In this document: positions 1-64,000 of the stretch, in pieces
How the letters are laid out: the number at the start of each line of letters is the position of its first letter
Position numbering within the stretch: the first letter of the stretch is position 1
Assembly: GCF_003286415.2 (NCBI RefSeq)
Contig: NZ_CP043450.1
Span: 5,952,001-6,016,000, forward strand
Origin: Mucilaginibacter rubeus
GTDB taxonomy: Bacteria > Bacteroidota > Bacteroidia > Sphingobacteriales > Sphingobacteriaceae
Length of the DNA: 64,000 nucleotides
Direction of reading: 5' to 3'
Translations under genes and position numbers: made by a program
Notes under the pieces: generated by a model
The model's input: the letters and a program-made list of their open reading frames with translations, nothing else
What the model was told of the DNA's origin: nothing
Databases searched by the model: none

Positions 1-51
1 CATTTTAAATGCTTTGTTGATATTTGGCACAATCAAAAATCTTTTCCCGCG

Positions 52-1734
52 ATGAAGTTTAAACATCTGCTGCTTATTTCCCTCTCTTTCGCTACCGTTT
101 CGGTATCGGCACAAAAAAAGAAAACTCCAACAACGCCCGCTGCGTCTGCATCAATTCCCCGCCCAAAACTGGTTGTGGGTTTAGTGGTTGACCAAATGCG
201 CTGGGATTACCTGTACCGCTATTATGACCGTTACCAAGCCGGTGGCTTTAAGCGCATGCTTAATGAAGGTTTTACATGCGAAAACACTAATATTGACTAT
301 ATCCCCACTGTTACGGCCGCTGGTCATACCTGTATCTATACCGGTTCTATTCCTGCCCTGCACGGCATAGTTGGTAACGATTTTATTATTCAGGCTACCG
401 GTAAATCTATGTATTGTACCGATGACAGCACTGTTGTTGCTGTTGGCAGCACTTCAAAGGCGGGCCAGATGTCGCCTCGCAACTTATTGGTTAGCACCGT
501 TACCGACGAGTTAAGGCTGGCTACCAATTTCCGTTCAAAAGTTATCGGCATAGCATTGAAAGATCGCGGCGGTATCCTACCTGCAGGTCACTCGGCAAAT
601 GCGGCTTACTGGTTTGACGATGCCAGCGGCAACTGGATCACCAGTACTTATTATATGAATGACCTGCCTGCATGGGTTAAAACTTTTAACAATCAAAAAA
701 TTGCTGAAAAATACCTAAAACAGGATTGGAACCCATTATACCCTATTGATACTTACGTACAAAGCGCCCCTGATAATAGCGACCGTTATGAAGGCAAATT
801 TCCAGGTGCTGCTACACCGACCCTACCGGTAAAAACTTCTGAGCTTTATAAAGGCCGCATCGGCATGATCCGCTCTACTCCTTTCGGTAATACCATGACC
901 CTTGATCTGGCAAAAGCAGCCATCGAAGGTGAAAAGCTGGGTAAAAATACCGTAACCGACTTTTTAGCAGTGAGCCTTTCATCAACAGATTATGTTGGTC
1001 ACCAGTTTGGCCCTAACTCAGTTGAGGTTGAGGATACATATTTAAGGCTCGACCAAGACCTGGCGGCTTTTTTCAATTATTTAGATGCCACTGTTGGCAA
1101 AGGCAATTACTCAGTTTTCCTGAGTGCCGACCATGGCGCTGCCCACAATCCTAACTTTTTGAAAGATCATAACATCCCCGCAGGTGTTTGGGACGATAGC
1201 AAAGCCGCCAAAGAAATGAACACCATGATCAGCGATAAATACAAGGTGAATAACCTGATCATCAGCATGGATAACTACCAGGTTAACTTCAACAACGCGG
1301 CCCTTGCAAAAGCAGGCGTTAGTGAAGATGCTATAAAACTGGATTGTATCGATTACCTGAAAAAGCAACAAGGTATTGCTTATGCAATCGACCTGCAAAA
1401 AATTCAGGAAGCTAACATTCCTGACGATTTGCGCAGCATGATCATTAACGGTTATAATGCCGAGCATAGCGGAGCTATCCAGATTATCCTGAAACCGGCA
1501 TGGTATACAGGTCATGGCACTAATGACCGTGGCCCAACCGGTACCACACACGGTACCTGGAACCCGTATGATTCGCACATTCCGCTGGTATTTATGGGCT
1601 GGGGCATTAAACATGGCAACCTTACCCGCCAAACACATATGACTGATATTTCGGCTACTATAGCATCGTTACTACATATCCAGGCACCTAACGGCTGCGT
1701 AGGAAAAACTGTTAGCGAAGCGTTGAAGAACTAA
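52..1734 (+). CDS. PafA-type alkaline phosphatase, secreted
   Basis: Predicted periplasmic phosphomonoesterase of the alkaline phosphatase superfamily, 560 residues, close to the length of the known PafA enzymes. Residues 1-20 form a signal peptide. The metal-binding Asp is in VVDQMR (D47). The nucleophile Thr is in TVTAAGH (T88), with N109 in GNDF. The KDR motif (K170, R172) matches the Lys and Arg that hold phosphate in PafA. Further metal ligands sit in SADHGAAH and TGHGTNDRG near the C-terminus. It would release phosphate from organic phosphates, probably independently of phosphate starvation as for PafA; that is inference from the family. It is followed on the same strand by the ThiE-like gene after 87 bases. 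The upstream promoter is mostly outside the window. Confidence 0.88.
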   Translation: MKFKHLLLISLSFATVSVSAQKKKTPTTPAASASIPRPKLVVGLVVDQMRWDYLYRYYDRYQAGGFKRMLNEGFTCENTNIDYIPTVTAAGHTCIYTGSIPALHGIVGNDFIIQATGKSMYCTDDSTVVAVGSTSKAGQMSPRNLLVSTVTDELRLATNFRSKVIGIALKDRGGILPAGHSANAAYWFDDASGNWITSTYYMNDLPAWVKTFNNQKIAEKYLKQDWNPLYPIDTYVQSAPDNSDRYEGKFPGAATPTLPVKTSELYKGRIGMIRSTPFGNTMTLDLAKAAIEGEKLGKNTVTDFLAVSLSSTDYVGHQFGPNSVEVEDTYLRLDQDLAAFFNYLDATVGKGNYSVFLSADHGAAHNPNFLKDHNIPAGVWDDSKAAKEMNTMISDKYKVNNLIISMDNYQVNFNNAALAKAGVSEDAIKLDCIDYLKKQQGIAYAIDLQKIQEANIPDDLRSMIINGYNAEHSGAIQIILKPAWYTGHGTNDRGPTGTTHGTWNPYDSHIPLVFMGWGIKHGNLTRQTHMTDISATIASLLHIQAPNGCVGKTVSEALKN

Positions 1735-1821
1735 GTTGTAAGTTTTTCGTACAAAGTCCTGAGTTAAAGCACAGCCAAACGGCCTTGTTTGGCTCGGGAC
1801 TTTTTAATTTGGAAAAAAGCG

Positions 1822-2448
1822 ATGAAAAAATATATCTCCAGATTTCATTACGTTACACAGGATATGCCGGGCCGGAGCCATGTGCAGCAGGTACAAATTG
1901 CTTGCGGGGCAGGCGCCAACTGGGTGCAATATCATTGCATGAGCAAACCCGAAGACGAACTGATTGATGAAATAAACGAGATAGCCGAAATTTGCGACGA
2001 TTGGGGAGCAACCCTTATTATCGCCAACCATTATGATTTGATTGACCGGGTTGACGCACAAGGTGTACATATTGATGATATCGACGCTGATCTCCCGACT
2101 ATACGAAAAATTATCGGCGCGGATAAAACCCTTGGCGCATCTGTTAATGACGCTGACGAGCTACTAAAATTACAAAGTACCGGCGTAGTTGATTATTACG
2201 CCTATGGCCCGTTTTCATCTACTTTAACCGATGACTCGAACGATAGTGTCCCTCTTGGCTTTAACGGGTATCGCAAACTGGAAAAGCTGGGCATAAGTAT
2301 TCCTGTGATAGCGGCCGGCGGCATCCAATTGGATGATGTAGAGCCTTTGCTTCAAACGGGGATAGATGGCATCGCGGTATCATCAGCAATAAACCTTGTT
2401 GCTGATCCGGCAGAACAGGTAAAGGAGTTTTACAGAAAGATGTATTAA
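1822..2448 (+). CDS. ThiE/TenI-like protein with altered active site
   Basis: TIM-barrel protein of the thiamine phosphate synthase (ThiE) and TenI group, 208 residues. I start at the ATG at 1822; the frame stays open to a TTG at 1789 but those extra residues do not resemble the family. Family signatures seen: GVHI (81-84), LGAS, DYYAYGP (124-130), PVIAAGGI (161-168) and DGIAVSSAI (182-190). The pyrophosphate-binding QLRxK motif of ThiE is here QYHCM (36-40), so both the Arg and the Lys are lost, and the TxTK motif is TLTDD (134-138). It may therefore be a TenI-like paralogue or a protein with another substrate instead of a true ThiE. No thiC, thiG or thiH is beside it. The next gene begins 8 bases after its stop. 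Confidence 0.7.
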   Translation: MKKYISRFHYVTQDMPGRSHVQQVQIACGAGANWVQYHCMSKPEDELIDEINEIAEICDDWGATLIIANHYDLIDRVDAQGVHIDDIDADLPTIRKIIGADKTLGASVNDADELLKLQSTGVVDYYAYGPFSSTLTDDSNDSVPLGFNGYRKLEKLGISIPVIAAGGIQLDDVEPLLQTGIDGIAVSSAINLVADPAEQVKEFYRKMY

Positions 2449-2456
2449 ATTTCCTG

Positions 2457-2843
2457 ATGTATATTTTATATAAAGAGGATACTGATTATCTCAATAAGTT
2501 GTTAAACCTGCCTGCAAGAGGTGATGAACAAGATTGGGATATTGAATTGGCCGATCCGGCAAGGTTAAGCGAATTTTTAGCGACATTTAGGGCGTATGAT
2601 CTAACACTATCTCTTAAAAAAGCTTTTTTAGCTCTAATAATCGCATCCTATGACGATCTATTGCAATACGATTCTGACGATGATGATTTTTATTGGACAT
2701 CTATAAAAAGAATAATCGAGCCAGAGAAACAAGAACATCTTGCATTATTACAATATTGGGCATTTGGCAATTTACCCCCCGAAGAAAACAATACTAAATT
2801 CCGGGTTACGAGCCGTGTAAGAAGCTATTTAAGTGAGGCTTGA
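2457..2843 (+). CDS. Hypothetical acidic protein, 128 residues
   Basis: I do not recognise this family. It is a small soluble protein without signal peptide or membrane segment, with an acidic stretch (YDSDDDDFYW, near residues 74-83) and a predicted largely helical fold. It starts 8 bases after the stop of the ThiE-like gene, so the two are likely cotranscribed. Size, acidity and helical content recall immunity proteins of polymorphic toxin systems, but no toxin is next to it and no diagnostic motif is visible. The codon pattern is coherent across the frame, and the other frames are broken. Confidence 0.6.
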   Translation: MYILYKEDTDYLNKLLNLPARGDEQDWDIELADPARLSEFLATFRAYDLTLSLKKAFLALIIASYDDLLQYDSDDDDFYWTSIKRIIEPEKQEHLALLQYWAFGNLPPEENNTKFRVTSRVRSYLSEA

Positions 2844-2873
2844 TTTGGAGTGTCATGGAATTAACAGTAGCCC

Positions 2874-3287
2874 CTATCTGTATTTGATCTGCCAATTGGT
2901 CTTCTTTAATTCATCAAGCGAATAATCCAGCCTTTTCAAATACTTTTTGTTCCCGATCAGATAGCTCATATCCGCTCCGCCTCTTTCATATTTGGTTAGG
3001 CTATCGAGATTAAAAAAATATACATATAACGCTTTAGCTTTCCCTTCATTAGTATACTCAAGCCAGGCATTTTTGCCCGCTTTTGTTATAAAAGCGGTGT
3101 CATTAGGCGCTATTGCATGTGATTGATAATATGCGATGTTATTTGCTGTGTATTTGGTTGTATCGTTGACGACCTCTACGGCGATGCTAACCGGAGATTG
3201 ATTAATAACGCACAGCCGATTGTCGTAATAATCCATAATGCAGCCTGTAAAAAACAAAAGCGCAAACAATAAAAGCTTCCTTTTCAT
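2874..3287 (-). CDS. Hypothetical small lipoprotein
   Basis: Unrecognised protein of 137 residues. The start at 3287 is chosen because it opens directly into a lipoprotein signal peptide: MKRKLLL, a hydrophobic run, and the lipobox FFTGC with the modified Cys at position 16. The upstream ATG at 3311 would add eight polar residues in front. The mature part is small and polar with many Tyr, Asn and Lys, and is probably anchored in the inner or outer membrane facing the periplasm. It is convergent with the preceding plus-strand gene and ends 30 bases from it. Confidence 0.6.
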   Translation of the reverse strand: MKRKLLLFALLFFTGCIMDYYDNRLCVINQSPVSIAVEVVNDTTKYTANNIAYYQSHAIAPNDTAFITKAGKNAWLEYTNEGKAKALYVYFFNLDSLTKYERGGADMSYLIGNKKYLKRLDYSLDELKKTNWQIKYR

Positions 3288-3436
3288 GATAGGTTTACCG
3301 TTAATACTCAATAAATAAAAAAGGTGACCGTTAATACTATTCTACGGTCATAAAATGTAGCCTCTACCTCATATCACAATAAAAACCTCATCTTTATATT
3401 TTCATTTAATATTCATCTGTTCCATCTACATTAGCA

Positions 3437-4009
3437 ATGTCATCACATCATATAGTTCGCGAAAAACAGGAGCCTGCTTTACTGGTTTTAAGTATGGATA
3501 CTTTTGACGAGGAAATGCTTGGTCAGCTGTTGGAGTGGAGCCCTACGGTGATCTGTACAACCGATACTGCCGAAAAGCTGAACGCCTCGGGCATCAAGGT
3601 TGACTGGATAATTAGCGACGGTGACGCAGGTGACTTGCAATCGGATGTAAAGCTGCTACCAACCGGCGATGATAACTCGGCCGGCGCTGCTTTAAAATAC
3701 CTGGTAAGGCATAATTACCCGGCAGTTAATGTGATAACTGATGCGCCGGAACTGAAAGATTTTTTGTTTTATGCTGATAAAATAAACCTGGTAATTTTCA
3801 GGGAGCAAGAAAAGATCTACCCGGTTAATTCGGGTTTCAGTAAGTGGAAACCGGCAGGCGAGTTCATTGAATTGCTTTCACATCCTCCGGGCTTGCAATT
3901 AAGCGGGCTTGAAGCCGTTGGCGGCAACAGGTATAAAACCACACACGATGGCTTTTTTACCCTTCAGTTTGAGCAATCTTTTTTGTTCATTGCCGAGGAT
4001 ATAGCGTAG
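3437..4009 (+). CDS. Thiamine pyrophosphokinase-like protein
   Basis: Protein of 190 residues with the overall plan of thiamine pyrophosphokinase: an N-terminal Rossmann-like domain and a C-terminal beta-rich part (GLEAVGGNRYK through FLFIAED) like the thiamine-binding domain. The usual GDFDS catalytic motif appears as SDGDAGD (60-66), and the DxTD region as GDDNSAGAAL (77-86). These changes make the assignment tentative; the enzyme may be diverged. If correct it would convert thiamine to thiamine diphosphate with ATP in the cytoplasm. A second thiamine-type gene lies 1 kb upstream. Upstream of the start I see no clear promoter. Confidence 0.5.
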   Translation: MSSHHIVREKQEPALLVLSMDTFDEEMLGQLLEWSPTVICTTDTAEKLNASGIKVDWIISDGDAGDLQSDVKLLPTGDDNSAGAALKYLVRHNYPAVNVITDAPELKDFLFYADKINLVIFREQEKIYPVNSGFSKWKPAGEFIELLSHPPGLQLSGLEAVGGNRYKTTHDGFFTLQFEQSFLFIAEDIA

Positions 4010-4159
4010 CGAAACCGGCGACCCGTACGTATAGATAGTATTGGTTCGCTTTTTGAGTAAAAAATAATTTAAAACGCGTTAAACCGTTTAAACATTTAAT
4101 AGTCTATATATTTATATCAGCAAAAAATATTATGCTGATCAGTTAAAAATTCTTTCATC

Positions 4160-5272
4160 ATGAAAAGGACATATAAAAATCTATTAACAATTGCTTTAGG
4201 AGGCTTGTTGAGCCTGTCTTTAGCATTCAATGCTGATGCACAACGTGGCGGCGGTGGTTCTCGTGGCGGCGGTGGCGGAGGAGGCGGTGGCTCAAGATCG
4301 TCAGGCGGCGGTGGTGGCGGAGGCGGTAGTTTTTCCCGTCCTTCAGGTGGCAGTTTTTCACGCCCTTCAACCTCGTTTAACGGTAGCACCCGTACCGCGA
4401 TAGCGGCACCACAACGTAGCTATGGAACCGATTCACGCAGCAGCTATGGCACTCCGCAACAACGTAGCTATGGTGGTATCAGGCCAAACAGCTCATCAAT
4501 AGCGCCACAACGTAGCTATGGCAACACTGCCCGTGTATACAATGGCACCCGTGGTGGTTATGCCACTGTAGACAGAAGAGTTTACAATGGCGGTCGTGGT
4601 ACCTATTACAGAGGCGGTGGTTACGCCTATGGTGGTCGCAGGGTTTACCCTGGCACTTACCCTTATGGTGGCCGCGGCGGTTACTTTGGCAACCACTATT
4701 ACTATCCGTACCGTAACTATTATAACTCGTTCTATTATCCACGTTTAGGTTTTAGCATAGGTTTCTTGCCTTACGGCTACTATCCTTTCTGGTGGGGCGA
4801 TTACCAATACTACTACAGCGATGGTTTGTACTATCGTCAGTACAACGATCAATATACCGTTGTTGAGCCTCCAATTGGTGCCGAGATCAAAACCTTGCCA
4901 TCAGGTGCGGAATCAATCATGATCAACGGCGAGCAGTATTATGAGCTGAATGGTGTTTACTATCAGCCATATACTAAAGACGATGGATCAACAGTTTACG
5001 TGATTGCCGGTAAAGACGGTCAGTTAAATACCGATCAGGGTAACGGCGATGGCAGCAGTGTTGATCAGGGCCCGCAAATTGGCGACATTGTAACCCAATT
5101 GCCTCCGGATTGCAGGAAGATCAAAATCAATGGCGAAAAGCTATTTGTATCTCCTGACGGTTATTACTACCAGGAAACTCAAAACGGCGACAACAAAGCT
5201 TACAAAATTGTAGGCACTCCGTCAGATGATCCTGAAGATAACAACAGCGATCAAAATCCTAACCAACAGTAA
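4160..5272 (+). CDS. Gly-rich secreted protein, DUF6515-like
   Basis: Secreted protein of 370 residues. Residues 1-27 form a signal peptide ending in DADA. Residues 29-65 are nearly all Gly, Ser and Arg. Residues 70-140 hold repeats of the type QRSYG, and 140-215 are rich in Tyr, Gly and Arg. The C-terminal half carries two related modules with the pattern GAEIKTLP, MINGEQYYELNGVYYQP and KINGEKLFVSPDGYYYQ, typical of DUF6515-type proteins in Bacteroidota. Location is probably periplasmic or surface; function is unknown. A strong terminator follows at 5299. The gene stands alone. Confidence 0.75.
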   Translation: MKRTYKNLLTIALGGLLSLSLAFNADAQRGGGGSRGGGGGGGGGSRSSGGGGGGGGSFSRPSGGSFSRPSTSFNGSTRTAIAAPQRSYGTDSRSSYGTPQQRSYGGIRPNSSSIAPQRSYGNTARVYNGTRGGYATVDRRVYNGGRGTYYRGGGYAYGGRRVYPGTYPYGGRGGYFGNHYYYPYRNYYNSFYYPRLGFSIGFLPYGYYPFWWGDYQYYYSDGLYYRQYNDQYTVVEPPIGAEIKTLPSGAESIMINGEQYYELNGVYYQPYTKDDGSTVYVIAGKDGQLNTDQGNGDGSSVDQGPQIGDIVTQLPPDCRKIKINGEKLFVSPDGYYYQETQNGDNKAYKIVGTPSDDPEDNNSDQNPNQQ

Positions 5273-5298
5273 TTAATAAAAATTCGAATATATATAGT

Positions 5299-5332
5299 AA
5301 AGGCTGCTTCCGTAATGAAGGCAGCCTTTTTT
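5299..5332 (+). terminator. Intrinsic terminator after the DUF6515-like gene
   Basis: Stem AAAGGCTGC / GCAGCCTTT with a loop around CGTAAT, followed by a T-run. It lies 27 bases after the stop at 5272. Confidence 0.85.
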
Positions 5333-5374
5333 GTTGAGGCGTAATTCAATGCTTTCAGTAAGAAATCGCAAAAT

Positions 5375-5509
5375 TGTCATTTCGAACGAGGAACGAGGAG
5401 AAATCTTATACACCCTGTAAAGCCGAAGTACAAGTCTTTTAAACAATGCGTATAAGATTTCTCTTTCGCCCGAGCGCTCTTATCCCGACGCCGCTCTATC
5501 GAAATGACA
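5375..5509. repeat. Palindromic interspersed repeat, family B
   Basis: The ends are inverted repeats TGTCATTTCGA and TCGAAATGACA. Inside them is a second inverted pair, AGAAATCTTATAC and GTATAAGATTTCT. The architecture is that of a REP or MITE-like element; it holds no coding frame. It fills most of the 334-base gap between the DUF6515-like gene and rarA. The rest of that gap is A+T-rich and probably contains the rarA promoter, which I could not define. Confidence 0.7.
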
Positions 5510-5606
5510 TTTTTCTATTGTCTATTTTTCTAAAAGGGGGTAAATAGAATCTATTAATTACTAATTTTTTTAGGATTTAGCGTTTTCTTTTCTGAATTTT
5601 ACTTTT

Positions 5607-6887
5607 ATGAATAACCTCCCGCCATTAGCCGAACGTATGCGCCCCAAATCGCTTAATGATTATGTTGGGCAAAAGCACCTTGTTGGGCCGGGAGCTGTTC
5701 TGCGGAAAGCCATCGAATCGGGCTCGTTGCCATCAATGATATTCTGGGGGCCGCCAGGCGTTGGTAAAACAACGTTGGCTTATATCATTTCGCAATCCTT
5801 GTTCCGTCCGTTCTTTGCTTTGAGCGCTATCAATTCGGGGGTTAAAGATGTACGGGAGGTGATAGAAAAAGCTTCTCTGTTAAAAGAACAGGGTGCTGTA
5901 CTGCCGATATTATTTATCGATGAGATTCACCGTTTTTCCAAGTCCCAGCAAGATTCCCTGCTGGGTGCAGTAGAACGGGGCATAGTTACCCTAATAGGCG
6001 CTACTACCGAAAATCCATCCTTCGAGGTTATCTCGGCTTTGCTATCGCGATGCCAGGTTTACATACTACAACCACTTTCCGAAACCGACCTGATCGATCT
6101 TTTGAACAAAGCCATGCAGGAAGACGTGGTTTTGAAGGAAAAAAACATCACCATAAAAGATTACGAAGCTTTACTGCGCCTTTCGGGAGGCGATGCACGC
6201 AAGCTGCTCAATATTTTTGAGCTGCTGATTAATGCTTTCGACAGCAAGGAAATAGTATTAACCGATGAAGTTGTACTGGAACATGTTCAGCAAAACATGG
6301 CCTTGTATGATAAAACCGGTGAGCAGCATTATGATATTATCTCGGCCTTTATCAAATCTATGCGGGGTTCTGATCCCAACGGCGCGGTTTACTGGCTGGC
6401 GAGGATGATAGTTGGCGGCGAAGATCCGCTGTTTATCGCCCGCCGTATGCTCATTCTCGCCTCCGAAGATATTGGCAACGCTAATCCAAACGCCTTGCTG
6501 CTTGCGCAAAGCTGCTTTGAAGCCGTTAACAAAATAGGCATGCCCGAATCGCAGCTTATTTTATCGCAAACGGCCATTTATCTGGCAACATCACCCAAAA
6601 GCAATTCGGCCACTACAGCCATAGGTGCAGCCATAGCCCTGGTGCGCCAAACCGGCGATTTACCTGTGCCGCTGCATTTGCGGAATGCGCCAACCAAGTT
6701 TATGAAAAATATAGGCTACGGTAAGGATTACAAATACGCCCACAGCTATGAAGGCAATTTTACCGATCTTGATTTCCTGCCCGACGCCCTTCGCGGAACA
6801 AAAATTTATGATCCCGGTAACAATGCGCGCGAAAATGAATCAAAAGAAAAGTTAAGAAAACTTTGGGGCGACAGGTATAAATACTAA
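5607..6887 (+). CDS. rarA: Replication-associated recombination protein RarA
   Basis: AAA+ ATPase of the RarA/MgsA (Mgs1/WRNIP1) family, 426 residues, the usual length. Walker A is GPPGVGKTT (48-56) and Walker B is LFIDEIHRF (101-109). The sensor and Arg-finger regions are in GATTENPSF and LSRCQ. The C-terminal part with [14 protein letters not shown] and [10 protein letters not shown] is the family's tetramerisation domain. It acts at stalled replication forks, bound to single-stranded DNA ends and SSB. The start at 5607 gives the standard N-terminus [17 protein letters not shown]. It stands alone on the plus strand; the next gene begins 69 bases later. Confidence 0.95.
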
Positions 6888-6956
6888 TTTAAGCCTTGCT
6901 TTCAAAAGGTATATCTTTAACTAAACCTATACCTTAACCCTTAACTGTCTATATCT

Positions 6957-8432
6957 ATGATCACTACCTTCCTCGGGCACGAGCTCAAAGCTTTTTGGCG
7001 GTCAAAAAATACAGGTAAAAGTATTGCTATCCGCGTGGTAATGGCCTTACTTATCCTTTATCTTTTTGCCTGTATTTTGTTTGCAGGGTTATTTTTAAAT
7101 AAAATTCTGGAAGAATCTTTTCCAAATGACGATGTAGTGATCTCCTTTTGCGGCATTATCCTGCTGTACTTTTTGTTTGACCTTATCATGCGTATGCAGT
7201 TACAGGAGTTGCCTACTTTAAGGGTGCAGCCCTATCTCCATTTACCTGTTAAACGCAATACCGTAGTATCATACCTTGCTTTTACGGCTATGCTCTCGGT
7301 TTTTAACCTGTGGCCCATCATACTTTTTATTCCCTTTGTTTTAAAGGTGATCCTGACCGATTCAGGCGCTTTACCGGCGCTTGCTTTTGTATTGGCAATT
7401 TTAGGTTTCATGCTCTTCAATAATTACCTGGCCTTATTTATTAAGCGCAAGGCCAATTTAAACGGATGGGTCTTTCTGATATTCATAGCAACACTGGGAC
7501 TAATCATCACTGGCGATTTTAAATTCCACCTGTACTCAGTCCGTAATATTTCTTACCTGTATTTCGGGCATTTGCTCAGTAAACCGGTATTGGTACTACT
7601 TCCCATAATACTTGCTGTAGCTATGTACTACATCAATTTTGCCTACTTAAAACAAAACCTCTACCTCGAAGAATTGAGTTCACGCAAGGCATCAGCCTAT
7701 AAAAGCAGTACAGAGTTTCCGCTGTTAAACCGGTTTGGAAAGGTTGGCGATCTGGTAGCTAATGAACTAAAACTGATCTTCCGCAACAAGCGCCCACGCT
7801 CGGCACTGGTTATGGGCTTATTCTTTATGTTTTATGGGCTCATATTTTATACCAACAGCCATTACGGACAAACCTGGTACATTTTTGTTGGCATGTTCAT
7901 GACGGGTATTTTCATCATTAACTACGGTCAGTTCATGTACAGCTGGCAGGCCGCGCATTTTGATGGTTTGTTGGTGAGCAAGATCAACTTCCGCGATTTT
8001 TTGAAGGCTAAATACCTATTGTTTACTATGGTATCAACGGTAGCCTTTATCCTCACTACACCTTACGCCTATTTTGGCTGGCACATTGTGTTGGTGCATT
8101 TTGTAATGTACCTGTGGAACATCGGCGTTAATACAACCATTGTACTGTTTTTTGCTAATCGCAATGCAAAAAGCATCAACCTGTCAAAAGGCGCTTCATT
8201 TAACTGGGAAGGCGTGGGCGCTACGCAGATGCTCATCTCGTTCCCGCTTATGCTTACGCCATACATTATTTACCTCCCCTTCTCCCTGTTTAAGCATGCC
8301 GATATTGGCCTGGCCATGCTTGCCACCATAGGGGTCATCTTTGTTTTAACCCGCGACTTTTGGGTTAAAAAACTGGAAGAGGATTTTATACAAAAACGTT
8401 ATACCATTGCCGAAGGCTTCAGAAATAAATAA
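6957..8432 (+). CDS. DUF5687-type ABC transporter permease
   Basis: Integral membrane protein of 491 residues with about ten or more hydrophobic segments, for example 24-47, 60-80, 103-125, 137-158 and 172-186. It resembles the DUF5687 family, which in Bacteroidota is regularly paired with an ATPase, as here: the ATPase gene starts 2 bases after this stop. The pair would make a two-component ABC exporter in the inner membrane; the substrate is unknown. No periplasmic binding protein is nearby, which favours export. I see no convincing promoter in the 69 bases after rarA. Confidence 0.8.
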   Translation: MITTFLGHELKAFWRSKNTGKSIAIRVVMALLILYLFACILFAGLFLNKILEESFPNDDVVISFCGIILLYFLFDLIMRMQLQELPTLRVQPYLHLPVKRNTVVSYLAFTAMLSVFNLWPIILFIPFVLKVILTDSGALPALAFVLAILGFMLFNNYLALFIKRKANLNGWVFLIFIATLGLIITGDFKFHLYSVRNISYLYFGHLLSKPVLVLLPIILAVAMYYINFAYLKQNLYLEELSSRKASAYKSSTEFPLLNRFGKVGDLVANELKLIFRNKRPRSALVMGLFFMFYGLIFYTNSHYGQTWYIFVGMFMTGIFIINYGQFMYSWQAAHFDGLLVSKINFRDFLKAKYLLFTMVSTVAFILTTPYAYFGWHIVLVHFVMYLWNIGVNTTIVLFFANRNAKSINLSKGASFNWEGVGATQMLISFPLMLTPYIIYLPFSLFKHADIGLAMLATIGVIFVLTRDFWVKKLEEDFIQKRYTIAEGFRNK

Positions 8433-8434
8433 TC

Positions 8435-9157
8435 ATGATTGAAGTAAGAAATTTAAAAAAGGTTTATAACGGCATTACCGTTGTAGATGTACCAGCACTG
8501 CAAATCAATAAAGGTGAAAGCGTTGGCCTTGTGGGCAATAACGGCGCAGGAAAAACCACCCTGTTTCGTATGGTGCTTGATTTGATCCGGGCCGAAAGCG
8601 GCGAGATCTTATCCAATGGCGAGGTTGTAGCCGGTCATGAAAAATGGAAAGATTACACCGCCGCTTATCTCGATGAAGGTTTTTTAATAGACTATCTCAC
8701 CCCCGAAGAGTATTTTTATTTCATAGGTGGATTGCACAATCTCAACAAAGCGCACGTTGACGAAGTATTAACCAGCCTCACCGATTTTTTTAACGGCGAG
8801 ATCCTGAAAAAAGGCAAATACATCCGAGACCTTTCAAAAGGTAATCAATGTAAGGTTGGTGTAGCAGCGTGCTTACTGCAGGAACCTGAATTGTTAATGC
8901 TCGACGAGCCTTTCGCCAACATCGACCCAAGTACCCAGTTCAGACTTAAAAACCTGCTGAAAGATCTCAATAAAAATAAAGGTGTAACCACCATAGTATC
9001 CAGCCATGACCTTAACCACATCACCGATGTTTGTGACAGGATTCTGCTGATGGAAAAGGGTGTGATCATTAAGGATATCGCTACCAGTTCATCAACGTTG
9101 AATGAGTTGGAGGCATATTTTGGGGTAATGTCCCCTTCCGAAGAGAAAGGCATTTAA
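8435..9157 (+). CDS. ABC transporter ATP-binding protein
   Basis: ABC ATPase of 240 residues, translationally linked to the DUF5687 permease. Walker A is GNNGAGKTT (34-42), Walker B LLMLDEP (153-159), D-loop following at NID, and H-loop SSHD (189-192). The signature motif is LSKGN (133-137) in place of LSGGQ, and the Q-loop region around 76-82 (TAAYLDE) has no Gln. These departures are visible in the sequence; they may be normal for this subfamily. It powers the partner permease. Downstream lies a family A palindromic repeat, which separates it from the convergent TlpA-like gene. Confidence 0.88.
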   Translation: MIEVRNLKKVYNGITVVDVPALQINKGESVGLVGNNGAGKTTLFRMVLDLIRAESGEILSNGEVVAGHEKWKDYTAAYLDEGFLIDYLTPEEYFYFIGGLHNLNKAHVDEVLTSLTDFFNGEILKKGKYIRDLSKGNQCKVGVAACLLQEPELLMLDEPFANIDPSTQFRLKNLLKDLNKNKGVTTIVSSHDLNHITDVCDRILLMEKGVIIKDIATSSSTLNELEAYFGVMSPSEEKGI

Positions 9158-9163
9158 TAAAAC

Positions 9164-9251
9164 TATGTCATTGCGAGGTACGAAGCAATCGCATGCTATA
9201 CAGAGCAGTTTTGCTTCCGTGCGGTTGCCACGCTTCGCTCGCAATGACATA
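9164..9251. repeat. Palindromic repeat, family A copy 1
   Basis: Terminal inverted repeats TATGTCATTGCGA and TCGCAATGACATA, with inner GAAGCAATCGC and GCGGTTGCCACGCTTC arms. It occupies nearly all of the gap between two convergent genes and could act as a bidirectional terminator. Related copies are at 14506, 38388 and, decayed, 20278. Confidence 0.85.
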
Positions 9252-9260
9252 ACTATTTTA

Positions 9261-10502
9261 TTAAGGAGCAGGAACGGCGGCTAACAGGTCATCCGTCAGC
9301 TTTTCAAACTCACTGATAAACTCTGTGTAATGCTCACCGGTTCCCGGACCGCTAAAACCGGTATGGATCTTTTGTACATCGCCGCTTTTATCAATAATGA
9401 TGGTAGTAGGGAAACCAACTACTTTTGATAGCATAGGCAAACTTTGAGCTGTTTGCTTTTTGTCGCTGGTGTAGCCTGTTATCAATAGCGGATAGGTTAC
9501 CTTAAACCTGTCTTTTACCTGTTGCAACGCTTTCTTTGATTTCTCAAAATCGGTGCTGCGCTCGTAGGCCAGACCAATTACTTCAACGCCTTTATTGTGG
9601 TATTTTTTATAGTAGTTAACCATATAAGCGGTTTCGTCCATACAGTTGGGGCACCATGAGCCCAGGATCTGAACAATAACTACTTTATTTTTGAACCTGG
9701 AATCATCCAGTGAAACGGTTTTACCATCAAGATCTTTAAAGCTGAAAGCTAATTTTTTATAGCCCGGCTTTAATGACGTGAGAGAATATGCATCAGGCAA
9801 TTTGGCGTTTTCATCTTTTACTGCTGTCCACGCCTGTACTGAAGAATACCCTGCGTAAAATTTACCGTCGGTTATCGTTTTATCGTCGCTGATAGTAGCG
9901 GTAAAGGTATAAGCATGACCGCCATCAAAAGTAGACAGGTAAAGTTTGTTACCACTTACCGAACCTTCAAGGTACCGGTAGTCGCCGGTGGTAGTTAGGA
10001 AGGTACCCGTAAGTTTATTGCCATTCTGTTTAAACTCGCCAACGGTTGTATCACGGCCCTGGCCTTCGCCAAACACTGCCGACCAGCGGCCACCAATATT
10101 AAATGCGGGCTTTTCGGGGCTTTTGAAAAAGCGCCATGAAGTATTAGGCACCGCGCTAAACGGAACCAGAAGATCATTATCGGCCAGGTGCCTCACCCAA
10201 TTGCCAGTCAGACTATCGCCATTAAGTTTCAATTTAAAATCAGAATTGAACAAAGGCATGTGGATAAAAACAGAATCGCCTTTGGTGGTAACATCGGTCA
10301 CCTTAAAGTGCTCGGCACCGTTAATAATAGCTAATTGTGGTTTGCCGCCGGTGTTATTAACCTCAAAGTTGAAAGGAATCTCGGTACCCGATTTGGTTTT
10401 AAGCGCGCCGCGCCATTCGCCGGTTTTTAGCTTAGTTTGAGCAAAGCCGGTTTGCAGAAATAGTAATCCGCAAACACCGGCCGCGATATTTTTGAAAGTC
10501 AT
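9261..10502 (-). CDS. TlpA-like secreted thioredoxin-fold protein
   Basis: Exported protein of 413 residues with a signal peptide ending near GFAQ (19-22). Residues about 25-230 form a beta-rich N-terminal region as in Bacteroidota proteins that carry a lipocalin-like domain ahead of thioredoxin. The C-terminal thioredoxin domain holds the redox motif WCPNC (C284, C287). It is probably a periplasmic thiol-disulfide reductase acting on unknown client proteins. A promoter with TACCTTTG lies 36 bases upstream, with its -33 element inside the 3' end of the acyl-CoA dehydrogenase gene. The gene is convergent with the ABC ATPase. Confidence 0.85.
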   Translation of the reverse strand: MTFKNIAAGVCGLLFLQTGFAQTKLKTGEWRGALKTKSGTEIPFNFEVNNTGGKPQLAIINGAEHFKVTDVTTKGDSVFIHMPLFNSDFKLKLNGDSLTGNWVRHLADNDLLVPFSAVPNTSWRFFKSPEKPAFNIGGRWSAVFGEGQGRDTTVGEFKQNGNKLTGTFLTTTGDYRYLEGSVSGNKLYLSTFDGGHAYTFTATISDDKTITDGKFYAGYSSVQAWTAVKDENAKLPDAYSLTSLKPGYKKLAFSFKDLDGKTVSLDDSRFKNKVVIVQILGSWCPNCMDETAYMVNYYKKYHNKGVEVIGLAYERSTDFEKSKKALQQVKDRFKVTYPLLITGYTSDKKQTAQSLPMLSKVVGFPTTIIIDKSGDVQKIHTGFSGPGTGEHYTEFISEFEKLTDDLLAAVPAP

Positions 10503-10537
10503 ACTTAAATATATAGTCTACTTAATCTATATACTTT

Positions 10538-10568
10538 CAAAGGTATAAAAACAGTACCGTTATTTCAA
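10538..10568 (-). promoter_or_regulatory. Promoter of the TlpA-like gene
   Basis: On the minus strand, -33 TTG (10566-10568) and -7 TACCTTTG (10538-10545), spaced 20 bases: a full match to the Bacteroidota pattern TAnnTTTG. Predicted start of transcription is near 10531, giving a leader of about 28 bases. The -33 part lies within the dehydrogenase gene. Confidence 0.65.
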
Positions 10569-11699
10569 CAATCCGCGCGAAATGACAATTCTTTGAATTT
10601 CAGATGTTCCCTCATAAATCTGGGTTATTTTAGCGTCGCGCATCAGACGTTCAACATGATATTCCTTCACATAACCGTAGCCGCCATGGATCTGAACCGC
10701 TTCGGTGGTGGTACGCATGGCCACTTCTGAGGCATATAATTTAGCCATTGACGAGGCCTGCACATAAGGTTTCCCGTGGTCTTTAAGCCAGGCAGCTTTA
10801 AGGCACATCAACCGGGCAGCTTCAATTTCGGTAGCCATATCGGCCAGTTTAAATTGGATAGCCTGATGATCGGCCAGTGTTTTGCCAAACGTTTTACGTT
10901 CCTTAGCATATTGCACCGCCAGCTCATAAGCACCCGAAGCCAGCCCCAAAGCCTGCGAGGCAATCCCGATCCGGCCACCCTCCAGCAATCCCATCGCAAA
11001 CTTAAACCCAAAGCCGTCTTCACCAATACGGTTTTCCTTAGGCACTTTAACATCGGTAAACATCAGCGAATGGGTATCTGATCCCCTCACGCCCATTTTA
11101 TTTTCTTTAGCACCAACAGTAAAACCGGGCATACCTTTTTCAACAATAAAGGCATTAATGCCATGGTGTTTCTTACTCGTGTCGGTCTGGGCAATGACAA
11201 TATATGTAGAGGCCGTACTGCCACTGGTGATCCAGTTTTTGGTACCGTTGAGCAGGTAATGATCGCCCATGTCAATGGCGGTTGTTTTTTGCGACGTTGC
11301 ATCTGATCCGGCTTCGGGTTCCGAAAGGCAAAACGCGCCAATACATTCGCCTTTGGCTAACGGTACCAGGTATTTCTGTTTCTGTTCTTCATTCCCGTAC
11401 TTCTCAAGCCCATAACATACCAGCGAATTGTTTACGGATACAATTACCGAGGTGGAAGCATCAATTTTGGAAAGCTCTTCCATCACCAGTACGTACGATA
11501 TGGCATCCAGGCCGGCCCCGCCATATTGCGGTGATACCATCATGCCCAGGAAACCAAGTTCACCAAGCTTCCTTACTTGTTCGGCGGGAAATTTTTGCAG
11601 TTCGTCGCGTTCTATAACACCAGGTTTTAATTCTGTTTGCGCAAAATCGCGCGCAGCCTGGCGAATCATTTTTTGTTCTTCGGTCAGTTCAAAATACAT
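10560..11699 (-). CDS. Acyl-CoA dehydrogenase
   Basis: Flavoprotein of the acyl-CoA dehydrogenase family, 379 residues, matching short-chain or butyryl-type enzymes in length. FAD and substrate signatures are seen: AFCLSEPEAGSD in the middle domain, NGTKNWITS, and the C-terminal QIHGGYGYVKEYHVERLMRD. The catalytic base is the Glu of IYEGTSE (E363). It oxidises acyl-CoA to enoyl-CoA in beta-oxidation or branched amino acid breakdown, passing electrons to ETF. It stands alone on the minus strand. A 36-bp perfect palindrome sits 23 bases upstream of the start and is the likely operator. Confidence 0.93.
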   Translation of the reverse strand: MYFELTEEQKMIRQAARDFAQTELKPGVIERDELQKFPAEQVRKLGELGFLGMMVSPQYGGAGLDAISYVLVMEELSKIDASTSVIVSVNNSLVCYGLEKYGNEEQKQKYLVPLAKGECIGAFCLSEPEAGSDATSQKTTAIDMGDHYLLNGTKNWITSGSTASTYIVIAQTDTSKKHHGINAFIVEKGMPGFTVGAKENKMGVRGSDTHSLMFTDVKVPKENRIGEDGFGFKFAMGLLEGGRIGIASQALGLASGAYELAVQYAKERKTFGKTLADHQAIQFKLADMATEIEAARLMCLKAAWLKDHGKPYVQASSMAKLYASEVAMRTTTEAVQIHGGYGYVKEYHVERLMRDAKITQIYEGTSEIQRIVISRGLLK

Positions 11700-11721
11700 G
11701 GGTATAATTAAAGCCTAAATA

Positions 11722-11757
11722 TATAAAATTTACTATGCATGCATAGTAAATTTTATA
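11722..11757. promoter_or_regulatory. 36-bp perfect palindrome, likely repressor operator
   Basis: Each 18-base arm reads TATAAAATTTACTATGCA and its exact complement. The core ACTATGCATGCATAGT is doubly symmetric. It lacks the G+C-rich stem and T-run of a terminator and sits 23 bases before the acyl-CoA dehydrogenase start, where a TetR or MarR type repressor would bind. The regulator is not identified; the XRE gene at 12107 is the nearest regulator. Confidence 0.65.
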
Positions 11758-11764
11758 AACAAAA

Positions 11765-11791
11765 AAAGAGAGCTTTTTTGAAGCTCCCTTT
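11765..11791. terminator. Hairpin upstream of the acyl-CoA dehydrogenase palindrome
   Basis: Stem AAAGAGAGCTT with AAGCTCCCTTT, one mismatch, five-base loop. On the minus strand it is followed by a T-run, as in an intrinsic terminator or attenuator pointing at the dehydrogenase gene. No minus-strand gene is seen to its right, so the role is unclear. Confidence 0.4.
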
Positions 11792-12106
11792 CCCCTAATT
11801 AATTTAAACTATTGATTAAACCCAAAACAAAGAACAAAAAATCTCAACTTGGGCGTCTGAGAATTCAATTTTAATTTTTCACAGGTAGATGTTACTAAAT
11901 CTCTTATTTTTTCACAGATGATACAGGGCGTGTAATTCTATACAAATCTTTTGCCATAATTATAAAATTGTGGCATTAATATTTCATGTTTAAACGTTAG
12001 TTGTTCATTTTTATAAAAGAATAATATCTGCATATAAAATGTATTGATGTTATTTTATTTTTAGCTTACAAAAAAAACATAAAATATTAAATAAGCCGAT
12101 CCACCC
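11792..12106. other. A+T-rich intergenic stretch before the XRE gene
   Basis: No open frame of note, RNA gene or repeat was found. The last 60 bases are strongly A+T-rich and probably carry the promoter of the XRE gene, but no clear TAnnTTTG is present. Confidence 0.4.
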
Positions 12107-12349
12107 ATGCTTTTAACTGATTTTGAATACCTTAACGACACCGATAACGCGTTTAAACGAAAAGTAGCCTTACAGATTAAGGCTTTACGCAAGCAAAACC
12201 GGGTTACTCAAGAGAAGTTTTTTAAAGAAACACGCATAAATATTGCAAGGCTCGAATCAGGTATTATTGATATCAGATTAGAAACACTTCGTAAAATTTG
12301 TTATTATTTTAACGTTTCGTTAGCAGGTTTTTTCCAGGGGATATATTAA
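12107..12349 (+). CDS. XRE-family helix-turn-helix regulator
   Basis: Small DNA-binding protein of 80 residues, with one helix-turn-helix domain across about residues 20-76. The pattern KALRKQNRVTQEKFFKETRI, then IARLESGIIDIRLETLRKI, fits the Cro/C1-type fold. No sensor or catalytic domain is attached. It sits 86 bases upstream of the first M13 peptidase gene on the same strand, but no direct link is shown. It could regulate itself, the peptidases, or the divergent dehydrogenase. Confidence 0.85.
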   Translation: MLLTDFEYLNDTDNAFKRKVALQIKALRKQNRVTQEKFFKETRINIARLESGIIDIRLETLRKICYYFNVSLAGFFQGIY

Positions 12350-12434
12350 ATTATCATATTTAGAAAAAAACGCTGTCCTAAATTCTATTATAACATACAG
12401 TCGTTGTATTTTAATTCATACACACACCTAAAAA

Positions 12435-14489
12435 ATGAACAAACAAATCCGCTCCTTATCCATAATTGCCATTTCGTTCGGCACTTTACTCAGTGCCTGC
12501 AGCCATGAAGACAAGACAAAAGCGTACGAAGCCGGTGATCCCGTGATCCATAATATGGACACTACCGTAAAACCAGGCGACGACTTTTTTAAATACGCCA
12601 ACGGCACCTGGCTGCGCAAAAATCCTATTCCGGCGGCATACGCCTCATGGGGCATAGGCAATGTTGTGCAGGATGAGCTGCGCGACAGGATGAAGAAAAT
12701 CAACGAAGATGCCCTAAAGGCCAACGCACCCAAAGGCAGCAATACCCAAAAAATAGGCGATTTCTATTTCAGCGGGATGGATACCGTTAACATTGAAAAA
12801 CAGGGCCTGTCTCCGTTAAAGGATGAGCTGGATAAAATAGACCGGATAACAGATATCAAAAGCCTGGTTGAGGAATTTGCCCATCTGCAAAGGATTGGCG
12901 TTACACAACCCATTGGTGCATACGTTGGCCAGGATGCTAAAAACAGTTCAAAAATGGCATTGGGCTTATACCAGTCGGGAATAGGCATGCCTAACCGTGA
13001 TTATTATTTTAATAAGGACGAGCATAGCGTAGCCATCCGTACCGATTATCAAAATAAATACCTGCCTACCATGTTTAAACTGACAGGCTTAACTGCCGAT
13101 AAAGCTGCCGCCGCCGCGAAAAAAACTTACTCGCTCGAAACTTTCCTGGCCGATAGCAGCCGTAAACTGGAAGACCTGCGCGACCCGTACCATAACTATA
13201 ACAAAATGACGCTTGCTGCCCTGAGTAAGCTGGCCCCGGACATTGACTGGAAGCCCACATTTGAAAAAATGGACTACAAAAATGCCGACACGGTAATTGT
13301 AGGTCAGCCGGAATATTACAGGGCTTTAAATAAAGCTTTAAAAGTTTATACGATAGACGATTGGAAAAATTACCTGCGTAACAACCTCATCACAGCTTTT
13401 GGATCATACCTGAGCAAACCATTTGATGAAGAGGTGTTCCGCTTTTATGATAAGGTTATTGAAGGCAGTACCGCTCAGCTTCCGAGGTGGAAACGGGTTC
13501 TGGATACAGAGAATGGCCTAATGGGTGAAGTGTTAGGGCAGATCTTCGTGAAAGAGTACTTCCCCGAAAAAACAAAAGAGCGCTATGTGAAACTGGTTGA
13601 AGAAATGCGCGCCAGCTTCAAAGAGCACATAGAAAAGCTGGACTGGATGAGCCCCGCGACAAAGGAAAAAGCCTATTATAAGCTATCAAAGGTTAATCCC
13701 AAAGTGGGCTACCCGGATAAATGGAAAGATTTTTCGACTTTGGAGATCAACCGTGGCCCCTATGCTCTTAATGTATTGCGGGCAAATGAATGGTGGCACA
13801 ACTTCAGCGCGGCCAAACTGGGCAAACCTGTCGACCGTACGGAATGGGATATTACCCCGCAAACCTATAATGCTTATTACAACCCATCAAACAATGAGAT
13901 TGTATTGCCTGCCGGTATTTTTACCATCCCCGGCTACAAGGATGAGAATATTGACGACGCCATTATTTACGGCTACGCCGCGGCTTCAACTATCGGTCAC
14001 GAAATGACACACGGCTTTGACGACCAGGGCCGCCAGTTTGATGCCGCCGGAAACCTGAAAGCCTGGTGGACACCACAGGATTCGGTAAAATTTAGCCAAC
14101 GTGCCAAAATGCTTATCGACCAGTTTAACGGTTACAGCATTTATGGTTTGCACGTAAACGGTAAAGCCACCCAGGGCGAAAACATTGCCGACCTTGGTGG
14201 CATTGTAATTGGGCTTGATGCTTTCAAGAAAACCCAGCAATACAAAGAAGGCAAACTCATAAACGGCCTAACACCACTGCAACGCTACTTTTTAGGTTAT
14301 TCGCTGGGCTGGCTTACACAGGACAGAAAAGAATCATTATCAAGCCAGATCCTGACCAACGAGCATGCACCGGCATTTATGCGTGTTAACGGCCCGTTTA
14401 CAGATGTACCTGAATTTTACGAGGCATTTCATATTAAAAAGGGCGATAAAATGTGGATTGATCCGGATAAAAGGGTGAAAATTTGGTAG
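12435..14489 (+). CDS. M13 family metallopeptidase, lipoprotein
   Basis: Neprilysin-like zinc endopeptidase (PepO type), 684 residues. The signal peptide ends in the lipobox LLSAC (C22), so it is a lipoprotein. The zinc site is HEMTH (522-526) with the third ligand Glu in GENIADLGG. The substrate-backbone motif NAYY (479-482) and PAGIF are intact. It would degrade small peptides in the periplasm or on the surface. A near-identical-length paralogue follows at 14722. Downstream are a family A repeat and a terminator. The start at 12435 leads directly into the signal peptide. Confidence 0.93.
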   Translation: MNKQIRSLSIIAISFGTLLSACSHEDKTKAYEAGDPVIHNMDTTVKPGDDFFKYANGTWLRKNPIPAAYASWGIGNVVQDELRDRMKKINEDALKANAPKGSNTQKIGDFYFSGMDTVNIEKQGLSPLKDELDKIDRITDIKSLVEEFAHLQRIGVTQPIGAYVGQDAKNSSKMALGLYQSGIGMPNRDYYFNKDEHSVAIRTDYQNKYLPTMFKLTGLTADKAAAAAKKTYSLETFLADSSRKLEDLRDPYHNYNKMTLAALSKLAPDIDWKPTFEKMDYKNADTVIVGQPEYYRALNKALKVYTIDDWKNYLRNNLITAFGSYLSKPFDEEVFRFYDKVIEGSTAQLPRWKRVLDTENGLMGEVLGQIFVKEYFPEKTKERYVKLVEEMRASFKEHIEKLDWMSPATKEKAYYKLSKVNPKVGYPDKWKDFSTLEINRGPYALNVLRANEWWHNFSAAKLGKPVDRTEWDITPQTYNAYYNPSNNEIVLPAGIFTIPGYKDENIDDAIIYGYAAASTIGHEMTHGFDDQGRQFDAAGNLKAWWTPQDSVKFSQRAKMLIDQFNGYSIYGLHVNGKATQGENIADLGGIVIGLDAFKKTQQYKEGKLINGLTPLQRYFLGYSLGWLTQDRKESLSSQILTNEHAPAFMRVNGPFTDVPEFYEAFHIKKGDKMWIDPDKRVKIW

Positions 14490-14505
14490 GCATTATTTTC
14501 AAAAA

Positions 14506-14601
14506 ATGTCATTGCGAGGAGGAACGACGAAGCAATCTCGTAGCTATGTATGTCGAATTTGCATTGACTACGAGATTGCCACGCTTCGCTCGCAATGACA
14601 T
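14506..14601. repeat. Palindromic repeat, family A copy 2
   Basis: Ends ATGTCATTGCGAG and CTCGCAATGACAT; inner arms AGCAATCTCGTAG and CTACGAGATTGCC. It lies in the gap between the two M13 genes, 17 bases after the first one. Confidence 0.85.
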
Positions 14602-14664
14602 GGAGATGTTATTAATTCCCGGTGATTCCCGCATATTTTAACCCCAAACATATTCCATATTGTT

Positions 14665-14695
14665 ACAAAGGCCTTATTTAAAGGCCTTTGTTTTT
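14665..14695 (+). terminator. Intrinsic terminator between the M13 genes
   Basis: Perfect 11-bp stem ACAAAGGCCTT / AAGGCCTTTGT with loop ATTTA, followed by a T-run. It ends only 27 bases before the next start codon. Confidence 0.75.
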
Positions 14696-14697
14696 AT

Positions 14698-14705
14698 TAA
14701 ATTTG
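14698..14705 (+). promoter_or_regulatory. Possible -7 element of the second M13 gene
   Basis: TAAATTTG matches TAnnTTTG, directly after the terminator. No well-placed -33 TTG is seen; the -33 region would fall inside the terminator stem. The leader would be about 11 bases. Confidence 0.35.
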
Positions 14706-14721
14706 TTCAAAACGTGTTGAC

Positions 14722-16776
14722 ATGACCAAACTTTACAAAGCAACCCTCTTTGGCGGGGTCGCCCTGGCTCTATTTGCCCTCAGCGCCTACCAAACAAAAA
14801 CTGCCGATAAACCCGCCGACCCTGTTTATGATAATCTTGATAAATCTGTAAAACCGGGTGACGACTTTTTTAGATACGCTAACGGCGGCTGGCTTAAACG
14901 CAACCCGATACCGGCTGCCTATTCAAGCTGGGGTATCGGCAATGTAGTTTCTGAAGAGCTGCGCGACAGGCTCAAAAAAATCAATGAAGATGCCTTGAAA
15001 GCCAATGCGCCTAAAGGTTCATCCACCCAAAAAATAGGCGATTTCTATTATACAGGGATGGATAGCGTTAACATCGAAAAGCAAGGTATTAACCCGATAA
15101 AAGCGCAACTGGATATTATTGACAAGGCAACCGATATAGCCGGGATTCTGAATGCTGCAGCTGTTTTAACTACTACCGGCACCCGTAACATCATAGGTAG
15201 CGGCGTACGGCAGGATGCTAAAAACAGCGTTAAAACCATTGTGCAACTAAGCCAGTCGGGACTGGGTTTACCTAACCGTGATTATTATTTTAAAACGGAT
15301 GCCCGCACTACTAAAGTTCGTACCGATTATATGACCAACCACCTGCCCGCCATGTTAAAGCTTTCGGGCTGGGATGAGCAAAAGGCGACACAGGGAGCAG
15401 CAAGCGTATTTAAAATTGAGAAGTTTTTGGCCGATAGCAGCCGCAAGCTTGAAAACCTGCGCGATCCGTATCACAACTACAACAAAATGACCATTGCCCA
15501 GTTGGGCAAGCTTACGCCTAACATCAACTGGCCTGTCATATTCAGCAAGCTGGAATATAAACAGCCAATAGATACCGTAATTGTTGGTCAGCCGGAGTAT
15601 TACAGGGCGGTTAATACCGCGCTTTCCACATTTTCGGTTGATGAATGGAAAGCTTATTTGCGCTGGAAACTGATCTCATCGTATGCCCCATATCTGAATT
15701 CGGCTGCAGATGCCGAAAGTTTCCGGTTCAGCGGAAAAGTAATATCCGGCCGTAAAGAACAATTGCCCCGCTGGAAACGGGTACTGGATACCGAAAATGG
15801 CTTAATGGGCGAACTGCTTGGGCAACTTTTTGTGAAAGAATATTTTCCTACCGAAGCCAAGCAACGTTACACCGATATGGTTGAGGCCATCCGTCAGGCT
15901 TATCGTGAGCATATTGCCAAACTGGATTGGATGAGTCCCGAAACCAAGCAAAAGGCATTGGCTAAACTGAATGCCATTCACCCCAAAGTTGGCTATCCCG
16001 ACAAATGGAAAGATTTTTCGAGCATGGAGATCAGCCGTGACTCCTATGCCGGCAATGTAATGCAGGCCAGGCACTGGGCTTACCTGTTCAATATCAACAA
16101 ACTCGGAAAACCGGTTGATCATACCGAATGGGGCATGACACCGCAAACCTACAATGCCAGCTACAGCCCTTCAAATAATGAAATCACTTTACCTGCGGCA
16201 CAGTTCAGCATTCCGGGCGTAAAAGACAGCGAGGTTGATGATGCCGTTGCTTATGGATACGTAGCCGCATCAACCATAGGCCATGAAATTACCCACGGTT
16301 TTGATGATGAAGGCAGGCAGTTTGATGCCAAAGGCAATCTCAGGGCCTGGTGGACACCAACCGATTCGGCAAAATTCACCAAACGTGCTAATATGCTTGC
16401 CGATCAGTTTAGCAGCTATGTGGTACTGGATAGTCTGCATGTTAACGGCAAAGCATCCTTAGGCGAAAACATTGCCGATTTGGGTGGAATTGTATTAGGC
16501 ATTGATGCCTTTAAAAAGACTCAACAGTACAAAGAAGGTAAACTCATTGACGGACTTACCCCAATGCAGCGCTTCTTTTTAGGCTACGCCCTCGGCTGGC
16601 TCGGTCAGCAGCGCGATGAATCATTAGCTAACCAGATCCTTACGGACGTACACGCCCCCGGTTTTTTAAGGGTAAACGGCCCGTTTAGTGATGTGCCTGA
16701 GTTTTACCAGGCTTTTCATATCAAAAAGGGAGATAAAATGTGGATTGATCCGGATAAAAGGGTGAAGATCTGGTAG
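14722..16776 (+). CDS. M13 family metallopeptidase, paralogue without lipobox
   Basis: Second neprilysin-like peptidase, 684 residues, a clear tandem duplicate of the gene before it with high similarity throughout. The zinc site is HEITH (521-525) and the Glu ligand is in GENIADLGG. Two differences stand out. The signal peptide reads ALSAY where the paralogue has LLSAC, so the lipid-bearing Cys is replaced by Tyr23 (codon TAC at 14788), and the protein should be soluble or membrane-anchored by the leader. The NAYY motif is NASY (478-481) and PAGIF is PAAQF. It probably has a different location and peptide preference. A terminator follows at 16806. Confidence 0.92.
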   Translation: MTKLYKATLFGGVALALFALSAYQTKTADKPADPVYDNLDKSVKPGDDFFRYANGGWLKRNPIPAAYSSWGIGNVVSEELRDRLKKINEDALKANAPKGSSTQKIGDFYYTGMDSVNIEKQGINPIKAQLDIIDKATDIAGILNAAAVLTTTGTRNIIGSGVRQDAKNSVKTIVQLSQSGLGLPNRDYYFKTDARTTKVRTDYMTNHLPAMLKLSGWDEQKATQGAASVFKIEKFLADSSRKLENLRDPYHNYNKMTIAQLGKLTPNINWPVIFSKLEYKQPIDTVIVGQPEYYRAVNTALSTFSVDEWKAYLRWKLISSYAPYLNSAADAESFRFSGKVISGRKEQLPRWKRVLDTENGLMGELLGQLFVKEYFPTEAKQRYTDMVEAIRQAYREHIAKLDWMSPETKQKALAKLNAIHPKVGYPDKWKDFSSMEISRDSYAGNVMQARHWAYLFNINKLGKPVDHTEWGMTPQTYNASYSPSNNEITLPAAQFSIPGVKDSEVDDAVAYGYVAASTIGHEITHGFDDEGRQFDAKGNLRAWWTPTDSAKFTKRANMLADQFSSYVVLDSLHVNGKASLGENIADLGGIVLGIDAFKKTQQYKEGKLIDGLTPMQRFFLGYALGWLGQQRDESLANQILTDVHAPGFLRVNGPFSDVPEFYQAFHIKKGDKMWIDPDKRVKIW

Positions 16777-16805
16777 ATCGGGCTTTGCTCCTTTATTATA
16801 TTACG

Positions 16806-16845
16806 ATCCTCTAACAGTCTTTTTAAAGGCTGTTAGAGGATTTTT
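16806..16845 (+). terminator. Intrinsic terminator after the second M13 gene
   Basis: Stem ATCCTCTAACAG / CTGTTAGAGGAT extended by CTTT/AAAG pairs, followed by a T-run. It lies 30 bases after the stop. Confidence 0.87.
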
Positions 16846-16861
16846 AGTGCATGGCCTGTGC

Positions 16862-16984
16862 GATTCCCTCCCCTGGGAGGGGTGTAGGGAGGGGTTTGTG
16901 CGACATGCTAAGTTGTCGCAAAGGCGTATAAACCCCTCCCTGCCAACACACGTTCCTAACGCACCCCTCCCAAGGGAGGGAATT
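16862..16984. repeat. Palindromic repeat, family C copy 1
   Basis: Outer inverted arms ATTCCCTCCCCTGGGAGGGG and CCCCTCCCAAGGGAGGGAAT, with inner GTAGGGAGGGGTTT and AAACCCCTCCCTGCC. Its middle (GGCGTATAAACCCC) is shared with copy 2 at 35403. Confidence 0.8.
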
Positions 16985-17032
16985 GTCATCTCTTGCACTA
17001 TTCCTTCCTGAAAGCGCACTACATCGCTCGGC

Positions 17033-17129
17033 CATGCTGAACTTGTTTCAGCACCCCCACGAAACAAGTGGGCGATTTGATTGGCAAGCGGCTTAGCAAA
17101 TGAGGTGTTGAAACAAATTCAACATGACA
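17033..17129. repeat. Palindromic repeat, family E
   Basis: Ends CATGCTGAACTTGTTTCAGC and GTTGAAACAAATTCAACATG form an imperfect inverted repeat about 97 bases long. It follows the family C copy in the same gap. Confidence 0.7.
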
Positions 17130-17162
17130 GCTATCTTATTACATTATTTCACTTCAGAACCC

Positions 17163-17195
17163 AGACCTACGGAATTTTAAAAACTTCGTAAGTCT
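17163..17195. repeat. Short imperfect palindrome
   Basis: AGACCTACGGAATTTT facing AAACTTCGTAAGTCT. It is the third dyad in this 594-base gap. The remaining bases up to 17293 hold nothing I can support. Confidence 0.5.
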
Positions 17196-17293
17196 TTAAC
17201 TCAGAAGAGGCATTCCCAACCGTCAAAAATGTGATCAATGTTATCAAAACCATGTCAATTTCAATACTTTAACAATTTTTTAATATAAAACTC

Positions 17294-17324
17294 TTTCAAT
17301 TAAGGTAAATTCTATTTACGTTTG
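17294..17324 (+). promoter_or_regulatory. Promoter of the SNF2 helicase gene
   Basis: -7 element TACGTTTG (17317-17324) with a -33 TTTC (17294-17297), 19 bases between. The first is a full match to the Bacteroidota pattern, the second has one mismatch. Leader of about 40 bases. Confidence 0.55.
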
Positions 17325-17370
17325 AATTTTTTCTTGATGTAGCTTCAAATAATTTTTTACCCTGAAGCAC

Positions 17371-20265
17371 ATGTTACGCGTCGACAGTTCCAAACCATGC
17401 CAAATTATATATGCCATTGCCCGGCATGATTACCTGTCGTATGTAATTGAACCACACATAGTTCAGCTTAACCCCAACGGTGAATTTTCCTTAACCCACC
17501 AGCGTTTGTTTTCCAATACAGCCAAAGAGTTTTGTGAATTTCTGGATGATACGGATATCAGGCTTATCAAACTGCTGGAGGAGATGGAACAGGGTAACGT
17601 GATCAAAAGGTATTACAAAAAGCCTATCCGCCCGTTCGAATTTTTCTCGAAAGTGTTCAACGAGCAGATGTTTGACATGATCCGCCCGAAACTGGAGAAA
17701 CGCATAGCCGAAGCATTATCATTGCTTTGCAGCAAGCAGGTGTACCAGATGAGCAAAGAGGGCTACCCCGGCGAGCGCAAATTACAGCTTGCTACTGAAG
17801 CCGCATCAGTGTTATTTCACTTCAGGCGCAACGAGGAGGAGATCAGGTATTTCCCTACCATCAAGTACCAGGGCATGCGCATCGAGTTCATGTTTAAAAA
17901 TGCCGAGATCATCTGTAACCACCCGGCCTGGATGCTGCTTGATGATACTTTGTATTACTTCGACAAAGAAATTGAGGGTAAAAAACTACAGCCATTCCTG
18001 AACAAGCGCTTCATCGCCATACCCAAATCGTCCGAGCAATCGTACTTTGAAAAGTTTGTTGCGCCGCTTATCGAAAAGCATAATGTTTATGCCGAAGGGT
18101 TCACCATTAATACCGAAAAGTATGATGCCCGCCCGGTGCTTAAACCAATTTACATTGAAGGCGGTACATCGCAGCTGCAACTTTCGTTTAAATATGCCGG
18201 TTATGTTTTCCCTTATGGCGATGGCAGGCATATATCGGTAAGGATGGAAAAAAACGGCGATGATTACCTATTTCATCGCATTAAACGCTCAACCACCTGG
18301 GAAAAAGGCAAAATGCATCAGCTGGAACAAATGGGCCTTAAAGTAGCTTCGTCGCTATTTCAAAATCTTGAAGTTGCCGGTCGCGATGATGATGCCGACC
18401 ATTCATTCTCGGTTTTTGAATGGCTTAACCAGCACCATGACCAGCTCATTGAAGAAGGTTTTGAACTGGAACAACCTGAAGGACAAAAGCGCTACGTTTT
18501 TGGCAGCAGCAAAATTGAACTGGTTGTAACCGAAAATAACGACTGGTTTGATATCAACGCAATGGTAAGCTTCGGCCCGTACCGTATACCTTTTATCCAG
18601 TTAAAAAATCATATCCTCAACCACAAAAAGGAATTTATCCTGCCATCTGGCGAGATTGCAGTAATTCCCGAACAATGGTTTTCGCAATATGGCAACCTGC
18701 TGCATTTTACCGAAGGCAGCAATGAACTTAAACTTCGCCGTCATCATATTGGTTTGGTTACAGACCTTGCCGAGGGTGAAATGGCCAGCGTTACCATGAC
18801 CCGCAAACTTCAAAAGCTCACCAATTTTGAGGAGCTTGAGGATGCACCAATGCCGGTTAATTTTGAAGGCCAATTGAGGCCATACCAAAAAGCGGGCTAT
18901 AACTGGTTCCACTTTTTAAAGCAATATCATTTTGGTGGTTGCCTTGCCGATGATATGGGCTTGGGTAAAACCATTCAAACTTTATCATTGCTGCAAAAGC
19001 ATAAAGAAGATGTTGAAAACGGGGGCGGCAAAGCTACATCGCTGGTGATTATGCCTACCTCACTCATCTATAACTGGCTTAATGAGGCCCGCAAGTTTGC
19101 GCCTCAATTAAGACTGATGGTACATACAGGTACTATGCGCTATCGCAGTGCCGATGTTTTTGCCAATTACGATGTGGTGATCACCACCTATGGCATCAGT
19201 CGTATCGATATTGAAATGTTTAAGGATTTCTTTTTCGATTACGTAATCCTTGACGAAAGTCAGAACATTAAAAACCCGTCGTCAAAATCGTACCAGGCGG
19301 TTAAACAGCTTAAATCGCGCTTTAAACTGATCTTGAGCGGTACCCCGGTTGAAAACTCGGTTAACGATCTGTGGACGCAGATGTCGTTCATTAATCCGGG
19401 CTTGCTGGGCGCGCAACAGTTTTTCCAAAACGAATTTGTAACCCCGATAGAAAAGAAAAAGGACGAAGACAAGGCCCGCAAGTTGCAGGCACTGATCAAA
19501 CCTTTTGTTTTGCGCCGTACCAAGGAGCAGGTGGCCACCGAGCTTCCGCCAAAAACAGAAAACCTTTTCTATTCTCAGATGACCGAAGAGCAATCGTCTG
19601 TTTATGAAGAGATCAAATCCGAATACCGTAACGAGCTATTGAAAAGCCTGGAGGATGGCACATTTGCCAAAACGCAGATTCAGGTATTGCAGGGTTTGAT
19701 CAAACTAAGGCAAATTGCCAATCACCCTATCATGATTGATAAAGATTATGAGGGCGATAGCGGCAAATTTGAGGACGTGGTTCACACCCTTAACAATGTT
19801 CTTGACGGCGGCCATAAAGTGCTGATATTTTCGCAGTTTGTAAAACAGCTCAGCATCTACCGGGATCATTTTGACCGCGTTGGCATTCCGTACGTATATC
19901 TCGATGGTAGTACCCAAAACCGTGGAGATGTGGTAAAACAGTTTCAGGAGGATGAGAAAACACGCGTATTCCTGATCTCGATAAAAGCAGGTGGTGTAGG
20001 CCTCAACCTCACCGAAGCTGATTATGTTTTCATCCTGGATCCATGGTGGAACCCGGCGGTTGAGCAACAGGCTATTGACCGTACCCACCGCATTGGCCAA
20101 ACCAAAAACGTGTTCATCTATAAATTCATCACCAAAGATTCGGTTGAAGAAAAGATCCTGGCTTTGCAGCAACGCAAACTGAGCCTGTCAAGGGCACTTA
20201 TTACCACTGAAGAAAGTTTTATTAAGTCGCTTACAGCAGAGGATATTAAGGAGATATTGGGGTAA
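17371..20265 (+). CDS. SNF2-family DNA helicase-like ATPase
   Basis: Protein of 964 residues. The N-terminal half (about 1-470) resembles the bacterial SNF2-helicase-associated region, without recognised catalytic motifs. The C-terminal half has the two-lobe motor: motif I DDMGLGKT (near residue 530), motif II LDESQ in place of DEAH, LSGTPVEN, LRRTKEQV, then motif V and VI in GGVGLNLTEAD and AIDRTHRIGQ. It would translocate on double-stranded DNA using ATP; roles in transcription recycling or genome maintenance are known for relatives. It stands alone with its own promoter. No methylase or nuclease partner is adjacent, so a defence role is not supported here. Confidence 0.9.
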   Translation: MLRVDSSKPCQIIYAIARHDYLSYVIEPHIVQLNPNGEFSLTHQRLFSNTAKEFCEFLDDTDIRLIKLLEEMEQGNVIKRYYKKPIRPFEFFSKVFNEQMFDMIRPKLEKRIAEALSLLCSKQVYQMSKEGYPGERKLQLATEAASVLFHFRRNEEEIRYFPTIKYQGMRIEFMFKNAEIICNHPAWMLLDDTLYYFDKEIEGKKLQPFLNKRFIAIPKSSEQSYFEKFVAPLIEKHNVYAEGFTINTEKYDARPVLKPIYIEGGTSQLQLSFKYAGYVFPYGDGRHISVRMEKNGDDYLFHRIKRSTTWEKGKMHQLEQMGLKVASSLFQNLEVAGRDDDADHSFSVFEWLNQHHDQLIEEGFELEQPEGQKRYVFGSSKIELVVTENNDWFDINAMVSFGPYRIPFIQLKNHILNHKKEFILPSGEIAVIPEQWFSQYGNLLHFTEGSNELKLRRHHIGLVTDLAEGEMASVTMTRKLQKLTNFEELEDAPMPVNFEGQLRPYQKAGYNWFHFLKQYHFGGCLADDMGLGKTIQTLSLLQKHKEDVENGGGKATSLVIMPTSLIYNWLNEARKFAPQLRLMVHTGTMRYRSADVFANYDVVITTYGISRIDIEMFKDFFFDYVILDESQNIKNPSSKSYQAVKQLKSRFKLILSGTPVENSVNDLWTQMSFINPGLLGAQQFFQNEFVTPIEKKKDEDKARKLQALIKPFVLRRTKEQVATELPPKTENLFYSQMTEEQSSVYEEIKSEYRNELLKSLEDGTFAKTQIQVLQGLIKLRQIANHPIMIDKDYEGDSGKFEDVVHTLNNVLDGGHKVLIFSQFVKQLSIYRDHFDRVGIPYVYLDGSTQNRGDVVKQFQEDEKTRVFLISIKAGGVGLNLTEADYVFILDPWWNPAVEQQAIDRTHRIGQTKNVFIYKFITKDSVEEKILALQQRKLSLSRALITTEESFIKSLTAEDIKEILG

Positions 20266-20277
20266 GTTGATTTGAGC

Positions 20278-20338
20278 GATGACAAAACAACAATCTTGCG
20301 CTCGTTTGTAACGAGCGAGAGTTGATCGCAATGACATA
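20278..20338. repeat. Decayed palindromic repeat, family A copy 4
   Basis: Only the right end ATCGCAATGACAT and fragments such as ACAACAATC remain. It seems a degenerate copy of the family seen at 9164, 14506 and 38388. The rest of this 341-base gap is the moxR upstream region. Confidence 0.5.
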
Positions 20339-20552
20339 GCTTTTTATTTGCACACCCTTGCGTTCGTTTGCATCATTCAATAAAATGCCTTTTACCACGT
20401 TATATTGTACAAAAACCGCTAAATAGTGTATATTGGAGATTTACGAGCACCGGATTTAACAATTATCATCGAACATTTTGAGTGTTAAACAGATATATCA
20501 ACCGCGATATCTTACGATTTAACACTTTTTAACATTTATGCAAGGATTTTAG

Positions 20553-20584
20553 TTGGCGAAAAATTGGCCGGGTGTTTAAGTTTG
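20553..20584 (+). promoter_or_regulatory. Promoter of the moxR-bat operon
   Basis: -33 TTG (20553-20555) and -7 TAAGTTTG (20577-20584), spaced 21 bases, a full match to the Bacteroidota pattern. Predicted transcript start is near 20591, 16 bases before the moxR ATG. Confidence 0.68.
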
Positions 20585-20606
20585 CCTACCGAAACGAAAA
20601 AATTTA

Positions 20607-21653
20607 ATGGAAGAACAAAATAGCTATACAGGAAATGTCACTTCGGCCGCTCCAACATCGTACTCAACCGATATCAGGGCGCTGAATGAAATGATACAAA
20701 GGGAAAGCGCGTTTATCGATCTGCTGATCCTGGAGATGGATAAAGTGATCGTGGGTCAGCGTTACATGGTTGAACGTTTGCTGATTGGTTTATTAGCCAA
20801 CGGCCACATTTTATTGGAAGGTGTACCGGGATTGGCAAAAACATTGGCCATCAACACACTTTCAAGAGCAATCCAGGCAGATTTTAGCAGGATCCAGTTT
20901 ACACCGGACCTACTCCCCGCCGACGTGCTTGGTACCATGATCTATAACCAAAAGAAAGAAGAGTTCATTGTGCGTAAAGGCCCTATCTTCTCTAACTTTG
21001 TTTTGGCCGATGAGATTAACCGTGCGCCTGCTAAAGTGCAAAGTGCATTGCTTGAAGCCATGCAGGAGCGCCAGGTAACCATTGGCGATACTACCTATAA
21101 ACTGCCCGATCCGTTCCTGGTACTGGCAACCCAAAACCCTATTGAGCAGGAAGGTACTTATCCCCTGCCCGAAGCACAGGTTGACCGTTTTATGCTGAAA
21201 GTGGTGATCAAATATCCTAACAAAGAGGATGAGAAAAAGATCATGCGCGCCAATATTTCGCCTTCGGGCATGAATAAACCAAACGCCATTATCAAGCCCG
21301 AGGAAATCATCAAGGCCCGTAAAATAGTGCGCGAGGTTTATATGGACGAAAAAATTGAGCAATACATTATCGATATTGTTTTCGCTACCCGTTTCCCTGA
21401 TCAGTTTAAGCTTGCCAAGTACAAAACCCTGATCACCTTTGGTGCTTCGCCAAGGGCAAGTATCAGTTTGGCGCTGGCTGCAAAAGCTTATGCGTTTATC
21501 AAACGCCGTGGCTACGTGATCCCTGAGGATGTGCGCGCTGTTTGCCATGATGTATTAAGGCACCGCGTTGGCTTAAGCTACGAGGCCGAAGCTGAGAACA
21601 TCACCAGCGAGGATATCATTACAGCGATATTAAACGCGGTTGAGGTACCGTAA
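20607..21653 (+). CDS. MoxR-family AAA+ ATPase
   Basis: AAA+ ATPase of the MoxR family, 348 residues. Walker A is GVPGLAKT (72-79) and Walker B is in FVLADEINRAP; the arm ATQNPIEQEGTYPLPEAQVDRF is the family hallmark. It is thought to act as a chaperone for the von Willebrand factor A proteins encoded with it. It is the first gene of the operon that runs through batE at 29019, with its promoter just upstream. A family C repeat of about 104 bases separates it from the DUF58 gene. Confidence 0.94.
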   Translation: MEEQNSYTGNVTSAAPTSYSTDIRALNEMIQRESAFIDLLILEMDKVIVGQRYMVERLLIGLLANGHILLEGVPGLAKTLAINTLSRAIQADFSRIQFTPDLLPADVLGTMIYNQKKEEFIVRKGPIFSNFVLADEINRAPAKVQSALLEAMQERQVTIGDTTYKLPDPFLVLATQNPIEQEGTYPLPEAQVDRFMLKVVIKYPNKEDEKKIMRANISPSGMNKPNAIIKPEEIIKARKIVREVYMDEKIEQYIIDIVFATRFPDQFKLAKYKTLITFGASPRASISLALAAKAYAFIKRRGYVIPEDVRAVCHDVLRHRVGLSYEAEAENITSEDIITAILNAVEVP

Positions 21654-21655
21654 AC

Positions 21656-21759
21656 CTCACCCTGGCCCTCTCCAAAGGAGAGGGAGTTAAATAAAAAGTT
21701 TAATTATTCAACTAAAATTCTTTTAAAGTCCTCCCCCCTGGGGAGGATTTAGGAGGGGT
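21656..21759. repeat. Family C-like repeat inside the bat operon
   Basis: Contains CCCTCTCCAAAGGAGAGGG and CCTCCCCCCTGGGGAGG dyads. The second ends in AGGAGGGG (21751-21758), four bases before the DUF58 start at 21762, so the repeat provides a strong Shine-Dalgarno. Confidence 0.65.
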
Positions 21760-21761
21760 AC

Positions 21762-22643
21762 ATGGCTAAAGACACCAAGGATCTGCTAAAAAAGGTTAGG
21801 AAGATAGAGATCAAAACCCGTGGCTTAAGTAACCACTTATTTTCGGGCGAGTATCATTCTGCTTTCAAGGGGCGTGGTATGGCCTTCAGCGAGGTGCGCG
21901 AATACCAGATTGGCGATGAGATCCGTACTATCGACTGGAACGTAACGGCCCGTTTTAACGCGCCTTACGTAAAGGTATTTGAAGAGGAACGCGAACTTAC
22001 CGTTATGATACTGATGGATGTGAGTGGTTCTGAAAACTTCGGCACACAAAACCAACAAAAGCAGGATCTGGCTACCGAGCTTTGCGCTGTGCTGGCATTT
22101 TCGGCCATACAGAACAATGATAAGGTAGGTATCCTATTTTTCAGCGATAAGATCGAGAAATTTATTCCGCCTAAAAAAGGCCGCAGCCATATCCTGATGA
22201 TCATCCGCGAATTGATCGCGTTTCAGCCCGAAAACAAGGGCACCAACGTGGCCGAAGCTTTAAAATACTTCACCAGTGTTATCAAAAAGAAGTGCACAGC
22301 CTTTGTGATCTCGGATTTCATCACCTCTGATTTTGAAAATGAAATTAAGATCGCCAATAAAAAGCACGATATCATTGCTTTAAAACTTTACGATAAGCAC
22401 GAAGAAGAATTCCCAAACCTTGGGCTTATTCCCGTTAAAGACGAAGAAAGCGGGCAAATCATGTGGGTAAACACCGGTGATAAAGCCGTACGCGACGCCT
22501 TTAAATGGGATGCCGTGAAACGCAATGCCGCGCTTCAGGATACTTTTCGCCGTTCGGGGGTTGATTATACTACTATCGGCACACACGAATCATACGTTAA
22601 ACCATTAATGACATTATTTAAAAAGCGGGAAGGCCGGCGGTAA
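21762..22643 (+). CDS. DUF58 domain protein (vWA-like)
   Basis: Cytoplasmic protein of 293 residues of the DUF58 family, which accompanies MoxR in most bacteria. The family block SGEYHSAFKGRGMAFSEVREYQIGDEIRTIDWN is present in residues 28-60. A MIDAS-type metal site DVSGS (86-90) shows the von Willebrand factor A fold, and the C-terminal part carries FVISDFIT. It is a likely client of the MoxR ATPase. Its ribosome site comes from the repeat upstream. The next gene starts 5 bases after the stop. Confidence 0.92.
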   Translation: MAKDTKDLLKKVRKIEIKTRGLSNHLFSGEYHSAFKGRGMAFSEVREYQIGDEIRTIDWNVTARFNAPYVKVFEEERELTVMILMDVSGSENFGTQNQQKQDLATELCAVLAFSAIQNNDKVGILFFSDKIEKFIPPKKGRSHILMIIRELIAFQPENKGTNVAEALKYFTSVIKKKCTAFVISDFITSDFENEIKIANKKHDIIALKLYDKHEEEFPNLGLIPVKDEESGQIMWVNTGDKAVRDAFKWDAVKRNAALQDTFRRSGVDYTTIGTHESYVKPLMTLFKKREGRR

Positions 22644-22648
22644 AATAT

Positions 22649-23620
22649 ATGAACAGGTACATCAAATACACCCTGGCTATGTTGGTAACGCTTGCAGGCT
22701 TTTACCAAACAGGCAGGGCTCAAAACTTTGGGGCAAAAGCTACGCTGAATAAAAACACTATCCTTATAGGCGAACAAACACAGCTTAACTTAAGCGTCCG
22801 TTTTCATACCCAGGATAATGTCACTTTTCCAAAGGTGCCCGATAGCATAGGTAAAATTCAGGTAGTGAAAGTTAAAGCGGATACGGTTTCCGATAAAAGC
22901 GACCTATCCATCAAAACTATCACCAGGCATTATACTATCACTGCTTTTGATAGCGGCCGGTACGCTATTCCATCTTATGTTTTCAAATCGGCAGTAGGCG
23001 ATTTGCCTACCGAAACGTTGACCCTTGATGTAAAAACAGTTGCCGTTGACACCACCAAGGGCTTTTATGATATTAAACAGCCATTGGCTGTTCATTATAC
23101 TTTTTGGGACTGGCTGCATGATAACTGGAAATTGGTTATAGGCATCTGGCTTGGCTTAATGGCGATAGCCGGCGCAATTTACTACCTGCTTAAACGACCT
23201 AAAAAAGAGGTGGTTGTTGAAGAAGTTAAACCGGATGTGCCACTGCATATCCAGGCGCTTCAAAAGCTTGAAGAGATCAAGAGCAAACAGCTTTGGCAAC
23301 ACGACCAGGTTAAGCAATATTATATTGAACTGAGCGATGTGGTACGTGAGTACCTTGAAAAACGGTATACTATTCAAGCGCTGGAGCAAACAACCGAAGA
23401 GATTTTTGCGAGCTTAAGAAACATGGATATAGCCAGCGAAGACAGGAACCTCTTAAGACAGCTATTGGTACTTTCGGATATGGTGAAGTTTGCCAAAGAG
23501 AAGCCCGCGGCTCATGAAAATGAAAAGAGCATGGATAACGCTGTTACTTTCATTAAAGATACACAACCCCACTATGTTAAGCCTGCAGATGTAAACGCGA
23601 AGGGAGATGAGGCAAAATGA
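22649..23620 (+). CDS. BatD-like membrane protein of the bat operon
   Basis: Protein of 323 residues with a signal peptide (1-24, ending in GRAQ), a beta-rich periplasmic part (25-145) opening with AKATLNKNTILIGEQTQLNL, which recalls the start of BatD, one membrane span (about 157-180), and a charged helical cytoplasmic tail. Position between DUF58 and batA is standard in Bacteroidota operons. Function is unknown; it probably forms part of the membrane complex. Its stop overlaps the batA start by 4 bases (ATGA), so the two are translationally coupled. Confidence 0.8.
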   Translation: MNRYIKYTLAMLVTLAGFYQTGRAQNFGAKATLNKNTILIGEQTQLNLSVRFHTQDNVTFPKVPDSIGKIQVVKVKADTVSDKSDLSIKTITRHYTITAFDSGRYAIPSYVFKSAVGDLPTETLTLDVKTVAVDTTKGFYDIKQPLAVHYTFWDWLHDNWKLVIGIWLGLMAIAGAIYYLLKRPKKEVVVEEVKPDVPLHIQALQKLEEIKSKQLWQHDQVKQYYIELSDVVREYLEKRYTIQALEQTTEEIFASLRNMDIASEDRNLLRQLLVLSDMVKFAKEKPAAHENEKSMDNAVTFIKDTQPHYVKPADVNAKGDEAK

Positions 23621-24621
23621 TTTGGTTTAAAGGAATAGAATTTGCACATCCGGGCTTTTTCTGGCTGTTTATCAGCATTCCGCTTATGGTGGGCTGGTAC
23701 ATCTGGAAACAAAAGCAACTACAGGGCAATCTGGCTATGCCTACCATCAGAGGCTTTGCCATGATCACCAAAAGCAAGCTGCCGCATTTCAGGCATTTGG
23801 GTATCGTTTTGCGCTCATTAGCCATGGCCGCACTTATAGTGGCGCTGGCAAGGCCGCAATCGTCATTAAGCTGGCAGGATACTACTACTGAAGGTATCGA
23901 TATCGTTATCGCGTCGGATATCTCGGGCAGTATGCTTGCCGAGGATTTTAAACCGAACAGGCTTGAGGCCGGCAAAAACATCGCCATTGATTTTATCCAA
24001 AACCGCCCTAATGACAGGATTGGTCTGGTAGTTTTCAGCGGTGAAAGCTTTACGCAATGCCCGCTCACTATTGATCATTCGGTACTGGTAAACCTTTATG
24101 CCGATATCAAAAACGGGATGATTGAGGATGGTACCGCCATTGGTATGGGTTTGGCTACGGCCGTAAACCGTTTAAAAGATAGCGAAGCCAAAAGTAAAGT
24201 AGTGATCCTGCTTACCGACGGATCCAATAACTCGGGCTCTATCCCACCGGTTACCGCTGCCGAAATTGCCAAACAGTTTGGTGTAAGGGTTTATACAGTA
24301 GGCATTGGTACCAACGGCTATGCGCCCTACCCTGTTCAAACGCCAATGGGCGTACAATACCAGCGCATGAAAGTTGATATTGACGAAGGTACACTGGGCA
24401 AAATCGCTTCCATTACCGGTGGTAAATACTTCAGGGCAACCAATAACAGCGCCCTGAAAGATATTTACGAACAGATTGACAAACTGGAAAAAGCCAAGAT
24501 AGATGTTACCCAGTACCGCAAAAAAACCGAACGCTTTTTGCCGTTCGCCATTATTGCGCTGGCACTTTTATCGTTAGAATTTTTAACAAGAAACACCCTG
24601 CTTAAGGGAGCTTTAACATAA
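23617..24621 (+). CDS. batA: BatA, vWA domain membrane protein
   Basis: Inner membrane protein of 334 residues with N-terminal spans at about 12-30 and 60-78, a von Willebrand factor A domain with intact MIDAS motif DISGS (101-105) and downstream LLTDGSNNSG, and a C-terminal span (about 308-325). Known from Bacteroides as part of the aerotolerance operon, where loss of bat genes lowers oxygen tolerance. It overlaps the preceding gene by 4 bases and precedes batB by 4 bases. Confidence 0.93.
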   Translation: MIWFKGIEFAHPGFFWLFISIPLMVGWYIWKQKQLQGNLAMPTIRGFAMITKSKLPHFRHLGIVLRSLAMAALIVALARPQSSLSWQDTTTEGIDIVIASDISGSMLAEDFKPNRLEAGKNIAIDFIQNRPNDRIGLVVFSGESFTQCPLTIDHSVLVNLYADIKNGMIEDGTAIGMGLATAVNRLKDSEAKSKVVILLTDGSNNSGSIPPVTAAEIAKQFGVRVYTVGIGTNGYAPYPVQTPMGVQYQRMKVDIDEGTLGKIASITGGKYFRATNNSALKDIYEQIDKLEKAKIDVTQYRKKTERFLPFAIIALALLSLEFLTRNTLLKGALT

Positions 24622-24625
24622 CAGC

Positions 24626-25666
24626 ATGCTACGTTTTGCAAATACAGAATATTTATGGGGATTGCTTGCTATTCCGCTGCTGCTCTTTATTTTTTTAAGG
24701 GTTAACTGGTGGAAACGCAAAGCCATAGCCTCATTGGGCAATAAAGAGATAGTGCTGCAGATGATGCCGCAGGTTTCCTTTTCGCGCCCCTGGATTAAGT
24801 TTATCTTTTTCATTTTGGCCTACGCTCTGGTTGTGATAGGTATAGCAGATCCGCAGTTGGGTTCAAAAACCGAAGAGGTAAAGCGCAAAGGAGCCGACCT
24901 GATGATCCTGCTCGACGTATCAAACAGTATGCTGGCGCAGGACCTTGCCCCTAACCGTTTGGAAAACGCCAAACGCGCGTTAGCCCAGTTGATAGATAAG
25001 CTGCATGACGATCGTATTGGTATCGTAGTATTCGCTGGTCAGGCTTATGTCCAGCTTCCGGTAACTACCGATTATTCGGCGGCCAAGCTATTTCTCAATA
25101 CCATTAACACCGATATGGTGCCAACACAAGGTACAGCTATTGGCGCGGCAATTAACCTGGGCATGCAGTCGTTTGATTTTAAAAACGGTACCGGCAAATC
25201 CATGATTATTATTACCGATGGTGAAAACCATGAGGATGATGCCGTTGCCGCCGCCAAATCTGCTTTATCAAGAAACGTAACTGTTAATGTTGTGGGTGTG
25301 GGCTCGGAAGAAGGTGCTCCGGTACCTATTTACCAGGATGGCAAGCAAACTGGCTTTCATAACGATAGCACCGGCCATCCTGTAGTAAGTAAGCTGGACG
25401 AGCAAATGGGCAAAGAAATAGCAGCGGCCGGAAACGGCGTTTACGTGCGTGCTAATAATGCCAACAGCGGCCTTAATATCGTTATGGATCAGATAGCCAA
25501 AGTGCAGCGCAAAATGACCGATACTAAACAGTTTAAAGATTTTGAAGACCGGTTCCAGTTTTTCCTGGCCATTGCCTTTGTACTGTTACTGGCCGAGTTC
25601 TTTATCTCTATCCGTAAAAACATGCGCCTGAGCAAGATCAAATTATTTGAAGTAAAAAACACATGA
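24626..25666 (+). CDS. batB: BatB, vWA domain membrane protein
   Basis: Paralogue of BatA, 346 residues. Two N-terminal spans (about 9-26 and 57-73) precede the vWA domain with MIDAS DVSNS (97-101) and IITDGENHEDD. A C-terminal span follows at about 312-330. BatA and BatB form a membrane complex in known systems. Its stop overlaps the batC start by 4 bases (ATGA). Confidence 0.93.
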   Translation: MLRFANTEYLWGLLAIPLLLFIFLRVNWWKRKAIASLGNKEIVLQMMPQVSFSRPWIKFIFFILAYALVVIGIADPQLGSKTEEVKRKGADLMILLDVSNSMLAQDLAPNRLENAKRALAQLIDKLHDDRIGIVVFAGQAYVQLPVTTDYSAAKLFLNTINTDMVPTQGTAIGAAINLGMQSFDFKNGTGKSMIIITDGENHEDDAVAAAKSALSRNVTVNVVGVGSEEGAPVPIYQDGKQTGFHNDSTGHPVVSKLDEQMGKEIAAAGNGVYVRANNANSGLNIVMDQIAKVQRKMTDTKQFKDFEDRFQFFLAIAFVLLLAEFFISIRKNMRLSKIKLFEVKNT

Positions 25667-26415
25667 AGCAATATATCATAGTCATTATTTTAATGCTGCA
25701 GGCTTCATTTCTTTTTGCCCAGCAGGAAAAAAGACTTATCAATAAAGGTAACGAGCTTTACCAGCAAAAGAAATACAAAGAGGCCGAAGCAAGCTATCGC
25801 CAGGCCATGGGGCAAAAGAACAAAACTGTTGAGAGTAATTTCAACCTCGGTGATGCCATGTTCAAACAGCAAAAGTTTGATCAGGCGTCCGAACAGTTTA
25901 ATAAACTGGCGGCTTCATCAACAGATAAAAATGTAAAATCCGGGGCTTATCATAACGTAGGCAACTCGTTCCTGACCCAAAAAAAATACCAGGAAAGTAT
26001 CGACGCCTATAAAAAAGCGCTTGTTAATAATCCGGCGGATAATGAAACCCGCTATAACCTTGCTTATGCCCAAAAAATGCTGAAAAACCAACAGGACAAG
26101 AATAAAGGCGGCGGGGGCAATAATAATAAAGACAAGAACAAGGATAAAAACAAGAACGATAAGAATAAAGACAACAAGGACAAGGATAAAGACAAAAAAG
26201 ATCAGGATAAAAACAAGCAGGATCAGGACAAGAAAGACCAGGACAAACAAAATCAGGATCAGAAAGATCAGCAGGGACAGCAGCCTAACCAGCTTTCAAA
26301 AGATGATGCCCAGCGTATGCTTGACGCCTTGAACAATGATGAAAAACAAACCCAGGATAAGCTGAAGAATAAAAAATTAAAAGGTGCTAAAGTGCCTATT
26401 TCAAAAGATTGGTAA
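25663..26415 (+). CDS. batC: BatC, TPR protein with Lys/Asp-rich tail
   Basis: Periplasmic protein of 250 residues. The signal peptide is residues 1-19. TPR repeats occupy about 22-145 (NKGNELYQQKKYKEAEASYR, then NVGNSFLTQKKYQESIDAYK). Residues about 145-210 are a low-complexity region of Lys, Asp, Asn and Gln, encoded by near-repetitive DNA at 26094-26290. The C-terminus resumes a normal sequence (KDDAQRMLDAL). It probably acts as a scaffold for the vWA proteins. Followed by batD after 23 bases. Confidence 0.87.
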   Translation: MKQYIIVIILMLQASFLFAQQEKRLINKGNELYQQKKYKEAEASYRQAMGQKNKTVESNFNLGDAMFKQQKFDQASEQFNKLAASSTDKNVKSGAYHNVGNSFLTQKKYQESIDAYKKALVNNPADNETRYNLAYAQKMLKNQQDKNKGGGGNNNKDKNKDKNKNDKNKDNKDKDKDKKDQDKNKQDQDKKDQDKQNQDQKDQQGQQPNQLSKDDAQRMLDALNNDEKQTQDKLKNKKLKGAKVPISKDW

Positions 26416-26438
26416 ATCTTGTTGTTTTGTAGATACTA

Positions 26439-28256
26439 ATGAAAATTAAACTTTCCATATTAACGCTGCTGTTGTGTTGCTCAAGCCTTGTGTTCGCGCA
26501 GGTAAAGTTCACGGCATCGGTAAATAAAAATACCATAGGCACAGGTGAGGTACTTGAGGTTACCTTTTCCATCAACGCCAATGCCGATCGTTTTGCACCT
26601 CCTGCTTTTGCCGGTTTCCAGGTAGTTGGCGGGCCTAATGTATCCAACAGTATCTCCATGGTTAACGGGGTTACCTCCGCAAGCATAGCTTATGGATATG
26701 ATCTTGTACCAACCCGGGAGGGTGAAATAACCATTGGTCCGGCTACTATTATGTCGGGCGGCAGACCTTACAGCACCACTCCTATAAAAATTAAAGTAGT
26801 TAAAGGCCAGGGTGGGCAGTCCAATCAACAGGCTCAGCAACAAAGCAGCAATGGTCCGGATAGCCGCAATATTCAAAAAGGGCGTGTAACAGATATTTCC
26901 AAATCATTGTTTTTACGCACCGAGGTTGATAAAACAACTGCCTACATGGGTCAGCAGATCATGATGAACCTACGCCTTTATACCCGGGTTAACATTGCCA
27001 ATGGCGAGCCTGAAAAAATTCCTGATCTTAATGGATTTTACAGCCGCGACATTAAAAGCAATAACCCTAATACCCAATGGCGTACCGAGATTATTAACGG
27101 CGTAAGGTATAATGTTACCGATGTTAAGCAAACTATCCTGTTCCCCGAGCACGAAGGCAATATAACCATCGAGCCATCTATCATGAACTTTATAGTGAGG
27201 CAACAGGCTGCTTCATCATCCGGCGATCCCTTCGACGCTTTTTTTGGCGGCTATGAAGATGTAAAGTATAAAGTTAAAAGTACGCCGATTGTTATCCACG
27301 TAAAACCATTGCCACAGGCAGGGAAACCTGTTGAATATACCGGTGCCGTAGGTAAGTTTAACATTGAAGCCTCTCTTGATAAAAATGACGTTAAAGCTAA
27401 CGATGCTATCAACTACACTATAAAGATAAGCGGTACGGGCAACCTGAAATTGCTTAAACCGATAAGCCCGAATTTCCCGGCTGATTTTGAGAAGTACGAA
27501 CCCAAAATCACCGATACCATTACTGAAAATGCCAGCGGTTCATCAGGTAACAGGAAATACACTTACCTGCTTATCCCAAGGCACCAGGGCGATTTCACTA
27601 TCGACCCTATTAAGTTTGCTTATTTTAACCCGGCCACCGGCAGGTATGTTAGTTTAACTACCCAGGCATTCCATATCAAGGTAGCCAAAGGCACGGGCGA
27701 TGGCAGCAATGTTACCGCCTTTTCAAACGCGGGTAAGCAGGATGTTAAAGTACTGAGTAATGATATCCGCTACATTAAAACCGGCACCGAATTAAACGAC
27801 GTAGGCAGCGACTTTTACGGATCTGGTCTGTATTATTTCCTGTTGATATTAGGTCCGGCAGGTTTCCTGGGGGCTTTGGTTTATGGCAAATGGCGCGATA
27901 AAAACAATGCCGATGTGGTAGGTTTGAAAAGCCGCAAGGCGGGAAAAGTGGCAGCCAAACACCTGGCCAGTGCCAAACAACAACTAAACGATAAAAAAGC
28001 GTTTTACGAAAACCTGTTCCGTGGTCTGTACGGCTATCTGAGCGATAAGCTTAATATCCCTTACTCCGACCTTAACCGCGAAAAAATAGCCGAGGAACTA
28101 AAAGCCCGTTCGCTTGACGAAAGCCTGATTAACGAGATGCTTGACACGCTTGACCTTTGCGAAATGGCACGTTATGCGCCGGTATCGGGCATTACCGAGC
28201 AACAGGTGTTTGATAAGGCACAAAACATGATCAATAACATTGAAAATAAAATATAA
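26439..28256 (+). CDS. batD: BatD, aerotolerance membrane protein
   Basis: Protein of 605 residues, typical for BatD. Signal peptide 1-20, then a long periplasmic region of repeated beta-sandwich units (beginning VKFTASVNKNTIGTGEVLEV) to about residue 450, one membrane span at about 460-482, and a cytoplasmic helical tail. A Gln-rich linker is at about 126-142. Its role in the Bat complex is not defined biochemically. The batE start lies just beyond its stop. Confidence 0.92.
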   Translation: MKIKLSILTLLLCCSSLVFAQVKFTASVNKNTIGTGEVLEVTFSINANADRFAPPAFAGFQVVGGPNVSNSISMVNGVTSASIAYGYDLVPTREGEITIGPATIMSGGRPYSTTPIKIKVVKGQGGQSNQQAQQQSSNGPDSRNIQKGRVTDISKSLFLRTEVDKTTAYMGQQIMMNLRLYTRVNIANGEPEKIPDLNGFYSRDIKSNNPNTQWRTEIINGVRYNVTDVKQTILFPEHEGNITIEPSIMNFIVRQQAASSSGDPFDAFFGGYEDVKYKVKSTPIVIHVKPLPQAGKPVEYTGAVGKFNIEASLDKNDVKANDAINYTIKISGTGNLKLLKPISPNFPADFEKYEPKITDTITENASGSSGNRKYTYLLIPRHQGDFTIDPIKFAYFNPATGRYVSLTTQAFHIKVAKGTGDGSNVTAFSNAGKQDVKVLSNDIRYIKTGTELNDVGSDFYGSGLYYFLLILGPAGFLGALVYGKWRDKNNADVVGLKSRKAGKVAAKHLASAKQQLNDKKAFYENLFRGLYGYLSDKLNIPYSDLNREKIAEELKARSLDESLINEMLDTLDLCEMARYAPVSGITEQQVFDKAQNMINNIENKI

Positions 28257-28257
28257 C

Positions 28258-29019
28258 ATGATGAAGCGCATTATATACTTACTGCTCATCATCGTTATGC
28301 CTATATGTGCATTAGCTAACGATGAAGCTAACGTCCTGTTAAAAAAAGGAAATGACCAATACGCCAAAGGCCAGTACAAGGAAGCCATCACCACCTACCA
28401 AAAAATTGTGGATGACGGGCACCAATCGGCGTTGGTTTATTATAACCTGGGCAATGCCTATTTTAAGAATGAAGATGTGCCCTCGGCACTGCTTTACTAT
28501 GAAAAGGCGCATAAACTTTCGCCCGGCGATGAGGATATCAATTTCAATATCCAGTTTGCCAATCAAAAAACAACCGATAAGATAGAAGCCGGTACCGAGT
28601 TTTTCATCACTAAATGGTGGCACTCGTTTATCCTCCGCTTTTCGTTAACAACTTTATCTGTACTAACCATTTTGCTGATTATTGCCGGCTCTGCTTTGCT
28701 AATAGTTTACAGGTTCACCAATTCGGTAAGCATTAAAAAATGGTCGTTTTATTCGGCTTTAGTGGTGCTGCTTTTAGGCTTTGCGAGCATGTTTGTGGCA
28801 AGCCGCCAGGATCAATATTTTGACGCGCACCATGGCGCTATCATTTTCAGCACATCGGTAAATGTAAAAAGCGCTCCAACGCTTAACGCCAAAAATCTGT
28901 TCCTGATCCACGACGGAACAAAAGTTGAAATTCTGGAAGATAACAACGGCTGGATGAAGATCAGGCTGGCCAGCGGCAACGAAGGCTGGATCAATGCTTC
29001 GGATGCTAAGGAAATATAG
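28258..29019 (+). CDS. batE: BatE, TPR and SH3 domain protein
   Basis: Last gene of the operon, 253 residues. I choose the ATG at 28258 (another follows at 28261): the upstream ATG at 28240 would overlap batD and put polar residues before the signal peptide. Signal peptide to about residue 20, TPR repeats at 22-105, two membrane spans (about 123-150 and 159-180), and a C-terminal bacterial SH3 domain (about 195-253, with NVKSAPT and NNGWMKIRLASGNEGWI). It probably anchors the complex to the wall or periplasmic partners. No terminator is obvious besides the repeat that follows. Confidence 0.9.
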   Translation: MMKRIIYLLLIIVMPICALANDEANVLLKKGNDQYAKGQYKEAITTYQKIVDDGHQSALVYYNLGNAYFKNEDVPSALLYYEKAHKLSPGDEDINFNIQFANQKTTDKIEAGTEFFITKWWHSFILRFSLTTLSVLTILLIIAGSALLIVYRFTNSVSIKKWSFYSALVVLLLGFASMFVASRQDQYFDAHHGAIIFSTSVNVKSAPTLNAKNLFLIHDGTKVEILEDNNGWMKIRLASGNEGWINASDAKEI

Positions 29020-29117
29020 TTTTTGGAGGAGGTGAAAGGATTGGAAGAGGCGAAAGGATAAAGGTAAAAGGCGAAAGGTTTTCCTTACCTCAATCAATCT
29101 AACACCATGTAATTGCT

Positions 29118-29140
29118 GTCCGTAGACTCTGTCTACGGAT
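29118..29140. repeat. Short dyad
   Basis: GTCCGTAGACTC facing TGTCTACGGAT, a short hairpin of the kind that precedes the family D element. It is 99 bases after batE and may end the operon transcript. Confidence 0.4.
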
Positions 29141-29177
29141 TCAATATGCCTGTAGTTTGCAACTATAGGCTGCCACT

Positions 29178-29325
29178 GGTCGAAGTTTAGCGATAGCGTA
29201 ACTTCGTCCTAAAATCGTGGAAGCATCCTGCTTCCGTGGATTATCAATTATATTATAGCTATTGGAATTAAGCTGAAAGCTTAACCTATTTTAGGTCCAA
29301 GTTACGCTGTCGCTAAACTTGAACC
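29178..29325. repeat. MITE-like inverted-repeat element, family D copy 1
   Basis: Two arms of about 38 bases, 29178-29215 and 29288-29325, are inverted copies with few mismatches; the arms start GGTCGAAGTTTAGCGATAGC and GGTTCAAGTTTAGCGACAGC. Between them is a GGAAGCATCCTGCTTCC hairpin. It holds no gene and lies between convergent genes. Partial copies are at 59749 and 60392. Confidence 0.75.
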
Positions 29326-29364
29326 AGATTTGCTTTTTATTTTAAGCCTTCGGCTTTCAGCTTC

Positions 29365-30240
29365 TTAAACCCTATTTTTTTCCAGCAACTCCAATACATC
29401 ATCTTCAGTACCTGTAAAAGGACCTGATGATTCAATTTTAAAACTGGCCATAGCCGCTGCAAACTCGCCGGCCTCCTGGAAGCCTTTACCTTTAGCGCGC
29501 TGATAAAGATAACCGGCCATATAAGTATCTCCACAGCCGGTAGCGTCAACTACTTCTGATGGTTTATATGCCGGGATCTGGTAATAAACACCATCGGTAT
29601 AAATAACCGACCCCATGCTGCCCAGTGTAACCACAACCTCATTAACCCCCCATTCGTTCAAAACTTTGGCACCTTCGTGGATATCAGTGATCCCCGTAAG
29701 TACTTCCATTTCGTGTTCGTTCACTTTCAGGATGTGGATGTGTTGCAGGGCCTCACGCTTTTCGGGCCAGTCGATAGGCACCACGTTCTTATCTTCTACT
29801 TTGCGCAGGTAGCCCTGGGCATCAAGCGAAAGCTTGCCTCGTTGCGCAAGCCCTTTTATAAAATCTACAGAGATATCATCGGCCAGCAAAGGACCTAAAT
29901 GATAAACGTCAGCCTTAATTTCGTCAAGTTGCTCAATAGTGAAAGGGTCGGCTTTTTGCAACACGCGCTGAGTGCGGTGATCCTGATTAGCAGAGTAAAT
30001 ATTTTCAAAGTAAACCGTCTCGCCGCCTGTTGTTGCATGTACCTCGATACCTTTGCCGCGCAGTTTTTCAACCACTGGCATCTCGCTTAAAGCAAGCGAA
30101 GTAACCAGCGTGTAACTCACATCCATATTACGAATGGCGTTTGAAAAATAAAAAGAAGTACCGCCAGCCATGTGTTTTACCGCTTGCGGTGTCACCACTT
30201 TATCTAACGTAATATGCCCTACACAACAAATATCGTACAT
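29365..30240 (-). CDS. PfkB-family carbohydrate or nucleoside kinase
   Basis: Ribokinase-fold kinase of 291 residues. The N-terminal GG signature is MAGGTSFYFSNA (24-35), and the C-terminal PfkB signature is VDATGCGDTYMAG (231-243) with catalytic Asp238. It transfers phosphate from ATP to a sugar, nucleoside or related alcohol; the exact substrate cannot be read. The short N-terminus, without a long lid, resembles the small PfkB proteins of Bacteroidota. It has its own promoter at 30294 and is convergent with batE. Confidence 0.86.
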   Translation of the reverse strand: MYDICCVGHITLDKVVTPQAVKHMAGGTSFYFSNAIRNMDVSYTLVTSLALSEMPVVEKLRGKGIEVHATTGGETVYFENIYSANQDHRTQRVLQKADPFTIEQLDEIKADVYHLGPLLADDISVDFIKGLAQRGKLSLDAQGYLRKVEDKNVVPIDWPEKREALQHIHILKVNEHEMEVLTGITDIHEGAKVLNEWGVNEVVVTLGSMGSVIYTDGVYYQIPAYKPSEVVDATGCGDTYMAGYLYQRAKGKGFQEAGEFAAAMASFKIESSGPFTGTEDDVLELLEKNRV

Positions 30241-30293
30241 GAAAATTCCCCTATTATGATTTGATACTCAGCCTTTATTATTAAAACAAACGG

Positions 30294-30323
30294 CAAATGT
30301 AAGAAATAGGATTTTGTGTACAA
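30294..30323 (-). promoter_or_regulatory. Promoter of the PfkB kinase gene
   Basis: On the minus strand, -33 TTG (30321-30323) and -7 TACATTTG (30294-30301), spaced 19 bases. Transcription would start near 30287, 46 bases before the ATG. Confidence 0.6.
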
Positions 30324-30372
30324 GAAGTTATCTGTTTTGTGACAGGGAAATCACTTTAAGAATTTTATCAAT

Positions 30373-31536
30373 TTATACCGTGCTCAACACATCTGCACCC
30401 GCCATTTCAGCCAGATCATCAAAATATACGGATGCCAGGTGCTCCCAGCTTAAGCGACTGCTGTATTGCAGGCCTTCTTCAATAAATTGTTCCCTCAGGC
30501 TATTGCTCTTAAGCAGTAGTTCTATTTTCTCCAAGTAACAGGCGGCGTCATAAGGCTCACATTTAAAACCATTAATACCCTGCTCTATAAAATCTTTTGA
30601 CCCGCCACCATCGGCAATAACACACGGTAATCCCGATGCCATGGCCTCAAGCACTACGTTGCCATAAGCTTCAGATACGGAAGGAAACAGGAACAAAGTT
30701 GACGATGCGTATAAAACCGAAAGCCTTTTATGATCTACCTTGCCGGTAAATACCGCGTTCGGCATCCTGGTCTCGCAGGCTTTGCGGGCAACGCCATCGC
30801 CGGCAATTATGAAGTTAACCTCAGGGTGGCGGTCTTGCATCTGCGTATAGATCTCAAACAGCGTTTCAAGATTCTTTTCCCAAACCAGGCGGCTTGCAAA
30901 TAAAATGGTGGGATTATCATTTCCTGTTATCGAACGCAGAGTTTTTTTTTGCAGGGGCGAAAACAGGCGGGTATCTATCCCTCTTTGCCAAAGTTTCATG
31001 CGATAGGTATCAACCCCCATATCAATCAGCTCATCCTTCATAGTAACCGAAGGCACATATACCTGGTCGCACTGGTTATAAAAAGCCTTATGGCTGTCGG
31101 TCATCATCTGCTTAACCTTATTGATCAGGAACGGGGTATGTTTCAGATAATAATCGATATAGGAAATAAAATGAGTGTGATAAATGCTGATAACCGGCAA
31201 ACCATGCTGGGTAGCATATCTTAGCGCGAAATTGCCCAACAGCGATGGTGTGGCAATATGCACTATATCGGGTGAGAAATTATTTACGTCTTCGGTTAAT
31301 TCGCTCATTACCAAGGCTGGTATGGCCATGGTATACCCGGTATTAATAGGCAATGTTAAAGCCGGGACTTTTAAGGATTCAAAACCAGCTATGCTGTCGG
31401 GACCGGCACCATACACGAACAGGAATTCAAAAATATTACGATCTATACGTTTTATGAGCTGATACATGGTGCGCACGGCACCGTCAAAATCTTCAATAAG
31501 TATCTCGGCAAAAAAGGCTATTCTGATCTTTTTCAT
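30373..31536 (-). CDS. Family 4 glycosyltransferase
   Basis: GT4-type glycosyltransferase of 387 residues, GT-B fold. N-terminal RIAFFAEILIEDFDGAVRTM binds the acceptor side, with the family's DIVHIATPSLLG. The C-terminal donor domain has ILFASRLVWEKNLETL, FIIAGDG, and the EX7E-type motif in FPSVSEAYGNVVLEAMASG. It resembles alpha-mannosyltransferases and sulfoquinovosyl transferases acting on lipids, but the substrate is not fixed by the sequence. It follows the GDPD-like gene by 25 bases, so the two likely form an operon. Confidence 0.87.
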   Translation of the reverse strand: MKKIRIAFFAEILIEDFDGAVRTMYQLIKRIDRNIFEFLFVYGAGPDSIAGFESLKVPALTLPINTGYTMAIPALVMSELTEDVNNFSPDIVHIATPSLLGNFALRYATQHGLPVISIYHTHFISYIDYYLKHTPFLINKVKQMMTDSHKAFYNQCDQVYVPSVTMKDELIDMGVDTYRMKLWQRGIDTRLFSPLQKKTLRSITGNDNPTILFASRLVWEKNLETLFEIYTQMQDRHPEVNFIIAGDGVARKACETRMPNAVFTGKVDHKRLSVLYASSTLFLFPSVSEAYGNVVLEAMASGLPCVIADGGGSKDFIEQGINGFKCEPYDAACYLEKIELLLKSNSLREQFIEEGLQYSSRLSWEHLASVYFDDLAEMAGADVLSTV

Positions 31537-31561
31537 CTTATTGACTGATTAGAGGTTATTA

Positions 31562-32407
31562 TTACCTGGTATTCACTTTTGCGTATCCCGGCTCCGGCCC
31601 TGTCATCAAAAACTCCCTTAACTCAGCTAACTTATCGGTATTGATCAGGTCTACCTCGCATTCAAGCAGGGCGCGCCATACTTCTTTATTTTCAGGAGAA
31701 GCCCAGAGGCGGACCCGTTTTTTATGGTGATGCGCCGCTGTTACGTAATCACGGAGCAGTTGTTTCTGGTCTTCAGGCATAGGGCCTTTGCCTGTCCAGC
31801 TGATGAGGCGTGAATATTTGCAGCTGGCAGTTTTGTAAATGGTATTTGAAAGCGTATCGGTATGTACCTGCATCAGGTCTTCATCAATAAAAGCGTAGCG
31901 TTGCTTTTGCGCCTGAAGCATTTTATAAGGCTTGTTGCCTGTAATGACGATAGTTACGCTCCCTTCGGTTATCTCGCCATTATTATAGCTCGACAGCATC
32001 GGCGCGTAACGCTTTAACACCTCAGATAGCTTTGCGTAGGTTTTTTCGGCATCGGATTTAATATCGATCATCAGCGTAACTGGCGAAAGCGGGTATACCA
32101 CCTCCCTGTTTTTACCCTCGTAACAGTTAAACAATGGCATTAAGTACAACTGCTCCAGGGTACGCTTTTTTTGAAAGGCGGGCAGCATATGTGCAACAAG
32201 CAATTCGTCGTCGCGCAGGTAAATATCAGCCTCAACGTTTTGGAAACCGTTATCCAGGGCATCATACAGAGGCCGGTTGTGCCAGTAATCATTATGGGCG
32301 AAACCTTTGGAGAGGGGACTATTTTGAGCCTGGCAAGTAATGGCTCTGAAGGCAAGGATAACAAAAAACAGAAATTTCAGGTGCTTGTGGCAAAATGCTG
32401 CTTGCAT
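31562..32407 (-). CDS. Secreted glycerophosphodiesterase-like (PI-PLC fold) protein
   Basis: Protein of 281 residues. The start at 32407 is an ATG, chosen over the TTG at 32431 because a -7 element overlaps that position. A signal peptide ends near CQAQ (25-28). The TIM-barrel active-site pattern FAHNDYW (H38, D40), VEADIYL (E59, D61) and VAH (H73) matches the GDPD and AIM6-like families, with metal-binding Glu and Asp. It would hydrolyse phosphodiesters of lipids or glycerol in the periplasm. It is the first gene of an operon with the GT4. Confidence 0.82.
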   Translation of the reverse strand: MQAAFCHKHLKFLFFVILAFRAITCQAQNSPLSKGFAHNDYWHNRPLYDALDNGFQNVEADIYLRDDELLVAHMLPAFQKKRTLEQLYLMPLFNCYEGKNREVVYPLSPVTLMIDIKSDAEKTYAKLSEVLKRYAPMLSSYNNGEITEGSVTIVITGNKPYKMLQAQKQRYAFIDEDLMQVHTDTLSNTIYKTASCKYSRLISWTGKGPMPEDQKQLLRDYVTAAHHHKKRVRLWASPENKEVWRALLECEVDLINTDKLAELREFLMTGPEPGYAKVNTR

Positions 32408-32428
32408 CGTAATTTGTATTTGTTGATG

Positions 32429-32436
32429 CAAATTTA
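32429..32436 (-). promoter_or_regulatory. -7 element of the GDPD-GT4 operon
   Basis: TAAATTTG on the minus strand, full match to TAnnTTTG; no good -33 TTG at the right distance. It places transcription near 32422 and so favours the start codon at 32407. Confidence 0.5.
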
Positions 32437-32614
32437 ACCCTCCGATATGTACAGGCAGTTATGTCATGGTAAAGTAAAACCACTTCATGTTTTAATTTTT
32501 TGTAAATGAGTTAACATTTTCATCACATTAAAATATACAAATCGACACTTTTCGATTAAGGCTGATTCACATTAAATCTGCATTTTATAAACAGGTGTTA
32601 ATAAGCTATAAAGA

Positions 32615-33493
32615 TTAGCTAAGAATGAACCCGGCAAGCTGTTGCCAGTTATTGGCTTTTTCAGGAAGCATCAACAGCGCTGAAATAAGCCCGAATACAT
32701 CGGCCACGCTCCTGCCCTCCTGCCTTAAATACCTAACCGATGTTGAGCCCGCCGACTTGGATAGTTTTTTTCCATCCCCTTCAAGCAACAAAGGGTGATG
32801 ATAAAATACGGTATTACTAAAAGTCGCTTTACCCATCATAGCAGCCAACTGAATCTGAGCCAATGTTGAAGCCCACAGGTCTTCGCCCCTTACGATCAGA
32901 TCGATCCCATAAAACAAATCATCAATGATCGAAGTGAGCTGATAGGCCGGAAAGCCGTCTTTCTTTCGCACAACAAAACTTTCCATTTCGGCAGGTAGTG
33001 GTGCTTGAATTATGGCGCCGTCGTAATTCTTCACCCGCAATGTTGCTGCTTGATCGGTACGTAAACGCCAGCTTGCTTCGGGAGTGTTTAACGGGATCTG
33101 TTTATTTAAACAGACGCAGTTTCCGGCTTCGATGAGTTGCTTCCGCGAGCAGGTACAGGCAAAAACAAAACCGCTGGCGGCTAATTGCTCAAGAGCATCG
33201 TTGTACAGTTGCATCCGGTGCATTTGTGAAAAACGAGCTTCAAAATCATCCGCATTCCGTGACCCCTCATCCCAGGGAATCCCTAAAAACCGAAGTGTGT
33301 CAAAAATATCGGTCAAATATTCTTGGTTAACCCTTGCACGGTCAAGGTCATCAATCCTCAATAAAATTTTAGCGCCATGTTTGCGGGCCAGCGCCGCGGT
33401 AATGGAAAAGGACAGGATATTGCCGACATGCAAAAACCCGCTTGGCGTTGGCGCAATGCGGGTTTTATTAAAATGTATCGGGGCGCTTGTCAA
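32615..33493 (-). CDS. gluQ: Glutamyl-Q tRNA(Asp) synthetase, TTG start
   Basis: Shortened glutamyl-tRNA synthetase paralogue, 292 residues, close to the usual length of GluQRS (YadB). HIGH motif region: RIAPTPSGFLHVGN (12-25). KMSKS appears as KLSKS. The zinc-binding Cys are C113, C115, C126 and C128. No anticodon-binding domain is present. It charges glutamate onto queuosine-34 of tRNA(Asp). No ATG exists in frame near the true N-terminus: I use TTG at 33493. The open frame runs on to 33682, but that part is translated repeat C3. Confidence 0.86.
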   Translation of the reverse strand: MTSAPIHFNKTRIAPTPSGFLHVGNILSFSITAALARKHGAKILLRIDDLDRARVNQEYLTDIFDTLRFLGIPWDEGSRNADDFEARFSQMHRMQLYNDALEQLAASGFVFACTCSRKQLIEAGNCVCLNKQIPLNTPEASWRLRTDQAATLRVKNYDGAIIQAPLPAEMESFVVRKKDGFPAYQLTSIIDDLFYGIDLIVRGEDLWASTLAQIQLAAMMGKATFSNTVFYHHPLLLEGDGKKLSKSAGSTSVRYLRQEGRSVADVFGLISALLMLPEKANNWQQLAGFILS

Positions 33494-33578
33494 TTTTGTT
33501 AATGATTGATGAATGGCCCAAGATACAAAAGATGGGGAGTGCAGCAAATAGTCAGTCCCCTGAAACGAAATGTAAAAT

Positions 33579-33696
33579 GTGCGGTTCCCCTCTTGAGAGG
33601 GGGCGCAATGGAAAGTGCGGCTGCAGGGGTGTGCTCGTCGACGCGCATTCTCTTGGCCAACACACCCCTCCACCCTTCTCAAGAGGGGAATCGCAC
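33579..33696. repeat. Palindromic repeat, family C copy 3
   Basis: Outer arms GTGCGGTTCCCCTCTTGAGA and TCTCAAGAGGGGAATCGCAC, inner CAGGGGTGTGC and CACACCCCTC. It lies between GluQRS and the SDR gene and explains the apparent N-terminal extension of GluQRS. Confidence 0.8.
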
Positions 33697-33737
33697 TTCC
33701 TCCACTCGCAATCCTTTTTAATACCTCCTATAAACCA

Positions 33738-34481
33738 TTAGGCCAGCAAAGTACCACCGTCAACCACTAAATTGAGGCCGGTGCCAAAGCTCTGTTTCAT
33801 AAGATACAAAAAAGCAAAGGCAACATCATCCGCGTGGCCAACCCGACCGAGCAGTAGTGTATCTTTTGCCCAATTGTAAAGACCTTCTTTATCTTCAGCT
33901 GGCATGCTGTCCCACAGGTTGGTATCAATTACACCCGGGATCACGGCGTTTACGCGTAAAGGCGCCAATTCAACAGCAAGGGCCCTTACCAAACCTTCCA
34001 TAGCGCCACAAATGCTACTTGCTATTGACCAGCCCGCGGCAGGCCTTGTTCCCGCCGTACCGCCAGTTAAGTTTACCGAACCTCCTTCGTTGATAAAAGG
34101 TGTGCCGTACTTAACGGCAGCGTACGCTCCCCAGTAACGGAGATTAAAAAATTTACGGGCAGCTTCAATATCGGTTTGATCGATATTATTCAGGTTAAGA
34201 TTTTCAGCAGCGGTATAAATCAGGTGATCGAACTTACCGGCCTGCTCAAAAAATACTTTTATATTTTCTTCGTGCGATAGATCTACAGCGTAACCTTCAG
34301 CATCCTGAGGTAATTGACTTAATGCGTTATTGATCTTACTTTGATTACCCGAAACTATGACAACTTTGGCACCCTCGGCGGCGGCGGCCTTTGCTGTAGC
34401 GAAGCCGATACCAGTACTGCCGCCCAATATAATTACCCGTTTGCCATTTAATGACGATCTGTTTTCAATTTGATTGCTCAT
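33738..34481 (-). CDS. SDR-family protein lacking the usual Tyr and Lys
   Basis: Rossmann-fold protein of 247 residues. Start at 34481 (MSNQIENR) is preferred to 34544, which adds 21 residues unlike the family. NAD(P) signature GGSTGIG (20-26), NNI region and VNAVIPGVIDTNLWD are intact. The YxxxK catalytic motif of short-chain dehydrogenases is replaced by WSIAS (W151, S155), as in a known diverged subgroup. It is therefore a possible reductase with another mechanism or a non-catalytic relative. It is read away from the SMUG2-type gene. Confidence 0.82.
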   Translation of the reverse strand: MSNQIENRSSLNGKRVIILGGSTGIGFATAKAAAAEGAKVVIVSGNQSKINNALSQLPQDAEGYAVDLSHEENIKVFFEQAGKFDHLIYTAAENLNLNNIDQTDIEAARKFFNLRYWGAYAAVKYGTPFINEGGSVNLTGGTAGTRPAAGWSIASSICGAMEGLVRALAVELAPLRVNAVIPGVIDTNLWDSMPAEDKEGLYNWAKDTLLLGRVGHADDVAFAFLYLMKQSFGTGLNLVVDGGTLLA

Positions 34482-34608
34482 GATGTTTATTCTTTTTTTA
34501 GACACCACAAATTTCCCCCGTAAAAAACCGGTTCCACTTACCATTTGGTAAAAAGCGACCGGCTAATATGATTATCTTCAAAATTTATAAAAATGCTAAA
34601 TTTGAGTT

Positions 34609-35307
34609 ATGACACTCGCAGACCGGATCATCCAATTCAATGAACAGCTAACCTATACCGGCGAACCTTTACCTGAAGGCATCCGCATCATGAACCCGTT
34701 TAAGGAGCATCCGCAAACCATGCGCATTGTTGATGAGTTTTATCATAAATATTACAACGATAACCAGCAACGGCATATCATTTTGGGGATTAATCCGGGC
34801 AGGTTTGGCGGGGGCTTAACCGGCATCCCATTTACCGATCCTAAACGGCTAATCTCAGAATGCCACATCAATTATGAGGGTAAAATGTCGCACGAGCCAT
34901 CATCGGTATTTGTTTACGAGGTGATCAACGCCTTTGGCGGCCCGGAAGCTTTTTATAAACAGATCTACATTAACTCGCCCTGCCCGCTGGGTTTTACCAG
35001 TATTGATGCCAAGGGCAAGGAAAAGAATTACAATTACTACGATAGCAAGGAACTAACCAAAGCTGTTTATCAGTTTATGATCGAAAACATCCGCAAGCAG
35101 ATCGCACTGGGAGTTAATACGGATAAATGCTTTTGCTTTGGTACCGGTAAGAATGAAACATTCCTGCGCAAGCTGAATGATGAGTATCATTTCTTCGGCG
35201 AGATCATAGCACTGGAACATCCCCGTTTTATTATGCAATATAAAACGGCAAGCAAGCAGTTTTATATTGATAAATATCTCGCTGCTTTTGAGAGTATTTC
35301 GGGTTAA
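34609..35307 (+). CDS. SMUG2-type uracil-DNA glycosylase family protein
   Basis: Protein of 232 residues with the motif pattern of SMUG2-like DNA glycosylases: GINPGRFGGGLTGIPFTDP (near 61-79) for uracil recognition, and a late LEHPRFIMQY motif containing the conserved His. It would remove deaminated bases such as uracil or hydroxymethyluracil in base excision repair. It is divergent from the SDR gene with a 127-base gap whose promoters I could not resolve. It stands alone. Confidence 0.85.
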   Translation: MTLADRIIQFNEQLTYTGEPLPEGIRIMNPFKEHPQTMRIVDEFYHKYYNDNQQRHIILGINPGRFGGGLTGIPFTDPKRLISECHINYEGKMSHEPSSVFVYEVINAFGGPEAFYKQIYINSPCPLGFTSIDAKGKEKNYNYYDSKELTKAVYQFMIENIRKQIALGVNTDKCFCFGTGKNETFLRKLNDEYHFFGEIIALEHPRFIMQYKTASKQFYIDKYLAAFESISG

Positions 35308-35402
35308 ATTCCTTAGCTATTAAACTACAGATCCTCAATCCTCTCTTGAAAGTAATAGCCCATGAGCAGACGGTCAGGAGGTTTTAAAAGTATGGGCTGT
35401 GC

Positions 35403-35521
35403 GATTCCCTCCCCTGGGAGGGTGTAGGGAGGGGTTCCTTCGAGATGTCCGATAGGAGTAAGACGTATAAACCCCTCCCTGCCAACACTCAATTCTAACA
35501 CACCCCTCCCCGGGGAGGAAA
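35403..35521. repeat. Palindromic repeat, family C copy 2
   Basis: Arms GATTCCCTCCCCTGGGAGGG and CACCCCTCCCCGGGGAGG; the centre CGTATAAACCCCTCCCTGCC is almost identical to copy 1 at 16862. It fills the gap between the SMUG2-type gene and the nucleoside hydrolase. Confidence 0.82.
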
Positions 35522-35605
35522 CCACCTGTTTAATCCGCAATTCAACTATACTATTTGATGGCAAAACACTTATATTGTGTGCTGTAACCAATTGACCTTT
35601 AAGCT

Positions 35606-36625
35606 ATGACCCAAAGCAAGTTTTTATCATTACTGCTCCTGCTTTTTGTTTTCTCCTTTGTTTCAAAAGGACAATCAGCCCCAACCAATAAACTCGTTTC
35701 GCCGCGCATCAGGGTGATTATGGATAATGATTTCAGTGGCGACCCGGATGGCTTGTTTGCACTTACACATTTGGTACTGTCTCCATCTGTCGAAGTTAGA
35801 GGCATCATCGGCTCACACCTGAATGCTGCCGATGGATTCGACAGGTCAAAAACCCAGGCCGATAATGCTGCAAAAAAAGCAGCCGAGCTATTGGCTGTTT
35901 TAAAGATCAAAGACCAATTCCCCGTTATAGCCGGTTCTAACACGGCAATGCTAAACGATAGTACCCCGGTTAAAAGTAAAGCAGTCGACCTGATCATTAA
36001 AGAAGCATCACGCACAGATACCTCATTACCGCTATATATCCTTTGCGGCGCCGGACTCACCGAAATTGCTTCGGCAATATTAACCGAACCTAAAATTGCC
36101 GATAAACTTACACTCGTATGGATTGGCGGCCCCGAATACAGCGATCTTGCCCTGCCTCCACCAAACTATAGCAGCCCCGAGTACAATCTTAATATCGATA
36201 TCAACGCCGCAAGGGCGGTGTTCAACCACTCGCAATTAAAGCTTTGGCAAATCCCAAGAGATGGGTATCGCCAAGCCATATTGCCATACTCCGAATTACA
36301 GCTCAAAATAAAACCTCAGGGCGAAGCGGGCAAATACCTGGCCGGCGTACTCGAAACGTTGATGGGCCGCCTGCAGCAATATCATTTTAACCTCGGTGAA
36401 ACTTATATCTTAGGCGATAGTCCGCTGGTTTTGCTTACCGCCTTGCAATCATCCTTTGAGGCCGATCCTTCATCGAGCGAGTATATATTAAAACCTTGTC
36501 CGCTCATTAATGCGCAGGGCGGGTACGATTATAATGCACATGGCCGCAACATCCGCGTTTATCGCAGGCTGGATATTAACCTGATGTTTAATGATTTTTT
36601 TGCCAAGCTGGAACTCAATAAGTAA
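35606..36625 (+). CDS. Nucleoside hydrolase-like protein, exported
   Basis: Protein of 339 residues with a signal peptide (1-23). The calcium-binding DxDxxxDxD cluster of inosine-uridine hydrolases is seen as DNDFSGDPDG (40-49). Central IWIGGPEY and C-terminal YDYNAHGRNIRVYRRLD fit a ribohydrolase of the broader family. It would cleave the N-glycosidic bond of nucleosides in the periplasm. It is followed by the GH35-like gene after 100 bases on the same strand. The ATG at 35606 comes 85 bases after the repeat. Confidence 0.78.
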   Translation: MTQSKFLSLLLLLFVFSFVSKGQSAPTNKLVSPRIRVIMDNDFSGDPDGLFALTHLVLSPSVEVRGIIGSHLNAADGFDRSKTQADNAAKKAAELLAVLKIKDQFPVIAGSNTAMLNDSTPVKSKAVDLIIKEASRTDTSLPLYILCGAGLTEIASAILTEPKIADKLTLVWIGGPEYSDLALPPPNYSSPEYNLNIDINAARAVFNHSQLKLWQIPRDGYRQAILPYSELQLKIKPQGEAGKYLAGVLETLMGRLQQYHFNLGETYILGDSPLVLLTALQSSFEADPSSSEYILKPCPLINAQGGYDYNAHGRNIRVYRRLDINLMFNDFFAKLELNK

Positions 36626-36725
36626 AGGCGATAGCTGGTATATTTTCAACCATAATCGGTTTATTTAGTATTACCTTAAGCGCTGTTTTGTAATTATTTT
36701 GGCCTGATCATAACCCTTTGATATC

Positions 36726-38357
36726 ATGCTTAAAATAATTAGCAAAACAGCGCAGAACATTTTCCTGCTTGCTTTAATATTGATTGCAGGTGATAAAGCC
36801 CTTGCCCAAACCAATAATCCATCGTCACCCAAGCTTATCGAAAAAAATGGAAGGCACGCGTTTTTAGTTGATGGCAAACCGTTTTTGATGCTTGGCGGCC
36901 AGGCGCATAACTCAAGCGCATGGCCGACATTGATGCCAGGGGTATGGAAATCGGCAGAGGCGATGCACCTCAACACACTTGAAGTGCCCATTTACTGGGA
37001 ACAGATAGAACCTCAGCCCGGAAAGTTTGATTTTTCGCTGGTAGATACGCTGCTCACCCAGGCCCGGCAGCACAACGTTCATTTGGTGTTGCTATGGTTT
37101 GGTACCTGGAAAAACGGCAGCAACCATTACATCCCCGAATGGATGAAGCGTGATGCCGGGAAATACCCAAACATTACGGGTAAAACAGGCAAAGCAATTG
37201 ATTCGCCGTCCCCGCATTCAAAGGCTACATTGGAGGCTGATGTTAAAGCGTTTTCGGCAGTGATGCGATATCTGAAACAGGCCGACGCGCAGCATACCGT
37301 TATTATGGTTCAGGTTGAAAATGAGCCCGGCTCATGGGACACTGTTCGTGATTACTCGGCTGTGGCGCAAAAATTATTCGAAGCAGATGTCCCCGCGGGA
37401 CTGTTAAAACCAGCTATACTAAAAGCGTTAAATGTACCCGAAAACTCAAAAGGTACATGGGCCAAGGTTTTTGGCGACAGGGCCGATGAGTATTTCCAGG
37501 CCTGGTCTATTGCCCGTTTCATTGAACGAGTTGCGGCTGCCGGTAAAGCTGAATATCCGTTACCGTTGTATGTGAATGTGGCACTTCGCGATCCGCTCAC
37601 CAATCCACCTGCAACCCATTATGAAAGCGGCGGCGCTACAGATAACGTGATCCCGATCTGGAAAGCGGCGGCACCGTCTATCGATTTGCTTGCTCCTGAT
37701 ATTTACCTCTCCGGCAGCGAAAGGGTACTAAAAGTGATCGACCTGTATACCCGTGCAGATAACACCCTGTTTGTACCCGAAGCCGGTTTAATTGCAGATA
37801 ACGCCAAATACTTTTATGATGTTTTAGCCCATGGCGGCATAGGTTTCTCTCCTTTCGGGATAGATGATAATGGCGATGCTTCAAACGATGAACATTTGGC
37901 CGAACGCCTTGCTCCTTTTGCACAGGAATATGCTGTAGCAAGGCCAATGATGCGGGAACTGGCTCAATGGGCCTTTGAAGGTAAGATCAAAGCCGTTGTT
38001 GAACATGAAGACGGCGCGGAGCAAACCATTAAACTTGGCGAATGGGATGCGATTATAAAATTCGGCAATGGCCGCGGCGGTGAACTTAAGCCGAATAGGG
38101 ACCATAACGGCAAAGCTATGATAGTTACCCTTGACGAAAACAAATTCATCATGACCGGGACAAACTGTAGGATTACCTTCCATCCCGCAGGCGGCAATAC
38201 CGGCAGGGCATGGCAATACCTTAAAGTTGAAGAAGGCAGGTATAGCGATGGTATTTTTAAATCGCTTCGCATCCTTAATGGCGATGAAACTGATTGGGGT
38301 GGCCCCGCAATTGGAGATCAACCGAGGGTGCTGCGGATTTCGTTGGTGGTGAGGTAA
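36726..38357 (+). CDS. GH35-like glycoside hydrolase (DUF5597 type), secreted
   Basis: Protein of 543 residues with signal peptide (ending near ALAQ, residue 28). The clan GH-A TIM barrel has acid/base Glu200 in VENEPG and nucleophile Glu352 in FVPEAG. A C-terminal beta-rich domain (about 400-543) resembles DUF5597, found beside GH35-type galactosidases. It would act on beta-galactosides or related plant or bacterial glycans in the periplasm. It is convergent with the GH13 gene; a family A repeat lies between. Confidence 0.85.
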   Translation: MLKIISKTAQNIFLLALILIAGDKALAQTNNPSSPKLIEKNGRHAFLVDGKPFLMLGGQAHNSSAWPTLMPGVWKSAEAMHLNTLEVPIYWEQIEPQPGKFDFSLVDTLLTQARQHNVHLVLLWFGTWKNGSNHYIPEWMKRDAGKYPNITGKTGKAIDSPSPHSKATLEADVKAFSAVMRYLKQADAQHTVIMVQVENEPGSWDTVRDYSAVAQKLFEADVPAGLLKPAILKALNVPENSKGTWAKVFGDRADEYFQAWSIARFIERVAAAGKAEYPLPLYVNVALRDPLTNPPATHYESGGATDNVIPIWKAAAPSIDLLAPDIYLSGSERVLKVIDLYTRADNTLFVPEAGLIADNAKYFYDVLAHGGIGFSPFGIDDNGDASNDEHLAERLAPFAQEYAVARPMMRELAQWAFEGKIKAVVEHEDGAEQTIKLGEWDAIIKFGNGRGGELKPNRDHNGKAMIVTLDENKFIMTGTNCRITFHPAGGNTGRAWQYLKVEEGRYSDGIFKSLRILNGDETDWGGPAIGDQPRVLRISLVVR

Positions 38358-38387
38358 GATTAATATTTCAAAAATCCACTCCATAAA

Positions 38388-38482
38388 CGTCATTGCGAGG
38401 CACGAAGCAATCCCAAACTATACAGGGCGGATTTGCTTAACGACTCTGTTAATCGGGGATTGCTTCGTGCCTCGCAATGACG
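38388..38482. repeat. Palindromic repeat, family A copy 3
   Basis: Ends CGTCATTGCGAGG and CCTCGCAATGACG; next to them, GCACGAAGCAATCCC and GGGGATTGCTTCGTGC. Almost perfect dyad between convergent genes. Confidence 0.87.
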
Positions 38483-38498
38483 GCTTTTTATTATCCTC

Positions 38499-40238
38499 CT
38501 ATTTCACCTCATAAACCACAGCTTCATACGGCAGTAACGTACCGTTTTTTGATGGTTTTTGATAATTCCCTATTAAAACGTTCGCGTTGTTCAGATCGAT
38601 GCCCGTTTGTGTTGAGGCCGCCTTATTGGTGAAGTTAAGCAATACCAACAACTTCCTTCCGTTCAACTCTCGGGTGTAGGCATAAGTATCGGGGTTTTGC
38701 GCGTCGAGCAGGGTGTACTTTCCGTATACCAGCACCAGGTTATCTTTCCGGAGTTTTACTACCCGTCTAAAGTAATTTAAAATGCTGTTGGCATCTTTTT
38801 CCTGTGCTGCAGCGTTAATGTTTTTGTAATTGGGATTTACCTTTATCCAGGGAGTTCCTGTAGTAAATCCGGCATTTGCGGTATTGTTCCATTGAAATGG
38901 CGTACGACCATTATCCCGGCTTTCAAAAGCTATCCGTTTTAAATATGCAGGTAAATCGGCACCGATATTTTTCTGACGTTGGTACTCGTTCAACGTTTGC
39001 ACATCGCGGTAATCCTCAATTGTGGTAAAACCGGCATTGGTCATGCCCAGCTCGTCGCCATTGTAGTAGTAAGGCGTGCCACGCATGGTCATTAAAAAGG
39101 TAGTCAGCATTTTTGATGATAGCGCCCTAAACTCGGGGCTGTCATTCCCGAAGCGGCTTACCAACCGCGCCTGGTCATGGTTAGCGAGAAATATCGAAAG
39201 CCAGCCCTTTGCCGCAAAAGCACTATCCCATTTGGTAAATACCTGTTTTAAATGCGTTATGCTGTAACCTTCGGGCTTGGCAATATCTACCCCTTCAAAG
39301 GCATAAGCCATGTTCAATTCATTCCTGTCGGCGTCAACTAAATTATGCCCGTCTTCAAATGTATTGCCTGCACCTTCGGCCACGCTCATTACATTGTATT
39401 TGCTGAGCACTTCCCGGTTCATTTCCTGCAAGTAACCATGCAAATTGCCCTGTACCCCGTAATATTGGGTAAAGTTTTTTTCATACCCTTTTGGAAAAGC
39501 CGGGAAAGTGGTATCCTTTGCGGCAAACTGGAAAGCATCCAGCCGGAAACCGTCAATCCCTTTATCGGCCCAAAACTTCATAATGCCATATACTTCGTTC
39601 CTGAGCTTAGGATTCTCCCAATTAAGATCGGGTTGCTTACGCGAAAAATAATGCAGGTAATAGGCGTTGGTGAGCGAATCGTACCGCCAGGCATCATGGT
39701 TCACATCAAACAAACTATAACGGTATGCCGGCTTACCTTTCTCCGCATTCCACCAGTGATAATATTCGCGGTATGGACTGGTTCGTGAGCTCCTGCTTTG
39801 TTTAAACCATTCGTGTTCATCGCTGCTATGGTTTACCACCAGGTCCATAACCAGTTTTATACCACGGCTGTGCATGCCTTTAAGCAAAGCATCAAAATCG
39901 TCCATGGTACCAAAATCTTTCATGATGTTGCGGTAATCGCTTACATCATACCCGTTATCATCATTGGGCGAGCTATAAATGGGATTAAGCCAAACCACAT
40001 CAACCCCGAGGCTTTTGATATAATCCAGCTTGGAGATGATACCTTTCAGGTCGCCGATGCCATCCCCGTTATTGTCTTTAAAGCTGCGCGGATAAACCTG
40101 GTAAACTACTGCTTCTTTCCACCATTTGCGGTCGATAGTATCTGTTGCCCCCGGCTTATTCTGGGCATATCCTGAAAAGGCGCCAAGCATAAAAATAGCA
40201 AGCGCCATAAAACGGATGTAAAGTACGTTCATGATCAT
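38499..40238 (-). CDS. GH13 alpha-glucosidase, secreted
   Basis: Alpha-amylase family enzyme of 579 residues. The signal peptide is about 1-25. Nucleophile Asp234 in GFRLDAF, acid/base Glu288 in SVAEGAG, and the NHD motif in FLANHDQARL complete the triad. YDVSDYRNI and DLVVNHSSDEHEWF are typical of oligo-1,6-glucosidases and alpha-glucosidases. It would cut alpha-linked gluco-oligosaccharides. The signal peptide suggests periplasmic action; the alternative start at 40232 makes no real difference. It is convergent with the GH35-like gene and divergent from the outer-membrane protein gene. Confidence 0.93.
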   Translation of the reverse strand: MIMNVLYIRFMALAIFMLGAFSGYAQNKPGATDTIDRKWWKEAVVYQVYPRSFKDNNGDGIGDLKGIISKLDYIKSLGVDVVWLNPIYSSPNDDNGYDVSDYRNIMKDFGTMDDFDALLKGMHSRGIKLVMDLVVNHSSDEHEWFKQSRSSRTSPYREYYHWWNAEKGKPAYRYSLFDVNHDAWRYDSLTNAYYLHYFSRKQPDLNWENPKLRNEVYGIMKFWADKGIDGFRLDAFQFAAKDTTFPAFPKGYEKNFTQYYGVQGNLHGYLQEMNREVLSKYNVMSVAEGAGNTFEDGHNLVDADRNELNMAYAFEGVDIAKPEGYSITHLKQVFTKWDSAFAAKGWLSIFLANHDQARLVSRFGNDSPEFRALSSKMLTTFLMTMRGTPYYYNGDELGMTNAGFTTIEDYRDVQTLNEYQRQKNIGADLPAYLKRIAFESRDNGRTPFQWNNTANAGFTTGTPWIKVNPNYKNINAAAQEKDANSILNYFRRVVKLRKDNLVLVYGKYTLLDAQNPDTYAYTRELNGRKLLVLLNFTNKAASTQTGIDLNNANVLIGNYQKPSKNGTLLPYEAVVYEVK

Positions 40239-40471
40239 AATCGGTTTAAGAATTTAGCGGGACAGAACTGATTTTCTGCGGTTTATAACAAGAGCATATT
40301 AAGGTAGTAATATTTAACCGAAACATCAAATAACGCAGCTAAAGCCATCGGCTTAACGCGCCCGGAAATTTAAGTTTCAAACATTATGACTGTTTGAGGG
40401 TTTAAATTGAGCTAACACCCATCACAATTAACAGTTAATAAATTGAACTTTAAATATTTATACAAGTTAGC

Positions 40472-41818
40472 GTGCATCACAAACCACTACATAAAATTTC
40501 TATCCTGCTTTTAAAGACAGCTTTATTGATACTATTTACAGGTATGGCGGCACATGGTATTGCCCAGGTACAGGTACCTGCCGATTCGGTTAAGGCCGAT
40601 TCTCTCCGCATTAAAGAAAAGGAGGTACAGCCGGCAAAACCTACCGATACCTTATACAAACAATATGACTTTGGCGACCTTGTGCGCAACATACTGCATC
40701 CCGGCCGACCGGCAGACGCGCCAAATAAAAAATCATCGGGCATTACTATTATTCCCAATGTAGCATCTAACCCTACTATCGGGTCGCAAATTGGCATTAA
40801 AGCTGTGGCCGGTAAAAAATTAGGGACCGATCCCAATACCTTGCTATCAGTAGCGGCTACTTCAGCCTCTATTACCACCAAAGGGATCATTTACTTTTAT
40901 ATCAATCACAACATATATACACCGGGTAATAAATGGAATTTTCAGGGCAATTTGGTTGCAGCCAAAACGGTATCGCCCGATTATGGTTTGGGAATTGGCC
41001 AGGCATCAAGCGGCAGCGAAGCCGATCAGGTGCTGGCCAATCCCGAGCGTAAAGGCCGGGCCCTGCATTCGCAATACTACAATATCAGGGAAAAGGTATA
41101 TAAAGAAATTGACAAGGGGCTGTTCCTGGGTGCAGGCGCGTCTTTTGATATCAGGCGAAAAATTGAGGATACCAAATCAACCACCGATTTTACACCCTAC
41201 AACATTTACAGCGACCGGCATGGCTTTGCCCGCGATCACTACGCTGCAAACGGCCTGCTTTTTAACCTGCAATACACCACCCGTGATAATCAAAACCGGG
41301 CATATCGTGGCATTTATGTAGATGCGGGCTTCCGCGTTAACCAAAGCTGGATGGGTAGCTCAAAAAACGCGGTACAATTTACTACCGATTTCAGGAAGTA
41401 TTTCAGCCTGTCAGAAACAAACCCTGAGCATGTTGTAGCTTTCTGGAACTGGGGCTCATACCTCATTAGTGGCAATATCCCTTATCTGGAGTTGCCTGGT
41501 ACAGGTAAAGATCCAAGTTTCAGGAGTGGCCGGGGCTATGTTGTACAATACTTTAAAGGCACGCAATACAACTACTCAGAAGTGGAATACCGTTTCCCGA
41601 TACTGCGGAACAAGTTTATAAGCGGCGTGGCATTTGCCAACCTGCAAACCACCAATGATGAGTCGGGCACTAAAATATTTCAGGTGTGGCAGCCGGGCTA
41701 TGGCGGCGGTTTGCGGGTATTATTTAACAAAGCTACCCGTACTAACCTTTGCCTTGATTATGCCTTTGGCAGGTATGGTTCAAAAGGGTTCTTTTTGGGC
41801 TTGAATGAGGCATTTTAA
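40472..41818 (+). CDS. Omp85/BamA-like outer membrane beta-barrel protein, GTG start
   Basis: Protein of 448 residues starting with GTG at 40472. A signal peptide ends near GIAQ (about 32). The mature protein begins with a disordered region and has a C-terminal barrel with alternating aromatic residues. It ends in Phe (GLNEAF), the classic outer-membrane signal. Blocks such as RGIYVDAGFRVNQSWMG and VEYRFPILRNKFISGVAFA resemble the surface-antigen domain of Omp85 proteins. No POTRA domains are evident, so it is not a canonical BamA. Role could be transport or insertion of another protein. It is convergent with the 41877 gene through a strong terminator. Confidence 0.72.
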   Translation: MHHKPLHKISILLLKTALLILFTGMAAHGIAQVQVPADSVKADSLRIKEKEVQPAKPTDTLYKQYDFGDLVRNILHPGRPADAPNKKSSGITIIPNVASNPTIGSQIGIKAVAGKKLGTDPNTLLSVAATSASITTKGIIYFYINHNIYTPGNKWNFQGNLVAAKTVSPDYGLGIGQASSGSEADQVLANPERKGRALHSQYYNIREKVYKEIDKGLFLGAGASFDIRRKIEDTKSTTDFTPYNIYSDRHGFARDHYAANGLLFNLQYTTRDNQNRAYRGIYVDAGFRVNQSWMGSSKNAVQFTTDFRKYFSLSETNPEHVVAFWNWGSYLISGNIPYLELPGTGKDPSFRSGRGYVVQYFKGTQYNYSEVEYRFPILRNKFISGVAFANLQTTNDESGTKIFQVWQPGYGGGLRVLFNKATRTNLCLDYAFGRYGSKGFFLGLNEAF

Positions 41819-41859
41819 AACAAAACAGCCTTCGGTTAATGACCGGAGGCTGTTTTGTT
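41819..41859. terminator. Bidirectional terminator
   Basis: 18-bp stem from AACAAAACAGCC to GGCTGTTTTGTT with a five-base loop; the A-rich and T-rich flanks serve both strands. It sits between the convergent genes ending at 41818 and 41877. Confidence 0.93.
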
Positions 41860-41876
41860 AAATGTCCTGATACAAC

Positions 41877-42596
41877 CTACTTAGTATAAATAGCAAACTT
41901 TGTATTTTTAAGATTAAGCGGCGTCATCGACTTAATGTCTTTCCTTTTGATGGCGCTGTTTAGTTGATCAGCTATTACCAACTGTTTATTGTTGATCAAT
42001 ATCGAATCCTTAGCCGATGAAATTGCTATCCATCCCGTTTTATCAACAATATAAAGCTTATCATCAATCCTGATCAATACATCCTGGTTACCTGATTTTG
42101 CTTCAGTTAGTTTATCGGCAAACGTTTTTCCCGCTTTAACCGAATCAAAATTCTTCAGCACATTGCTATAGCCCAGATCGGTAACTAAATTGTTTATCAG
42201 CTTTGAAAAAGAATCTGATCCTGAAGCGCCTGTTTTATCCAGTCCAAAATACATTAGAGCTTTTGCACCGTTCGATAAATTTCCCCAGTGTTCGCTTTGT
42301 ATGATATTATTATAACCCTTCTTTGAGATCTTCAATTTAAATTTCATCTCGCCATCGGCCGGGAAATTAAGCGTAACCTTATAGTAACCATTCGCATCTG
42401 TTTTGCCCAGCAGCTGTTCATCGGCTCCATAGATGGCGGCGGCTTCAATTGGCTGCAGCGTTTTTGAATCAACAACCAAACCGGCTATGTTGATATTTCT
42501 TGTTACTCCGTCCCTCATTTTGGCAAGTAACTGCGTGGCTGTAAGTATCGAAAGCAATGCAACAAGAGAGAACCTTGCTATTAAAATTTTATTCAT
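41877..42596 (-). CDS. Secreted protein with a carboxypeptidase-regulatory-like domain
   Basis: Protein of 239 residues with an N-terminal signal peptide (FSLVALLSILTATQLLA, ending near residue 25). Residues about 36-112 carry a beta-sandwich of the CarboxypepD_reg type: IAGLVVDSKTLQPIEAAAIYG and KTDANGYYKVTLNFPADG. The C-terminal part is unrecognised. Such domains often occur in outer-membrane or surface proteins of Bacteroidota. It is divergent from blaI, so its promoter shares the 168-base gap with the BlaI operator; it could be controlled by it, but the operator sits close to the blaI side. Confidence 0.7.
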   Translation of the reverse strand: MNKILIARFSLVALLSILTATQLLAKMRDGVTRNINIAGLVVDSKTLQPIEAAAIYGADEQLLGKTDANGYYKVTLNFPADGEMKFKLKISKKGYNNIIQSEHWGNLSNGAKALMYFGLDKTGASGSDSFSKLINNLVTDLGYSNVLKNFDSVKAGKTFADKLTEAKSGNQDVLIRIDDKLYIVDKTGWIAISSAKDSILINNKQLVIADQLNSAIKRKDIKSMTPLNLKNTKFAIYTK

Positions 42597-42691
42597 GATA
42601 GTATTTAAGTTGGCAATGAAGATAAAATATTAACCATAAAAGGGCAAAAACTTCTATACTTTCCAATGTTTTAAACCACAACTCCTAACAA

Positions 42692-42738
42692 ATTAGTACA
42701 AATACTAATAAATTAGTTGCAATACTAATTTATTAGTA
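42692..42738. promoter_or_regulatory. BlaI-type operator array
   Basis: Five alternating heptamers ATTAGTA and TACTAAT begin at 42692, 42703, 42712, 42723 and 42732, about one helical turn apart (42712 has one mismatch). The last four form a perfect 17-bp inverted repeat (42701-42717, 42724-42740) around TGCAAT. TACTA cores match those known for MecI and BlaI operators. The array covers the -33 and spacer of the blaI promoter. Confidence 0.75.
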
Positions 42739-42747
42739 TTAAGTTTG
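42717..42747 (+). promoter_or_regulatory. blaI promoter
   Basis: -33 TTG (42717-42719) in the middle of the operator, -7 TAAGTTTG (42740-42747), spaced 20 bases: full match. The ATG is at 42765, so the leader is about 11 bases. Confidence 0.72.
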
Positions 42748-42764
42748 TTTATACCTCATAACCA

Positions 42765-43127
42765 ATGCAAAAATTAGCCAAACGCGAAGAGCAGATCATG
42801 CAGGCCGTATGGACCCTGGAAAAAGCAGTGATCAAAGACATTATACAGGAACTTCCCGAACCTAAACCTCATTACAACTCGGTGGCAACCATGGTCAAGA
42901 TCCTTGAGGAAAAAGGATTTCTTGCCCATGATACCATTGGTAATATTTACCAGTATTACCCGGCCATATCAAAAGAGGAATATCAGAAACATGCCATGAA
43001 AGACATCGTGAGCCAGTATTTTGATAATTCCTATCCACGGATGCTGGCTTTTTTCGCCAAAGAAGAAAAGATCACCGAAGATGAACTGAATGATATTATA
43101 ACCATCATCAAATCCAACAAAAAATGA
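42765..43127 (+). CDS. blaI: BlaI/MecI/CopY-family repressor
   Basis: Winged-helix repressor of 120 residues. The pattern LAKREEQIMQAVWTLEKAVIKDI and PHYNSVATMVKILEEKGFLAHDTIGNIYQYYPAIS is that of BlaI and MecI. The C-terminal half is a dimerisation helix. It should bind the array at 42692 and repress itself, blaR1 and the S41 gene until cleaved by BlaR1. Its stop overlaps the blaR1 ATG (ATGA). Start chosen at the first ATG after the promoter. Confidence 0.92.
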   Translation: MQKLAKREEQIMQAVWTLEKAVIKDIIQELPEPKPHYNSVATMVKILEEKGFLAHDTIGNIYQYYPAISKEEYQKHAMKDIVSQYFDNSYPRMLAFFAKEEKITEDELNDIITIIKSNKK

Positions 43128-45469
43128 TACCCTATCTGCTGTATGTAGCCCTGCTGCTGGCGGTTTGTTTATTGTTTTACAAACTATTGCTGCAACGCGA
43201 AACGTTTTACCGTTTAAATAGGTACACGCTGCTATGTTGTTTAGGATTCTGCTTTCTGATCCCACTTATACACCCGCCTGCTCAATGGTCGGCACAAAAC
43301 GCCGAAAAGCCCATTAGCCAGCCTGTTGTGATACAGCAAGTACAAGAACCTCCAATATCTGAAGTCGGGTTAGAAGACGGCCCAACACTGAAAACGACCT
43401 TAACTCCCGAACAACCTAAACCCGCACAAACCATCACCGCTAAACCCACGCCCTCATTTACCTTATCGGCAGCACAAGTTATCAAATGGCTGTTGATACT
43501 TTACTGGGCAGGCGTAGCTATATTCAGCTTAAATCTTTTGGTACAGATTGGCAGTACCTTATACCAGGCATTTACCAATCCATTTATTACTGACGGACGG
43601 TATCGCATTGTCGAACTCAACGGTAATAAGGTGCCTTGTTCCTTTTTCAATTATATCTTCATCAATCCGGCCGCGTACGATTGGGATACCTACAGCCAGA
43701 TCCTGCTGCATGAAAAAGTTCATGCCAAGCAGCTGCATAGCCTGGATATCATGCTGGCCGAGCTTTGCATTATATTTCAATGGTTTAACCCGCTTGCCTG
43801 GTTGTACCGCAAGGAAATTGAGAACAACCTCGAATACCTTACAGACACGGCCGTTTTAAACCATGCGGATACGGACAGGGCTGCTTATCAGCTGAGTTTG
43901 CTTAAAGTATCCGCACCTGAGTTTTCCCTGCGGATAGCTACCAATTACAATCAATCGCTTCTGAAAAAACGTATTGCCATGATGAACGCCAAACGATCAA
44001 ACCTGCATATTTTATGGAAGTATTTCACCTTGATCCCGCTGTTTTGCCTATTTATTTGCGCGCTTAATCAGCCTGCTAACAGCGCCCAGTCAACTAACAG
44101 TTCGGCATCTTTCATCAAACCAGCGGCCAATAATGCATCAGCATATAAAAACTTTGATGCCGAAGTGGAAGGTTATTGGTTTGCGGCCCGCGATGGTGAC
44201 AATATGAATATGGATTTCAAAGTCACTACCAAAGGCCACAACTGGAACTATAATTCATTTAATGTTCCTATGAAAGACCTTTCGTCGATGCCCCGAAAAC
44301 AAAAAGGTGATTTTACGCTAACCCGTGATGCGGGCACCATTCTGTTCAACGGTAAATTTGACGGAGATGAAGGTCTTGGCCGCTTTAAACTTAAGCCCAA
44401 TAAAGCTTATGTAGACCTACTACAAAAAGAAGGAATCGAACAAATAGAAATCCATGAGCTCCTTGACCTGTTATTAACCGACGTACAGAAAGATTACCTT
44501 GAAAAACTTCAAAAGTATGGCTATACCGCCACAAAAGTTCATGATTTAACCGCGATACGATATTTTGGCGGCGATGAAAATGATATGAGGTTTTGGCGGG
44601 CGCAATACAAGGACATCACGCTAAGCGATCTCACCCGCATCAAAATAAATAAACTGGACAGCTCATTTGTATCTGAAATGCGTAATGCCGGATACCCGAA
44701 CCTAACCATAGAGCAATTAACAAGCTTTAAACTACAAAAAATAACACCCGATTACATTCGCAGCATTGCAAGCGCCCGTAAAGCGGGACGAAAACAGGGC
44801 GATACAACCAGTTTACTTCCTCCGGCCGATGAGCTTTTATCGGCAAGGAACGCTAAGGTTGACAGCGCATACATTCGAGGTTTAATAAGCGCCGGGTATA
44901 ACCTTACAGGTTCGCAACTTCATTCCTTTAAAGCATTCAATATAACGCTTCAGTTTATTGATAGCCTTAAAACAATGGGCTATAGCAATCTTTCGTTCGC
45001 AAATACGATAGGCCTGCGCGGTCAAAACGTTACTGTAGATTTCATAAAGCAATACAGAGCCATTGGCTTCAATGATATCCCGGCAGAATATCTATCAAGC
45101 TTTAAATATTACAATATCACTCCTGAGTTCATTAAAAGTTATCAAAACATGGGCTACAAGGATATTAAAGCCTCAGAACTGGTTCTTATCAAAATGCGGG
45201 GTATCACGGCTGATTATATTAAGAGCTTTCAAAGCCTGGGTTATAACGATATCGAACTGGCCGACATCATCAGCATGAAGCACGAAAATATTACACCCAG
45301 CTTTATCAAAGGATTTAATGACCTCGGGTTTAAGAATGTGCCGGTAAAGGATCTAATCCTGCTTAAAACGTCGGACGTTACCCCGGAGTATGTGAGCTCC
45401 ATGAAACAGAAAGGCCTCAATTCAAAAGACCTGCGCAAATACATCAATCTTAAAAATTCATTCAATTAA
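43124..45469 (+). CDS. blaR1: BlaR1-like M56 metallopeptidase with 29-residue repeats
   Basis: Membrane sensor-protease of 781 residues. N-terminal membrane spans at about 1-20, 35-48 and 107-130 surround a cytoplasmic M56 zinc peptidase domain with HEKVH (near 196) and ENNLEYLTDTAVL. Another span is at about 298-318. The remaining part is periplasmic and lacks a penicillin-binding transpeptidase domain. From about residue 450 to 779 it contains nine or ten helical repeats of 29 residues with the pattern TPEFIKSYQNMGYKDI. The signal it detects is therefore not necessarily a beta-lactam. It would cleave BlaI. The S41 gene follows after 41 bases. Confidence 0.9.
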   Translation: MIPYLLYVALLLAVCLLFYKLLLQRETFYRLNRYTLLCCLGFCFLIPLIHPPAQWSAQNAEKPISQPVVIQQVQEPPISEVGLEDGPTLKTTLTPEQPKPAQTITAKPTPSFTLSAAQVIKWLLILYWAGVAIFSLNLLVQIGSTLYQAFTNPFITDGRYRIVELNGNKVPCSFFNYIFINPAAYDWDTYSQILLHEKVHAKQLHSLDIMLAELCIIFQWFNPLAWLYRKEIENNLEYLTDTAVLNHADTDRAAYQLSLLKVSAPEFSLRIATNYNQSLLKKRIAMMNAKRSNLHILWKYFTLIPLFCLFICALNQPANSAQSTNSSASFIKPAANNASAYKNFDAEVEGYWFAARDGDNMNMDFKVTTKGHNWNYNSFNVPMKDLSSMPRKQKGDFTLTRDAGTILFNGKFDGDEGLGRFKLKPNKAYVDLLQKEGIEQIEIHELLDLLLTDVQKDYLEKLQKYGYTATKVHDLTAIRYFGGDENDMRFWRAQYKDITLSDLTRIKINKLDSSFVSEMRNAGYPNLTIEQLTSFKLQKITPDYIRSIASARKAGRKQGDTTSLLPPADELLSARNAKVDSAYIRGLISAGYNLTGSQLHSFKAFNITLQFIDSLKTMGYSNLSFANTIGLRGQNVTVDFIKQYRAIGFNDIPAEYLSSFKYYNITPEFIKSYQNMGYKDIKASELVLIKMRGITADYIKSFQSLGYNDIELADIISMKHENITPSFIKGFNDLGFKNVPVKDLILLKTSDVTPEYVSSMKQKGLNSKDLRKYINLKNSFN

Positions 45470-45510
45470 TGTAAGCTAAAACAACTATCCACCTCCTAAA
45501 CCAAACAACT

Positions 45511-47211
45511 ATGAAAATTCACAAATTACTGCTGGTCGCCGTATTGGCTTCTACTTTCACATTTAACGCTGTAGCCCAACAGCATTTATCATCTTCGCAG
45601 GCCTACGACAAAGCCCAGCAAGACCGCTCAGATGCCAATGACCTCTGGGAAAAAAAAGATCCTACACCCGCCGAACTCGACCGAAGCATCCGCATTTTAA
45701 AGCATACGCTTGTATTTCTGGACAGTCTGCCGATAAAGGAGCTGGCCAATGGCAATTTCTACTTAAAAGCCCGTGCTTATGACGTTTACCTGGATATGGC
45801 CCAGTCATATACGGTAGCCGGTAAAAAAGATTCGGCGATAATGATGCTCGAGAAAAGGTTTGCCGAGGGAGGCTCAAGTCGCGCCGCCAGTTATATAGGC
45901 GACTTTCCTTTATTGAACCCAATCCGCCAGGAGCCGGGGTACCTGGCTATTGTGGAGAAAATGAAAAAGCAATCGTCATTCTGGCAAAACGAGGCTTTTA
46001 AAACAGCTTATAAAGATAATCTGACCGATGCGGAAAAGGTCGCGGGCCTATCGCTCCTGTGGTCACAAGCCAAGTATAACTTTGTAAATTTTGATCATGC
46101 AGGTATCGACTGGAACCAAACATACATTGATTATATCCCTAAAGTAACCGCTACCAAAACCACTGCCGAATACTATAAAGTGTTGATCTCTTTTTATGCG
46201 CAATTAAAAGACGGGCATACCAACGTATATGTTCCGAACGCTTTAACCGGCCAGTTTTATTCCCGCCCACCCTTCCGTACCGAATTAGTTGAAGGCCGGG
46301 TATTTGTAACCCAGGTTTTTAGCGACAGTCTTTTCAAAACAGACATACAACCCGGATTGGAAATATTAAAAATAGATGGAGAACCGGTAATAGACTACGC
46401 CGAGAAAAATATAAAACCATATCAAAGCAGTTCAACCCCGCAGGATATGCAGGTGCGTGAATTTAGTTATGCCCTGTTAGCCGGCGCTAAAGATAACCCT
46501 ATCAATATTGAGTTTAAAACGGCTAAAGGCAAGATCATCAGCAAAACCATAGCCCGTACGGGTTACCATGATGTAAAGGGCCTAAAAACACTGGATTATA
46601 AAACCATCAACAGCATTGGCTACCTCACCATTAATAATTTTGAAGATGGTAGTATCGGCAAACAGTTTGATTCACTTTATACCGCAGAGATATCCAAAAC
46701 TAAAGGTTTGATTATCGATGTAAGGTATAATGGCGGAGGCAGCAGCGGCATAGGATATGATATTATCAGTAAGCTAACCGATAAGCCTTTCAAAAGTTCC
46801 GCGTCAAAAAACATATCACTAATATCGATGCCGGGAGCGGAACCATCATGGATTGACAACGGCTTTGGTACCTGGAATGCCAACGGAAAAATATTTTATG
46901 ATAAACCGGTAATGGTATTGATAGGCCCCCGCACGTTTTCAGCAGCCGAAGATTTTACCGTAGCATTTGACTATATGAAGCGAGGTAAGCTAATAGGCAT
47001 GCCTACGGGTGGCAGTACAGGGCAACCGGTGTCATTTAACTTGCCGGGTGGCGGGCAGGCAAGGGTTTGCGGCAAACATGATACCTATCCCGATGGGAAA
47101 GAATTTGTTGGTGTTGGCATTAATCCCGATATCACCGTAAAACCAACCATCAAAGACGTTTTAAATGGCATTGACGCCGCCAAAGACAAAGCTTTACAAT
47201 TGTTGAAATAA
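45511..47211 (+). CDS. S41 family peptidase, secreted
   Basis: Tail-specific protease family member of 566 residues. Signal peptide 1-22, then an N-terminal helical domain (about 25-140) and the S41 core with RYNGGGSSG and TFSAAEDF, where Ser477 is the predicted nucleophile, then TGGSTGQPVSFNLPGGG. Its closest relatives are the IRBP-like S41 enzymes of Bacteroidota. It would process peptides in the periplasm. Placed 41 bases after blaR1 without an own promoter, it is the likely target gene of the blaI-blaR1 switch. A strong terminator follows at 47225. Confidence 0.9.
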   Translation: MKIHKLLLVAVLASTFTFNAVAQQHLSSSQAYDKAQQDRSDANDLWEKKDPTPAELDRSIRILKHTLVFLDSLPIKELANGNFYLKARAYDVYLDMAQSYTVAGKKDSAIMMLEKRFAEGGSSRAASYIGDFPLLNPIRQEPGYLAIVEKMKKQSSFWQNEAFKTAYKDNLTDAEKVAGLSLLWSQAKYNFVNFDHAGIDWNQTYIDYIPKVTATKTTAEYYKVLISFYAQLKDGHTNVYVPNALTGQFYSRPPFRTELVEGRVFVTQVFSDSLFKTDIQPGLEILKIDGEPVIDYAEKNIKPYQSSSTPQDMQVREFSYALLAGAKDNPINIEFKTAKGKIISKTIARTGYHDVKGLKTLDYKTINSIGYLTINNFEDGSIGKQFDSLYTAEISKTKGLIIDVRYNGGGSSGIGYDIISKLTDKPFKSSASKNISLISMPGAEPSWIDNGFGTWNANGKIFYDKPVMVLIGPRTFSAAEDFTVAFDYMKRGKLIGMPTGGSTGQPVSFNLPGGGQARVCGKHDTYPDGKEFVGVGINPDITVKPTIKDVLNGIDAAKDKALQLLK

Positions 47212-47224
47212 ATTTAATATCCCT

Positions 47225-47270
47225 AAAAAGACGAGGGCCTGTTTCTTCCGAAACAGGCCCTCGTCTTTTT
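47225..47270. terminator. Bidirectional terminator
   Basis: Perfect stem of 20 bp (AAAAAGACGAGGGCCTGTTT and its complement) with loop CTTCCG. It separates the S41 gene from the convergent small secreted protein gene. Confidence 0.95.
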
Positions 47271-47284
47271 ATTGCTCCAACAGC

Positions 47285-47665
47285 TTACTGGCCGCTTGTG
47301 GCGCTCCAGCCATCGCCCCAGCCACTGCCGCCGGTTGCTTTTGCGCCTTTTAAAAGCTTATCATATTTTACAGCTTGTTGTTTTGTTAAAACAGCTTTGA
47401 TTTTTGAAATGGTAGTTGCCCTCAAAGGCTTAATATCAACCATCATTTTAGTGTTATCCCCCTTGTCTGCCGCTTTGATCTTTTCAAATTTATCAGATGA
47501 CTCCTGGTATATAGCAGCAATCTTTTCGGTTTGCTTATCATTGAGCTTCAATGCTTTTTGCAGCTCTTTTGATTTTTCAACCGGTTTTTCACCTGGCTTG
47601 GTTTGCGCGTTAACTGCTGCCGCCAATCCAATGAACATGCAGCAAAGTAATAAGAGTTTTCTCAT
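47285..47665 (-). CDS. Small secreted Spy/CpxP-like protein
   Basis: Protein of 126 residues with signal peptide (1-20, ending in VNAQ). The mature part is helical and rich in Lys. LKLNDKQTEKIAAIY recalls the LTxxQ-type repeats of Spy and CpxP periplasmic chaperones. The C-terminal end is Gly and Ser-rich. Function unproven. A 17-bp palindrome lies at 47700, upstream of its start. It is convergent with the S41 gene. Confidence 0.72.
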   Translation of the reverse strand: MRKLLLLCCMFIGLAAAVNAQTKPGEKPVEKSKELQKALKLNDKQTEKIAAIYQESSDKFEKIKAADKGDNTKMMVDIKPLRATTISKIKAVLTKQQAVKYDKLLKGAKATGGSGWGDGWSATSGQ

Positions 47666-47699
47666 GGTTTAAGATTAATTTAATTGTTATAAATGTAAC

Positions 47700-47716
47700 A
47701 ATTTCGGTCCGAAATT
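47700..47716. promoter_or_regulatory. 17-bp palindrome upstream of the Spy-like gene
   Basis: AATTTCGG-T-CCGAAATT, a perfect dyad 35 bases before the minus-strand start codon. A -7-like TACATTTA is at 47689-47696. A repressor or activator site is possible; the regulator is unknown. Confidence 0.4.
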
Positions 47717-47747
47717 GGTGCTAATATTTTCTATTACAAAACACAGC

Positions 47748-49991
47748 TCAATTTGTTTTAGCAGCCATTTGCATAGGCATACAAACAGGCATGCTTTTAC
47801 CCCGAAACATCAATTTAGTTAGCTGGGTGGTTTTATATTGCGCCTCACCTTCCGTAATGTTTAAGAACCGGTTAGGTTCAACATTTTTAAAGTGCTGCAC
47901 GGCGCCGCTGCCTGCCCATTTTATTTCAATTTCATCAATCATTTTTGCCTGCCCAATGCCTATTTCCTGCCGCAAAGGCGATGAGCCAAAACTTCCACCC
48001 GAATTAACATCTTTATAAACAGAACGCTTAACGCCATTTTCGATAAAAGTGAGTTTAATGCTGCTCCCTATGGCCGCGTTGTTGGCTTTTGTGCCGGTTA
48101 GTTTTAAGCTGATCCAGTTATTGTTGCTTAACCCAGGGTTCATATACAATGAGCTGGTGTATGAATCGCCGATATAAGCGCCGCCCATTTCAGCAAAAAT
48201 ATCCTGGCGGCCAACATTTCTCAAATCGGCAAATGCTACGCCATGTCCTTTTTGTAAGTTCCCCATGCGTGATGACGAGGTAATATCAGCAAACCTCTTG
48301 CCGCCAATGTTTCTGAAAAACTTATTAGGCACCAACGATTTAAAATCAGGATTGCCCGTACCAAAATACATATCAAGGTAACCGTCGTTATCAATATCGC
48401 CAAAGTTGGCCCCCATACTGTAAACTACTTTATCCAATCCGGCTTCTTTAGTTACGTTAGTAAATGTGCCGTCATGGTTGTTCTTGTACAGGTAGATATT
48501 ACCGGCTTCGGGAATAGCTTTGCCCAGCGCCGCGGCGGCACTGTAATACCCTAAAGTGTGTTCAAAATTATAGTTTGCCACCATCACATCGGGCCAGCCA
48601 TCATTATTGTAATCGTAAAACCAGGTGGTAAAGGTGCGTTGTTTAATTTGATCGAGACCTGATTTCGCCGTTACATCTTCAAAATCTACCCCGGCTTCGG
48701 TTTTGCCTTTGTTTTTTAGCAGGTATTTACGCCCATCCATGGTAGAAATAAACACATCCACAAAGCCATCATGATCATAATCGGCAGATGTTACCCCTTT
48801 TACATAGGCCTTGATACCGCAATGTGCAGCAGAAGTTATATTAGTGAATGTACCATTGCGGTTATTGATATATAACTGGCATGTTGATTCATCAACATAA
48901 CTCATTGATTCGGAGTTTTCATTACCTACAAACACATCCAGCCAGCCATCATTATTAAAATCGGCCCAGGTTGCTGTTTGCGTAGGGTGAAGCATAAATA
49001 AACCGCTTATAGCAGTTACATCGGTAAAAGTACCATCGCCATTATTACGTAATAATGAGCTTGGCTGGTTGCCGAAGCCCCTGGTGAGCCACGCACCACG
49101 TAAAACAAAAATATCCAGTTTACCATCGTTATTATAATCGGTTTGCTGAATGTTAAGCCCGCCGGTAATACCGGTTAAACCGGCGGCTTCCGTGCGGTCG
49201 CTGAATGTACCATCCTGGTTGTTTTGAAAATAATGCATAGGATCTGACAGGTCCCAGCCCGATGTCATGATATCCAGATAGCCATCATTGTTAAAATCAT
49301 CAACAATTACCCCACCTGCGCGGCCATGAATGTTAAGGCCCAGGCTGGCGGCTACATCAACAAAAGGCTTAACCTGGTTGGCGGTATCCGAATCGACGTT
49401 CAGGTTCGGGATCAGGATATTTTTAGGTACTTTCTGTGGATATTCGCCCAGGGTCATATACGCTATATTGGCCAGCCATCGTGATTCATAATCATCGGGA
49501 TGAAGTTTCAATAGTGTTTTGTAAACATCAATCGCTTTTCTTGATCCTGTCTGGAGCTTGTGTACACCATCGTCCTTAATAGGAAATATACATGACGAAC
49601 CGGTATGATTAAGCATACAATTGCTTCGCTCGCCCAAACGCATGTAAGCTATGGCCTGCTCGGGCAGCATTTCATCAGTCGACATAAAATCGATGTTTTC
49701 TATAAGATTACTGTAAATGCTTACCGATTGCTGCTCCTCGCCAGCTTTTAACAGCAGGGCCGCCTTTGAAAATAAAACCTCCGGGCTTTTGGCAAGCCGC
49801 TTAGTCTTAAGCAGCGAATCGCAGTAAGCTAATTTCATTTCCGGGTTAAACGGATTGGAGATGATGTTATTCCTTTTATATAGTTGCTTTAGCACCTGCG
49901 CCATCTCTTCGTTTGATGAGTTTTGGCAAGACGCTATTATGGTGAAACCGCATAGCAGCGCGAGCGCGGCGGTGATTTTTTTCTTGATCAT
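47748..49991 (-). CDS. FG-GAP/VCBS and ASPIC-domain lipoprotein
   Basis: Lipoprotein of 747 residues. The start at 49991 is chosen because it leads into MIKKKITAALALL and the lipobox IIASC (C22); the frame opens at 50054. An N-terminal helical region (about 25-190) is followed by many calcium-binding DxNxDGxxD units, such as DFNNDGYLDI and DYNNDGKLDI, forming a beta-propeller. The C-terminal ASPIC/UnbV domain carries GGSFGSSPLRQEIGIG. Such proteins lie on the surface of Bacteroidota near polysaccharide systems; function unknown. Confidence 0.87.
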   Translation of the reverse strand: MIKKKITAALALLCGFTIIASCQNSSNEEMAQVLKQLYKRNNIISNPFNPEMKLAYCDSLLKTKRLAKSPEVLFSKAALLLKAGEEQQSVSIYSNLIENIDFMSTDEMLPEQAIAYMRLGERSNCMLNHTGSSCIFPIKDDGVHKLQTGSRKAIDVYKTLLKLHPDDYESRWLANIAYMTLGEYPQKVPKNILIPNLNVDSDTANQVKPFVDVAASLGLNIHGRAGGVIVDDFNNDGYLDIMTSGWDLSDPMHYFQNNQDGTFSDRTEAAGLTGITGGLNIQQTDYNNDGKLDIFVLRGAWLTRGFGNQPSSLLRNNGDGTFTDVTAISGLFMLHPTQTATWADFNNDGWLDVFVGNENSESMSYVDESTCQLYINNRNGTFTNITSAAHCGIKAYVKGVTSADYDHDGFVDVFISTMDGRKYLLKNKGKTEAGVDFEDVTAKSGLDQIKQRTFTTWFYDYNNDGWPDVMVANYNFEHTLGYYSAAAALGKAIPEAGNIYLYKNNHDGTFTNVTKEAGLDKVVYSMGANFGDIDNDGYLDMYFGTGNPDFKSLVPNKFFRNIGGKRFADITSSSRMGNLQKGHGVAFADLRNVGRQDIFAEMGGAYIGDSYTSSLYMNPGLSNNNWISLKLTGTKANNAAIGSSIKLTFIENGVKRSVYKDVNSGGSFGSSPLRQEIGIGQAKMIDEIEIKWAGSGAVQHFKNVEPNRFLNITEGEAQYKTTQLTKLMFRGKSMPVCMPMQMAAKTN

Positions 49992-50141
49992 AGGATATAC
50001 ATTTACACGCGCGGATAAAATGCCAAAGCAAATTAACCGCGACAGATGTGGCATTAAATTGTATTAGTAGAAATTTGAGACAACAGAATTTATCAGGCAC
50101 AACACATACGTGCAGCCAGCAAATAAGTTAAACGAGGAAAG

Positions 50142-50690
50142 TTAGCAGGATGCTTTTGGCGGTTGCTCAGGAATATCCAGATGGTGGCTTATTGGTGATT
50201 GCCCGTGCCTTATAATGATCTGGGGCAAATACTTTACCGGGCAAAAAAATTCAAATTGTATAAATGAAAATGTCAGGTTATCCTGCAAGGCTATTTTACC
50301 AAAAGGAACATGTTCTTTCGGCGAAACAGGAATATCTCTTATCCCTTTGGCATCAAGTACATTGCTATCAGCAAAGCGGGTAGTTTCGTAGTTAGGGATG
50401 CACATCAGGTGAAGGGCCTTCCTTGTCATCCGTATTTTTACATAGTTATACGTAGCGCTGCCGAAGGTAATATGACCAGATATATTTTCAAACGCCTGCC
50501 AATCATGTATGGCTGGCAAATCAACCGGAATGGTAATTTCGGTAAGGTCATTGACATTATATAAACCTTTGCTGATCTGTTCTTTAAAAAATCTATCCGA
50601 TTTATATACCAAATATTGATGTAGGATAAGCTGCCCGCTAATATTAAGCAGGTAAATATTCAGCAATATTAAGGCAACGATCTTTTTCAA
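50142..50690 (-). CDS. Hypothetical protein, 182 residues
   Basis: Unrecognised family. The first 20 residues are a hydrophobic leader (MKKIVALILLNIYLLNISG) that could be a signal anchor. The rest is soluble, with a C-terminal His and Pro-rich tail ending PPKASC. Similar small proteins occur in Bacteroidota near metal transport genes, but no such gene is adjacent here. It lies 151 bases upstream of the lipoprotein gene on the same strand. Confidence 0.55.
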   Translation of the reverse strand: MKKIVALILLNIYLLNISGQLILHQYLVYKSDRFFKEQISKGLYNVNDLTEITIPVDLPAIHDWQAFENISGHITFGSATYNYVKIRMTRKALHLMCIPNYETTRFADSNVLDAKGIRDIPVSPKEHVPFGKIALQDNLTFSFIQFEFFCPVKYLPQIIIRHGQSPISHHLDIPEQPPKASC

Positions 50691-50807
50691 GCGGTTTATA
50701 ATAACCTAAAGATGAGATTTATAAACCACATTTTCAAGCTTTATTTTTTTATAGCGCTATTTCATAATATCAGAAAACGCTAAAGCAGCTAATATCGAGG
50801 TGTAGAG

Positions 50808-50913
50808 TTGACTCACCCAGGCTGCACTCCGCTGGATCTCCATTTCTTCGCCTTTGGCATAAAAATGGTAAAAAAAACCCTCTTTACGCTCACGCAGAGA
50901 GGGGATTAAGCAT
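50808..50913. repeat. Possible degenerate interspersed repeat
   Basis: GACTCACCCAGGCTGCACTCC and a CCCTCTTTACGC / GCAGAGAGGG dyad. No coding frame. It looks like decayed repeat sequence, not confirmed by a second copy in this window. Confidence 0.3.
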
Positions 50914-50946
50914 AACGACCTGTATGTCGCTATATATTTAGTTCTA

Positions 50947-52071
50947 TTACTTTTTTATTAAAACACGTTTCTTTAACCATTCCCTAACGGGTTCATCATA
51001 TAGTTTAAGACAGGCATAGGCAATAGCAATGCTCGCTACAAAAATACCCAGGCCGGCAAACAAGCCCGGAGCCATCGGCACCTTATTATTTTGTACCCAG
51101 GCTATATGAAAGTATATTAAAGGATAGTGTGTAATATAAAGCGGATAGGAAAGATCGCCTATAAATTTGCAAACCCTGATTGAGCTTTGGCTTTTTAAAG
51201 TGCCCCCTGCCCCAATGGCTACTATCAAAGGGAAAAGGATAATGATACAAACTGATTCGTAAATACCGTTCATCCATAAGTGGTCAGGGCCACCTATCCT
51301 TGGTACGCACAGTATAGCGGCAATTAAAATGCTACAAACTGTAAAAGCTCCTTTAATATGAATAAGCTTGCCCAGGCGGCACAATAACATACCGGCAAAA
51401 AACGGATATAACAGGCGGGTGAAGCCTATATAGAGCTGTGGCTTGTCTACTGTCCAACCACCAATTACATCGCCCTGCGGCCCCATTACCGTAAAATGAA
51501 TTAGTAAGCAGGCCGATAAAAACACAAAAATAGCAAGCAGCGTTTTTGAAAATCTACGGATCACCAGCGCGTAAAGTATATTGGCTACGTATTCAAAAAA
51601 CAACGACCAGGCCGGTCCGTTCAATGGGTGCATTTCCTGCCAACCACGGATATCCAATGAAGGCCGTATTGGTATCAAGGTACAGCCAATTAACATTATT
51701 AGCAGCATTTTCCAAACGGGCGTTTGGTTAATAAGCGGAAACATGGCGCATCCCTGCGTATAAAAAAACACAGCACCGATTATAGACCCCATAATAACCA
51801 TGGGCTGCAAACGGACAAGGCGGCGCTTGTAAAAATCCCACTGGGTCATTTTCCCCCAGCGGTCATCATAAGCGTAAGCCACTACAAAACCTGACAGTAA
51901 AAAAAAGAAATCAACCGCGAGATAGCCGTGGTTGATAATTTGATGAAAACGATCTCCGGAATAAGTTTCAAGAATGTGGAAAGCCACCACAAAAAGCGAT
52001 GCTACTCCGCGAAGCCCGTCAAGAATTTGATAATGCCCTTTTGTTTCAAGGTACGTAGCGTTTTTACTCAT
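50947..52071 (-). CDS. Acyltransferase family 3 membrane protein
   Basis: OafA/YrhL-type integral membrane O-acyltransferase of 374 residues with about ten spans. The first segment shows the hallmark ILDGLRGVASLFVVAFHILE with the conserved His, and DFFFLLSGFVVAYAYDDRW follows. It would transfer acetyl or other acyl groups to a cell-envelope carbohydrate or lipid. It lies upstream (on the minus strand) of the small gene and downstream of the DUF1624-type gene. Confidence 0.87.
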   Translation of the reverse strand: MSKNATYLETKGHYQILDGLRGVASLFVVAFHILETYSGDRFHQIINHGYLAVDFFFLLSGFVVAYAYDDRWGKMTQWDFYKRRLVRLQPMVIMGSIIGAVFFYTQGCAMFPLINQTPVWKMLLIMLIGCTLIPIRPSLDIRGWQEMHPLNGPAWSLFFEYVANILYALVIRRFSKTLLAIFVFLSACLLIHFTVMGPQGDVIGGWTVDKPQLYIGFTRLLYPFFAGMLLCRLGKLIHIKGAFTVCSILIAAILCVPRIGGPDHLWMNGIYESVCIIILFPLIVAIGAGGTLKSQSSIRVCKFIGDLSYPLYITHYPLIYFHIAWVQNNKVPMAPGLFAGLGIFVASIAIAYACLKLYDEPVREWLKKRVLIKK

Positions 52072-52211
52072 TAGCAGGAAAAAACAAATATGATAAATTG
52101 GTTAATTGAAGTTAGGCACCGGGCATAGCAAACCAGCCACAACACCACGGCTATAAATATGCTTTAATTTATCGGCAAGTCAAAACCTCAACAATAAAAG
52201 CTATTAACCTT

Positions 52212-53396
52212 TTACAAATAACTCAACCACCATTTTGCCTTATTGGCCTGCTTGTAAGTATCATAACGTTTACATAAAGGATATAGGCCTGCTACTATTA
52301 AAATCCAGGTGAGGTAAGCTACCGGCAATGAAAATCCGTAGCCTTTCAGATCGCGGGTAAACCAGATAGGTTGTTTCAGGAACCAGATTGCCCAGTCCTG
52401 GCCAGGTGTTAATGCCGAAGCAATGATTGCTATGAGGTGTATAATATAAATGTGGATAAGATAATAGAACATTGGCACCCTGCCATATACCGAAACCACA
52501 TCCACAACCTTGCCCTTTAACTTTTCAGTAAATGACAGGAACAGGAAAGCCGATCCTAACGTTAGCAGAAGGTACAGCAACGATGGCGGATACTTATTCA
52601 CTTTAATGAACGACAGGAAGGTATAAAACGCATCTTTTTGTGCTGTCCACTTTACCGGGTCGCCGTATACATTGGTATAACGCAGCACGATGAACGCAAC
52701 CAGGCAGCAACTGCCTGCAATCAATAAGTTTTTTTGTCGTTTGACAACATCATAGCCGGTGGTATACCATCCACCCAAACAATAGCCTAACGACATAACA
52801 GCCATTAGCGGCACAATGGGATATCCTACCAGTAAAATTTCTTTATGCCACATAAAAAATTGCTGGTCATGCAGCAGCGACCAACCAAAGGCCTCCAGGG
52901 AACTTCCGGGAACATGCACACCATCTAAAAGATTATGGCCAAATATAATTACAAGACTGATCCCCAGGATCAGTTGCTTGGGCAAATGGATCAACGCAGC
53001 CAATATGATCATACTTAAACCCAATGCCCAAATGGTGATAAAGAAAAACATGGGGAACGCAATATTGAAGTTCCAGCCGAAGTTAACCACAAACATTTCG
53101 AGAAAAATGAGCCATAAACCCCGCTTTACCAGGAAAATAGATAATTCCTTTTTAGATTTCTTTTGCCCGATGAGGCATGCCGATGTTCCAGCGAGCAACA
53201 TAAATATCGGCGCGCAAAAATGAGTGATCCACCGCGTGAAAAATAATACGCCGCTCGTTTTCGTAAGATCAAGCGGATCATAATAAAACGAACCGGAGTA
53301 TAAATAATCCCTTACATGATCAAGGGCCATAATGATCATGATAGTACCACGGAGAAAATCTATCGAGGTTATCCGGTTTTTTAAAATTGTGCTCAT
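52212..53396 (-). CDS. DUF1624/HGSNAT-like membrane acetyltransferase
   Basis: Integral membrane protein of 394 residues with about ten spans. It opens with RITSIDFLRGTIMIIMALDHVRDYL, the signature of the heparan-alpha-glucosaminide N-acetyltransferase group (DUF1624), with the conserved Asp and His. It would acetylate sugars across the membrane; the substrate is unknown. It and the neighbouring acyltransferase 3 gene are on the same strand with a gap of 140 bases, a possible envelope-modification pair. Confidence 0.83.
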   Translation of the reverse strand: MSTILKNRITSIDFLRGTIMIIMALDHVRDYLYSGSFYYDPLDLTKTSGVLFFTRWITHFCAPIFMLLAGTSACLIGQKKSKKELSIFLVKRGLWLIFLEMFVVNFGWNFNIAFPMFFFITIWALGLSMIILAALIHLPKQLILGISLVIIFGHNLLDGVHVPGSSLEAFGWSLLHDQQFFMWHKEILLVGYPIVPLMAVMSLGYCLGGWYTTGYDVVKRQKNLLIAGSCCLVAFIVLRYTNVYGDPVKWTAQKDAFYTFLSFIKVNKYPPSLLYLLLTLGSAFLFLSFTEKLKGKVVDVVSVYGRVPMFYYLIHIYIIHLIAIIASALTPGQDWAIWFLKQPIWFTRDLKGYGFSLPVAYLTWILIVAGLYPLCKRYDTYKQANKAKWWLSYL

Positions 53397-53539
53397 TCAG
53401 GTTTTTTGGCGTGAAATTAAAGATACCATTTTTATAAATAAACATTTAGTAAAAGCCCGGTCATTATTGTTGCTTTTATCTGACTAATAACCAAACGCTT
53501 AAAGCGCTTAAAATTTAAGTCAGGCTGTATATTTATGTC

Positions 53540-54154
53540 ATGAAACCCGGGACCAGATTTTTACATTCTCTTTTTGAAGTAGCACACGTTGAATTTCAAA
53601 CTTATGACCTTTCCAATCAAAAGGTTCTGTTTTCGAGCGGAGTAACCCGTCAGCTTTTGGGATATTCAGAAAGTGAATATGTTAACCTGAGCAATGAATT
53701 TTACCGAAGTATCATTCACCCTGATGATTACGAAAAAGTACAGCAAACCATCAACAAAACCATTCAATCAAAAAGTGGCGATGTAATAGAAATGACTGTG
53801 CGCCTGCGCCGGATCGATGGCTCGTATATTTGGCTTTATTCAAGACAAATGATTTATCAAAGAAACCACGCTAATGGCACGCTGACCATTATAAGGGAAG
53901 TTGAGGATGTTACTCGCCTGGTTGAACTTCAGGGCGATCTGGAAGAAAAAGTTGAACAGCTCAAAGCAATCTCCTATAAAAACTCCCATCTGTTGCGCGG
54001 GCCCGTGTCAAGCATTATTGGCCTGGTTGATTTGATTGAAGAACACGCGGTGACAAGTGATCATAATCGGCAGATATTGCATTATCTAAAGGAAACCATA
54101 GCCAAACTGGACGGCGTAGTTAGAGAGATCAATGAAAATGCAAACCTGAGATAA
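53540..54154 (+). CDS. PAS protein with orphan HisKA-like helix
   Basis: Cytoplasmic protein of 204 residues. A PAS fold with PAC segment spans about 15-130 (SIIHPDDYEKV and VRLRRIDGSYIWLYSRQM). A linker coiled coil follows, then a helix with NSHLLRGPVSSIIGLVDL around His150, which resembles the H-box of histidine kinases. The protein ends at 204, with no ATPase domain. It could be a phosphotransfer or inhibitor protein. The gene is complete with a normal stop, so it is not a simple truncation. The neighbours do not give a function. Confidence 0.8.
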   Translation: MKPGTRFLHSLFEVAHVEFQTYDLSNQKVLFSSGVTRQLLGYSESEYVNLSNEFYRSIIHPDDYEKVQQTINKTIQSKSGDVIEMTVRLRRIDGSYIWLYSRQMIYQRNHANGTLTIIREVEDVTRLVELQGDLEEKVEQLKAISYKNSHLLRGPVSSIIGLVDLIEEHAVTSDHNRQILHYLKETIAKLDGVVREINENANLR

Positions 54155-54230
54155 TCTGTTATGGAAGAGAGTGCTTTGCAGCAAAAACACCTAATTAAAG
54201 TATGTCATTATTTTATGCTGCCAGATGATT

Positions 54231-55466
54231 TTAACTACGGCCGATTTCTTCGCACCACCTTATAAAATCTACTGTATCCGTATCATGAAACCAAAGTTGC
54301 TTTTCTTTTGCCTGGTTATCTAAAATATAATTTACTGCCTGTGTTATCTCGAAATTTATTGAGCCTGTCATTCGGGCCGCCGGTGATATTTGCTTCCCTT
54401 TCGCAATCTGCTTTTCAAGATCAAAATTCAATAAACTCCATTCTTTAGCGCCCCGGATAGATATACTTCCCCTTTCTTCTCCGTTGGCAATATGTTTTAC
54501 TTTTATATGGTCGTGATCCTTATCCTTCCAGGTAGCTTTATTTCCAAATAAATTTTTCTCTTCAGGCGGTGGCGCATCTTTATATAACACTAATATCCAT
54601 CCTTTATAATCAGTTACAGTTCCGTTATACACTTTATTTTCACAGGTTGATCTTGCGCTCGGAAATATCAACCCATTGGCACCGTTGCTTCGAAGCCATG
54701 CGCCAACGGCCTGACCAAATATATCGCCGCCACCTATTTCCAAACTCATAATGGAAGGCAAGAGCTCTTCAAAACTATTTACGGTTCCCTTCCCCAGATA
54801 ATGAATGCCCGACTTTTTTGCTGCGGCCTCTGTATTTTCCAACTCCAGGTTTACAAAGGTTTTGAAAAACCAGTCTTGAGTATCCGGCAATCTCAAATCT
54901 ATTATCTTGTCGATATCTGCAATAATTTGTCTTATACCGTAGGTAATAGCTGATTTCGTATTCAGTGACAAGTCGTTATAATCGTGCAATAATTTTTTAT
55001 TGCTGTCCGTTTCCGTTTCCAATAAGCAGGTACAGAAATAATACGGATACCTGGCATCTTCTTCTGTAAAAAACTTTTCGGCTATTAGATAATCCGTTAG
55101 CCAGGCATCTACCTTCGGATCAAAAATCTCGGGAATAATACCCGATGCTCCGCTATAATAAGCGTACATTTCGTCTCTTAGGGTTCCAAAATCGTTAAAA
55201 TCGGCTTCTGAACAAATAGTAAAATACCGGTTTGAAGGAAGATCACCGCCGCCGGCAAATCTTCTGTTTCTCTTTCCAAAATTAAATTCGGTACCAGCTG
55301 CAGTTACAATAGTATTAACCCCCTCCTTTTTCAGCTTTTCATACATATCATGCAAGTCATTAAACTTTGAAAAGATTGTATCAAAAACATCCCGCATAAA
55401 AGGAAACTTAAAATCGGTATTAAGCTGTTTTAAACCACCTTTATAATTACTAAATGGTATATCCAT
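54231..55466 (-). CDS. Unknown 411-residue protein
   Basis: I do not recognise this family with certainty. It has no signal peptide or membrane segment. A stretch NGANGLIFPSARSTCENK (261-278) resembles the end of the RES NAD-consuming domain, where a GIIYPS pattern is common; residues 66-80 (RNRRFAGGGDLPSNR) could hold the start of such a fold. This is a weak visual match. It may be a toxin-like or nucleotide-modifying enzyme, but no antitoxin is adjacent. A terminator lies upstream at 55611. Confidence 0.6.
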   Translation of the reverse strand: MDIPFSNYKGGLKQLNTDFKFPFMRDVFDTIFSKFNDLHDMYEKLKKEGVNTIVTAAGTEFNFGKRNRRFAGGGDLPSNRYFTICSEADFNDFGTLRDEMYAYYSGASGIIPEIFDPKVDAWLTDYLIAEKFFTEEDARYPYYFCTCLLETETDSNKKLLHDYNDLSLNTKSAITYGIRQIIADIDKIIDLRLPDTQDWFFKTFVNLELENTEAAAKKSGIHYLGKGTVNSFEELLPSIMSLEIGGGDIFGQAVGAWLRSNGANGLIFPSARSTCENKVYNGTVTDYKGWILVLYKDAPPPEEKNLFGNKATWKDKDHDHIKVKHIANGEERGSISIRGAKEWSLLNFDLEKQIAKGKQISPAARMTGSINFEITQAVNYILDNQAKEKQLWFHDTDTVDFIRWCEEIGRS

Positions 55467-55610
55467 GATTAACTTCTTAGTTGATTGAAATTAATGAATT
55501 TCTTGTGATTTAGTTATCCTATCTGCCTTCAGATGGGCAAAACGACAAATTAAGGTACTATTTATTGTACCTTCTTACATCTCCGAAGCGATAATATAGA
55601 TAACAATAAC

Positions 55611-55647
55611 AAATCGGGCAAACTTGAAAACTAAGCTTGCCCGATTT
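55611..55647. terminator. Terminator after the AraC-FtsX gene
   Basis: Stem AAATCGGGCAA / TTGCCCGATTT with an inner CTT/AAG pair, followed by a T-run on the plus side. It lies between the stop of the minus-strand fusion gene and the start of the 411-residue gene. Confidence 0.8.
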
Positions 55648-55689
55648 TTTTTTGCAAGCTGGAATCAGCCTGCCTTAAAAGATATTAAA

Positions 55690-58600
55690 TTACTCACTCC
55701 GCAAACTTTTAACCGGGTTTGTTAACGCGGCCTTTATTGCCTGAAAACTGATGGTCAAGAGGGTTATAACAAGTGCCGCAATCCCCGACACGATAAATAC
55801 CCCCAAACCAATGCTAACGCGATATGCATATTTTTCCAGCCAGTGCTCCAGGAAGTAAAGCGTCAGCGGCGAAGCAATAAGGCAACTGATCAAAACCAGC
55901 ACCACAAAATCCCGCGATAGCAACAGCCAAACCTGCGCTATGGACGCGCCTAATACCTTGCGGATACCGATCTCCTTGGTGCGCTGCTCGGCCACGTAAG
56001 CGGCAAGACCGAATAAGCCCAGGCAGGAAATAAATATAGCCAGGGCTGCAAATACACCAGCCAGTTTGCCTAAAAGCACTTCCAGGTTAAACTTGCTCGC
56101 ATACTCCTCGTCAATAAACTTATACTGATAAGGAAAAGCCGGGTTATATTTTTGAAATATCTTGCCTATCTTTTCGATAGTAACGTGTGTATCGACGTTT
56201 TTGGGCAGGCGGTAAGTGATTACGAAACCATAAGGATTGTGGCCGAAAACAGCAGGCGCTACGGGAGTATATGGCGATTCCATCAGAGCGTCTTTGACCA
56301 CTCCGATAATTTTAACCGGCGTATTGCCGAAATTGACTTTTATAATTTGATTGACCGGATCTTTAAGTCCAATGCGCTTCACCATGGCTTCATTCACAAT
56401 CACATTCAGAGAGTCGCTTTTCCAGTCGCCCATAAAATTATGGCCGGCGGCAAAGGTCATGCCCATGGTTTTGAAATAATCATCCGATACCCAGATCCCG
56501 CCAATATTCACATCTTCTTCTCCTGCATTTTTGCCAGGCCATTTCTCTAACGAAAAATGACTATACACCTGCGTTGCCGGCGATGTAGATGATGCCATGC
56601 TTTCAACCAATCCGGATGATAGCAAATCGTTTCTTAAAGCGTCAAAATGCTGAGAAAGATCACCGTTCATGTCGGTCATCACCAGCCTGTCGGCATTGTA
56701 ACCTGTTGGCCGGTCTTTCACAAACTGTATTTGCTGGTAAACAATAACAGTACTGATGATCAACGCAACCGAGCAGGTAAATTGTACAACCACTAATATT
56801 TTCCGCGGTAGTGTTGCAGCTTTGCCCATTTGGATGCTTCCCTTCAGCACCTTTACCGGGTTGAATGACGACAGGTAAAACGCCGGCCTGCTTCCGGCGG
56901 CCAAACCTGTTAACAGCACAAAAGCAATCATGATGGCCCAGAAACCTATGTTATTATACGGCACCTGGATATATGACCCCGTTAAAGCATTAAATGAAGG
57001 CAGTGCCAGCTGGACAAAAAGCATGCAAAGCAAAAACGACACAGACGTGATCAAAACCGACTCAAGCAAAAACTGGTAAACCAGGTCGACACGTCCAGAG
57101 CCTATCGCTTTGCGAACGCCCACTTCCCTCGCGCGTTTTTCGGACCGTGCGGTTGAAAGGTTCATGAAATTGATGCAGGCTATCGCCAATACCAGGATAC
57201 CGATGACGCCGAATAAGCGCACATAATCTACAAAGCCACCTGCCACCTTTCCATTCTGGAAATTGCTGTATAAATGCCAATCCTTTAAAGGGTGCATAAA
57301 AACTTCTGGTTTCAGCGATCTCATTTCCGGGCTTCTTTTCTCTACAATATCCCTGATCTTGGGTGCTATTTGTGCATAGCTTACACCCGGCTCCAGCGAA
57401 ACATAAGCAGAGAATGAATTGTAGGTCCACTTGGTGCGCCCATCCCTGATCCAGCCTTGTGTTGCTTCAGAGTAAGCAAAGGGAGTTAGATAGCTGAATT
57501 GCATAGTAGCATTAGTGGGGATATCCTTAATAACCCCGGTAACCTTCATACTTTGAATGTTATCAAAACGCACAACCTTCCCCATCGGATCGGCATCGCC
57601 AAATAGCGCTTTGGCGGTTGATTCGGTCAGCACAATGGAGTAGATATCAGTCAACGCCGAGTTAGCGTTGCCCTTAATAAACGGATATTGAAATATTTTA
57701 AAGAAATCGGGCCCGGCAGCTCCCCCGCCCAGGTACAGTTTCTTATCGCCCACTAATAGATCATGGTTCATCCGGCCGATATTATCAGCTTCGGCCACAT
57801 ATTGTACTCCCGGGATCTCCTTCCGCAACACATCAACCAGAGGAAGCGCTATAGATGTTTGGGTAGATGTGCCGTTATGCTGCGAGGTCAGGTTCATTTC
57901 TACCTGGTACGAGCGGGCATAATCAGGCAGGAAACGGTCATAGGAGTATTGATTGGTCACCCATAAACCAATCAGGAGTGCGACGGCCATACCGGCCGCC
58001 AATCCTACAATATTCAGCGCGCTATAAACTTTGTTGTACAGCATATTGCGCCAGGCAATTTTTAAATAATTACGAAACATATGAATGCGATTTAATTTCT
58101 TACCAGACCATACAGGAATGGTTTTGTGACCCGAAATTATCGCTGCGGATACTGATAGAAGTTCCAAATCATGATTTGGGCGCTCTTTTTTTAGTCCGCT
58201 CTTATATTCCGCCGGGCTTTTGCCGGTGATTTGTTTGAACGTGCGATTAAAAGTAGTTTTGGAATTGAACCCGCAATCATACGCTATACCCAAAAGTGTT
58301 ATCCGGTTGTAAGCAGGATCCCGCATTCTCCGGGTTACATCCTGTATCCGGAATTCATTTACAAAATCGTTAAAGTTTTTACGCAGGCCAGTATTGATGA
58401 TCTTCGACAATTCGTGGATGGAAATACCGAGCTCCTTGGCCAACGAGTTTAAGCTTAACTCCGCGTCCAGGTAAAACTTATTAACCTTCATTTGATGCCT
58501 CAGCCAATAACCCCGTTGTATCAATCTATCTGCCGATGACGGGCTTGCAGGCATAAACTGTTTTCCGGTTATTTTATTGACCTCTTTTTGCGCGGGATAT

Positions 58601-59115
58601 TTAACCAGTTTTGAGCACCTGTACAAATAAGTTGTAATAGAAATGAAGGCCAGCAATTGCAATACCGACTGCAAGTGTTTATACACCGGGGTATCATAGG
58701 TAGCAAGCCCGGTGTGCATGCTTTGAAGAACGGCCAGCACATGCATCCCCTGTTCCAATAACAAAGGGCTGAAGTGTACCAGATCTTTGGCTGTAAATTT
58801 TTCTTCCGGTTTAACTATACCACGAACATAAAAAAACACCAGCGGGCCAAGTGTCAGCAGAAACTGCAGCGGCACCCAACTCCATCGCGGAAAACTCCTG
58901 CTTAATTGAATATCAATACAGAAGTTTCTGAGCAACCACAACATCATCGTAACCAGGATAAGGCTAAGCAAGCGGTTGACATATCTTTTGGAAAACCATA
59001 ACCGCAGACTGGAAATCAGCCCGATGAATATAGCAGCCAGCAAGAGCAGATCAAATATGTTGATATGGAACTGATTAAGAGTCATTAGTACATTGGGGCT
59101 CAACTCCTGTTCCAC
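55690..59115 (-). CDS. AraC-type membrane regulator fused to an FtsX/MacB permease
   Basis: Single reading frame of 1141 residues. Residues 1-175 hold about five membrane spans (near 18-38, 48-66, 81-98, 115-133 and 148-165), then an AraC helix-turn-helix region at 200-306 (SLNSLAKELGISIHELSKII, GIAYDCGFNSKTTFNRTFKQITGKSPAEY). A linker of about 40 residues follows. From Met346 (ATG at 58080) to 1141 is a full MacB-type ABC permease: MFRNYLKIAWRNMLYN, two periplasmic domains, four to eight spans, ending in NPVKSLRSE. Each half equals a whole separate gene in length. No stop lies in the linker. The permease could also be made from its own start at 58080. No ATPase gene is near. It may couple transport to transcription. 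Confidence 0.85.
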   Translation of the reverse strand: MEQELSPNVLMTLNQFHINIFDLLLLAAIFIGLISSLRLWFSKRYVNRLLSLILVTMMLWLLRNFCIDIQLSRSFPRWSWVPLQFLLTLGPLVFFYVRGIVKPEEKFTAKDLVHFSPLLLEQGMHVLAVLQSMHTGLATYDTPVYKHLQSVLQLLAFISITTYLYRCSKLVKYPAQKEVNKITGKQFMPASPSSADRLIQRGYWLRHQMKVNKFYLDAELSLNSLAKELGISIHELSKIINTGLRKNFNDFVNEFRIQDVTRRMRDPAYNRITLLGIAYDCGFNSKTTFNRTFKQITGKSPAEYKSGLKKERPNHDLELLSVSAAIISGHKTIPVWSGKKLNRIHMFRNYLKIAWRNMLYNKVYSALNIVGLAAGMAVALLIGLWVTNQYSYDRFLPDYARSYQVEMNLTSQHNGTSTQTSIALPLVDVLRKEIPGVQYVAEADNIGRMNHDLLVGDKKLYLGGGAAGPDFFKIFQYPFIKGNANSALTDIYSIVLTESTAKALFGDADPMGKVVRFDNIQSMKVTGVIKDIPTNATMQFSYLTPFAYSEATQGWIRDGRTKWTYNSFSAYVSLEPGVSYAQIAPKIRDIVEKRSPEMRSLKPEVFMHPLKDWHLYSNFQNGKVAGGFVDYVRLFGVIGILVLAIACINFMNLSTARSEKRAREVGVRKAIGSGRVDLVYQFLLESVLITSVSFLLCMLFVQLALPSFNALTGSYIQVPYNNIGFWAIMIAFVLLTGLAAGSRPAFYLSSFNPVKVLKGSIQMGKAATLPRKILVVVQFTCSVALIISTVIVYQQIQFVKDRPTGYNADRLVMTDMNGDLSQHFDALRNDLLSSGLVESMASSTSPATQVYSHFSLEKWPGKNAGEEDVNIGGIWVSDDYFKTMGMTFAAGHNFMGDWKSDSLNVIVNEAMVKRIGLKDPVNQIIKVNFGNTPVKIIGVVKDALMESPYTPVAPAVFGHNPYGFVITYRLPKNVDTHVTIEKIGKIFQKYNPAFPYQYKFIDEEYASKFNLEVLLGKLAGVFAALAIFISCLGLFGLAAYVAEQRTKEIGIRKVLGASIAQVWLLLSRDFVVLVLISCLIASPLTLYFLEHWLEKYAYRVSIGLGVFIVSGIAALVITLLTISFQAIKAALTNPVKSLRSE

Positions 59116-59392
59116 AATAACAACACATTGATTTACATTAATTTATCGAAAATCAATATTGCTCTTTTGTAATGATACCGGACATCGGTTGTTCGGTTTT
59201 GAAATATGCCTAAAAGCTGCTAATCTTATATGATGAAATATTGGGTTTCGATTATAACCAGTTTGACAGCCACTTTTCGACAGTATCGACAATTACACGG
59301 TATAGGAAGGCCGTGTATGAGTTTTACGTATCTTCGAAACTCTTCTGCAAAGAAGAAAACAACTGTTCTAATTTTATAAAATTCAATCCATA

Positions 59393-59722
59393 ATGAAACG
59401 CAAAATGTTATTAATAGCGGTAATAGGTATTGTTTTTATTGTCGGTGTAATCGCTTACTTATCTTTATTTACCCGGACCAGACAAATAGGTAATATGGAG
59501 GAGCAGGCAGGTTACCTTATTAAAAAGGTTGAAGAATATAAAAGACAACACCATCAACTTCCAAAGTATATAGATGACATGCAGCTTAATTTACCCGATG
59601 ATTATCCCTTCTCTTATGCCCTAACAAAGGATAGTTCGAATTATTTGGTGGGTTTTGAGATTGCGCCTTTTAAATCCATGGTGTATTATTCCGAAAACAA
59701 AACATGGATGTCTCAGCAATAG
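59393..59722 (+). CDS. Small membrane-anchored hypothetical protein
   Basis: Protein of 109 residues with one N-terminal span (about 6-24, LLLIAVIGIVFIVGVIAYLSL) and a helical extracytoplasmic domain, QKxEEY-like with YIDDMQLNLPDDY and FSYAL. Unrecognised family. It lies between the AraC-FtsX gene and the SUKH gene and is probably unrelated to both. It is more A+T-rich than its neighbours by eye. Confidence 0.6.
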   Translation: MKRKMLLIAVIGIVFIVGVIAYLSLFTRTRQIGNMEEQAGYLIKKVEEYKRQHHQLPKYIDDMQLNLPDDYPFSYALTKDSSNYLVGFEIAPFKSMVYYSENKTWMSQQ

Positions 59723-59748
59723 TTGGCACCGTTTAAGATTCCAGAACC

Positions 59749-59796
59749 GGTCGAAATTTATGGCTTCGGCCTAAAATAAAGCAAGCATCTTGCTTG
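59749..59796. repeat. Family D partial copy 2
   Basis: GGTCGAAATTTA, GGCCTAAAATAAAGCAAGCA and TCTTGCTTG match the arm and hairpin of the element at 29178. The rest of this gap up to 59928 holds no gene. Confidence 0.6.
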
Positions 59797-59928
59797 TGAG
59801 GTATGGCAAGTATAGGATGAAACAAACATTATAAATAGGCAGGCAGGTAATTGATTGCAGCTATGCCCCTATAGCTTCCTTAGCCAACACCCGGGAAAGC
59901 CCTCTTCCCACAATTAAACTTTGGCAAC

Positions 59929-60378
59929 ATGGTAGAATTTTTTAATACCGAAAATAATCTGACAGTAGAGCAGATAAGATTGATCGCATCAAAGTATCAA
60001 TTGGTATTTCCCGATGAATATGTAGATCATTTACTCATTAACAATGGCGGGCAATGCCATCCTAATGTTTTTGAATTTATAGAAAACGGACAGCTTACAG
60101 AGTCAAATGTTGATTGGTTTCTGGCGATCTATGATGGTAGATATGATAGTTTAGAGCAGTATATAAAAGTATTTAAAAAAGATCAGGCAAGGATACCTGA
60201 TTCTTTTATCCCCATCGCACATGACCCAGGCGGCAATTTAATATGTATTTCATGTGTGGATAAGAAGATTTATTATTGGGATCATGAGAAAGAAATGATC
60301 AATGCAGATCATAATGGGGCAGGTAATATTCATTTTATTGCTCGCAATCTGGAAACCTTTCTTAATAGCTTAAGATAA
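59929..60378 (+). CDS. SMI1/KNR4 (SUKH) family protein
   Basis: Protein of 149 residues with the SUKH-fold pattern: VEQIRLIASKYQLVFPDEYVDHLLINNGG, then FIPIAHDPGGNLICISCVDKKIYYWDHE. Members often neutralise polymorphic toxins (nuclease or deaminase types), so this may be an orphan immunity protein. No toxin gene with a matching C-terminal domain is nearby, so the role is uncertain. It is flanked by two family D repeat copies. Confidence 0.83.
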   Translation: MVEFFNTENNLTVEQIRLIASKYQLVFPDEYVDHLLINNGGQCHPNVFEFIENGQLTESNVDWFLAIYDGRYDSLEQYIKVFKKDQARIPDSFIPIAHDPGGNLICISCVDKKIYYWDHEKEMINADHNGAGNIHFIARNLETFLNSLR

Positions 60379-60391
60379 CATCCTCCTTCAA

Positions 60392-60449
60392 TGGTCGAAA
60401 TCATGCTTTCGTTAAACTATGGCCTAAAATAAAGCAAGTCCCCTGCTTA
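60392..60449. repeat. Family D partial copy 3
   Basis: TGGTCGAAATCATGCTTTC, then GGCCTAAAATAAAGCAAG and CCTGCTTA, matching copy 2 at 59749. It follows the SUKH gene directly. Confidence 0.6.
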
Positions 60450-60630
60450 GTCTACACCCCGCTTAATTTCAAAGCATTAACCGTCCGGATACAGACAGCT
60501 ATTGTTCCACTCACGAACAGTTTTCAAACCCAAACACCTTACAAAAATCTAAAAATCAACAACTTAAAAACATGGCACAACATTTATGCTGAGTTCTTAG
60601 CAAAAAGTTTCCTACTTAAACCCAAACCAT

Positions 60631-63057
60631 ATGATACGAAGCTACTTTAAGATTGCCTGGCGCACTATTGTTCGCAATAAAAGCTATTCGGCCATTAATA
60701 TTGCCGGACTTTCGGTGGGGATAGCGGCTTGCCTGCTCATATTTGTAGTTGTTCAGTACGAGCTCAGCTTTGATACTTTCCAGCCGGGTTATAAAAGCAC
60801 CTACAGGATAGTTACCAAACACGACAGGTCCGGGACTATTAATTATAGCAGTGGCGTTGCAGCTCCTGCTGTCGACGCTTTGCGGCTGCTTTTTCCACAG
60901 GCAACAGTAGCAGGTATCGACGCCATATACGGCAGCCAAATCATGGCCTCGTCTGCCGGTGGCAATCCTGTTAACGATAAAAAGTTTATCGAGAAAACGG
61001 GTATCATGTTTGCTGAACCTCAGCTTTTTGATGTTTTTCCGGCAACATGGCTCGCGGGCGGCTCATCGGCCTTAAAAGAGCCCAATATGGTAGTAATAGA
61101 TCAAACCAGTGCCGAAAGATATTTTGGCGACTGGCATTCGGCCGTTGGTAAAACATTGAAGATGGACAACCTGCTAACCTTAAAAGTGGCAGGTGTAATT
61201 AAGGACGCACCGGCCAATACAGATATCCCTCTGAAATTGCTGGTTTCATACATTACCTGGAAGAAGAATGCCAAAAGCTATGGTTATTTTAACGACTGGG
61301 GCGAAACCAGCAGCAACTACCAGGTGTACATTAAATTTCCGGCAAATGTATCGCAAAGCAATATTCAAAAACAATTGACAAGTTTTTCGGATCAGCAATT
61401 TGATAACGCTAAACGCCTGGGCCACAAAAAATACCTGACAGCACAACCTTTAACAGACCTACACTTTGACACCCGTTTCGGCAATACATTAGGTGATCAT
61501 CTTACCAGCATAACAACCTTGCGCACATTATCATTGATAGCCGCGCTCATCATTGTTATGGCGTCTATTAATTTTATTAATCTATCCACCGCTCAATCCG
61601 TTGGCAGATCGAAAGAAGTGGGTGTGCGTAAAGTACTTGGTGGTACACGCCTGCAGCTGATTGGGCAGGTTATGGGCGAAACAGCTATTATAGTGCTGTT
61701 ATCGGCAGGTATTGCGTTGTTTATTGCTCAACTGGCTTTACCATTCCTGCAAAATATAGCCAGCGTGCCTGCAACCATAGGTTTGTTCAATACTGGTACG
61801 GCGCTTTTTCTTGGCAGTGTTATCGTCGTGGTGATTATACTCTCGGGCATTTACCCTGCCCTGATCGTTTCCGGCTTTAAACCTATCGTGGCGTTAAAAA
61901 ACAAGATAAACGCGGCGTCTGTAGGCGGTATATCCCTCCGCCGGGTTCTGGTGGTTACACAGTTTACCATCTCGCAAGTGCTCATCATAGGCACGGTGAT
62001 CGCCATTAAACAAATGGATTTTGTAAACAATGCCGACCTCGGGTTCAATAAAGATGCCGTGCTGGTGCTCCCATGCCCTGCAGATAGCGTTGGCTTATCG
62101 CGCGCAGTGAGTTTTAAGCAGCAGGTACTGACCATGCCGGGCGTAAAGGCCGCCAGCTTCGCGTCTGACGTACCATCATCAGATAATAACAATTCTACCA
62201 ATTTCAACTTTGATCATTCAGATAAAGACCCCGGTTTCAACGTTTATATGAAAACAGCCGATGCCGACTACTTTAAAACCTTCGGACTTCATTTTGTAGC
62301 CGGACAGGGATACGACCAAAGTGAGATCCTGCACCAGGCAGTGATCAATGAAACCATGATGCACAAACTTGGCATCAACCGCGCTCAGGACGCACTCGGG
62401 AAAACCATGCGGTTTGGCGATAGCAATTGGCTGCCGATAGCCGGCGTAGTTGCCGATTTCAAAACCAACTCGATGCGGGAGGAAATTAAGCCGCTTGTGA
62501 TCTATCCGCAAAAAGCATTTGAACAGGAAATAGCCATAAAAATTGAGGGCAGCAAACTGACCAGAACCGTAGCCGGCTTACAAAGCCTCTGGTTAAACCG
62601 CTACCCGGAATATGTTTACAGTGGCTTTTTTGTTGACGAAAGTATTGCCAGTTTCTACAAACAGGAAAACCAGCTCGAGCTGATCTACAAAATATTTTCA
62701 CTGATTGCCATTTTTATTTCGTGCCTTGGTTTATACGGACTGGTATCCTTCATGGTAGTGCAGCGTACCCGCGAAGTGGGTATAAGGAAAGTTTTAGGTG
62801 CCCCGTTAAGCAGTATCGTGTACCTGTTTTCGAAAGAATTCATCGCGCTTATTGCCATCGCGTTTATGTTGAGCGCGCCCGCCGCCTGGTACATCATGAA
62901 AAGCTGGCTGCAAACTTTTGCCTATCGCATCTCGCCAGGTATATGGGCATTTATAGCAGCTATCACGGCTTCGCTATTGATAGGCTGGCTCACGGTAGGC
63001 TATAAAGCCATTAGGGCGGCATTGGCCAATCCGGTTAAAAGTCTGCGCTCTGAGTAA
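60631..63057 (+). CDS. FtsX/MacB-type ABC permease
   Basis: Integral membrane protein of 808 residues, a paralogue of the permease half of the AraC fusion. Begins MIRSYFKIAWRTIVRNKSYSAINIAGL (first span about 20-40), two MacB-type periplasmic domains, central spans about 290-310, 345-365 and 385-405, and C-terminal spans about 690-800. It ends NPVKSLRSE, the same tail as the fusion gene. No ATPase or membrane fusion protein is adjacent. It would export a peptide, lipoprotein or small compound; the substrate is unknown. Confidence 0.9.
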   Translation: MIRSYFKIAWRTIVRNKSYSAINIAGLSVGIAACLLIFVVVQYELSFDTFQPGYKSTYRIVTKHDRSGTINYSSGVAAPAVDALRLLFPQATVAGIDAIYGSQIMASSAGGNPVNDKKFIEKTGIMFAEPQLFDVFPATWLAGGSSALKEPNMVVIDQTSAERYFGDWHSAVGKTLKMDNLLTLKVAGVIKDAPANTDIPLKLLVSYITWKKNAKSYGYFNDWGETSSNYQVYIKFPANVSQSNIQKQLTSFSDQQFDNAKRLGHKKYLTAQPLTDLHFDTRFGNTLGDHLTSITTLRTLSLIAALIIVMASINFINLSTAQSVGRSKEVGVRKVLGGTRLQLIGQVMGETAIIVLLSAGIALFIAQLALPFLQNIASVPATIGLFNTGTALFLGSVIVVVIILSGIYPALIVSGFKPIVALKNKINAASVGGISLRRVLVVTQFTISQVLIIGTVIAIKQMDFVNNADLGFNKDAVLVLPCPADSVGLSRAVSFKQQVLTMPGVKAASFASDVPSSDNNNSTNFNFDHSDKDPGFNVYMKTADADYFKTFGLHFVAGQGYDQSEILHQAVINETMMHKLGINRAQDALGKTMRFGDSNWLPIAGVVADFKTNSMREEIKPLVIYPQKAFEQEIAIKIEGSKLTRTVAGLQSLWLNRYPEYVYSGFFVDESIASFYKQENQLELIYKIFSLIAIFISCLGLYGLVSFMVVQRTREVGIRKVLGAPLSSIVYLFSKEFIALIAIAFMLSAPAAWYIMKSWLQTFAYRISPGIWAFIAAITASLLIGWLTVGYKAIRAALANPVKSLRSE

Positions 63058-63085
63058 GTTTTGGGTTTACCAGACTTGAAAAGCC

Positions 63086-63116
63086 AAAGGGCATAGTAGA
63101 TTTTACTATGCCCTTT
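63086..63116. terminator. Bidirectional terminator
   Basis: 13-bp stem AAAGGGCATAGTA / TACTATGCCCTTT with five-base loop and flanking A and T runs. It separates the permease gene from the convergent RND pump gene. Confidence 0.9.
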
Positions 63117-63174
63117 TTGATTATTATGTTATGGATTTTAGCAACAAGTTATTAAGACGGCAATGTGCCCGCTC

Positions 63175-64000
63175 TTAATTTTTCAATTTACGATAGGCCC
63201 AGCCAAAAATTAACGGAAAAACCCATAAGCTAAATAGCATAGCACATAAAATGCCCCCGATAACAACACGCGCCAATGGCCGGGAGCTTTCAGAACCTAT
63301 GCCGTGTGATATAGCTGCAGGGAACAAACCTATGGCAGCCATTAAAGCGGTCATCATTACCGGCCTGATCCTGGAGTTTACGCCGAGCTTGATAGCCGTA
63401 TACAAGTCAGTTTGAGTCCTCCCCTTCAAGTTTTCGAGGTTTTGTTTGAAAATACTGATCAGTAGTACACCATCCTGGATACAGATCCCGAACAGGGCTA
63501 TAAAACCAATGCCCGCAGAAATACTGAAATTGGTTCCTGTTAAAAACAGGGCTATGATCCCGCCCACAATGGCGAAGGGCACATTAAGAAATACAAGTGC
63601 GGCATCTTTTACATTACCGAACATGATGAACAATAAACCGAAGATCAGTATCAGGCTTACGGGTACCACCTGCGTTAACCTTTTTTGAGCACGCTGCTGG
63701 TTCTCAAAATCTCCCTGCCAGGCCATATGATAGCCACGATCCAATTTCACCTGCGCGTCAACCTTGCGCCGGGCTTCGGCAATGGTGCTGCCCATGTCCC
63801 GACCGCGCACAGAAAATTTAAGGGTAGCGTAACGTTCATTTTCGTCCCTGAATATCAGGCAGGGCCCTGTCTTCTGTGTAATATCCGCAATTTGCTTAAT
63901 TGCCACTTTAGCTCCACTTTGCGTTGGTACCATCAGGTTGCCGATATCGGCAGGTGTACGCCTGAAAGCTTCCGGAAAACGTACCCGGATATCAAACGTT
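63175..64000 (-). CDS. CzcA/CusA-type RND efflux pump, C-terminal part
   Basis: The frame is open to the window edge at 64000, so only the C-terminal 274 residues are visible. Blocks: TFDIRVRFPEAFRRTPADIGNL, GFIALFGICIQDGVLLISIFKQNL and RIRPVMMTALMAAIGLFPAAISHGIGSES, typical of the heavy-metal efflux class of RND pumps. It ends WAYRKLKN. It drives export of metal cations, probably together with an outer-membrane channel and adaptor outside the window. Four or more spans are visible in this fragment. Confidence 0.92.
   Translation of the reverse strand, partial: TFDIRVRFPEAFRRTPADIGNLMVPTQSGAKVAIKQIADITQKTGPCLIFRDENERYATLKFSVRGRDMGSTIAEARRKVDAQVKLDRGYHMAWQGDFENQQRAQKRLTQVVPVSLILIFGLLFIMFGNVKDAALVFLNVPFAIVGGIIALFLTGTNFSISAGIGFIALFGICIQDGVLLISIFKQNLENLKGRTQTDLYTAIKLGVNSRIRPVMMTALMAAIGLFPAAISHGIGSESSRPLARVVIGGILCAMLFSLWVFPLIFGWAYRKLKN

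Follow-up and report, generated by a model that had tools for sequence, protein, structure and literature searches.

The window, a 64,000-nucleotide stretch of the Mucilaginibacter rubeus chromosome (NZ_CP043450.1, positions 5,952,001 to 6,016,000), encodes a protein in which a membrane AraC-type regulator is fused in frame to a duplicated FtsX/MacB_PCD permease. We gathered 123 distinct full-length fusions of this kind, and their many copies and species, together with their swapped permease halves, suggest a transporter-like sensor coupled directly to gene regulation. We lean towards the reading that the fusion is an autoregulated single-chain 'transceptor', which would bind a ligand and signal to its own promoter; if so, a transporter-to-promoter circuit would be contained within one chain.

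A regulator and a permease in one open frame

The gene, its parts and its immediate neighbours are as follows (window positions).

55690..59085, minus strand, AraC-FtsX/MacB_PCD fusion gene, 1,131 aa from ATG 59085 (1,141 codons from GTG 59115)
58585..59085, minus strand, the head's membrane domain, predicted to have five helices (AlphaFold model)
58201..58443, minus strand, AraC-type DNA-binding domain HTH_18, ORF residues 225-305 (Pfam)
58081..58200, minus strand, linker codons 306-345, conserved in length, mostly of low model confidence
55693..58080, minus strand, duplicated FtsX/MacB_PCD permease, ORF residues 346-1141 (Pfam, NCBIfam, structure)
59100..59115, minus strand, conserved leader word GTGGAACAGGAGTTGA, 5' of the start codon by comparison with relatives' leaders
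55611..55647, minus strand, terminator-like 15-pair stem 3' of the fusion gene
60631..63057, plus strand, unfused duplicated permease next to the fusion gene, 808 aa

Positions 55690-59115 form a single open frame of 1,141 codons, as an earlier note had it; the frame lies on the minus strand, the plus-strand reading of the same positions being stop-rich, and its start has been moved. In relatives of the gene a TTTGGAACAGCGATTG-like leader word stands ∼15-31 nt 5' of the start codon, and at the fusion locus this word overlaps GTG 59115. Since that GTG is thus inside a word that is upstream of the start in relatives, translation most likely begins at ATG 59085 (residue 11) and not at GTG 59115. 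The stem at 55611-55647 indicates that the gene is probably transcribed alone; terminator-like sites numbered 16, against 5.9 in shuffles. A sigma-70 scan returned 15 promoters where 15.1 were expected, no excess, sigma-70 being in any case the wrong promoter type for Bacteroidota, and nothing between 55000 and 60700 matched Rfam at the gathering threshold.

In the head, Pfam's PF12833 (HTH_18) scored 50.4 bits, above its cut-off of 33.6, and covered profile positions 1-78 of 80; PF00165 scored 35.1 bits. By these profiles the head is an AraC/XylS-type domain with both HTH units present, from which a 40-residue linker runs in frame into the permease. In an AlphaFold model, built from 49 fusions and numbered from residue 11 (mean pLDDT 77.3, pTM 0.60), five helices come first, followed by the AraC domain with its seven helices and then by the permease; one low-confidence stretch separates the five helices from the AraC domain, and another (305-331) separates this domain from the permease. 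The five membrane spans claimed earlier for the head correspond to the model's helices at ORF residues 20-41, 45-68, 80-101, 109-135 and 143-177; simple hydropathy counted four at a strict threshold and five at a lax one. Helix parity across the fusion family was dropped as a criterion, the crude hydropathy counts of 3-7 being too noisy. From the modelled topology of the head we infer that the protein would bring DNA to the membrane. Regulators of the ToxR/CadC type likewise carry a membrane-tethered DNA-binding domain and are expected to bind promoters from the membrane; they differ from the fusion in having another HTH family, a single membrane helix and no permease.

The permease is YbbP/ADOP-like and has no neighbouring ATPase

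The permease half, of ∼800 residues, carries two MacB_PCD and two FtsX stretches by Pfam and is therefore duplicated rather than a single MacB unit; in the model it has eight long helices and two large periplasmic domains. Its best NCBIfam match was ADOP (TIGR03434), a model that spans the whole permease and scored 280 bits, under its cut-off of 622.3. Foldseek placed Escherichia coli YbbP first and MacB next, with LolC/E and BceB lower, and a PDB sequence-profile search retrieved MacB-type permeases and, weakly, AraC-type domains. Membership of MacB itself was ruled out, since PF00005 (ABC ATPase) was absent among the Pfam matches of the chain and the MacB equivalog model gave 69 of 966 bits. 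By sequence and model, then, the permease belongs with the duplicated FtsX proteins of YbbP/ADOP-like form; the earlier description of a complete FtsX/MacB permease holds for the FtsX/MacB_PCD class but not for MacB, and the chain is free of an ATPase. Like YbbP/ADOP proteins, the fusion packs a pair of MacB_PCD and a pair of FtsX units into ∼800 residues; it differs from them in its sub-threshold ADOP score and in the AraC head in front. The permease at 60631, which had been taken for the unfused version, is indeed unfused but only 33% identical to the fused one.

The export role implied by 'exporter' in the earlier note stays putative, there being no ABC ATPase gene (E 1e-15) within ∼17.9 kb of any of the eight fusion copies in the chromosome. 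The genome has 60 ABC_tran matches at this threshold, and those at 2162571 and 2220451 flank a large array of unfused permeases at 2.16-2.22 Mb. With no ABC ATPase near any copy, the loci do not form a Bce-type module, in which ATPase, kinase and response regulator are encoded together. The coupling-motif residues of the second half (R, E, R, K, G) are nevertheless invariant in all 123 fusions, so that an ATPase acting in trans is possible.

The fusion recurs as an intact gene

The closed M. rubeus chromosome holds seven intact fusions, one frameshifted copy (C1:1163505-1166407, broken in the permease) and 35 further unfused permease frames. We searched 201 genomes sampled from the order with a junction profile comprising HTH, linker and permease start; 23 had a match, and these belong to one family and four genera. 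These searches yielded at least 53 junction matches, every one of the 53 without an internal stop and 48 lying in frames of at least 1,129 aa. At the level of the phylum (395 genomes), three genomes had full junctions, M. rubeus included, all of the same family, and a degraded fusion was found in G533, which is of a different family; the other 12 matching genomes had the HTH and little or nothing past it. Copies per genome are lower bounds, taken from the best 15 candidates per genome for the order and the best seven for the phylum. The matches listed include fusions from Mucilaginibacter species, Olivibacter domesticus, Parapedobacter and Hufsiella, and further ones from Puia dinghuensis, Chitinophaga rupis and a Chitinophagaceae MAG. 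The carriers are soil bacteria related to Mucilaginibacter.

The 123 fusions were drawn from 54 and 110 frames with HTH and permease, partly identical genes, by requiring more than 1,040 aa, a complete 3' end and distinct last 400 residues. A search for AraC+FtsX architectures in Bacteroidota, proposed in the earlier note, thus yielded a family, and with the 1,141-codon frame and the Pfam domains it confirms the in-frame fusion. A stop or frameshift in the linker, named beforehand as evidence against the fusion, was seen in none of the 123. Shortened or frameshifted fusions were also found (L098, L100, L103, L113, L147, L222), with breaks that fall inside the permease or the HTH, which implies that some fusions are dispensable. 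Such broken copies, for example C1:1163505-1166407, L098, L100 and L103, would fit an annotation or assembly artefact or the decaying read-through of two genes; but with seven intact paralogues in a closed chromosome, 123 in-frame full-length relatives and a conserved HTH and linker, we regard that reading as extremely improbable.

Linker length is kept while heads and permeases are exchanged

The distance from Tyr304 to Met346 is 41 residues in 108 of the 123 fusions; the other spacings are 27-30 (six fusions), 37 (six), 40 (two) and 45 (one). Pairwise identities correlated at 0.59-0.65 within the head and 0.89-0.93 within the permease, compared with 0.09-0.24 between head and permease, and residues 346-362 grouped with the permease (0.46-0.51) rather than with the head (0.14-0.22). 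Where permeases were 75% identical or more (246 pairs), heads fell below 60% in 75 pairs; where heads were 75% identical or more (56 pairs), permeases fell below 45% in 30. The tandem pair of L126 differs at seven positions over the first 1,088 nt and then falls to ∼45% identity. Together, the identity correlations and the L126 joint argue that heads and permeases have been swapped as modules at residue 345/346. Exchange has not been free, since the residual head-permease correlation of 0.19 exceeds that of permutations (mean 0.00, sd 0.03). Part of the upstream DNA is identical in the L126 pair too.

These data bear on whether the head alone might be the sensor-regulator, with the permease a membrane anchor or ordinary transport partner that takes no part in signalling. 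Regulators that share this membrane domain and HTH but stand alone evidently work permease-free, and head and permease evolve almost independently, as such a division would predict. We nonetheless rate it as rather unlikely, because linker length and the coupling motifs of the permease are retained, because the fusion recurs with many different permeases where a passive anchor need not reach 800 residues, and because several heads lack part of the membrane domain (N-terminal length 110-310 residues) yet keep HTH and linker. Naturally swapped permeases under a constant head are ready-made chimeras for mapping communication from permease to DNA.

Possible signals in the linker DNA

The linker and the Met346 codon after it also carry candidate signals at the nucleotide level, Met346 having been raised in the earlier note as a possible separate start of the permease.

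58078..58080, minus strand, ATG of Met346, from which the permease may start internally
58164..58179, minus strand, linker palindrome CCAAATCATGATTTGG, family form SCCA-N10-TGGS
58132..58139, minus strand, -7-box-like word TAATTTCG inside the linker

Met346 is an ATG in all 123 fusions, and the top six of 183 overlapping windows for synonymous constraint all fall in codons 306-347. The excess of same-residue codon identity was 0.281 in the linker, 0.147 in the membrane domain, 0.125 in the HTH and 0.053 in the permease. In the 108 fusions of standard spacing, which were used for the third-base and palindrome scans, third bases were fixed despite residue change at codons 314 (T, 108/108) and 326 (A, 108/108). 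SCCA-N10-TGGS was the strongest palindrome of the 642-nt stretch from HTH to permease (z 5.1); in the 51 of the 108 that were used for the both-side-change and RNA-structure tests it had 27 both-side changes against 14.1 in shuffles (0/500), and slid versions were also exceeded. The word TAATTTCG, whose TA is invariant in 108 of 108, resembles the Bacteroidota -7 promoter box TAnnTTTG. An RNA hairpin was rejected, since RNAalifold found no conserved structure in the linker, which makes a DNA site the likelier form.

The invariant ATG and the linker constraint together make two products possible, and from the alignment it is plausible that the linker DNA contains a promoter or a translation start for the permease. 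From such a promoter, start or both, the locus might make the permease on its own from Met346 in addition to the full-length AraC-permease, and the ATG, the fixed third bases under varying residues and the palindrome lend this earlier suggestion some support. We think it doubtful all the same: two other palindrome measures were at shuffle level (both-side-change pairs 252/500, further pair types 175/500), no conserved -33 partner for TAATTTCG was recognised at the usual spacing, and the RNA folding was negative. The chief account competing with an internal promoter or start is that heads have spread recently; recombination spreading one head could produce the constraint, though not the fixed third bases, and the invariant Met may date from past exchanges with unfused permeases.

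A candidate operator upstream of the fusions

59174..59200, minus strand, candidate operator, inverted repeat AAAACCGAAC-N7-GTCCGGTATC, 115 nt 5' of the start codon

A scan around the ORF start found this repeat, in the family form AAAACCGRAC-N7/8-GTYCGGTTTT, usually 113-117 nt before the start, or 84-86 nt where the called start includes the leader. With up to four mismatches it occurred in 76 of the 119 fusions with enough upstream DNA, against one of 119 shuffled regions, and before 16 of 288 other frames of the fusion loci; on inspection, 12 of those 16 were cut or shortened fusions and two were divergent neighbours sharing the site. No recognisable repeat stood upstream of the remaining 43 of 119, two of the eight M. 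rubeus copies among them, nor, within four mismatches, in any of 23 rows (22 distinct genes) of stand-alone regulators. Before the unfused permeases of M. rubeus a slightly laxer pattern found it in 4 of 32, the best being a second type of fusion (below). Across the genome, two or fewer mismatches gave 13 places: six before fusion copies, so that six of eight copies are preceded by it, one before the second fusion type and six elsewhere. Genome-wide counts at up to three mismatches were below those of a reversed-pattern control (48 versus 72 and 42 versus 79), so it is position alone that gives matches meaning.

A Mantel test gave no significant covariation of operator and HTH (r 0.10, p 0.056; for the permease, r 0.02, p 0.228), and residues of the HTH were associated with the operator no more strongly than those of a control stretch of permease. 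The fused HTH may accordingly bind the repeat, but so may a paralogue or a different protein; we infer autoregulation from the placement of the repeat before the gene.

Stand-alone regulators and a second head type

Elsewhere in the phylum, stand-alone membrane AraC regulators of 360-410 aa share membrane domain and HTH with the fusion head and differ from it in stopping after the HTH. No permease lay in the ∼1.5-kb flanks of 21 of 22 such loci, and the 22nd, L147, is a broken fusion; an ancestral neighbour pair of regulator and permease was rejected for these 22 loci. The M. rubeus permease at C1:228171 bears an unrelated head of ∼115 residues, which ends directly before the permease Met and has an operator-like repeat upstream. 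Fusions like it, in frames of 897-931 residues, occur in 4 of 201 genomes of the family, M. rubeus included. By eye we had guessed this head to be an anti-sigma factor (FecR-like), a guess that was dropped, having no Pfam support and an hhalign probability of 7%. That a second head has been fused independently at the identical site speaks for these permeases being used in a receptor-like way.

The proposed circuit and known systems

In the transceptor that we favour, the permease would bind an envelope ligand through its two large periplasmic domains, and the flexible linker would relay the permease's conformational state to the HTH. Lying beneath the membrane, the HTH would bind the inverted repeat of its own promoter in a class I-like position and raise or lower the fusion's own synthesis; any transport would need an ATPase supplied in trans. 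With heads alike and permeases divergent, the paralogue set could feed many ligands into similar promoters. More ambitiously, and with a good deal of doubt, one may picture modular one-protein sensors in which a near-constant head sits on many permease 'receptors', the linker DNA hides a promoter or operator and a translation start, each gene yields a DNA-tethered sensor-permease and a free permease, and FtsX permeases, given the second head type (C1:228171), would serve generally as receptor scaffolds. With a head and a recognisable operator on dozens of FtsX permeases, a signalling role could be tested with one reporter.

A search of open-licence PMC papers found no description of an AraC-permease fusion of this kind. 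A transporter acting as a sensor is of an established kind, to which the fusion would add a DNA-binding head in the same chain. In PMC6978683 and PMC10314905, an FtsX-type transporter senses and controls its own expression through BceAB-BceS-BceR. This Bacillus system resembles the fusion in having an FtsX-superfamily permease as sensor, and BceB is among the fold neighbours noted above; it differs in that kinase, response regulator and ATPase are separate, whereas the fusion has its DNA-binding domain in the permease chain and neither ATPase nor kinase domain, and would do in one protein the job of four. CbrA (PMC7096432, PMC13022988) is an SLC5 transporter fused to a histidine kinase, and to that extent a transceptor with transporter and signalling domain in a single chain; the likeness is one of architecture alone, the transporter fold being different and the output a kinase instead of a DNA-binding domain. 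Bacteroidota have many FtsX-type permeases without an ATPase partner, for the most part unexplained; a description of Dyadobacter (PMC11573002) counts 28 and 33 'orphan permease' copies.

Other permease fusions

The chromosome of M. rubeus encodes a second fusion type (C1:228171-230954, or L286:9172-11955 in locus coordinates), in which an unrelated head of ∼115 residues precedes the same kind of duplicated permease as that found in the AraC fusion. An operator-like repeat lies upstream of this gene, and relatives of the second fusion type occur in three other genomes (G174, G019 and G008).

At locus L126 (6128-13191), two AraC-permease fusions stand in tandem, their heads near-identical and their permeases 37% identical, a pattern of sequence identity left by a recent exchange of heads. 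The palindrome upstream of this pair, TTTCCGGACAAATCCGGAAA, differs from the usual repeat. The fusion at L147, from a genome of another family (G533), is in decay, with frameshifts in both the HTH and the permease.

Unfused permeases, and two genes in the window

A tandem array of ∼20 duplicated, unfused FtsX permeases occupies C1:2159500-2225000 (L287-L290), with one ABC ATPase at each end and accompanied by two genes that, judged by appearance, are HlyD-like and TolC-like. Directly 5′ of the start codons of many permeases in L287-L289 lie runs in which stop and start words overlap, as in AATGAACTAATGAAC. Some unfused permeases in L288, L289 and L295 are preceded by a looser related palindrome, for example ACCGTACACAAGGTGTTACG.

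Two further genes were recorded in the window:

53540-54154, short PAS_3 protein, with just a partial HisKA stretch after PAS_3
59929-60378, lying between the fused and unfused permeases, a gene of the SMI1/KNR4 (SUKH-1) family (66.5 bits)
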